A program made the translations under genes and the position numbers. Below are positions 1 to 32,650 of a DNA stretch of 32,650 nucleotides, in pieces; the first letter of the stretch is position 1; each line of letters begins with the position of its first letter. The notes beneath the pieces were generated by a model, which was not told where the DNA came from, did not search any database, and saw only the letters and a list, made by a program, of their open reading frames with translations. The DNA comes from Dehalococcoidia bacterium (lineage in GTDB: Bacteria > Chloroflexota > Dehalococcoidia > Tepidiformales > Tepidiformaceae), in contig JAKUNN010000004.1 of NCBI GenBank assembly GCA_022451885.1, positions 1-32,650 of the forward strand, given 5' to 3'.

Positions 1-167
1 AACAAAAAACCAAAATTGGTGAAGCACTTTATCCACTCCTTGTTAGAAATGAATTGGAAACAGAGAACTCTACGGTTACTAGGGCGTTAAAAAGAATTGA
101 AGTTTTGCTTGAACAGTTATCTGAGATTGAGAGCGAAATCGAGGATCTTGTTAAGAGGGAGAATTAA
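1..167 (+). CDS. C-terminal end of an unrecognised protein (cut by left edge)
   Basis: An open frame enters from the left edge and ends at the TAA at 165-167. The 54 visible residues are highly charged; the last 30 or so, with the run LLEQLSEIESEIEDLVKREN, look like an amphipathic or coiled-coil helix. I do not recognise the family and assign no function. It lies 31 bases upstream of rnhB on the same strand and could belong to the same transcript. Confidence 0.55.
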   Translation, partial: QKTKIGEALYPLLVRNELETENSTVTRALKRIEVLLEQLSEIESEIEDLVKREN

Positions 168-198
168 TACTATGCATAGGTGTTTGCGTTAAGAATTT

Positions 199-819
199 AT
201 GTCGAACGTAAGTCGCCCGAGCTTGGAGATTGAAAAAAGTGTCTGGAGGTCAGGGGTAAAAGTTGTCGCAGGTATTGATGAAGTAGGGGTTGGATCATTG
301 GCCGGTCCTGTTACTGCAGCTGCGGTTGCCTTAACTCCAGATGAAAAATATAGCTGGTTTACGACTGTAAATGATTCGAAGAAACTGTCTCCAGCTCGAC
401 GGAGTGTGCTCTCTAAAGAAATTTCGGAATCTGCAATTTTTTCTATAGGTTGGTCGTCTAGTGAGGAAGTTGATTTACTTGGAATTAGTGAGGCCCGTCG
501 CAAAGCTTGTTTGCGTGCGCTTACTGATCTTAGCGTTTTTCCAGAAGGTGTTATTTCTGATGCGTTGGAGCTTCCTTGGCCGAATGTTAATTCTGTTGTA
601 CGGGCAGATTCAAAAAGTATTTCTGTTGCCGCTGCATCGATTATTGCAAAGGTTGCTCGTGATGCCTGGATGGTTGAAATTTGTGGTCGTTTACCGGGTT
701 ATGGATTTTGTAAGAACAAAGGATATTTGACTGCTCAGCATAAAGATGCCTTGATTCGTCGGGGACCTTCTAAAATCCATCGCCTCTCTTGGTCTCCAAT
801 TTCGACTTCATCCTCTTGA
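199..819 (+). CDS. rnhB: Ribonuclease HII
   Basis: RNase HII cleaves the RNA strand of RNA-DNA hybrids and starts removal of single ribonucleotides misincorporated in DNA. The 206-residue length is normal. Visible family blocks are GIDEVGVGSLAGPV (residues 25-38, with catalytic D27 and E28), NDSKKLS, the DSKSISVAAASIIAKV block carrying a further acidic residue, and GYGFCKNKGYLTAQH near the C-terminus. The oddity is in the first block: the usual GRG triplet, which contacts the ribonucleotide 2'-OH, reads G30-V31-G32, so the arginine is missing. There is no strong ribosome binding site before the ATG, but the N-terminus fits the family. The fmdB-like gene follows 39 bases downstream. Confidence 0.93.
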   Translation: MSNVSRPSLEIEKSVWRSGVKVVAGIDEVGVGSLAGPVTAAAVALTPDEKYSWFTTVNDSKKLSPARRSVLSKEISESAIFSIGWSSSEEVDLLGISEARRKACLRALTDLSVFPEGVISDALELPWPNVNSVVRADSKSISVAAASIIAKVARDAWMVEICGRLPGYGFCKNKGYLTAQHKDALIRRGPSKIHRLSWSPISTSSS

Positions 820-858
820 TTTTGATGCGTTGAACGTTCTTCGTGCTAATATTTTGCT

Positions 859-1203
859 ATGCCTATATATGAATTTAAGTGTGGTGATTGCAACAAAGTC
901 ACTAACTTTTTTACACGGAAGATTGATTTGGATGTCACTCCAAACTGTGAAAATTGTGGCAGTGCTAATTTAACGCGTTTGGTTTCCAGTTTTGGTCGCG
1001 CATACACCCGCGCAGATATTCTTGATATGTACGGAGATGCGTCAAATCCAAGCGATCCAGATGCTATACGTGATCCTCGTCAAATTGGCTCTTGGGTGGA
1101 GAAACGTTTTGATGAATATGGGGTGGATTTACCTGATAGTGCACGTGAGATGATTGATGCTGCTCGGGATGGTGAAATGCCAGGTCCTGTGAAAGATCTC
1201 TAG
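859..1203 (+). CDS. FmdB-family zinc ribbon protein
   Basis: The protein starts MPIYEFKCGDC and has a CxxC pair at C8/C11 and a second at C30/C33, the layout of the short FmdB/CxxC zinc ribbon family. That family is often annotated as putative regulators, but its molecular role is not established. The remaining 80 residues are acidic and predicted soluble, with no clear domain. At 114 residues it is longer than the minimal ribbon because of this tail. It sits between rnhB and the membrane pyrophosphatase on the same strand. The family call is solid; the function is unknown. Confidence 0.85.
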   Translation: MPIYEFKCGDCNKVTNFFTRKIDLDVTPNCENCGSANLTRLVSSFGRAYTRADILDMYGDASNPSDPDAIRDPRQIGSWVEKRFDEYGVDLPDSAREMIDAARDGEMPGPVKDL

Positions 1204-1210
1204 CTTGGCG

Positions 1211-1239
1211 TTGCCCCAAACTCAAATCAACGATACATT
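1211..1239 (+). promoter_or_regulatory. Candidate sigma-70-type promoter for hppA
   Basis: TTGCCC at 1211-1216 and TACATT at 1234-1239 are separated by exactly 17 bases, which would place the transcription start near 1246, about 75 bases before the hppA ATG. Seen by eye only; the -35 box is imperfect. Confidence 0.4.
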
Positions 1240-1320
1240 GCCGGCGGCCCATCTGAACGCTAGGTCGTATAACAGGTGTGAGTATGATATCTAAGATCGG
1301 TGCTTTTTAGGAGCAGTATT

Positions 1321-3426
1321 ATGGAAATTTTAATTTTTGCTATCGTTGCTGGCGTAATTGCCTTGGCCTTTGCAGGCTTGCGTGTTTTTGCGGTTCTTCG
1401 AGAAGATGAAGGTGACGAGACTATGCGCGGTATAGCTCGTTCTATTCAGCTTGGAGCTGCGGCATTTCTTAAGCGTGAGTACATAGTACTTTCAGGCTTT
1501 GTCGCAGTTGTATTTGTCATAATTCTACTCTTTATAGATTTAGATATTTTAGATAAGAATCCATTACGTGGATTTGATAGTAATGCTCCTGCAACTGCAA
1601 TTTCTTATTTGATTGGGGCTATTCTCTCGGCTGTTGCAGGGTATCTTGGTATGACTGTTGCGGTTCGTGCCAATGTTCGTACTGCAGCGAAAGCACGCGA
1701 CGGCTTAAATGGAGCGCTTCGAGTTGCTTTTAATTCAGGAACAGTGATGGGTATGACTGTCGTAGGGCTCGGCATTCTTGGTTTAGCTCTCTTGTACCTG
1801 ATTTGGCAAAATCCGATTCCTTTGGCTGGTTTTGCTTTTGGTGCATCGTCAATAGCACTTTTTGCTCGTGTTGGTGGTGGTATTTATACCAAGGCAGCTG
1901 ATGTTGGGGCAGACCTAGTTGGCAAAGTAGAGGCTGGGATTCCTGAGGATGATCCGCGTAACCCCGCGACTATTGCTGATAATGTTGGAGATAATGTCGG
2001 AGATGTTGCTGGGATGGGGGCTGATCTTTTTGAGTCTTATGTGGGTTCCGTTGTCGCCACGATGTCGCTTGCTGCTATAGCAATTGTTGGTGCTACTGGT
2101 ATTGGTGCAGGTTTCGGTGCATCTGACATTTTTCAAACCGGAGCAGATAATTTTAAGGGAGCTGCTGTTGTTTTGCCGCTTCTTGTTGCTGCTATAGGAA
2201 TTATTTCTGCGATCGTAGCTTCCTTTTTCGTTCGTACTGGTGAAGACTCGAGCCAAGGTCGCTTGCTTTGGGCATTGCGTGCAGGAGTTTATGGGGCCTC
2301 TATTTTGGTACTTATAGGTGCTGCAATCGCTATTGCGGTGATGGGATTAAAGTGGGATTTATTCTGGGCAATTCTGATAGGCCTTACGGCTGGACAACTC
2401 ATTGGTACAGTGACAGAAGGTTTTACGTCTACAGAAGGCTTTGCGATTGGACGTTTCCGTTATAGCCCAACTGTTAATTTAGCAAAACAGTCTGAGACTG
2501 GGGCAGGGCCAGTGTTAATCGGTGGCCTAAGTTTAGGTATGCTGTCCACAGCTATACCACTTGTCACTATTGTTGTTGCTATTGCTCTTGCCAATGAAGT
2601 TGCTGGTTTCTATGGTATTGCGCTTGCAGCTGTAGGTATGCTGGCTCCTTTAGGAGTGACTCTAGCGACCGATGCTTATGGGCCAGTTGCAGACAATGCG
2701 GGGGGAATTGCTGAGCAAGCATCTTTACCACCCGAGGTCCGAACTCGTACTGATGCATTAGATCAACTTGGGAATACTACTGCAGCTACAGGAAAAGGTT
2801 TTGCGATTGGTTCGGCAGCTCTTACAGCGCTCGCTCTTTTAGCAACTTATGCTTTTGTTACGAATATTACTACTCTCGATCTGTTGAACTGGGAAGTTAT
2901 GATTGGCGTATTAATTGGTGCGTTGATGCCATTTGTATTTGCTGCCCTTTCAATGGGTGCTGTTGGTAGAGCAGCACAAGCGATGGTGGAAGAAGTCCGT
3001 CGTCAGTTCCGGGAAAAACCTGGAATTATGGACGGCACCGAAGAACCTGATCATGAAAGAGCTGTGAGTATTTCAACTGATGGTGCACTTCGGGAGATGG
3101 TTGTGCCCGGTCTGCTTGCAGTGGTTGTTCCAATTATAGTCGGGGCAGTCATTAGTGCTGAGAGCCTTGGTGGCCTGCTTGTTGGTTCTATTGCTGCTGG
3201 TGCTATGTTGGCAATTATGATGGCAAATGCTGGCGGTGCGTGGGATAACGCAAAGAAATATGTTGAAGAGGGTCATTTTGGTGGTAAGGGATCTGAAGCT
3301 CATAAAGCCGCAGTTGTTGGTGATACAGTTGGCGATCCTTTCAAGGACACTTCTGGTCCTAGTCTGAACATTCTTCTAAAATTAATGGCGATTGTTGCCG
3401 TTGTTTTTGGGCCACTCTTTGTCTAG
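1321..3426 (+). CDS. hppA: K+-dependent membrane-bound pyrophosphatase (ion-pumping)
   Basis: This integral membrane enzyme hydrolyses pyrophosphate and pumps Na+ and/or H+ outward. The ATG at 1321 is preferred over an in-frame GTG at 1300 because AGGAG (1309-1313) lies 7 bases before it; this gives 701 residues, normal for the family, with many hydrophobic helices. The pyrophosphate-binding block [19 protein letters not shown] is intact. The block [10 protein letters not shown] (residues 484-493) has alanine at 488 and glycine at 491, where K+-independent enzymes have lysine and threonine, so I infer a K+-dependent enzyme. Glu238 in DLFESY matches the glutamate associated with Na+ transport in Na+-PPases; pumped-ion identity cannot be settled from this alone. 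The c-di-AMP riboswitch promoter begins 10 bases after its stop. Confidence 0.95.
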
Positions 3427-3435
3427 ATTTAGGGT

Positions 3436-3464
3436 TTGACAAAATAAATTTGGCTTGATATCTT
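3436..3464 (+). promoter_or_regulatory. Promoter of the c-di-AMP riboswitch transcript
   Basis: A perfect TTGACA -35 box (3436-3441) is followed after 17 bases by TATCTT (3459-3464). Transcription would start near 3471, just upstream of the riboswitch and only about 45 bases after the hppA stop codon. Confidence 0.65.
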
Positions 3465-3499
3465 TCTAGTGCTCCTTTATGGAGTTGCGCTTGGTGCTT

Positions 3500-3685
3500 T
3501 ACGTACCACCTGCAGAATGTGTGTGAACACATCGGGGAACCCAATAATGGGGTGAATAGGGCTTAATGCCCTTAGGGCAACCTTCCGCCCGAATCCGACA
3601 GCTAACCTCGTATGCAGACGGAAGGCCTGGTGAGCAGGAAGCTCGCTTAGAGGTCTCGTCCTCCTTTGAAAAATGGAGTTTTTTT
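3500..3685 (+). promoter_or_regulatory. ydaO-type cyclic di-AMP riboswitch with expression platform
   Basis: Conserved ydaO/yuaA aptamer words occur in the right order: GGGGAACCC (3535-3543), GGGGTGAAT (3549-3557), GGGCAACC (3575-3582) and CCGAATCCGACAGCTAACCT (3589-3608). A closing helix pairs CTGCA (3510-3514) with TGCAG (3613-3617), and a side hairpin pairs ATGTGT (3517-3522) with ACACAT (3527-3532). Alternative pairings are visible: CCTTCCG inside the aptamer with CGGAAGG just after it, and GAGGT (3650-3654) with either ACCTC in the aptamer or CCTC at the base of the terminator. This fits ligand-controlled termination. Known ydaO switches are turned off by c-di-AMP and often control K+ or osmolyte transport and cell wall genes. 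Identification is by conserved words, not by a covariance model. Confidence 0.88.
3661..3685 (+). terminator. Intrinsic terminator of the c-di-AMP riboswitch
   Basis: CTCCTTT (3661-3667) pairs with AATGGAG (3672-3678) around a GAAA loop, with one T-T mismatch, followed by seven Ts (3679-3685). The 3' arm also contains GGAG, the only ribosome binding site for the gene starting at 3689, so the hairpin could block both transcription and translation. Confidence 0.72.
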
Positions 3686-3688
3686 ATT

Positions 3689-3907
3689 ATGCCTGCTTTG
3701 CAAGAAGCGCCACCGGCAAACTGCCCTAAGTGCAGCGGTGCAATCGTTATCGAAAGAGATTGGCACGGAACTTATGGAAGTTGCATTATGTGTGGTTATG
3801 TACATGAAGTTTTAACTCGGCCGCCAGTTGATCTGGCAGCTGAAGAAGCGGCTATGCCTGTTCGGCAGCGTCGTCGTCAGCCGTCCCACGGTAAGTTGCG
3901 GCTATAG
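3689..3907 (+). CDS. Small zinc-ribbon protein under c-di-AMP riboswitch control
   Basis: A 72-residue protein with CPKC (residues 13-16) and CIMC about 20 residues later, consistent with one zinc ribbon, then an acidic stretch and a basic C-terminal tail (RQRRRQ). No transmembrane segment or signal peptide is visible. The start at 3689 is chosen because GGAG (3675-3678) lies 10 bases upstream; a longer in-frame reading from 3566 would run through the riboswitch and is not credible. The basic tail could bind nucleic acid, but that is inference. I do not recognise a named family. A terminator follows at 3928-3951, so it appears to be a single-gene transcription unit. Confidence 0.75.
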   Translation: MPALQEAPPANCPKCSGAIVIERDWHGTYGSCIMCGYVHEVLTRPPVDLAAEEAAMPVRQRRRQPSHGKLRL

Positions 3908-3927
3908 AGTTTTTCTAAATTTTTTCT

Positions 3928-3951
3928 GAGAAAGTTCGCTTTCCCTTTTTT
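3928..3951 (+). terminator. Intrinsic terminator after the zinc-ribbon gene
   Basis: GAGAAAG (3928-3934) and CTTTCCC (3939-3945) form a short stem around a TTCG tetraloop with one A-C mismatch, followed by six Ts. Confidence 0.6.
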
Positions 3952-3954
3952 AAA

Positions 3955-4051
3955 AGGTGTTTATTTACTGTAACAGTAGTAAACAAGCACCCTAATGCGA
4001 GTGGCCCCTAACCACAGGGGCTTTCCGCTTCCATCAAGGAGTTTTTGATGG
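3955..4051 (+). promoter_or_regulatory. Structured leader: three hairpins before the 94-residue gene
   Basis: Three inverted repeats lie in a row. The first (about 3955-3992) is an imperfect stem with GGTG/CACC at its base and TACTG-TAA-CAGTA at its tip. The second is a perfect GCCCCT-AACCAC-AGGGGC hairpin (about 4004-4021) followed by only three Ts. The third pairs CCATCAA (4031-4037) with TTGATGG (4045-4051), leaving the Shine-Dalgarno GGAG in its loop and burying the ATG in its stem. No known riboswitch class is recognised. The first element could instead be a DNA operator. Confidence 0.45.
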
Positions 4052-4332
4052 CTTATGTACGTATGTCAATTGCTAGTCCAAGTGCAGGAAAAGCCGTAGA
4101 GGCTATCCAGCTTATGCACGAAATCAATAATCAGATCTCAGATATTAACGAGTGCATAAATACTTTTGTGATACAACCGCAAGATGAGGCTGGGGAAATT
4201 ATACGAGTGGCTGTGTTTAGGGATTATGATTCGTCTGAGAATGAAAAGTATGTTGAGTCGATGGGTTTGTTTTCTAACGAGATGAATCGTTGCTTTGCGA
4301 AGAATCAGGAAGAAAAGGCATTTTTTAGCTAG
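4048..4332 (+). CDS. Unrecognised 94-residue protein (possible dimeric alpha-beta barrel fold)
   Basis: A soluble 94-residue protein starting MAYVRMSIASPSAGKAVEA, with AGGAG six bases before the ATG. The pattern of a short N-terminal strand, a helix, then a strand reading IIRVAVFRDY resembles small ABM-like (antibiotic biosynthesis monooxygenase) domain proteins that bind small molecules as dimers. This is only a resemblance in size and layout, and no catalytic residues can be named. It is preceded by the structured leader and converges with the solute-binding protein gene, 24 bases away. The start codon lies inside a hairpin, which suggests translational control. Confidence 0.7.
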   Translation: MAYVRMSIASPSAGKAVEAIQLMHEINNQISDINECINTFVIQPQDEAGEIIRVAVFRDYDSSENEKYVESMGLFSNEMNRCFAKNQEEKAFFS

Positions 4333-4356
4333 TCGTGCTGGTTTTAGCAGCCTTAG

Positions 4357-6138
4357 TCAGCGGTTAAAGAACGTAGGGTGGGATTGATCAATCCAGGACG
4401 AAGCTAATCTTCCTTGGAAGGAAAATCCAATATCAAGTGGGAATTCCTGAAGGTATGGCCACTGCAAAGATATAACCCTTTCGCTAACAAAATTTGATGC
4501 TAGATGTAATTGCAGTAATTCGCGCTGTACATCAAAGCCAATTTCACGACGTTCTATTTGATTAGTAGTTACTCTTTGTTTTTCAATTAACCTATCAATT
4601 TTTTCATCACGTAAGGCAAAACTGTTTGCTGTACCAGTACTGTGGTAATAGGGATATAGCCAGTCATCTAACTCTGTCCATCCGTTATCAAAAGTAACGA
4701 ACCAAGGAGCTTCACCAGAAAATAATCTTTGATATAAGTCTTGTTGCGTCACTGCAGAAACTTTAACTGGTAAGCCTAGGCTTTCATCTAATTGGGTTTG
4801 AATAATAGTTCCTAAGTTGAAGTCTTTTTCTAGTTTTTCAGTAATCAATAATTCCAAAGGCCCAAGGGAACCAATTGTCTGTCCGGTTTCATTTAAGTAT
4901 GAGTTTAGTAGATTGTTTGCTTCGTTAATATCTACTTGCCGGCCTCCCGTTCCAGGTCTATGCCCTGCTATGTTTTGTAATTCCACTTGAGGAAGTGACC
5001 ATCGTTCCACGGATGAACTTATCCAAGGATTTAATGTAGCTGAGCCTGCGAACATTGACTGAGACATTTCCCAGCGGTTTAAGGCAATTGATATTGCTCC
5101 CCTTAGTCTCTTATCGTTATATGGTTCCTTTGTTGAAAAAAATCTCATTCCATAGAATTGAGCTAAACCTTGTGCTGTTTCATGTAATTCAGGTATAGCT
5201 TCTCTGATTTGTTGAGCTTGGCGTAGCCCTAGAAGAGCTACGTCAAGAGTTTTGGTACGGAAGCTGGCCTCTATGTCATCCAGACTGAGTGGTTGTCTCG
5301 TAATAACCCCATTTAAGAATGGTCCATTTGTGCCATGCCAGTATGGTGCTTTTGAAACACTTGCAAAATCTTTTTCTTTCCACTCAACCCATTGAAAAGG
5401 CCCGGAACCAACTTGATTATTACTTTGGAAATTATGATATCGAACTTCTGGTGCGACTATTAAGGAGGAAGTATCGGCAAAACGTTCGAGCATCCCCACA
5501 TGTGCTTCTTTAAGGCGGATCTTTAACGTTTGTTCATCTGGAGTTTCAATTGTGTCGATCAGAGACCAATGTGATTGGCGGATATAAGATGCATCGCCGT
5601 TGATCTGTCGTTCAATACTATGTTTAACATCTTGTGCTCGAACAGGTCGTCCATTTACTGGTGTACGATCGTGCCACTTGGCATCAGGGTTTATTTGAAA
5701 AACAAAAGTTTGTAAGTCGGGTTGTTCGGGCAAGGTTTTGGCTAGATCTGTTGTGAGAATACCAGCACCTTGATCGACGTAGTTTAGAAGCTTGCTATAG
5801 ACCAAAGATTGTTGGTCGAGGATTTGTGTTGTTTTTGTGCGATGTGGGTCAAAAATCTCGTCGCTAAAAATATTACCTGTGCGCCTGAGTGTTTCTCCAA
5901 ACTTGCTGTATGTCTCCCTTTCCCTCTTTTTTTCAGTAGTAGAAGTTGTTTTTTTAGGTGTACTAGTCTTAGTTGGTATTTGGGTTGTCTTAGCTGCTGG
6001 TGTAGTACTAGTAGTATTTAGGCACGCTATAGTTCCGATGCTCGCAGTGCTTAAACTGACTGCCGAAAGTTTTAAAAAAGATCTACGAGATGTTTTTTTT
6101 GAATTGAAAATCTTCCATTTTGGACTGCTACTTTGCAT
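4357..6138 (-). CDS. Extracellular solute-binding protein, family 5 (oligopeptide/dipeptide type), Tat lipoprotein
   Basis: This is the substrate-capturing lipoprotein of an ABC importer of the peptide/nickel/opine type. The N-terminus has a twin-arginine motif SRRSFLK (residues 17-23), a hydrophobic stretch and a lipobox-like TIAC with C39 as the likely lipidated cysteine, followed by a Thr/Ser/Lys-rich linker (to about residue 75). The body then matches family 5 proteins, including the typical block LPEQPDLQTFVFQINPDAKW and, later, RLRGAISIALNRWEM. The length of 593 residues is normal. No permease or ATPase genes lie next to it, so the substrate cannot be inferred from context. It is transcribed away from the pterin dehydratase gene, 41 bases from its start. 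Confidence 0.88.
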   Translation of the reverse strand: MQSSSPKWKIFNSKKTSRRSFLKLSAVSLSTASIGTIACLNTTSTTPAAKTTQIPTKTSTPKKTTSTTEKKRERETYSKFGETLRRTGNIFSDEIFDPHRTKTTQILDQQSLVYSKLLNYVDQGAGILTTDLAKTLPEQPDLQTFVFQINPDAKWHDRTPVNGRPVRAQDVKHSIERQINGDASYIRQSHWSLIDTIETPDEQTLKIRLKEAHVGMLERFADTSSLIVAPEVRYHNFQSNNQVGSGPFQWVEWKEKDFASVSKAPYWHGTNGPFLNGVITRQPLSLDDIEASFRTKTLDVALLGLRQAQQIREAIPELHETAQGLAQFYGMRFFSTKEPYNDKRLRGAISIALNRWEMSQSMFAGSATLNPWISSSVERWSLPQVELQNIAGHRPGTGGRQVDINEANNLLNSYLNETGQTIGSLGPLELLITEKLEKDFNLGTIIQTQLDESLGLPVKVSAVTQQDLYQRLFSGEAPWFVTFDNGWTELDDWLYPYYHSTGTANSFALRDEKIDRLIEKQRVTTNQIERREIGFDVQRELLQLHLASNFVSERVISLQWPYLQEFPLDIGFSFQGRLASSWIDQSHPTFFNR

Positions 6139-6179
6139 ACTATCTTTTGCACGCTCTTATTTCTTTTAAGGAGGTTATC

Positions 6180-6461
6180 ATGGCTCAAAAGCTTACGGAC
6201 ATACAAATTAAAGAAGGAATTGCTGAATTTAAGGATTGGTCTATTGAAGGTAATTCGATACGAAAGTCCTTTTTGTTAGAAGACCATATTATGGCGATGG
6301 GTTTTGTTAATAGAATTGCTATGGTTGCTGAAGTAATGAATCATCACCCTGAGATACAAATGGTCTATAACAAGGTTGAAATAACTTTAAGTACTCACGA
6401 TGTAGGTGGTGTTACCGAGCTTGATCTAGAGTTGGCCCAAAAGATTGAAGCCTATTTTTAG
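6180..6461 (+). CDS. Pterin-4a-carbinolamine dehydratase
   Basis: This small cytosolic enzyme dehydrates 4a-hydroxytetrahydropterin to recycle pterin cofactor. AAGGAGG (6169-6175) four bases before the ATG fixes the start at 6180 and gives 93 residues, normal for the family. The active-site block is intact: HHPE at residues 55-58, then YNKVEITLSTHD with H73 and D74, and GGVTELDLELAQKI at the C-terminus. No phenylalanine hydroxylase gene is nearby, so the partner hydroxylase is unknown; some bacterial members act outside aromatic hydroxylation. The stop codon overlaps that of the convergent ferredoxin gene. Confidence 0.93.
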   Translation: MAQKLTDIQIKEGIAEFKDWSIEGNSIRKSFLLEDHIMAMGFVNRIAMVAEVMNHHPEIQMVYNKVEITLSTHDVGGVTELDLELAQKIEAYF

Positions 6462-6976
6462 CGAGCTAATTCAGTTACGTTTTGCCCTTTTTTTGCCTGC
6501 TGTATAAGTTGTATTTCTTGGTCTGTAAGGGCTTCGATCGATTTTTGCATCTCGTCTTTGAGTGGGAAAATATGCACCGCATCCCAACCACAAACATCTT
6601 CGCAAAGGCGGCATCCAGTGCATTTCTTTTCATCAACGGTACTTACACCAAAGAAGTCATCAACACGCTCATTGTATTCAAGACTCAGTGCATCAAATGG
6701 ACAAATATTGATACAAAGTTCGCATCCAGAACCAATGCATTTTTCTTCGATCACAACTGCTTTGGGCCATTCTGTTTTCTTTAGGGCTTCGCAGGCATCA
6801 TTTACGGCATCTAAAATTGCTTCTGGCGGGCATACTGTTCCGCAGGCACCACAGTCAATGCAAAGTGATGGATCTATGACATGCAATTCATTACGGTCCC
6901 CGCTAATTGCATTTGTGGGACAGCGCTTTGTACAAGCAGTACATCCTATACAGGTTTCTATAATACTGTAGGCCAT
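6458..6976 (-). CDS. Ferredoxin with four 4Fe-4S clusters
   Basis: A small soluble electron carrier with four cysteine clusters. With the start at 6976 (172 residues), they are C9-C20 (CIGCTACTKRCP), C39-C49 (CIDCGACGTVCP), C80-C91 (CIGSGCELCINICP) and C119-C129 (CTGCRLCEDVCG). The third cluster has one extra residue in its first spacing (CX3C rather than CX2C), and the fourth lacks the proline after its last cysteine. I chose the ATG at 6976 because MAYSI directly before the first cluster is typical of bacterial ferredoxins; an in-frame TTG at 7021 would add 15 residues. It is divergent from the aldo/keto reductase. Redox partner unknown. Confidence 0.88.
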   Translation of the reverse strand: MAYSIIETCIGCTACTKRCPTNAISGDRNELHVIDPSLCIDCGACGTVCPPEAILDAVNDACEALKKTEWPKAVVIEEKCIGSGCELCINICPFDALSLEYNERVDDFFGVSTVDEKKCTGCRLCEDVCGWDAVHIFPLKDEMQKSIEALTDQEIQLIQQAKKGQNVTELAR

Positions 6977-7038
6977 TGGAAGAATATTAGAGCCCACTTC
7001 GGTACGCGGCAACTTTAACAATCACTTAAACTAGTTTT

Positions 7039-8010
7039 ATGTCGAAATCTTTACCTGATCTTTGTATTGGTTTGGATGGTCCAAATGTGCGTCCCATAGG
7101 TATTGGTACGAATGCGTGGGGGGGAGTTCAGGCAGCGAATTCTATACCTACTAACTCGATCGCAGTTGTGAAAAGCGCTTTAGAATCCGGAGTTCGTTTT
7201 TTTGATACTGCCGAAATTTATAATCGTGGGCGTTCTGAACGTTTATTAGGAGAGGCAATTCGCTTTGTAGCCGATGATTTTCAGAATGAACTAGACGTTG
7301 TGGTTGCGACGAAATTTGCCCCTTTGCCGTATAGGATAACTAAAGGCTCTATTGTGAGGGCCTTGAATGGAAGTCGTGATCGCATTGGATTTAATAGGCC
7401 GATCGGACTGTATCAAATTCATTGGCCATACTCTGTACTTTCGACTAAAGCGCTGATGAGTACGCTGGCATCTGCTAAAAGGGATGGTTCAATTTTGCAG
7501 ATAGGTGTCAGTAATTATAATGCCAAGCAGTTGCGTTATGCTCACAAGATTCTGCAAGACGAGGGGATAAAACTAGCTTCGAATCAAGTTAATTACAGCC
7601 TTATCAATCGTGCTCCAGAAGAAAATGGGGTTTTAGAGACTTGTCAAGAACTTGGACTCACACTCATCGCATACTTTCCTCTTGCTAGTGGTGCTTTAAG
7701 TGGAAAGTATCGTAGTGGTAAGAAAGCTTCAGGATTGCGAAGGTTTATGGCTCAGTTTAGGAATGCCAGTCAATTAGATCCTTTGTTATCAATGTTAGAT
7801 GAGCTTGGTAAAATTCATGAACGTACACCAGCTCAAGTGGCACTTAATTGGCTTGCTAGACAAGAAAATGTGCTACCTATTCCAGGCGCTCGATATGAAG
7901 AGCAAGCACGTGAAAATTGTGAAGCCGTTTCATTTTATTTAGCTGATGACGAGGTTGATTCCTTGAGTCATTTAAGTCGTTCAATTGGAAGTATGGGCGG
8001 GATCATTTAA
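7039..8010 (+). CDS. Aldo/keto reductase
   Basis: A cytosolic NAD(P)H-dependent oxidoreductase with a TIM-barrel fold. The catalytic tetrad is complete: D56 and Y61 in FFDTAEIYNRGRSE, K92 in VVATKF and H128 in LYQIHWP. Later blocks also fit: IGVSNYNAKQL, SNQVNYSL (substrate loop) and the cofactor-binding LPIPGARYEEQARENCEAV near the C-terminus. The length of 323 residues is normal. The ferredoxin gene lies head to head a few dozen bases away and may share a promoter region. The substrate cannot be deduced. Confidence 0.93.
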   Translation: MSKSLPDLCIGLDGPNVRPIGIGTNAWGGVQAANSIPTNSIAVVKSALESGVRFFDTAEIYNRGRSERLLGEAIRFVADDFQNELDVVVATKFAPLPYRITKGSIVRALNGSRDRIGFNRPIGLYQIHWPYSVLSTKALMSTLASAKRDGSILQIGVSNYNAKQLRYAHKILQDEGIKLASNQVNYSLINRAPEENGVLETCQELGLTLIAYFPLASGALSGKYRSGKKASGLRRFMAQFRNASQLDPLLSMLDELGKIHERTPAQVALNWLARQENVLPIPGARYEEQARENCEAVSFYLADDEVDSLSHLSRSIGSMGGII

Positions 8011-8029
8011 GTTAACCTTCGCGTTCATA

Positions 8030-8058
8030 TTGGGTAAAAGTCTTTAGGCGCGTATACT
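8030..8058 (+). promoter_or_regulatory. Candidate promoter for sodN
   Basis: TTGGGT (8030-8035), a 17-base spacer and TATACT (8053-8058). This would give a short leader of about 22 bases before the sodN ATG, with GGAGG just upstream of it. Confidence 0.5.
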
Positions 8059-8086
8059 CCCCCAAACAAACTATCGGAGGAATCTT

Positions 8087-8530
8087 ATGAATTTCATTAA
8101 AGGTTTATTGCGACCGTCACAAGTTGCTAGTGCTCATTGTGATGGGCCGTGTGGTGTATATGACCCTGCATCTGCTCGTATAGCTGCAGAAGCTGTGTTG
8201 TCGATGGCAAAAAAACTCGTTGCACTTGAGGGTAACGATCTTGCAACAGAGAACACGCGTAGTCGCTATATAGCAATTAAGGAAGAACAAGCTCAAGTGG
8301 CCAAGACGGAGCTCTTGATTTTATGGACGGATTATTTCAAGCCTCCTCATTTAGAAGCTAATCCGGAAATCCACAATATTTTTTGGAATGCGGCAAAGCT
8401 ATGTTCACAAAACAAGGTTGAAGTTAGTGTTGATGCTGCCCAAGCCTTAGTAGATACGTGTGAGCAAGTGCATAATATTTTCTGGGCTTCTAAAAGTCGC
8501 GATGATGTAAGTTTTTACACTGCTGGCTAA
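8087..8530 (+). CDS. sodN: Nickel superoxide dismutase
   Basis: NiSOD converts superoxide to oxygen and hydrogen peroxide using nickel held by the N-terminal hook of the mature protein. The hook HCDGPCGVYDP begins at residue 17. The 16-residue leader MNFIKGLLRPSQVASA must be cut off to expose His17 as the axial ligand; C18 and C22 are the thiolate ligands. The rest matches the helical bundle, including IKEEQAQVAKTELLILWTDY and a conserved FKPPHLEANPE. The mature length of 131 residues is close to known NiSODs. The maturation protease sodX follows, which supports the call strongly. A good ribosome binding site precedes the ATG. NiSOD replaces Fe/Mn enzymes in many iron-poor marine bacteria. 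Confidence 0.97.
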   Translation: MNFIKGLLRPSQVASAHCDGPCGVYDPASARIAAEAVLSMAKKLVALEGNDLATENTRSRYIAIKEEQAQVAKTELLILWTDYFKPPHLEANPEIHNIFWNAAKLCSQNKVEVSVDAAQALVDTCEQVHNIFWASKSRDDVSFYTAG

Positions 8531-8549
8531 AGAGTAGTGTCTTGTTTAG

Positions 8550-8586
8550 AAAGAGAGCTGTGTGGTGGTACCGTACAGCTCTCTTT
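8550..8586 (+). terminator. Perfect 12-bp hairpin between sodN and sodX (attenuator-like)
   Basis: AAAGAGAGCTGT (8550-8561) is perfectly complementary to ACAGCTCTCTTT (8575-8586) around a 13-base loop. It lies 19 bases after the sodN stop and directly before the likely sodX ATG. There is no long T run, though ATGACCTTTTT follows. It could partly terminate transcription, or protect the 3' end of the sodN message. Confidence 0.65.
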
Positions 8587-8943
8587 ATGACCTTTTTAAG
8601 GAAACTCTTAAGGTTTAATTGTCTAAGTCGGTATGTGGTTTCAGGAAATAGTATGTTTCCTGTTTTGTGCTCTGCTGATTTCATTATGGTGGATAAGTGC
8701 TTCTATAAAAATCGATTACCTCAAGTAGGTGAAGTTGTTCTGGCCTTGGATCCGAGGAGTCACGATTTAGTTATTGTGAAACGTGTTTCAGCAGTATACC
8801 CGGATGGAACTATTGAGCTTTTAGGAGATAATACGGGTGAAAGTACAGATAGCCGGCTGTTTGGCCCAATTCCCAAGACCTTGATATTAGGTCGTGTGCG
8901 TATTTGTTATTGGCCGTTATCACGTTTTGGATACGTTAGGTAA
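8587..8943 (+). CDS. sodX: NiSOD maturation protease, signal peptidase I-like (S26 family)
   Basis: SodX-type peptidase that removes the SodN leader so that the N-terminal histidine can bind nickel. Counting from the ATG at 8587 (118 residues), signal-peptidase boxes are visible: SGNSMFP with nucleophile S22, VIVKRVS with general base K65, and the GDNTGESTDSR block. No clear N-terminal membrane anchor is seen, unlike Lep signal peptidases. An in-frame TTG at 8542 would add 15 residues but would make the perfect hairpin part of the coding sequence. The ATG lacks a ribosome binding site because the hairpin arm sits there, so expression is probably low relative to sodN. The 3' end overlaps the convergent Nudix gene by 8 bases. 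Confidence 0.87.
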   Translation: MTFLRKLLRFNCLSRYVVSGNSMFPVLCSADFIMVDKCFYKNRLPQVGEVVLALDPRSHDLVIVKRVSAVYPDGTIELLGDNTGESTDSRLFGPIPKTLILGRVRICYWPLSRFGYVR

Positions 8944-9346
8944 TTGTATCAAGTAATTGTTTGATAACTAGTTGATCGGTTGGGTAGCAAAGTTCAGGAA
9001 TTTGTGAGAGATGGAACCACTCAAGCGCCGCTAGTTCGCCATCTAGTGCAGTTGCTTTTCCTTGGATACTTTCTCCTTTAAACCAAATACCAACCGACAG
9101 ATGGTCAGGATCATGAAAATTTGAGTGGACAGCAACCACCTCCCCTGCTGTGGCTATGAGGCCAGTTTCCTCCCTTAATTCACGTTCTGCAGCCTCTCTA
9201 ATTTCCTCTCCCCATTCAACTTTTCCGCAAGGGATGCACCATAAACCTTTGCCCCAGCCATGTGCACGTTTACCCAGCAATATCTGACCTTTTTGATCTA
9301 TCACTATTATTGCGACACCGACAACAGGGAATTTTCTTTTAGACAT
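8936..9346 (-). CDS. Nudix hydrolase (MutT-like)
   Basis: A 136-residue single-domain Nudix protein that would hydrolyse a nucleoside diphosphate linked to another moiety. The Nudix box is complete: GKVEWGEEIREAAERELREE followed by TGL. The block VVGVAIIVIDQKGQILLGKR forms the first strands, and GLWCIPCGKVEWGE has cysteine where PGG is common. The substrate cannot be assigned from sequence; ADP-ribose, 8-oxo-dGTP and other nucleotides are all possible. It is convergent with sodX (8-base overlap) and lies 93 bases upstream of the ribH stop region on the same strand. Confidence 0.92.
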   Translation of the reverse strand: MSKRKFPVVGVAIIVIDQKGQILLGKRAHGWGKGLWCIPCGKVEWGEEIREAAERELREETGLIATAGEVVAVHSNFHDPDHLSVGIWFKGESIQGKATALDGELAALEWFHLSQIPELCYPTDQLVIKQLLDTIT

Positions 9347-9439
9347 TTGTTATAAGTTTTCTTGAATTTATACAAGACCCGAAGAATTGTAAGTTTATTT
9401 GTTGAAACTATTTCATTTAGATTTTCAGGTTCTTTATCT

Positions 9440-9898
9440 TCAGTTACTGAGTAGGTTCTCTTTAATTTGTACCATTTCGAGTGCTGCGTTTGCTGCTTCT
9501 GAACCAGAATTTCCTGATGTGCCGCCGGCTCGGGCCAAGGCTTGTTCAGTAGTTTTACATGTTAGTACACCAAAAATCACAGGTATTTGTGTGTCCAGGG
9601 CAACTTGTTGAATACCACCTGCAGCTTGTTCTGAAACATGCTTATAGTGGTCAGTCTCCCCAAGTATGACTGCGCCCAAACAAATCACGGCATCGAATTG
9701 GTTCGATGCCGTTGCCCAACGTGCTGCGGTTGGTATTTCAAATGAACCGGGGACCCAAGTGGTAGTAATGTTTTTTTCAGGTACCCCTTTTTCTATCAAG
9801 CATTGTTTTGCCCCATCCAAAAGTTTTTGGGTAACGAAGTTGTTCCATCGGGCGACAATGATTGCGAATTGAAGGGTTTTCGTTTCCTTAGTCATCAC
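9440..9898 (-). CDS. ribH: 6,7-dimethyl-8-ribityllumazine synthase
   Basis: This enzyme condenses 5-amino-6-ribitylaminouracil with 3,4-dihydroxy-2-butanone 4-phosphate, the penultimate step of riboflavin synthesis. At 152 residues it is typical and likely forms a large shell-like oligomer. Visible family blocks are ARWNNFV (pyrimidine site), WVPGSFEIP, GAVILGETDHYKHV with catalytic H84, and GVLTCKTTEQALARAG. Near the C-terminus it reads GNSG where most members have GNKG, a substitution in the phosphate-binding region. The ATG overlaps the end of ribBA by 11 bases, which suggests translational coupling. It is the last gene of the operon controlled by the FMN riboswitch; no clear terminator is seen after it. 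Confidence 0.96.
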   Translation of the reverse strand: MMTKETKTLQFAIIVARWNNFVTQKLLDGAKQCLIEKGVPEKNITTTWVPGSFEIPTAARWATASNQFDAVICLGAVILGETDHYKHVSEQAAGGIQQVALDTQIPVIFGVLTCKTTEQALARAGGTSGNSGSEAANAALEMVQIKENLLSN

Positions 9899-11159
9899 TG
9901 GTACCCATGTCTTGAGGGATCTCAGAATTTTCGAGTAAGTGTCCCATTCTTTCGCGCTTGGTACTCAAATATCCGACATTGAATTTATTGGGCGGAACTT
10001 CTAGTGGAACGCGCTCAACCACATCTATACCATAGCTATTCAGCCCACTTACTTTGATTGGGTTGTTTGTAAGTAGTCGTACTTTACTGATTCCTAAATC
10101 AAGTAATATCTGCATTGCAATTCCATAATCTCGGCTGTCTTCAGGGAAGCCTAGGGCAAGATTGGCTTCTACTGTGTCTAAGCCTGCATCTTGCAATTGG
10201 TAGGCTTTAAGTTTGTTGTGTAAGCCTATTCCTCGGCCCTCTTGTCGCAGATACAATAATACGCCTCCTTCTGTAGCGATTTTTTCCATAGAAAGGTTTT
10301 TTTGTTCGCCGCAATCGCAGCGCATTGATCCAAAAACATCACCCGTAAGACATTGATCGTGAACACGTACGAGGGTTGGTTTATCATCTTGGTGATCTAC
10401 AGGTAAGTTAACGATAGCTACATGCTCTTCGGAGCTCTGATTTGCTTGATAGGCTACGATCTTCATTTCCCCATATGGAGTTGGCAGTTGAGTTTCTGCA
10501 ATTTTTTGAACTGTTCTTTCTGTTTTCAGTCTATGTTTGATTAAGGTTTCAATGGTTAAAATTTTTAAGTCGTGTCTTCGAGCGAACTTTTTAAGCTCGG
10601 GCATTCGTGCCATTTCGCCATCTCCTTTCATGATTTCACAGATCACTGAAGCCTTTTTTAGCCCAGATAGCTGACAAAGATCGACACTTGCTTCAGTTTG
10701 TCCAGCACGTACTAAAACCCCACCCTCTCTCGCTCTTAAAGGGAACATGTGTCCTGGTTTCGCTAAATCTTCGGGTACCGTGTTCGGGTCTAGGAGTACT
10801 TCAACTGTTCTTGCTCGATCAGCGGCACTGATACCAGTTGAAACCCCGGTTCGTGCCTCGACAGAAACGGTGAACGGAGTTTCAAATTGGGAAGTATTAT
10901 CACCGGGGTTAACCATCATCGGAATTTGGAGCTGTTTAACACGTTCATCTGCTAAAGCGATACAAATTAGTCCTCTGCCGTAGCGTGCCATGAAATTAAT
11001 TGTTTCAGATGTGACAAATTCTGCAGCTATTGCCAGATCACCTTCGTTTTCACGGTCCTCGTCGTCAGTGATGATGACGAACTTGCCTTTTTTAAATTCT
11101 TCTATTGCTTCGTCTACAGTTGCAATGAAATTAGCGCTGGTTGAATCTTGGGCACTCAT
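9888..11159 (-). CDS. ribBA: Bifunctional 3,4-dihydroxy-2-butanone 4-phosphate synthase / GTP cyclohydrolase II
   Basis: A two-domain enzyme that supplies both precursors of riboflavin. The N-terminal half (to about residue 205) is the DHBP synthase, with [16 protein letters not shown] and [20 protein letters not shown]. The C-terminal half is GTP cyclohydrolase II, with the zinc ligands in [15 protein letters not shown], the catalytic [13 protein letters not shown] and [15 protein letters not shown], then LLTNNPIKV. The length of 423 residues is usual for RibBA. It overlaps ribE by 4 bases (ATGA type) and ribH by 11 bases, so the three genes are almost certainly co-translated from one message. 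No ribD lies in this cluster. Confidence 0.97.
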
Positions 11160-11752
11160 ACATCTATTCCTGTTTCAGATTCCCGTAAAAACTGTTCCAC
11201 ATATCGACCAATAATATCAGTTTCTATATTGACTTTTGTTCCATGTTTTTGTTTTGCAAGTGTTGTTTGGCTTTGAGTGTATTGCACCAATGAAACGCTA
11301 AAACTTTCAGAATCTTTTGCGATTACAGTAAGACTTATTCCATCAATACAGACAGGTCCTTTAACAAGTATGTATCTAAGTAATGTTTGTTCAACACTTA
11401 TTTTTACTATTAGCGCATCTTGTTCAGGTGTAATTGAATCTATTTTTCCGATCCCCTCTGTTACACCTCTGACTAGATGTCCGCTTAGCCGACTATTTGG
11501 CTGGACGCTACGTTCTAAATTCACTATGTCTCCGCCTTGCAGTTCACCTAGGGCAGAACGACGATATGTTTCAGGCATTATGTTGGCGGTAAAAGCATTG
11601 TTTTCAATAGTGGTGATAGTTAAATCTACCCCGTTAATAGCTATTGAATCACCCAGGCCTGAATCCTCAAGTATTTTTGGTGCACTAATATGAAGAACAC
11701 CTTTACTGTTTTCAATCACTTTACCTAGTTCTTCAATTATTCCGGTAAACAT
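11156..11752 (-). CDS. ribE: Riboflavin synthase, alpha subunit type
   Basis: It dismutates two lumazine molecules to riboflavin. The start [12 protein letters not shown] and two tandem lumazine-binding repeats (about residues 1-86 and 87-190) give 198 residues, the family norm. Repeat one has [14 protein letters not shown] and [13 protein letters not shown]. Repeat two has [14 protein letters not shown] and [12 protein letters not shown]. Two positions are unusual: V97 stands where most enzymes have the histidine of the GHxxxGH block, and D43 replaces the common cysteine of NGxCLTV. The operon context makes riboflavin synthesis very likely, but these active-site changes deserve attention. 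The ATG directly follows a short hairpin of the riboswitch expression platform. Confidence 0.94.
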
Positions 11753-11816
11753 CCCCTATACCTTGCGAAAGGGGTGGTGCTGATGTTGTATACATCAGAT
11801 ACAAGGTTGCCCTTGT
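11753..11816 (-). promoter_or_regulatory. Expression platform of the FMN riboswitch, translational type
   Basis: Read on the minus strand, three hairpins lie between the aptamer and ribE: ACAAGG/CCTTGT (11811-11816 with 11801-11806), CTGATGT/ACATCAG (11792-11798 with 11780-11786), and CCCCT/AGGGG (11770-11774 with 11753-11757). The last ends at the ATG and encloses the AAGG ribosome binding site, which can also pair as CCTT-TCGC-AAGG. There is no T run, so control of translation is more likely than termination. Confidence 0.55.
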
Positions 11817-11940
11817 TTATCTCTACCATCCGGACTATAACCGTCGGCCTCGGAATTTCGCCGAGTCAGTCCACTTAAGTGGAGTCGCGGGCTTTAACCG
11901 CCGGTGAGGAGTTCCACCTCGCCCCGAGAACGCTCTTACA
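11815..11940 (-). promoter_or_regulatory. FMN riboswitch (RFN element)
   Basis: On the minus strand the RFN signature words appear in order: TCTCGGGGCGAGGTGGAA, CTCACCGGCGGT, AAGCCCGCGA, then GGCGAAATTCCGAGGCCGAC, GGTTATAGTCCGGATGG and the closing GAGA. All six arms can be traced, with the CCACTTAAGTGG loop arm in the variable position. It sits directly upstream of ribE. FMN binding in this class represses riboflavin synthesis genes, and here would act on the whole ribE-ribBA-ribH operon. Confidence 0.96.
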
Positions 11941-11968
11941 TCCTTAGCCTACATTGTTTACCTGTCAA
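11940..11968 (-). promoter_or_regulatory. Candidate promoter of the riboflavin operon
   Basis: On the minus strand a perfect TTGACA (11963-11968) is followed after 17 bases by AAGGAT (11940-11945). The -10 box is weak, but the start would fall near 11933, exactly at the first arm of the FMN riboswitch. The -35 box overlaps the last codons of the upstream exonuclease gene. Confidence 0.5.
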
Positions 11969-12605
11969 CCCGATTAGCCTTAGTTGTTCTCCCCCATAGA
12001 GTTGTTAAAACGTCGTAGGTTGTATATGCATCACCGAGTGCACTGTGTTCAGGCATACGACCGATATTGAGCCGGTCGGCTACATGCCCTAGGTTATATC
12101 GATCGATTTCTGGTCGTATTACCATTTTCCGGGCTATATCTTGTACATCGATCGCGAATTCAGAGAATGGCCACTTTTCATTTAATCGTCTATACGTCTC
12201 TGTTAAAAATAGTAAATCTTGTTTAATGCCCCATCCAGTGATGATTGTGTCTTTTCCAATTTTTGAAATTTTTTCAAATGCTTCTTCTAGAGAAATTGAA
12301 TCCCTCCATTTTTTTGATGTATATGCCACAGTTGCGAGTGCTTCCAAGTTGCCTGTGCCAATGTGTAATGGACGGACTTTACTACCCCATGAAGATACTT
12401 CTGGGAACCCTGTTTCTGATTTCACGAGAATGCCACCAACATCTAGTACTTCATGTTCTCTCGGGTTTGGTCCACTCATCTCCAGATCAATCACAAGCAA
12501 TTCTGCAGATAAATTTTGTATTTCTGATATCTTTTGGTTTTCGAAACTGCCGTCTGTGCCGATTCTTTTAAAACCGGGTTGTAAGAAGATTGACATTTCG
12601 TGCAT
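11958..12605 (-). CDS. DEDDh-type 3'-5' exonuclease (RNase T/DnaQ-like)
   Basis: A 215-residue exonuclease domain with all three Exo motifs: D40 and E42 in LLVIDLEMSGPN, D130 in GWGIKQDLLFL, and H187 and D192 in EHSALGDAYTTYDVL. The His-x4-Asp spacing places it in the DEDDh subgroup that uses two metal ions. The first 34 residues are a variable extension, and an alternative ATG at residue 4 is equally possible. It could act in RNA end-trimming or DNA proofreading and repair; the sequence alone does not decide. It is divergent from the gamma-glutamylcyclotransferase-like gene, 49 bases apart, and its 3' end overlaps the riboflavin operon promoter. Confidence 0.88.
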   Translation of the reverse strand: MHEMSIFLQPGFKRIGTDGSFENQKISEIQNLSAELLVIDLEMSGPNPREHEVLDVGGILVKSETGFPEVSSWGSKVRPLHIGTGNLEALATVAYTSKKWRDSISLEEAFEKISKIGKDTIITGWGIKQDLLFLTETYRRLNEKWPFSEFAIDVQDIARKMVIRPEIDRYNLGHVADRLNIGRMPEHSALGDAYTTYDVLTTLWGRTTKANRVDR

Positions 12606-12654
12606 TGTTTCTTTTACTTTCCGCGACCTATCTGACCGTTCATAATCAACAAGA

Positions 12655-13128
12655 ATGAATACAAACCAATATTACTTTGCATATGGTTCAAATATGGATC
12701 CTACTCAAATGAGACAGCGATGTCCTGGTGCAACTCCGGTTGGGGTAGGACTACTGTCAGGTTTTCGCCTAACTTTTGATTACTGGAGCAAGAGGCGGAA
12801 CTGTTATGTTGCGGATATTGTCTCGGACACATTAAGTTCCAGTCGGGTTTGGGGTGTTATGTGGTTTGTTGAAAATACTGATTTGTTAACACTTGACCGC
12901 TATGAAGGTGTTAAGAGTGGTGTGTATCGGCGTATCAAAGTAAACCCGTCGGTCTTTGGAATAAATATTGAGGCTTTTGCTTATCAAGTTAATAACCCGG
13001 GGGAAGATAAGGCACCTTCACTAGAGTATCTCTCACACCTTATTAGGGGTGCGGAGTCTTTTTCTTTGCCTAGTTTTTATCAGTCAGAATTGCAAAGTGC
13101 GATCACCGGAAAGTCTGAAAACTTTTAA
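12655..13128 (+). CDS. Gamma-glutamylcyclotransferase-like protein
   Basis: A 157-residue member of the GGCT/AIG2-like fold. The substrate-binding loop YGSNM lies at residues 10-14 and the catalytic glutamate E84 is in DRYEGVKSGVYRR. Enzymes of this family release 5-oxoproline from gamma-glutamyl peptides or amines, and some act on other amide-linked substrates. The internal RVWGVMWFV strand is typical. No ribosome binding site is obvious before the ATG. A strong hairpin terminator follows the stop, so this is probably a single-gene unit. The exact substrate is unknown. Confidence 0.88.
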   Translation: MNTNQYYFAYGSNMDPTQMRQRCPGATPVGVGLLSGFRLTFDYWSKRRNCYVADIVSDTLSSSRVWGVMWFVENTDLLTLDRYEGVKSGVYRRIKVNPSVFGINIEAFAYQVNNPGEDKAPSLEYLSHLIRGAESFSLPSFYQSELQSAITGKSENF

Positions 13129-13151
13129 ATTGAGCTAGGACAAAAAAATTA

Positions 13152-13187
13152 GTCCACACATATTTGTGGAATATGTGTGGACATTTT
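13152..13187 (+). terminator. Perfect 12-bp terminator hairpin
   Basis: GTCCACACATAT (13152-13163) and ATATGTGTGGAC (13171-13182) pair perfectly around a 7-base loop, followed by ATTTT. Seven As precede the stem at 13142-13148, so it could also work on the other strand. Confidence 0.65.
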
Positions 13188-13229
13188 GCAGGTAATTGTT
13201 TTTTTATTAACGCAGAGGCTTAATTTCGA

Positions 13230-14375
13230 ATGGGAAAATCAGATAATTCTCCAGTTCATGATGCAACTATTCGGAGGTATAAACGTAACCTTCGTGAAGA
13301 GGTGGACGGTGTTGCTCTATATCAAATGTTAGGACGCTCAACAAAAGATCCTTCGTTACAAAAACTCTTTCAAAATTTAGAAGAGACTGAGTCCAAACAT
13401 GTCGATTTATGGGTGAAGAAGTTAAGGGAGGCTGGCCAAGAAATTCCCAATTATGGTCCCTCTGTTCGTTCGCGAGTTATAGGTTTTATTGCTGCTAGGT
13501 TCGGTGTTGCTTCCGTGGCAACAATGGTTTCTAAGTTTGAAAGCAATGCTTTTACCATGTATGACGACCAGCCTGAAGCAGTTGCGGAGGGCCTTGAACA
13601 AGATGAACGTTCACATGCACGTCTCTTTCAGGTATTGGCAAGTGCTGAAAAACCCAATGTTTCCAACATCGCTTCACTTGAAGGGCGCCATAGGAGCTTT
13701 TCAGGTAATGCAATTAGGGCTGCTGTATTGGGCGCGAATGATGGACTAGTTGCAAACCTTAGCTGGGTGAGGGGGGTTGCAGGGGCAAGTAGCAATAATG
13801 CGGTAGTGGCCGTTGCAGGTTTAGCTGGATTACTTGCAGGTGCCATTAGCATGGCGCTGGGTGAGTGGATCAGTGTAAGGAGTAGTAGTGAGGCCTATGA
13901 AAGGCAAATCGCAATTGAAGCGGATGAACTCCTTGAATTCCCGGAAGAGGAGCGTCAGGAGTTGGTGATGATATATCAGTCAAAGGGCTTATCCGAAGAA
14001 GAGGCCTTAGTTGCTGCAGATCGCATACTCGAAAACCCCGATCTTGCGTTAGATACACTTGTCCGTGAAGAGCTTAACGTTAATGCGTCGGACTTAGGTA
14101 GCCCGTTCGTTGCTGCGATTAGTTCGTTTGTTCTTTTTGCAGTCGGAGCAGTTTTACCTGTCATTCCTTGGCTTATAACATCTGGTTCAATCGCTCTAGT
14201 AACTAGCATTATTTTAGGTGGTTGTGGGTTATTTATTTTAGGTTCGGCTGTAACGTTATGGACTGGTCTGAACCCTGTTTTTTCAGGTTTGAGAATGTTG
14301 TTTTTTGGCCTAGTGGCATCGGGTATTACTTACGGTATAGGTTCTGTCATAGGTATTTGGTTGGATATTGGATAA
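13230..14375 (+). CDS. Ferritin-like domain fused to VIT1/CCC1 iron transporter (MbfA-like)
   Basis: The N-terminal part (about residues 10-140) is a ferritin/rubrerythrin-like four-helix bundle with two metal-ligand helices, EETESKH and EQDERSH. The C-terminal part (about 155-381) is a VIT1/CCC1 membrane domain: AAVLGANDGLVANLS is the typical first helix, GLAGLLAGAISMALGEWISV the second, then a charged loop with metal-binding glutamates (about 220-285) and three C-terminal hydrophobic helices. Such fusions are described as membrane-bound ferritins that export iron (MbfA). The length of 381 residues is about right. A role in removing excess iron under oxidative stress is inferred from family knowledge. 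No iron-responsive operator was recognised upstream. The 5S rRNA promoter begins 14 bases after its stop. Confidence 0.9.
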   Translation: MGKSDNSPVHDATIRRYKRNLREEVDGVALYQMLGRSTKDPSLQKLFQNLEETESKHVDLWVKKLREAGQEIPNYGPSVRSRVIGFIAARFGVASVATMVSKFESNAFTMYDDQPEAVAEGLEQDERSHARLFQVLASAEKPNVSNIASLEGRHRSFSGNAIRAAVLGANDGLVANLSWVRGVAGASSNNAVVAVAGLAGLLAGAISMALGEWISVRSSSEAYERQIAIEADELLEFPEEERQELVMIYQSKGLSEEEALVAADRILENPDLALDTLVREELNVNASDLGSPFVAAISSFVLFAVGAVLPVIPWLITSGSIALVTSIILGGCGLFILGSAVTLWTGLNPVFSGLRMLFFGLVASGITYGIGSVIGIWLDIG

Positions 14376-14388
14376 ATAATCAGATTCC

Positions 14389-14417
14389 TTGACTGTCACT
14401 AACCCACTTGGGATACT
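14389..14417 (+). promoter_or_regulatory. Promoter of the 5S rRNA gene
   Basis: TTGACT (14389-14394), a 17-base spacer and GATACT (14412-14417) put the start at or within a base or two of 14424, the first base of the 5S rRNA. Confidence 0.65.
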
Positions 14418-14423
14418 CGTTAT

Positions 14424-14540
14424 TCCTGGTGGCTAGAGCGAGGCGGAACCACCCGTTCCCATCCCGAACACGGAAGTGAAACGTCTCAGCGCTGACGATA
14501 CTGCTTGGGTAACTAAGTGGGAAAATAGGCCGTTGCCAGG
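14424..14540 (+). rRNA. rrf: 5S ribosomal RNA
   Basis: A 117-base 5S rRNA. The ends TCCTGGTGGC and GTTGCCAGG pair as helix I. The conserved core CGGAACCACCCGTTCCCATC, then CCGAACACGGAAGTGAAACG, is unmistakable, and the 3' half carries the loop E region (CGATACTGCTTGGG). No 16S or 23S rRNA or tRNA lies nearby, so this copy is transcribed alone from its own promoter. TTTTCTAATT follows the terminal helix and probably serves as its terminator. Confidence 0.96.
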
Positions 14541-14611
14541 TTTTCTAATTAAGGAGTATCCAGAGAATTACTGTTCGTGCAGAATAGTTTTGGATCAATC
14601 AAGACTTTTCC

Positions 14612-14641
14612 GGTGCGCACCATTCATTGCGCTGTTACAAT
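14612..14641 (+). promoter_or_regulatory. Candidate promoter with palindromic operator before the S1-clpC operon
   Basis: GGTGCGCACC (14612-14621) is a perfect 10-base palindrome. It sits where a -35 box would be relative to an extended -10 element, TGTTACAAT (14633-14641). No normal -35 box is seen, which would fit an activator- or repressor-controlled promoter. The remaining bases between 14541 and 14740 show nothing else I can name. Seen by eye; low confidence. Confidence 0.3.
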
Positions 14642-14740
14642 GTCTGCACAGCTTATATTTGTGTTGCGTTTAAAATATGACAGGTGGATTTTTGAACGTA
14701 ATACGCTTGAAAGCTGATCAGTAAAGAAGCCAGAAAAAAC

Positions 14741-16285
14741 ATGTCTACCACACCAGATTCATCTACACCCTCACAAACAACCGAAAATGAAATGAATATG
14801 GAGGAGCTTCTTAACTCGGAAGCTTCAAAGTCCAGTCAATTGCGCAGGGGGGAGATTATTGAGGGTGTTGTTTTGGGTAAGTCCTCAGATGGTTTGATAG
14901 TCGACGTAGGTACGAAAATGGAGGCTGTTGTGCCTCAAGGGGAAATGTTGTCTTTGGGTGTGGGTGAAGAAAATACACTAAAGTCTGGCGATAAAATTAC
15001 AGTGATGGTCCTCCAGCCTTTTTCTTCGGAAGGGCATGGTATTGTTTCGTTGGATCGTGCGCGGGGAGAAGAGGGGTGGCAATCTTTGGCTCAAAAACTT
15101 GAAAGCGGTGAATCTTTCATGGCACAAGTTGTAGGTCACAATAAGGGTGGCTTGTTAGCAAATGTAGAAGGGGTAAATGCTTTTATCCCGCTTTCGCAAG
15201 TTGAAAGTGTGAGACGAGATGCTGAGGATTCAGCATCGCAGCTTGCGGATTTTGTAGGAAAGGAATTGAGAACAAAGGTTATTGAAATTAACCGCAGGAA
15301 AAACCGGGCGATTTTATCTGAGCGTGCTGCAATGAGTGAGTGGAGGCAAGAACAGAAAGATCGGATCTTGAGTGTTTTGGAAGAAGGGCAAGTTCGGGAC
15401 GGGACGGTTTCCTCGATTGCTGATTTCGGTGTTTTTGTTGATATTGGTGGTGCTGATGGATTAGCTCATGTTACGGAGTTATCTTGGGAGCGAAACAAGA
15501 AACCTAAGGAGCTTTTTAAAGTTGGTGATTCAGTTAAGGCATTTATCCTGAAGATTGAGCCGGAAACAAAGAAGATTTCACTTTCTTTAAAAAGAGCTAG
15601 TACCGGAGCTTGGGATGATGTGGTTGAACGGATGGTGATCGGTCAGATACTTATAGGCCGTGTTACAAAGCTTATGAAATTTGGAGCCTTTATTCATTTG
15701 GAAGGCCCTGTAGAGGGATTGGTACATATTTCTGAGGTAACAAATCGTCGAATACAGCACCCTCAAGATGTTTTGAAGGAAAATGATGTGGTGCCGGTAA
15801 AACTTGTCCGTATAGATAAAGAGAGGCATCGATTAGGGTTGTCTGTTCGACAAGCGCGTAATGATGCCGAGGCTATGGGGTTTGGGTTTGACCGGAACGG
15901 CGCATTGATAGATTGGCCTGATGATGTGCGAGCAGAATTTGATTTACCAAAGCGGGACGCAAGTAAAATTAGCGGTGAACTACAAACAGCAACAGAAAGT
16001 GCTATCCAAGAGGCAGTGTCCCGTGACCCAGAGCCCGTTTCTGCTTTTGCCCAAGCATTTGCAGATGCCCTTGAACAAGCTGATGTAGATGAGGATGAAT
16101 CCTTAGATACACCTGTTTTGCAAGAGGAATTGGTGGGAGAATCTACCGATAGCATAGAGGATGAAGTGTCTGTGGAAGTACCAGATACTGAGTCTGAGGT
16201 TGTTCAAGAAGAAGTCGTTGAAGAAAAGGTAGTAGCTGTAGATCAAGAAGCGGACAAAGGGGAAAGTTCTGATGCCGGAGCGTGA
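14741..16285 (+). CDS. rpsA: S1-domain RNA-binding protein (ribosomal protein S1-like)
   Basis: A 514-residue protein with four S1 OB-fold RNA-binding domains at about residues 35-108, 122-192, 210-282 and 295-368. Domains three and four are closest to the consensus, with GTVSSIADFGVFVDIGGADG and GRVTKLMKFGAFIHLEGPVE. The last 140 residues form a low-complexity acidic tail rich in Glu, Asp and Val. Four-domain S1 proteins of this type act in translation initiation as ribosomal protein S1 or a homologue; the gene symbol is by similarity. The upstream ribosome binding site is weak. The last 14 bases overlap the start of clpC, an unusual pairing. Confidence 0.9.
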   Translation: MSTTPDSSTPSQTTENEMNMEELLNSEASKSSQLRRGEIIEGVVLGKSSDGLIVDVGTKMEAVVPQGEMLSLGVGEENTLKSGDKITVMVLQPFSSEGHGIVSLDRARGEEGWQSLAQKLESGESFMAQVVGHNKGGLLANVEGVNAFIPLSQVESVRRDAEDSASQLADFVGKELRTKVIEINRRKNRAILSERAAMSEWRQEQKDRILSVLEEGQVRDGTVSSIADFGVFVDIGGADGLAHVTELSWERNKKPKELFKVGDSVKAFILKIEPETKKISLSLKRASTGAWDDVVERMVIGQILIGRVTKLMKFGAFIHLEGPVEGLVHISEVTNRRIQHPQDVLKENDVVPVKLVRIDKERHRLGLSVRQARNDAEAMGFGFDRNGALIDWPDDVRAEFDLPKRDASKISGELQTATESAIQEAVSRDPEPVSAFAQAFADALEQADVDEDESLDTPVLQEELVGESTDSIEDEVSVEVPDTESEVVQEEVVEEKVVAVDQEADKGESSDAGA

Positions 16286-18776
16286 TCGATTTGATAAGTT
16301 TACTGAGCGAGCAAGGCGAGTTTTAACTCTAGCTCAAGAAGAGGCTCATCGTTTTAACCATAATTACATAGGAACTGAGCATATTCTTTTAGGCCTTGTC
16401 CGTGAAGGTGAAGGAGTAGCAGCGAAAGTTTTAGGTAATCTGGGGGTTGAGCTTAATAAGGTACGATCTGCCGTAGAATTTATTATCGGGCGTGGGGATC
16501 GAACTGTACTTGGTGAAATTGGTCTTACCCCAAGAGCTAAAAAGGTCATAGAGCTTGCCGTTGATGAAGCTCGAAGACTAAACCATTCGTACATAGGAAC
16601 TGAGCATCTTCTTTTGGGTCTTGTCCGAGAGGGAGAAGGGATTGCAGCAGGGGTTTTGGAGAGTCTAGGCGTAAATATTGAAAGAGTTCGTGCTGAAACG
16701 ACAAGAATCCTTAATCAATCTTCACCACAGCAGCAAGCAGGTACAGCTGCTTCGACAGGGGCCCGAAAAGCTAGCAGAACCCCGACTGCAGATCAGCTTG
16801 GTGTTGAGTTAACCGAAGCGGCACGGTCAGGTCAGTTAGATCCGATAGTAGGACGCACTACTGAGTTAGAACGGGTAGTACAGATTTTGTCTCGTAGAAC
16901 AAAAAATAATCCTGTTTTGATAGGTGAACCTGGTGTTGGTAAAACAGCTATAGCTGAGTTACTTGCCCAACGAATAGTGAGTGGTGATGTACCGGAGACA
17001 TTAACGGGTAAACGTCTGCTTACCTTGGACATAGGTTCTCTAGTAGCAGGAACGAAGTATCGGGGTGAATTTGAAGAACGATTAAAGAAGGTTTTAGAAG
17101 AATTGAAGGCGGCAGGCGATTGTATTCTTTTTGTGGATGAGTTGCACATGCTTGTTGGTGCGGGGGCAGCTGAAGGTGCTGTTGATGCAGCTAATATACT
17201 TAAGCCGACTCTTGCCCGTGGTGAATTGCAGTGCATAGGTGCGACCACACTTGATGAGTATCGCAAGCATATTGAAAAAGATGCCGCTCTAGAACGTAGG
17301 TTCCAGCCTATTGTTGTGGAGGAACCTACTTCTGAAGAGACTATAGAGATTTTAAAAGGTATACGTGGTCGTTATGAGGAGCATCATAATTTGCACATTA
17401 GTGATGGCGCCCTTAGTGCGGCAGCACATTTGTCGAGTCGCTATGTAAGTGATCGTTTTTTGCCAGATAAGGCCATTGATCTTATCGATGAAGCTTCGAG
17501 TCGTGTTCGTATTAGGAGAGCTGCTACTCCACCTTCTACGGAAGATGCTATGAAGGGTATTGAGAGGATTCAACGTGAGAAGGTAGCTGCAACTGAGGCT
17601 GAGCAGTTTGAGTATGCAGAGGAGTTAGGCAACCGAGAAGTGCGTTTGCGCGAAAAGATACTTGAAATGGGTGATTGGGCTCAAGAAGGTACTGGTGTTG
17701 CCACACCAACAGTCAGCGAAGGGGATATTTCAGAAGTTGTTGCAATGTGGACAGGCATTCCAGTTGCACGAGTAGCTAGTGAAGAAAGTGCTCGTTTGAT
17801 TCGTATGGAAGAAGCCATCAAAGAACGTGTGGTGGGGCAAGATGAAGCAGTTGAATCGATTGCACGTGCTGTTAGGCGTGCGCGTGCAGGTCTCAAGGAC
17901 CCGCGCCGGCCGATTGGCGTATTTTTGTTTTTGGGTCCAACCGGTGTGGGGAAAACTCATTTAGCCCGTGCTTTGGCTGAATTTATGTTTGATTCGCAGG
18001 ACAACATGATAAAGCTTGATATGAGTGAGTTTGGTGAAAAACACACAGTAGCTCGCTTGATTGGTTCACCACCAGGATATGTAGGCTATGACGATGGTGG
18101 TCAATTAACTGATACGGTTCGCCGTAAGTCCTACTGTCTCATTTTGCTTGATGAAATTGAAAAGGCCCATCCTGAAGTATTTAACTTGCTTCTGCAGATT
18201 TTTGATGAGGGAAATCTTGCTGATGCGAAAGGTCGGAAAGTTGATTTCCGTAATACCATCGTGATCATGACTTCTAATGTTGGCTCAGACCTTATTAAGA
18301 GAGACTCCAATTTGGGCTTCTCTGTTACGAGTGATGAGGGCCAAAGCCATGAAGATGCTTATCAGCGAATGAAGGATAAAGTCTTAAATGAGCTAAAAAA
18401 TGTCTTCCGACCTGAATTCCTAAATCGCATTGATAACACTGTAGTATTTCATGCCCTGACAAAAGAACATATTCGTAGGATCGTTGACCTCGAGCTGAGA
18501 CAAACGGAACGTCGTCTTAGTATGCAGGGAATTACCTTGGAGATAACCGAGAGCGCGAAAGATTGGCTCGGTGAAAAAGGTTATGACCAAGTATTTGGCG
18601 CGAGACCATTACGGCGTGTGATCCAGGAGAACATTGAAGATCAACTAAGTGAGATGTTACTAACAAGTCGCTTTGTTGCTGGTGATAGTATTGTGATTAA
18701 CGCGAATTCTGAAGACGGTCTTTCAATTGAATCTGCTGAGTCTGCCGAAGAGTCAACTCCTTCGGTAGCTGGATAG
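16272..18776 (+). CDS. clpC: ATP-dependent Clp protease ATPase subunit ClpC
   Basis: An AAA+ unfoldase that feeds proteins to ClpP. The 834 residues show the expected order: two Clp-N repeats (about 1-145, each with [17 protein letters not shown]), the first AAA+ module with Walker A GEPGVGKT (from 218), a UVR-like middle segment (about 425-460), the second AAA+ module with GPTGVGKT (from 555), and a C-terminal domain with [11 protein letters not shown]681-G682-F683 is the ClpP-docking LGF loop. The ATG lies inside the S1 gene (14-base overlap), so translation is probably coupled. No ctsR, mcsA or mcsB gene flanks it, unlike in Firmicutes. Confidence 0.97.
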
Positions 18777-18816
18777 TGTAGTAACCCTTTCATTTTTGTG
18801 TTAAATTAGCCGAAAG

Positions 18817-18845
18817 TTGACGCTTTTAAGCAGTTACTTTATCCT
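18817..18845 (+). promoter_or_regulatory. Promoter of rpoBC
   Basis: TTGACG (18817-18822) and TATCCT (18840-18845) with an exact 17-base spacer. Transcription would start near 18852, giving a leader of about 70 bases; AAGGAG (18908-18913) is 9 bases before the rpoB ATG. No terminator is visible after clpC, so some read-through is likely. Confidence 0.6.
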
Positions 18846-18922
18846 TACCTTGGTGTACCTTGCCTCACGCTGTTTTTCTTTATCTTTGAAAAAACGAATA
18901 TTATTTTAAGGAGTCGCGGAGC

Positions 18923-21900
18923 ATGACTTCGACGAATGTAGCTCCGGATTCAGCTTCTGCTGCGTCCGCTGCAAATATCCCCCCATCAAATTTATACGGG
19001 AAGATCCCTGAAATTCTTGAGGTTCCTAACCTTATTGAATTACAACTCAAAAGTTTTAACTGGTTTTTAGAAACTGGCTTAAGAGAACTACTTGATGAAA
19101 TTTCACCAATAAAAGATTTTAATGAGCAGAAAATGGATCTTCGTTTCTGTGATTATATTTTAGAAACACCCAAACATGACGAAGACGAATGTCGTGATAA
19201 GGATTTAACTTTTGCTGCTCCACTGAAGATTAATGTTGAACTTGAAATCAAGGAAACTGGAGAAATCAAGGAACAACAGCTTTTCTTCGGTGACTTTCCT
19301 TTGATGACGGAGCGAGGCACCTTTATTGTAAATGGTGCAGAGCGTGTTGTTGTTTCACAGTTAGTTAGGTCGCCTGGTGTTTATTACACTGCTGACCCAG
19401 ATCCGCAAACTGGAAAAATTTTGGGCGCTGCTAAGTTAATTCCTAGCCGTGGAGCATGGCTAGAATTTGAGACGTCTAATCGTAATATTCTTTCAGTCAA
19501 AGTTGATCGCAAGCGTAAAATACCCGCGAGTATTTTAATTAGGACGATAGATGTTCCCGGAATATTACCTGGTGATTATGAAAATCCGGCTTTTGCTAAG
19601 TACTTTGAATTGCTAGAAGCAGAAGGTACAGGGAGTGGCAAGCGAAGTACGAGTTTAAATAGGGCAAGTCGGGAGATTGAAGAGTACTTGGGAACGACTG
19701 ATAGGCTGATGGCTATTTTCAAGGAAGTTGATATAGAAGGTGAAGAGGCATTTTTACGAAGCACTATTGAGGTCGGTAAGGATAATACCGAGACTAAAAG
19801 GGAGGCGTTAATTGAGTTTTATCGGCGCATAAGACCTGGTGAGCCACCTACGCTTGAGAATGCTCGAAAGCTTATTGATGATCAGTTGTTCTTTAATCCG
19901 AGGCGTTATGACTTGGGTAAAGTTGGCCGTTACCAGTTCCATAATCGAATAAAGAATGATGCAGTAGATTATGAAGAGGCATTGGAGAATCGATGCTTAC
20001 GTCCCGTAGACCTAATCAACCTTGTTGCTGAGCTTATAAATGTTAATGCTGGAAGGACAGGTACAGACGATATAGATCATTTGGGAAATCGGCGGATTCG
20101 TGCGGTAGGCGAACTCGTACAGCAACAATTCCGAGTAGGTTTGCTAAGAATGGAACGAGTTGTTCGTGAACGTATGACGATTACGGATCCGGCTGAGGCA
20201 ACGCCGAGTGCACTAATCAACACGCGACCAGTTGTTGCTACAACAAAAGAATTCTTTGGTGGTAGTCAACTTTCGCAGTTTATGGATCAAACTAACCCTT
20301 TAGCAGAACTCACACATAAACGCCGGTTGAGCGCACTTGGCCCTGGGGGACTTTCACGTGATCGAGCTGGGTTTGATGTTCGTGATGTACACCATTCGCA
20401 TTACGGCCGTATTTGTCCTATTGAAACTCCTGAAGGCCCGAACATTGGACTTATAGGTTCCTTGGCAACTTATGGTCGGCTTAATGATTATGGGTTTATT
20501 GAGACACCTTATCGTCGTGTTTTACGTGAGTTTTCTCCGGAAGATTCTGGAATGCGAGGAAATTATGTACGTGGGAAAATAAAAGATGAAAAAGGAAAGG
20601 TCGTTGCGGAGGATGGTGAGCAGATCACTGCTGCGCTTCAGAAAAAGTTAAAAAGTCTTGGAGGGTCAGTCCCAGTTCGCCCTCGTGCAAGCGATGATGT
20701 TGTGTATTTGGATGCTAAGAAAGAGGATGATTTTACAATAGGTCAAGCGAATGCCTTGCTTGATGATGATGGATTTTTCCTTGAAGAACGTGTCGAAGTA
20801 CGGGATAACGCTGACTTCAAAATGGTTCCACCAGTTGAGATAGATTATTTGGATATTTCGCCAAAACAGATGGTTTCGGTTGCTTCCGCCTTAATTCCAT
20901 TTCTTGAACATGATGATGCTAACAGGGCTTTGATGGGAGCAAACATGCAACGTCAAGCTGTTCCGTTGGTTCGTCCAGAGGCGCCTTTGGTTGGTACCGG
21001 TATGGAAGCTAGAACCGCAGTCGATAGTGGTCATGTTCGGGTGGCTAAAGGGGATGGCGAAGTTGTAGATGCTAATGGTTTGTCTATTACTCTAAAGTAC
21101 GATGATAAAGAGCTTGGCTCAGAGGTAGTAAACCTAGATAAATTTAAAAGATCCAATCAAGGGACCTGTATAAATCAAAGGCCAATAGTGTTGCGTGGTG
21201 AGCGTGTATCTGCTGGTCAGGCCTTGGTGGATTCTTCCAGTACTAGTGGTGGTGAGCTTGCATTAGGGCAAAACGTTCTGTGTGCTTTTATGTCATGGGA
21301 AGGTTACAACTTTGAAGACGCGATAATCATTAGTCAAAATCTTGTGAGGGAAGATAAATTTACATCTATCCATATCGAAAAGCATGAAGTAGAGGCACGG
21401 GACACTAAGCTAGGTGAAGAGGAGATTACACGGGATATACCTAATGTAGGTGAAGAGGGCTTAGCAGACTTAGATGAGGAGGGAATTGTTCGAATCGGTG
21501 CAGAGGTGAGGGAAGGAGATCTTCTAGTTGGGAAGATTACTCCTAAGGGTGAGACCGAACTTAGTGCCGAGGAGAAATTATTACGTGCGATCTTTGGCGA
21601 AAAGGCCCGGGAAGTAAAAGATTCAAGTTTACGTTTGCCTCATGGTGAACGCGGTAAAGTTATTGGTGTCAGTGTTCTAACTCGTGAAGATACTGAGGGT
21701 CTTGCCGCTCAGGTAAACAAGCTTGTAAGAGTTAGTACGGCTCAGCGAAGAAAGATTGCTGAAGGTGATAAAATGGCTGGCCGTCATGGGAACAAGGGTG
21801 TGATTAGTCGTATTTTGCCGAGGGAAGATATGCCGTTTCTTCCTGACGGGACCCCGATTGATATTATTCTCAATCCTATTGGGGTTCCTAGTCGTATGAA

Positions 21901-22822
21901 CATAGGTCAAGTTTTGGAAATGCATTTAGGCAGGGCTGCGGAGACTTTGGGATTCCGTGCCACTACACCTGTTTTTGATGGAGCTGATGACGGGGATTTA
22001 GATGATGCCCTTGCGCGGGCTTGGATTGCTTCTGAGTCTGGCGCGGTTTACTACGTCGATCCGAGATCTCATGACTTTGACTTGGATCATGCATGTCTTT
22101 GGGTGAAAGATATTGGGTACGATCCAACTAGTTGTTTTGGTGATCCGAAGAAGGGTATAAGTCCGGAAAAAGGTGCTGCAAAACGTGCCTGTCTTGAAAT
22201 CTGGCTCGATCAGATAGGCCATGTTGTTGATAAAAAAGCTTCTATGGAAGCGCTTGAAGAAACAGTCCAAGAAGTTTACCGCGACACCGGTGCAACGCCT
22301 CCACTTTTTGGTAAGACACATTTGCGGGATGGTCGAACAGGTGATTATTTTGATCAACCTGTAGCAGTTGGGCAGATGTACATGTTAAAGCTTATCCATT
22401 TGGTTGAAGATAAAATTCATGCACGTAGCACAGGTCCTTATTCGCTGATTACACAGCAACCCTTGGGAGGAAAAGCACAGTTTGGTGGACAGCGTTTTGG
22501 TGAGATGGAAGTTTGGGCTTTGGAAGCGTATGGCGCGGCCCATATTTTGCAGGAATTACTAACTGTTAAATCTGACGATGTTGTAGGACGCGTTAAAACT
22601 TATGAAGCAATTGTTAAGGGTGAAGATGTGCTTGAACCTGGTGTACCAGAATCTTTCAAAGTTCTGGTAAAAGAATTGCAATCATTAGGTCTTTCTGTTG
22701 ATGTTTCCAACGCTGAAGGGGCGATCTCCTTTGCTAGTGAAGCCGATAGTGAATCACCTGGTCGTTTAGGTATTAACCTGACTGGCTTTGAAGAAGAGGA
22801 TATTTTTGATGTTGGAAGTTAA
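18923..22822 (+). CDS. rpoB: DNA-directed RNA polymerase subunit beta
   Basis: The 1299-residue beta subunit of RNA polymerase. The N-terminal block [15 protein letters not shown] and [19 protein letters not shown] are typical. The rifampicin-binding cluster reads [20 protein letters not shown] then [20 protein letters not shown], with the sensitive-type residues at the positions equivalent to E. coli D516, H526 and S531. Later blocks include [15 protein letters not shown] and, near the C-terminus, [20 protein letters not shown]. The last 14 bases overlap the start of rpoC. Ribosomal protein genes rplJ and rplL are not upstream; clpC is there instead. Confidence 0.98.
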
Positions 22823-25800
22823 TGATTTTAATCAAGTTCGTTTGGGCTTGGCCAGTCCGCAACAAGTACGTTCTTGGTCATATGGGGAAGTAACGAAACC
22901 AGAGACAATCAATTACAGGACTCTAAAGCCTGAAAAGGATGGCTTATTTTGTGAGAAAATCTTCGGACCCAGTAAAGATTTCGAGTGCGTATGCGGGAAA
23001 TATAAGCGTGTCCGGTATCGCGGGATCGTTTGTGATAAATGTGGAGTTGAAGTAACTCGGGCAAAAGTGCGCCGTGAACGTATGGGGCATATTGAATTAG
23101 CTAGCCCAGTGAGCCATATTTGGTTTGTTAAAGGGACTCCCTCGAAGCTTAGTTTACTGTTAGATATCACTCCCCGAAACCTTGAGCGAGTACTTTATTT
23201 TGCTCAACACATGGTTCTTGAGGTGGATTCTGCGGCTCGTCAAAGATACCTTGATCAGCTTGAAGACTTACTTGACCGTGCCCTTGAAGAGCGACTTACT
23301 GAGGTTCAGCCTCAAGTAGAATTATATGAAACACGTTTAGAAAATGAAGGCCTAGAGTTAGAGTCTAAACTTGAAGAGAAAATCGCTACATTAGAATCTG
23401 AGCGACAAACGTCTAGGGATTTAATAGAGAATGACGTCAAAGAATCGCTTGATCTTGCCGAATCAAATTTAACTAAGTTGTCCCCACAAGAAATTTCCCT
23501 CTTTGATGAAGTGATTATTGAAGAAGGGGAAAAAATTACTAAAACTCTTCGGAACCGAGTGCGCAGTCGGGGAAAAAACCGTCTTGCAGATTTTGATAAA
23601 GAGACAAGGAAACTTATAAAAATTGAGAAAGAAGTTGCAAAAACAGCTGTTGAGGATGCTCGTGTAGCTATTGCAAGTACTTTGCATCCGTTACAGGAAA
23701 AGAAGCAAGAGATTGTTAACTCTGTAAAGCAGGAGTTTTTAGAGCGCCGAAAGGATTTGGAAGAAATTGTTGATCCAGTTGAGGAAGATAAAATCTTACT
23801 TTTGACAGATGCGCGCAGTCGTGAATTACAAGAATCTTTCCCAGGTGTTTTTAAGTGTGGTATGGGTGCAGAGGCTGTAATTAATGTTCTTGAGCGCCTG
23901 AATCTTGCGACACTGAGGGCTAAGTTAAAAAACGAGATTCAAATTGCTGCGGGGCAACGTCGTAAAAAAGCTACAAAACGACTTGAAGTAGTAGAAGATC
24001 TTATTGAATCTGGTAATCGTCCTGAGTGGATGATTTTCCGTATTCTTCCCGTCCTACCGCCAGAGCTTAGACCAATGGTACAGCTTGATGGAGGACGTTT
24101 TGCTACTAGTGATCTTAATGATTTGTATCGACGTGTTATTAACCGTAGCAATCGTTTAAAGCGTTTGCTTGAACTTGGTGCGCCTGAAATTATTGTCCGT
24201 AATGAGAAGCGTATGTTACAGGAAGCGGTGGATAGCCTAATTGATAATGGGAGGCGCGGTCGAGCGGTTGTTGGTAGTGGGAATCACAAGCTTAAGAGCC
24301 TGAGCGATATGCTTAAGGGGAAACATGGAAGGTTTAGACAAAATTTACTAGGTAAACGTGTTGATTATTCAGGACGTTCAGTAATTGTTGTAGGACCTGA
24401 GTTAAAGCTAGGCCAATGCGGCTTGCCTAAGCGTATGGCTTTAGAGTTGTTTAAACCTTTTGTTATGCATGCACTTGTGGCAAAGGGCTTGGCACACAAC
24501 ATTAAGAGTGCGAAGCGAGTAGTAGAGCGCGCTCGTCCAGAGGTTTGGGACGTACTTGATGAAGTTATTAAAGATCGGCCAGTTTTGTTAAATCGTGCTC
24601 CAACTTTGCATCGCCTAGGAATTCAGGCATTTCAGCCGGTTTTGATAGAGGGTTCTGCGGTTCAGTTACACCCATTGGTATGTTCAGCTTTTAACGCTGA
24701 CTTTGATGGCGATCAAATGGCTGTACATGTTCCTTTAAGTCGAGAAGCTGTCGCAGAAGCAAAGCAAATTATGCTTTCAACTAACAATTTACTTTCTCCA
24801 GCAAGTGGGGATCCTACGGTGACACCAACCCTTGATATGGTGCTTGGGTGCTACTACATGACTGAGGCAGAAAAAAACGATAAGCCTGAGTCGGAATCTG
24901 ATTTTCCTGCAGTGGGGATATTTAGTTCCTTCGATGAAGCTCGACTTGCTTCTGATCTTGGGCAAATCAGGCTACGGGAAGTTATAAAGGTACGAACTAA
25001 TTCTTTGGTGACTGAAAGTATCTCAGGCCTTCCTGAGGAAATGCCTGAAGGTGATATTTCTCAGATAATTGAGACTACTGTTGGGCGAATTATCTTTAAT
25101 TCTGTTTTGCCTGACCAGTTACCGTTCCAAAATGTCACGATGGATCGTCCTGCTCTACGAGAGATAGTTAGTCTCATCTATAGAGAGATAGGAAACGAAG
25201 CTACTGCCGACGTGGTGGATAAAATCAAGGATTTAGGATTTCATTACGCAACCTTCTCTGGTATCACCATTGCGATCCATGAGATTAAGGTTCCTGATGA
25301 AAAGAAAGAACTCGTTAGGGAAGCTGAGGATATTGTTACTGAGTACGATAGTCAGTACCAAATGGGTCTTATCACTGATGATGAACGTTATCAACATACA
25401 GTTGAAACATGGAGTGATATGACTCAAAAGATTGAAAAGGTCATCTCTGATTCTATGGCTGATTACGGCTCTATTAACTATATGGCTTCCTCTGGTACGA
25501 AGGGTAATATTACCCAAATCCGCCAAATGGCTGGTTTACGTGGTTTGATGACTGATCCAAGTGGGCGTGTGATTGAGCAACCCATACTTAAGTCATTTAG
25601 AGAGGGGTTGACGGTTCTCGAATATTTTATTTCGACGCACGGTGCTCGAAAAGGTCTTGCAGATACTGCTTTACGAACTGCTGATTCTGGGTATCTTACA
25701 AGGCGTCTAATCGATGTGGCCCAGGATGTCATTGTTACGAAAGAAGATTGTGGAACTGCAATAGGATTGTGGATAGAGCGTAGTGACGGGGATACTCCTG

Positions 25801-27203
25801 AGGAGTTCCGCGATCGATTGCTCGGACGTTTCGTTGCACAAACAATTGTAGATAGCGAGACAGGTGAAATAATTCTTGAGGAGCGCAACGAAATAGATGA
25901 ACAAAATTCAGAACGAATTGTTGAGGCTTCTGTCGATGGCGTTTCAGTACTTTCTCCTATGTGCTGCGAAGCCGAGCGTGGGATTTGCCAGGTTTGTTAT
26001 GGTAGGGATTTAGCACGGGGTAGTTTGGTAGAGCTAAATACTGCCGTAGGAATTATTGCTGCTCAGTCCATTGGTGAACCGGGAACACAGTTAACTATGC
26101 GTACTTTCCACACCGGAGGTGTTGCGGGAACAACCGATATTACAAGTGGTTTACCTAGAGTAGAGGAGCTTTTTGAAGCGAGATCACCGCGTGGGGAGGC
26201 TATAATTTGTGAAATCGACGGTAACGTTGAAGTCATAGAAGAAGATGGATTACGACTTGTTCGTGTGGCTAGTGTTGAGACTATTAGCGAAACATACGAT
26301 ATTCCAGAAGGTTCCGAGCTGTTAGTTAAGACCGGGGCGGAAATTTTGGGAGGAGACTTGATCGCGGCAGAAGAGGGGGCTGCAGATGAGGATGCTGGTA
26401 AGCTCGTCGGCTCAGTTACCTCTCGTATTCCTGGGCTTGTTAAGGTTCGGCGGGGTAAGAAAAAGGTTGATGTTGTTCACGAAGTTCGAGAAGAAAGGGA
26501 GTATATAATTCCAATCGCCTCACGTTTGCTTATTGAATCTGGACAGTTTATTGAGGCAGGTACTCAAATTACTGAAGGCGCTAGGAATCCACAAACGATC
26601 CTTGGTATTCAGGGCCGAGATATGGTGCGTGCCTATCTGGTGGATGAGGTCCAGAAAGTTTATCGAACACAGGGTGTAAAAATTAATGATAAACACATTG
26701 AAGTAATTACTCGTCAGTTATTACGACGTGTACGTGTAGATGATCCGGGCGATACCAGCCTACTTCCTGACGATCTTAAGGATCGCCGTGAATTTGATGA
26801 GGAAGTTCAGCGTGTCGTTGCTGAAGGTGGAGTTCCAGCTAGTGCACAGCCTGTTCTTTTAGGTGTAACAAAAGCATCTTTAAATACAGATTCATGGTTG
26901 GCGGCTGCATCTTTCCAAGAAACTACGCGTGTTTTAACTAATGCTTCTGTCGCCGGTAAGAAAGACAGTTTAGTTGGTCTTAAGGAGAATGTAATTATTG
27001 GGAAGTTGATCCCTGCTCGCGCTGAGATTGAAGTTACTCCGCGAGATCCGTATAGCCCAGATATGCCTGAATCTCTTTTCTTGGAAGAGGAATTTGAATT
27101 AGAAAACACCCTTGCTGAAAAGAGTGTGGGTACACCAGTATTTCTTGAAGACTTGCCGGATGGAGAATCACTTTCCGATTCTGGGAAAGTTGATGAAAGC
27201 TAA
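22809..27203 (+). CDS. rpoC: DNA-directed RNA polymerase subunit beta'
   Basis: The 1464-residue beta' subunit. The ATG at 22809 gives the canonical start [17 protein letters not shown], preceded by AGAGGA; a TTG at 22788 would add seven unneeded residues. The N-terminal zinc site ([19 protein letters not shown]), the catalytic magnesium motif NADFDGDQM (residues 629-637, with D631, D633 and D635), the bridge-helix region and the second zinc site ([14 protein letters not shown], from about 1052) are present. A long charged, coiled-coil-like insertion occupies about residues 163-342, absent from the E. coli protein but similar in place to actinobacterial and Chloroflexota inserts. The stop lies 10 bases from the convergent ispF stop. 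Confidence 0.98.
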
Positions 27204-27213
27204 ATAAATTTTA

Positions 27214-27699
27214 TTATTTGTTGCTAGCAGTCTCTTCCATTAGCACTATTGCTGAAGCAGCTATGGCTGCCCCTTCTCCCACTGCATCTAAACCGTCATT
27301 ACTTTTGGCCTTAATACTTACATCGTCAATTTCAATTGCGAGTATTCCTGCAATTTGACTGCGTATCGTTCCGATATAAGGTGCAAGTTTAGGTTTTTTT
27401 GCCTTAATGGTCGCATCGATATTGATGAGCTTGAGGCCTTTATCCTTAGCCAATTTGATTGCGGTTTCTAAAAAATAGCTACTACTCATATTTAGCCATT
27501 TTTCGTCATTGTCTGGGAAATGTGTGCCGATATCTCCCAGCGCAGCAGCTCCCAGAATTGCGTCTGTAATTGCGTGTAAAAGGACATCTGCATCACTGTG
27601 CCCTTTTAATTGAGGGCCTTCCTCGATTAAAATTCCTCCTAATAACAGTGGCTTGCCGTTTGTTGTACGGTGTATATCTTCGCCAAAACCTATACGCAT
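27214..27699 (-). CDS. ispF: 2-C-methyl-D-erythritol 2,4-cyclodiphosphate synthase
   Basis: The fifth enzyme of the MEP isoprenoid pathway. The start at 27699 (161 residues) is chosen because it overlaps the ispD stop as TGATG and gives MRIGFGEDIH; a longer start at 27723 would add eight residues. The metal ligands are D8, H10 and H42 in the standard places (FGEDIH and GHSDADVLLHAI), and GDIGTHFPD and the C-terminal GLDAVGEGAAIAASAIVLM fit the family. It is translated directly after ispD, which makes the preceding CDP-ME precursor. Confidence 0.96.
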   Translation of the reverse strand: MRIGFGEDIHRTTNGKPLLLGGILIEEGPQLKGHSDADVLLHAITDAILGAAALGDIGTHFPDNDEKWLNMSSSYFLETAIKLAKDKGLKLINIDATIKAKKPKLAPYIGTIRSQIAGILAIEIDDVSIKAKSNDGLDAVGEGAAIAASAIVLMEETASNK

Positions 27700-28379
27700 C
27701 AATTGTTCGCTCTCTGTTCCCAAATAGTTCGGGCAATAATTAAGTCCATTGGTTGTGTAATTTTAATATTCTCTGAACTACCTTCTACTATATGTATTAT
27801 CCCATTGCTTTTTTCAAGCATCGTAATATCGTCTGACACATCTATTTTCGTTGCTTCGGCTGAACTAAGCCAATCCGTTTTTCTAACCACTTGTGGTGTT
27901 TGAGCTGCTCTTAGGTCTTCACGATTTAAGTTTTCAATCACATCCTTTCCAGATATTCGTTTAATGCTGTCATTTAGCGTATTCGTTAGCACTGCAGCTG
28001 TGTTTCCTTTTGCTGCCTCTACACAATCTTCAATCATTTTGACTTCGACAAGAGGGCGCGCACCATCATGAATAACAACATATTGCGTTGATGTGGCTTT
28101 TAAACCTGCTTGAACACTATCCTGTCTTCTTTCACCGCCAGAAACAAAAAGCTTCTTTTTTGTAGATGCCGTATCAATGCATGTAGTTTTCATTTGTTCT
28201 AGTTGGTCAGGTGCGACAACGATAATTATTTGTGCGACTGATGGAGCTTTTGCTATAGCATCGATCGTTCTGACGATTACTGGACGGCCACATAAGTCTT
28301 CTAAGAGCTTGTTACTCCCATATCGTACAGATTGTCCTGCAGCTACTATTACTGCATCCACTAAATCTTTTGTAGCCAT
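27699..28379 (-). CDS. ispD: 2-C-methyl-D-erythritol 4-phosphate cytidylyltransferase
   Basis: It joins CTP and methylerythritol 4-phosphate in the third step of the MEP pathway. Nucleotide-binding block VIVAAGQSVRYGSNKLLEDL begins near residue 10; VIHDGARPLV and AAQTPQVVR are the later substrate-binding blocks and VSDDITMLE matches the usual TDD motif. The length of 226 residues is normal. CGGAG lies five bases before the ATG. The stop overlaps the ispF ATG by one base, so the pair is translationally coupled. It is divergent from the radical SAM gene. Confidence 0.95.
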   Translation of the reverse strand: MATKDLVDAVIVAAGQSVRYGSNKLLEDLCGRPVIVRTIDAIAKAPSVAQIIIVVAPDQLEQMKTTCIDTASTKKKLFVSGGERRQDSVQAGLKATSTQYVVIHDGARPLVEVKMIEDCVEAAKGNTAAVLTNTLNDSIKRISGKDVIENLNREDLRAAQTPQVVRKTDWLSSAEATKIDVSDDITMLEKSNGIIHIVEGSSENIKITQPMDLIIARTIWEQRANN

Positions 28380-28425
28380 TTTTTGCTCCGGTCGTTACAA
28401 AAACAGTACCACTTGCATCCTTAGG

Positions 28426-28454
28426 TTCACCACTAACTCAACCATCGTTAGTAT
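28426..28454 (+). promoter_or_regulatory. Candidate promoter for the radical SAM gene
   Basis: TTCACC (28426-28431) and TAGTAT (28449-28454) with a 17-base spacer. The start would fall near 28461, leaving only about six bases before the ATG, so the message would be almost leaderless. Both boxes are imperfect. Confidence 0.3.
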
Positions 28455-28466
28455 TGTTAGAGACAT

Positions 28467-30350
28467 ATGGTAGAAATTGAACAATTGCTTTCTAATGTAA
28501 CGCGACCTGGCCGCTATAGCGGTGGTGAGTGGAACTCTGTTACGAAATCATGGAGTACTAACACCCATAGGGTTGCTCTTGCTTACCCTGATGTTTACGA
28601 CATTGGTATGTCGAATATGGGACTTGGTATTTTGTACGATCTTTTAAATCAACAGGATGGTGTTCTATGTGAGCGTGTTTTTACACCTTGGTTAGATATG
28701 CAAACACAAATGCGTTCGCAAGATATACCTTTGTGGAGTTTAGAAAATAGACGACCTATCCGTGAGTTCGATATTTTAGGATTCACTTTGCAGTATGAGC
28801 TCACTTTTACAAATGTGTTGACGATGCTTGATTTAGCTAAGATTCCTATTTATTCAAAGGAACGCACCAATGAAGATCCGCTTGTAATTGCTGGTGGTAG
28901 TGCTGCATTCAATCCCGAACCGCTGGCTCCATTTATTGATGCCTTTGTTCTCGGTGAGGGTGAAGATGTCATTTTGGAGATTGCTGATTTGTTACGGGAA
29001 TGGAAAAAATCAAGCACACCTCGCGAAGAGAGATTAAAAGATCTACTCCTTGTGCCCGGCGTTTATGTTCCTGCTTTTTATGATGCAAAATATAACGATG
29101 AAGGTCACTTTATTGGCCTTGAATCGTTACATCCTAGTGCGCCTGAAAAAATTAAGCGTCGAGTAGTAGATGTTTTGCCACCTGCATTGACTCAGCCAAT
29201 TGTTCCTTTTTTACAAACAGTACATGATCGTGCTGCTGTAGAAATTCAACGTGGCTGTACGCAAGGGTGTCGTTTTTGCCAAGCCGGGATGATCTATAGA
29301 CCGACACGAGAACGAAGCCCTGAAGAGGTTGTTAAGGCTACGGAGTCGTTATTGAAGAATACAGGTTATGACGAGTTATCTTTGCTTTCCTTAAGTACAA
29401 CGGACCATAGCCGCATAGTTCCGATGGTAGAGGCCTTAACAGCTAAATTTCCTGATTTAAAGATCAGTTTGCCTAGTACAAGAGTTGATAGCTTTTCTGT
29501 AGACGTTGCTAATGCAGTAGCAAAAGGAAAGAAACATACACTTACTCTAGCTCCTGAAGCTGGCAGTCAGCGTCTTCGAAATGCGATTAATAAGTTAGTG
29601 ACTGAAGATGATCTTTTGGGTGCTGCAACTAATGCGTTTAGTCGTGGTTGGACAAGTATAAAGATGTATTACATGGTTGGGCTCCCGTCTGAAACGATTA
29701 GTGATGTTGAGGGGATTTTGGATATGGGGCTTCGAGTGAAGCAAATAGGCCGAGATTTAATTGGTAAGCGTGCGAAAGTCCGTGTTAGTACTAGTAACCA
29801 TGTTCCGAAACCACATGCTCCATTTCAATGGGCAAGGCAGGAAACTGCAGATGAGCTTAGTCCTAAACATATTTTATTAAGAGATGGTTGTCGTAAGGCT
29901 GGGATTGAATTTTCCTGGAATGATCCTGCAGATTCATTTGTCGAGGCTGTTTTAAGCCGTGGGGATAGACGCGTTGCAGAAGCGGTTTTTCATGCATGGC
30001 GGCGTGGCGCGACATTTGATGCGTGGAGTGAGAGTTTTTCACCTAAGTTGTGGGATGGAGCATTTTCCGATGCTGAGCTTGATCCAAGTTGGTTCGCACA
30101 TAGGGAGTGGGATACGTTTGAGCCGTTACCTTGGGATCATATAGAGAGTGGGGTTTCCAAAGCATATTTAAGGGGGCAATGGACGGATGTGTTCCGTGAG
30201 CACAATGTTGGCGACTGTCACCATGGTGGTTGTAATGTTTGTGGTCTTCAGAATGTTCCTGTCGCAGATTGTGTTAGCAAGCTCGGTGATCTGATAGCGG
30301 AGAAAAAGTCTAAGAAGTTCTCTGATCATGAGTTTCTCGAATTAGTTTGA
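28467..30350 (+). CDS. Radical SAM protein of the TIGR03960 type (B12-binding-like N-terminus)
   Basis: A 627-residue protein. The N-terminal region (about 35-200) includes VALAYPDVYDIGMSNMGLGI and resembles the cobalamin-binding-like domain of this family. The radical SAM cluster motif is CTQGCRFC with C264, C268 and C271, followed by a TIM-barrel core containing LSLLSLSTTDHSRI, SLPSTRVDSF and TLAPEAGSQRLR. The C-terminal part has a cysteine-rich knot, CHHGGCNVCG. TIGR03960 proteins are usually fused to or followed by a DUF2344 (TIGR03936) protein; here the next gene is DinB-like, so the partner is absent. The substrate is unknown; a role in RNA or cofactor modification has been guessed for the family, not shown. 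Confidence 0.9.
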   Translation: MVEIEQLLSNVTRPGRYSGGEWNSVTKSWSTNTHRVALAYPDVYDIGMSNMGLGILYDLLNQQDGVLCERVFTPWLDMQTQMRSQDIPLWSLENRRPIREFDILGFTLQYELTFTNVLTMLDLAKIPIYSKERTNEDPLVIAGGSAAFNPEPLAPFIDAFVLGEGEDVILEIADLLREWKKSSTPREERLKDLLLVPGVYVPAFYDAKYNDEGHFIGLESLHPSAPEKIKRRVVDVLPPALTQPIVPFLQTVHDRAAVEIQRGCTQGCRFCQAGMIYRPTRERSPEEVVKATESLLKNTGYDELSLLSLSTTDHSRIVPMVEALTAKFPDLKISLPSTRVDSFSVDVANAVAKGKKHTLTLAPEAGSQRLRNAINKLVTEDDLLGAATNAFSRGWTSIKMYYMVGLPSETISDVEGILDMGLRVKQIGRDLIGKRAKVRVSTSNHVPKPHAPFQWARQETADELSPKHILLRDGCRKAGIEFSWNDPADSFVEAVLSRGDRRVAEAVFHAWRRGATFDAWSESFSPKLWDGAFSDAELDPSWFAHREWDTFEPLPWDHIESGVSKAYLRGQWTDVFREHNVGDCHHGGCNVCGLQNVPVADCVSKLGDLIAEKKSKKFSDHEFLELV

Positions 30351-30368
30351 TATAAGGGGCACCAGTTT

Positions 30369-30887
30369 TTGAGTAGTATGAATGAGGATGCATTACTAGC
30401 ACGAATTAGATCTGTAGTAGATGATTTTGTTTGGGCCTTACATGATTTATCTCCTGAGTTGCTACATTATCAACGTAAAGAGACTAATTCAGGATCCGAT
30501 AATTGGTCTATCCATCAACATCTTTCTCATGTAGTAGATCTTGAGAAACAAGTTAGTCTACCCCTACTCAGATGGTTGGTTCTACCCGATATGCTTGAGC
30601 CTGCCCCATATAGTCGTAAGGAGTGGCTAGCGGATCGATATGATCAAAGTTTGCCATCACCTCATTTGATTGTTGAATTGAATCGAGTGCGTGAGGAAGA
30701 ATTTGAAATTCTTACCGAAATCCCTCAAGAGAATTGGTATAACTTACGGGAAGCATCTGCATGGGGTCCTGTTACTTGTCAGTGGGTTGCAGAATTAATT
30801 TACAGACATAGCCTAGACCATTTGCATTGTATTATGGCTATCATTCAAGAACGCCACTTGGATGCAGTGATATCTAAAGAATCGTAG
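30369..30887 (+). CDS. DinB/YfiT-like protein
   Basis: A 172-residue four-helix-bundle protein of the DinB superfamily. The likely metal ligands are H54 (with H49 and H51 nearby, in SIHQHLSHVVDLE) and the HSLDHLH block with H147 and H151. The TTG at 30369 is the best start because AAGGGG (30354-30359) lies 9 bases before it; the ATG at 30378 is too far. DinB-like proteins include thiol-dependent transferases and many of unknown role. It follows the radical SAM gene by 18 bases and precedes the CitE-like gene by 11, so the three are probably one operon. Confidence 0.8.
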   Translation: MSSMNEDALLARIRSVVDDFVWALHDLSPELLHYQRKETNSGSDNWSIHQHLSHVVDLEKQVSLPLLRWLVLPDMLEPAPYSRKEWLADRYDQSLPSPHLIVELNRVREEEFEILTEIPQENWYNLREASAWGPVTCQWVAELIYRHSLDHLHCIMAIIQERHLDAVISKES

Positions 30888-30898
30888 TTGGAGTCCTA

Positions 30899-31744
30899 AT
30901 GTTTTTTCGTTCGATATTGTCAGTTGATATTTCATTAGAGGAAGAAGAATTTCAAATAGCTCACCAAAATGCTATTAGTGCTCAACCTGACGCAATCCTA
31001 ATTTCTTTAACTCAGTCAGAAGTCGATATTAAAATTCAACGAGAGAGAGCTGAGCTTGTACTTTCTGCTACAAGTGAAGCCGGTATTTATACCATAGGCG
31101 TTCCTAATCACCCGCGCACAGGTTTACTGAGGTCTGATTTGAATACCATCGTCTCGAAGGATTTAAAAGCGATTTTTTTACCAGATATTGGTGAACCACA
31201 AGATATTCGAGATGCAGCTGTGTTATTGCGTGAATTTGAATTGGCGAGAGGCTTTGAGCCAGGAACAATTTCTCTTTTTCCAATAATTAGTAGTGCACGT
31301 GCACTTTTAAGAGCGTTTGAAATTGTGTCGGCAGCTCCACGTGTTGGGGGACTTATCCTTGATATTGATGGATATGCTCATGATGTACGTGCGCGTTTTG
31401 AACAACGAGGTTCTCGATTAGCATGGGCTCGAGGTAATGCGGTTGCAGTTGCGCGTGCCCTGATTAAATTGCCAATCGTGAAGGGTGATGATCTCGAATT
31501 AAGGGAGTTAGCAAATACGGGCTTCGAGGGAGTTATTTTTGAAGATCCTAAAATGGTTACAGTGGTAAATGATGTTTTTACTCCGACAGATACTGAGATT
31601 GAAGAGGCCCATGCTGTACGTAGAGCCTTTACTGAAAAGGATGAAAATGCTTTGGTTGCTCGTTTAGGTGGGAGTTTCATTGATGAGTATAAGGCACGCA
31701 AGGCTGAGCAAATTATCGATCCGATTCCCGGGGAAGATACCTAA
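30899..31744 (+). CDS. HpcH/HpaI (CitE-like) aldolase-family protein with altered active site
   Basis: A 281-residue TIM-barrel protein whose block order follows the CitE/HpcH family: NHPRTGLLRSDL (70-81), KAIFLPDIGEPQDI (90-103), ISLFPIISSARALLRAFEIV (124-143) and GGLILDIDGYAHDV (150-163). The family's key residues are largely missing. The arginine of the usual VRxN block is replaced, the lysine of LPK is aspartate (D96), and the metal-binding glutamate of the IET block is serine (S131), although an acidic pair D155/D157 remains. I infer a non-aldolase or non-catalytic relative rather than a normal enzyme. GGAG lies five bases before the ATG. Its stop overlaps the convergent glycerate kinase gene by 4 bases. 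Confidence 0.7.
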   Translation: MFFRSILSVDISLEEEEFQIAHQNAISAQPDAILISLTQSEVDIKIQRERAELVLSATSEAGIYTIGVPNHPRTGLLRSDLNTIVSKDLKAIFLPDIGEPQDIRDAAVLLREFELARGFEPGTISLFPIISSARALLRAFEIVSAAPRVGGLILDIDGYAHDVRARFEQRGSRLAWARGNAVAVARALIKLPIVKGDDLELRELANTGFEGVIFEDPKMVTVVNDVFTPTDTEIEEAHAVRRAFTEKDENALVARLGGSFIDEYKARKAEQIIDPIPGEDT

Positions 31745-32650
31745 GATATGTACTCCTTAGCCCATTGCTGAGCTGCTTGTTCTAAGAACAAGCTTGCTTT
31801 AGACATGGATTGCTCTTTGTCGATTGTACTGTCGGTAATCGTCCAAATATCCTTGTCTTTAGAAGCTGTTTCTCCAGTAAATATGATGCATGGCTTATTC
31901 TGTTCTTGGCACAGCTTCTTAATTCGACCAGTCGTTTTTCCGTTTGAAGACTGTTTGTCATATCGTCCTTCCCCCGTAATTACTATATCCGCTTTATGTA
32001 AGTGTTTTTCCAAGTTGATCGTGTGGGCTACAAAGTCGAAGCCGCTGCGGATCTCAGCACCTAAAAATGCGCTTAATCCAGCTGCTAGCCCTCCTGCTGC
32101 ACCACCACCCTCAATTTTTGAAACATCTATACCTAACGAGGTTTTTACTATTTCCGCAAGATGCCTTAAACCTTCTTCAATAAATATAATTTGCTGAGAT
32201 GTTGCACCTTTTTGAGGTCCGAAGATTGTTGCTGCGCCCATGGGACCTAAAAGAGGATTTTTAACATCACTTGCTACTTGGAAAGTTGTATTTTTTATTT
32301 CAAGCGAAGGCTGCCAGTTTATTTCAAATAGTTTGTGTAGCTCACTAATACCTGGCCCAATTGTATTCCCATCGCTATCGAGGAAATGTGCACCTAAAAC
32401 TTTAGCCATGCCAATACCTCCGTCACTACTTGCGCTCCCGCCAAGGCCTATAATTATCTGTTCACTTTTTTCGTGCAGTGCAGCATTAATTAGATCACCG
32501 ACGCCGGCTGATCCTGAAGTGATAGGATCTCTTTTAAGTGTGGGGATGAGTGCAAGGCCATTGGCTTTGGCTGCTTCTATTAGAACGATGTTTTTGTCGT
32601 TAAGCCTCAGATAGTTTGCGTAAATCATATCGCCTAACGGATTCTGTACC
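31741..32650 (-). CDS. Glycerate kinase, GarK/GlxK type (cut by right edge)
   Basis: It phosphorylates glycerate with ATP, linking glycolate or sugar-acid breakdown to glycolysis. About 302 residues are visible from the C-terminus; the frame stays open to the window edge with VQNPLGDMIYANY, so the first 70-80 residues of the usual 370-390 are outside. Family blocks are intact: EAAKANGLALIP, GLGGSASSDGGIGMA (nucleotide-binding), DVKNPLLGPMGAATIFGPQK, GGGAAGGLAAGL, VITGEGRYDKQSSNGKTTG and the C-terminal CIIFTGE. It is convergent with the CitE-like gene. Confidence 0.93.
   Translation of the reverse strand, partial: VQNPLGDMIYANYLRLNDKNIVLIEAAKANGLALIPTLKRDPITSGSAGVGDLINAALHEKSEQIIIGLGGSASSDGGIGMAKVLGAHFLDSDGNTIGPGISELHKLFEINWQPSLEIKNTTFQVASDVKNPLLGPMGAATIFGPQKGATSQQIIFIEEGLRHLAEIVKTSLGIDVSKIEGGGAAGGLAAGLSAFLGAEIRSGFDFVAHTINLEKHLHKADIVITGEGRYDKQSSNGKTTGRIKKLCQEQNKPCIIFTGETASKDKDIWTITDSTIDKEQSMSKASLFLEQAAQQWAKEYIS

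Follow-up and report, generated by a model that had tools for sequence, protein, structure and literature searches.

According to a review (PMC7266159), riboswitches of the c-di-AMP class control transporters for K+ and amino acids as well as proteins of cell-wall remodelling and of osmotic shock; in B. subtilis ydaO, transcription terminates on ligand binding (PMC5575661). Genes under riboswitch control show what a signal serves. Here we analyzed a stretch of 32,650 nucleotides (the window) from a Dehalococcoidia draft genome (1.43 Mb, 87 contigs, 87% complete), which belongs to the GTDB family containing Tepidiforma flava. The window includes an ordinary FMN riboswitch (RF00050, 99.7 bits, 11814-11935, minus strand) upstream of an apparent riboflavin synthesis cluster (9440-11752, assigned by eye), and a 5S rRNA gene (14425-14541, plus strand, 92.6 bits); no Rfam match to other rRNA genes was obtained in the window, and the rRNA genes appear to be split. 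On the whole, the best explanation of a separate locus in the window, as read from its sequence, is that a c-di-AMP riboswitch probably controls a small zinc-ribbon protein, perhaps together with a second gene.

The first-pass annotation had proposed a ydaO-type aptamer here, to be checked by a covariance search, and cmscan indeed recovers RF00379 at 3501-3629 of the plus strand over the full model (1-134) with 84.6 bits (E 1.5e-18), far over the gathering score of 38 bits. The aptamer contains a loop-tail pseudoknot of 7 bp (3581-3625, plus strand), in which CCTTCCG (3581-3587) pairs with CGGAAGG (3619-3625). Across 102 relatives this helix covaries, the longest helix having a mean of 6.33 for each sequence's own loop and tail versus 5.52 for re-dealt partners and a maximum of 5.77 in 200 shuffles. 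The invariant core of the aptamer includes CAGCTAACC. A sigma-70-type promoter, TTGACA-17 nt-TATCTT at 3436-3464 (plus strand), had likewise been claimed, and its match of 10/12 is, taken alone, near chance. The claim is nevertheless upheld by conservation: the best promoter-like match upstream of the aptamers of 76 relatives averages 9.5/12 versus 7.0 in shuffles, and TTGACA is found in nearly all relatives listed, about 64-93 nt upstream of the aptamer. Judged from these features, the assignment of a genuine RNA sensor of the c-di-AMP riboswitch class to this locus holds.

Downstream, 60 nt from the end of the aptamer, begins the ORF (3689-3907, plus strand) that had been described as encoding a 72-residue zinc-ribbon protein with a basic tail, here called family A. 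The description is confirmed by a conserved CxxC-x16-CxxC pattern; members from Tepidiformaceae share 83-89% identity with the window's protein and those from other Dehalococcoidia families 51-60%, and a sample of 400 genomes from across the phylum gave full-length matches (>100 bits) in its own class only. An alignment of 48 sequences shows no variation at the four cysteines of the two CxxC knuckles, at E22 and D24 or within the tail RRRQPSHG, and the last 13 residues read QRRRQPSHGKLRL in 78 of 80 sequences, with synonymous codons varying at every position. An invariant tail combined with free synonymous variation points to selection at the protein level, not to an RNA or DNA element, and by this coding signature the 72-aa ORF is a real gene. 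A longer ORF (3566-3907, 113 aa) was discarded, as it starts inside the aptamer and its upstream extension is unconserved.

The same riboswitch-gene pair, which the first-pass annotation had suggested looking for in related genomes, is widespread. Among 80 named loci, chosen by protein similarity alone and thereafter searched for aptamers with a model built from those of the lineage, 77 have an aptamer close upstream of the matched ORF, in the same orientation and at a distance of 21-113 nt. RF00379 is moreover present in all 12 genomes with a full-length family A match (E < 1e-15) versus 20 of 61 overall, all within the same class and outside the family, a comparison that yields no probability since the genomes are related. 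A link between riboswitch and gene is very likely. The gene occurs without an adjacent intact aptamer at three loci, L072 and L078 (none recognisable) and L113 (degraded), and genome G057 of family f21 has kept a family A gene with no recognisable aptamer beside it. The window's genome itself holds a second, 88% identical family A copy without an aptamer (L146, contig C56, 4542-4757). Both copies share PPANCPKC, which is absent from the named relatives, suggesting a duplication within the lineage. Together, the aptamer-less loci and the aptamer-less second copy indicate that riboswitch control is not essential to the function of the gene. The C56 copy, which escapes this control, is a natural counterpart to the copy under the riboswitch.

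The expression platform hints at how such control may be exerted. In Tepidiformaceae, the aptamer tail continues into a hairpin, GGCCT-GCGAGC/GCTCGC-AGGTC, with 94% of cells paired in 24 sequences and 9 cells changed on both sides, exceeding all 500 shuffles; in the window it extends over 3617-3660 of the plus strand (cores GGCCT/AGGTC and GTGAGC/GCTCGC, -21.5 kcal/mol, z -2.8). At least six T separate aptamer and start in 20 of 77 leaders, and where a T-run follows the platform hairpin, in part of the relatives such as Tepidiforma flava (L079), the two make up an intrinsic terminator. In the window this T-run has been lost and is replaced by TCTCGTCC. A terminator had instead been placed at a CTCC/GGAG hairpin immediately downstream (3661-3685, plus strand), a proposal we reject: the structure is weak (4 + 2 pairs, -4.8 kcal/mol, z -1.2), is not called by the terminator scan and is unconserved, the conserved and covarying hairpin being the upstream one. 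The associated claim of a ribosome binding site within the 3' arm of the terminator survives in its position, with the Shine-Dalgarno GGAG (3675-3678) located in the 3' arm of CTCC/GGAG before seven T (3679-3685), but not in the identity of the terminator.

Inspection by eye points to an alternative pairing between GAGG in the first hairpin (3650-3653) and CCTC (3660-3663), the latter being the word that is otherwise paired to the ribosome binding site, and similar GAGG and CCTC words are seen in many relatives as well as in the leader of the C9 riboswitch of the window's genome, where a platform shape like that of the window recurs. From the leaders we infer translation control in the window and termination control in relatives. 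No clean mutually exclusive pair is evident in the platform, where the 5' arm of the hairpin overlaps the pseudoknot tail in part only. Two further candidate pairings, also considered by eye, were set aside: no conserved antiterminator partner for the 5' arm is seen upstream of the aptamer, and several relatives cannot form the pairing of the hairpin loop with the start-codon region (AGCAGG with CCTGCT). The reviewed precedent for the class is an OFF switch (PMC5575661), which may or may not hold for the window.

As for the ligand, a diadenylate cyclase gene had been named as a further check, and the window's genome does encode CdaA (TIGR00159, 208 bits, with a CdaA_N membrane domain), and a gene for a YbbR-repeat protein comes next, in the usual cdaA-cdaR order; we infer that c-di-AMP is made via CdaA in this organism. 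The genome has three c-di-AMP riboswitches (RF00379). Another of these precedes a 50-aa ORF, for which no homologue was found in the 60 relatives searched, and then an MFS transporter. The riboswitch at C25:19680-19824 (L003) precedes a radical SAM protein of the KamA family; this protein is related to lysine 2,3-aminomutase, scores under the cut-offs of the models and would presumably fit osmolyte synthesis, perhaps of beta-lysine.

These data bear on the possibility that the aptamer is a decayed or retuned relic without a c-di-AMP response, the gene being simply expressed from the upstream promoter. Such decay would be congruent with the U-run after the conserved hairpin having been lost in the lineage of the window, and with the aptamer being absent from some relatives and from the second copy. 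It is however very improbable considering that the aptamer core is intact, with its pseudoknot and high score, that the genome retains three aptamers of this type along with CdaA, and that the similar platform shape is encountered again at the C9 riboswitch. A different objection concerns which gene is served. A 94-aa ORF (4048-4332, plus strand), with no Pfam match, may be a second gene of the transcript, and as 40 of 73 loci carry a homologue of it 58-225 nt downstream, it could represent the main controlled function, with the zinc-ribbon ORF accessory or leader-like. We regard this as quite unlikely, since the homologue was not found in the remaining 33 loci, where the zinc-ribbon gene still lies behind the aptamer, since the two genes are 140 nt apart in the window with a strong hairpin (-19 kcal/mol) between them, and since the zinc-ribbon protein is far better conserved. 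The earlier notion of a switch dedicated to one small gene is likely to be correct, but is weakened by the loci that possess the second gene. On the other side of the promoter, a membrane pyrophosphatase gene (1300-3426, PF03030, 857 bits) ends 10 nt before it and offers a possible link to ion balance. Homologues of this gene were found at 21 of the 80 named loci, and these loci all fall within L065-L096, which are the closest relatives. The neighbourhood was abandoned as a guide to function, as neighbours vary save for the second gene and the pyrophosphatase (21 loci).

What the protein itself does was addressed by profile and fold comparisons. Every Pfam match of the window's protein (P0001) is under the curated cut-off, with 17.8 bits versus 29 for Zn_Ribbon_TF, and a PDB sequence search returned nothing below E 0.1. 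Weak profile matches within the 48 members are to the TFIIB zinc ribbon (39), RPB9 (30) and RUBY_RBDX (31). An AlphaFold2 model (mean pLDDT 74) displays a zinc-ribbon core with strands within residues 18-41, a helix at 46-55 and a flexible tail; the best fold neighbours, all weak, are RPC10/RPB9 ribbons of RNA polymerases, with RPC10 of RNA polymerase III on top, at a best Foldseek E of 0.07 and with weak fold matches expected for any zinc ribbon. Near-invariant basic tails are typical of proteins docking on nucleic acid, the ribosome or RNA polymerase. The combination of such a tail with the weak RPC10/RPB9/TFIIB-type matches favours a small regulator, and our best guess from the model is a TFIIB/RPB9-like zinc ribbon that would bind nucleic acid, RNA polymerase or the ribosome; that family A acts as a small regulator with its dose set by c-di-AMP is a tentative proposal. 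Its main rival casts the protein as a factor for metal handling or redox chemistry (rubredoxin-like, zinc storage or chaperone), a role in keeping with the weak RUBY_RBDX matches, the four cysteines in two CxxC knuckles and the existence of unrelated small double-CxxC families under the same control. We consider this role unlikely, because metal binding leaves the near-invariant basic tail unexplained and because TFIIB-type matches are at least as frequent.

The small-regulator reading gains context from the other riboswitches of the class. We scanned 112 further c-di-AMP riboswitches, of the window's genome and its relatives in the class, for small ORFs (40-180 aa) with two CxxC motifs within 500 nt downstream, and found such an ORF behind 32 of them. 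The same scan yielded 1.1% when started from random positions in related loci and 1.3% when started behind long ORFs. These ORFs form unrelated families, with single cases including L038 and L039. Family B, of about 60 aa (58-62) and unrelated to family A, has the pattern WWRRL...CPEC...CPGCH...PEWRFG, and its 21 full-length copies in 21 genomes are without exception behind an RF00379 match (L041-L047, L049, L053, L055, L057, L063, L181, L183, L185-L187, L199, L221, L232 and L234); family C, of about 100 aa, is mixed, some copies being listed next to a riboswitch and others not. Each family may be explicable by one founding event, and the independent evidence is then a handful of families rather than 32 points. 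Cultured Tepidiforma flava carries both A and B. Elsewhere in Chloroflexota, none of 25 riboswitches examined precedes a double-CxxC small ORF. The first-pass annotation had emphasized a target that is not a transporter; a zinc ribbon does fall outside the known targets, but is not unusual in this lineage, where small zinc-ribbon targets recur.

Other arrangements were also encountered. Outside the class, small ORFs behind riboswitches at L266, L267 and L275 have HCPVC...H motifs, like single C2H2 zinc fingers, with a single CxxC and two His in some cases, and the riboswitches at L258 and L262 precede small ORFs that by eye resemble the c-di-AMP receptor PstA/DarA. Proteins of the trehalose-6-phosphate synthase type stand behind the L035 and L168 riboswitches, a check against glycosyltransferase family 20 having been made for the L168 protein only.

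Aggregated, the data can be accommodated in the following scheme. The promoter just after the pyrophosphatase gene would yield a leader RNA that folds as a c-di-AMP riboswitch controlling one zinc-ribbon protein, and perhaps a second small gene as well. c-di-AMP made by CdaA would bind the aptamer, and the bound and free states would alter the 3617-3660 hairpin and thereby access to the ribosome binding site here, or transcription termination instead in relatives that keep the U-run. The c-di-AMP level, reflecting osmotic, K+ or envelope state, would then set the dose of a small regulator; in a weaker step of the scheme, the invariant basic tail of this regulator would attach it to nucleic acid, RNA polymerase or the ribosome. 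Several small zinc-ribbon proteins, unrelated to each other and with family A among them, would be used in this manner in Dehalococcoidia. More speculatively still, c-di-AMP may act largely via RNA in this class, with riboswitches dosing several small, stand-alone zinc-ribbon proteins, unrelated to each other, which would modulate RNA polymerase, the ribosome or nucleic acid; if true, this would be a class of c-di-AMP effectors not described before.

No report joining a c-di-AMP riboswitch and a zinc ribbon was found in the literature searched, which did not cover the primary gene-association papers (Block 2010, Nelson 2013), where an earlier mention of the small ORFs as 'hypothetical protein' is possible. 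Titles and abstracts of the SAR202/Chloroflexi literature held nothing bearing on the pairing, and the Tepidiforma paper PMC10284905 does not mention riboswitch or di-AMP. Within that literature, neither the target family nor the repeated use of small zinc-ribbon genes was found, and these would be what is new here. The idea of an undescribed part of c-di-AMP signalling fits as a prediction, and is strengthened by the further small zinc-ribbon families under the same riboswitch. In this little-studied Chloroflexota class, riboswitches familiar from K+, osmolyte and cell-wall genes would repeatedly have tiny zinc-ribbon proteins under their control, and a family of anonymous small proteins thereby becomes a part of c-di-AMP signalling that can be tested.

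Compared with known systems, the protein resembles TFIIB/RPB9/RPC10 zinc ribbons in its CxxC-x16-CxxC pattern, the three strands of the model and its weak profile and fold matches, but differs in being a stand-alone bacterial protein of 72 aa with its own helix and a near-invariant tail, under the cut-offs. ZifS (TTHA0897) of Thermus thermophilus (PDB 8yoz) is likewise a small bacterial zinc-finger protein and a weak Foldseek match (E 0.17), whereas identity is 22% over 45 columns; no paper on ZifS was found in the literature searched, and we know of no c-di-AMP link for it. Unlike in B. subtilis ydaO, the U-run of the window is placed elsewhere and the ribosome binding site is within a hairpin. 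In relation to RF00379 at large, this is an ordinary riboswitch of the class, having a full-length match over the cut-off, the pseudoknot, its own promoter and a gene downstream; it is set apart by its target, an uncharacterised zinc ribbon in place of the transporters, cell-wall and osmotic-shock proteins known for the class.
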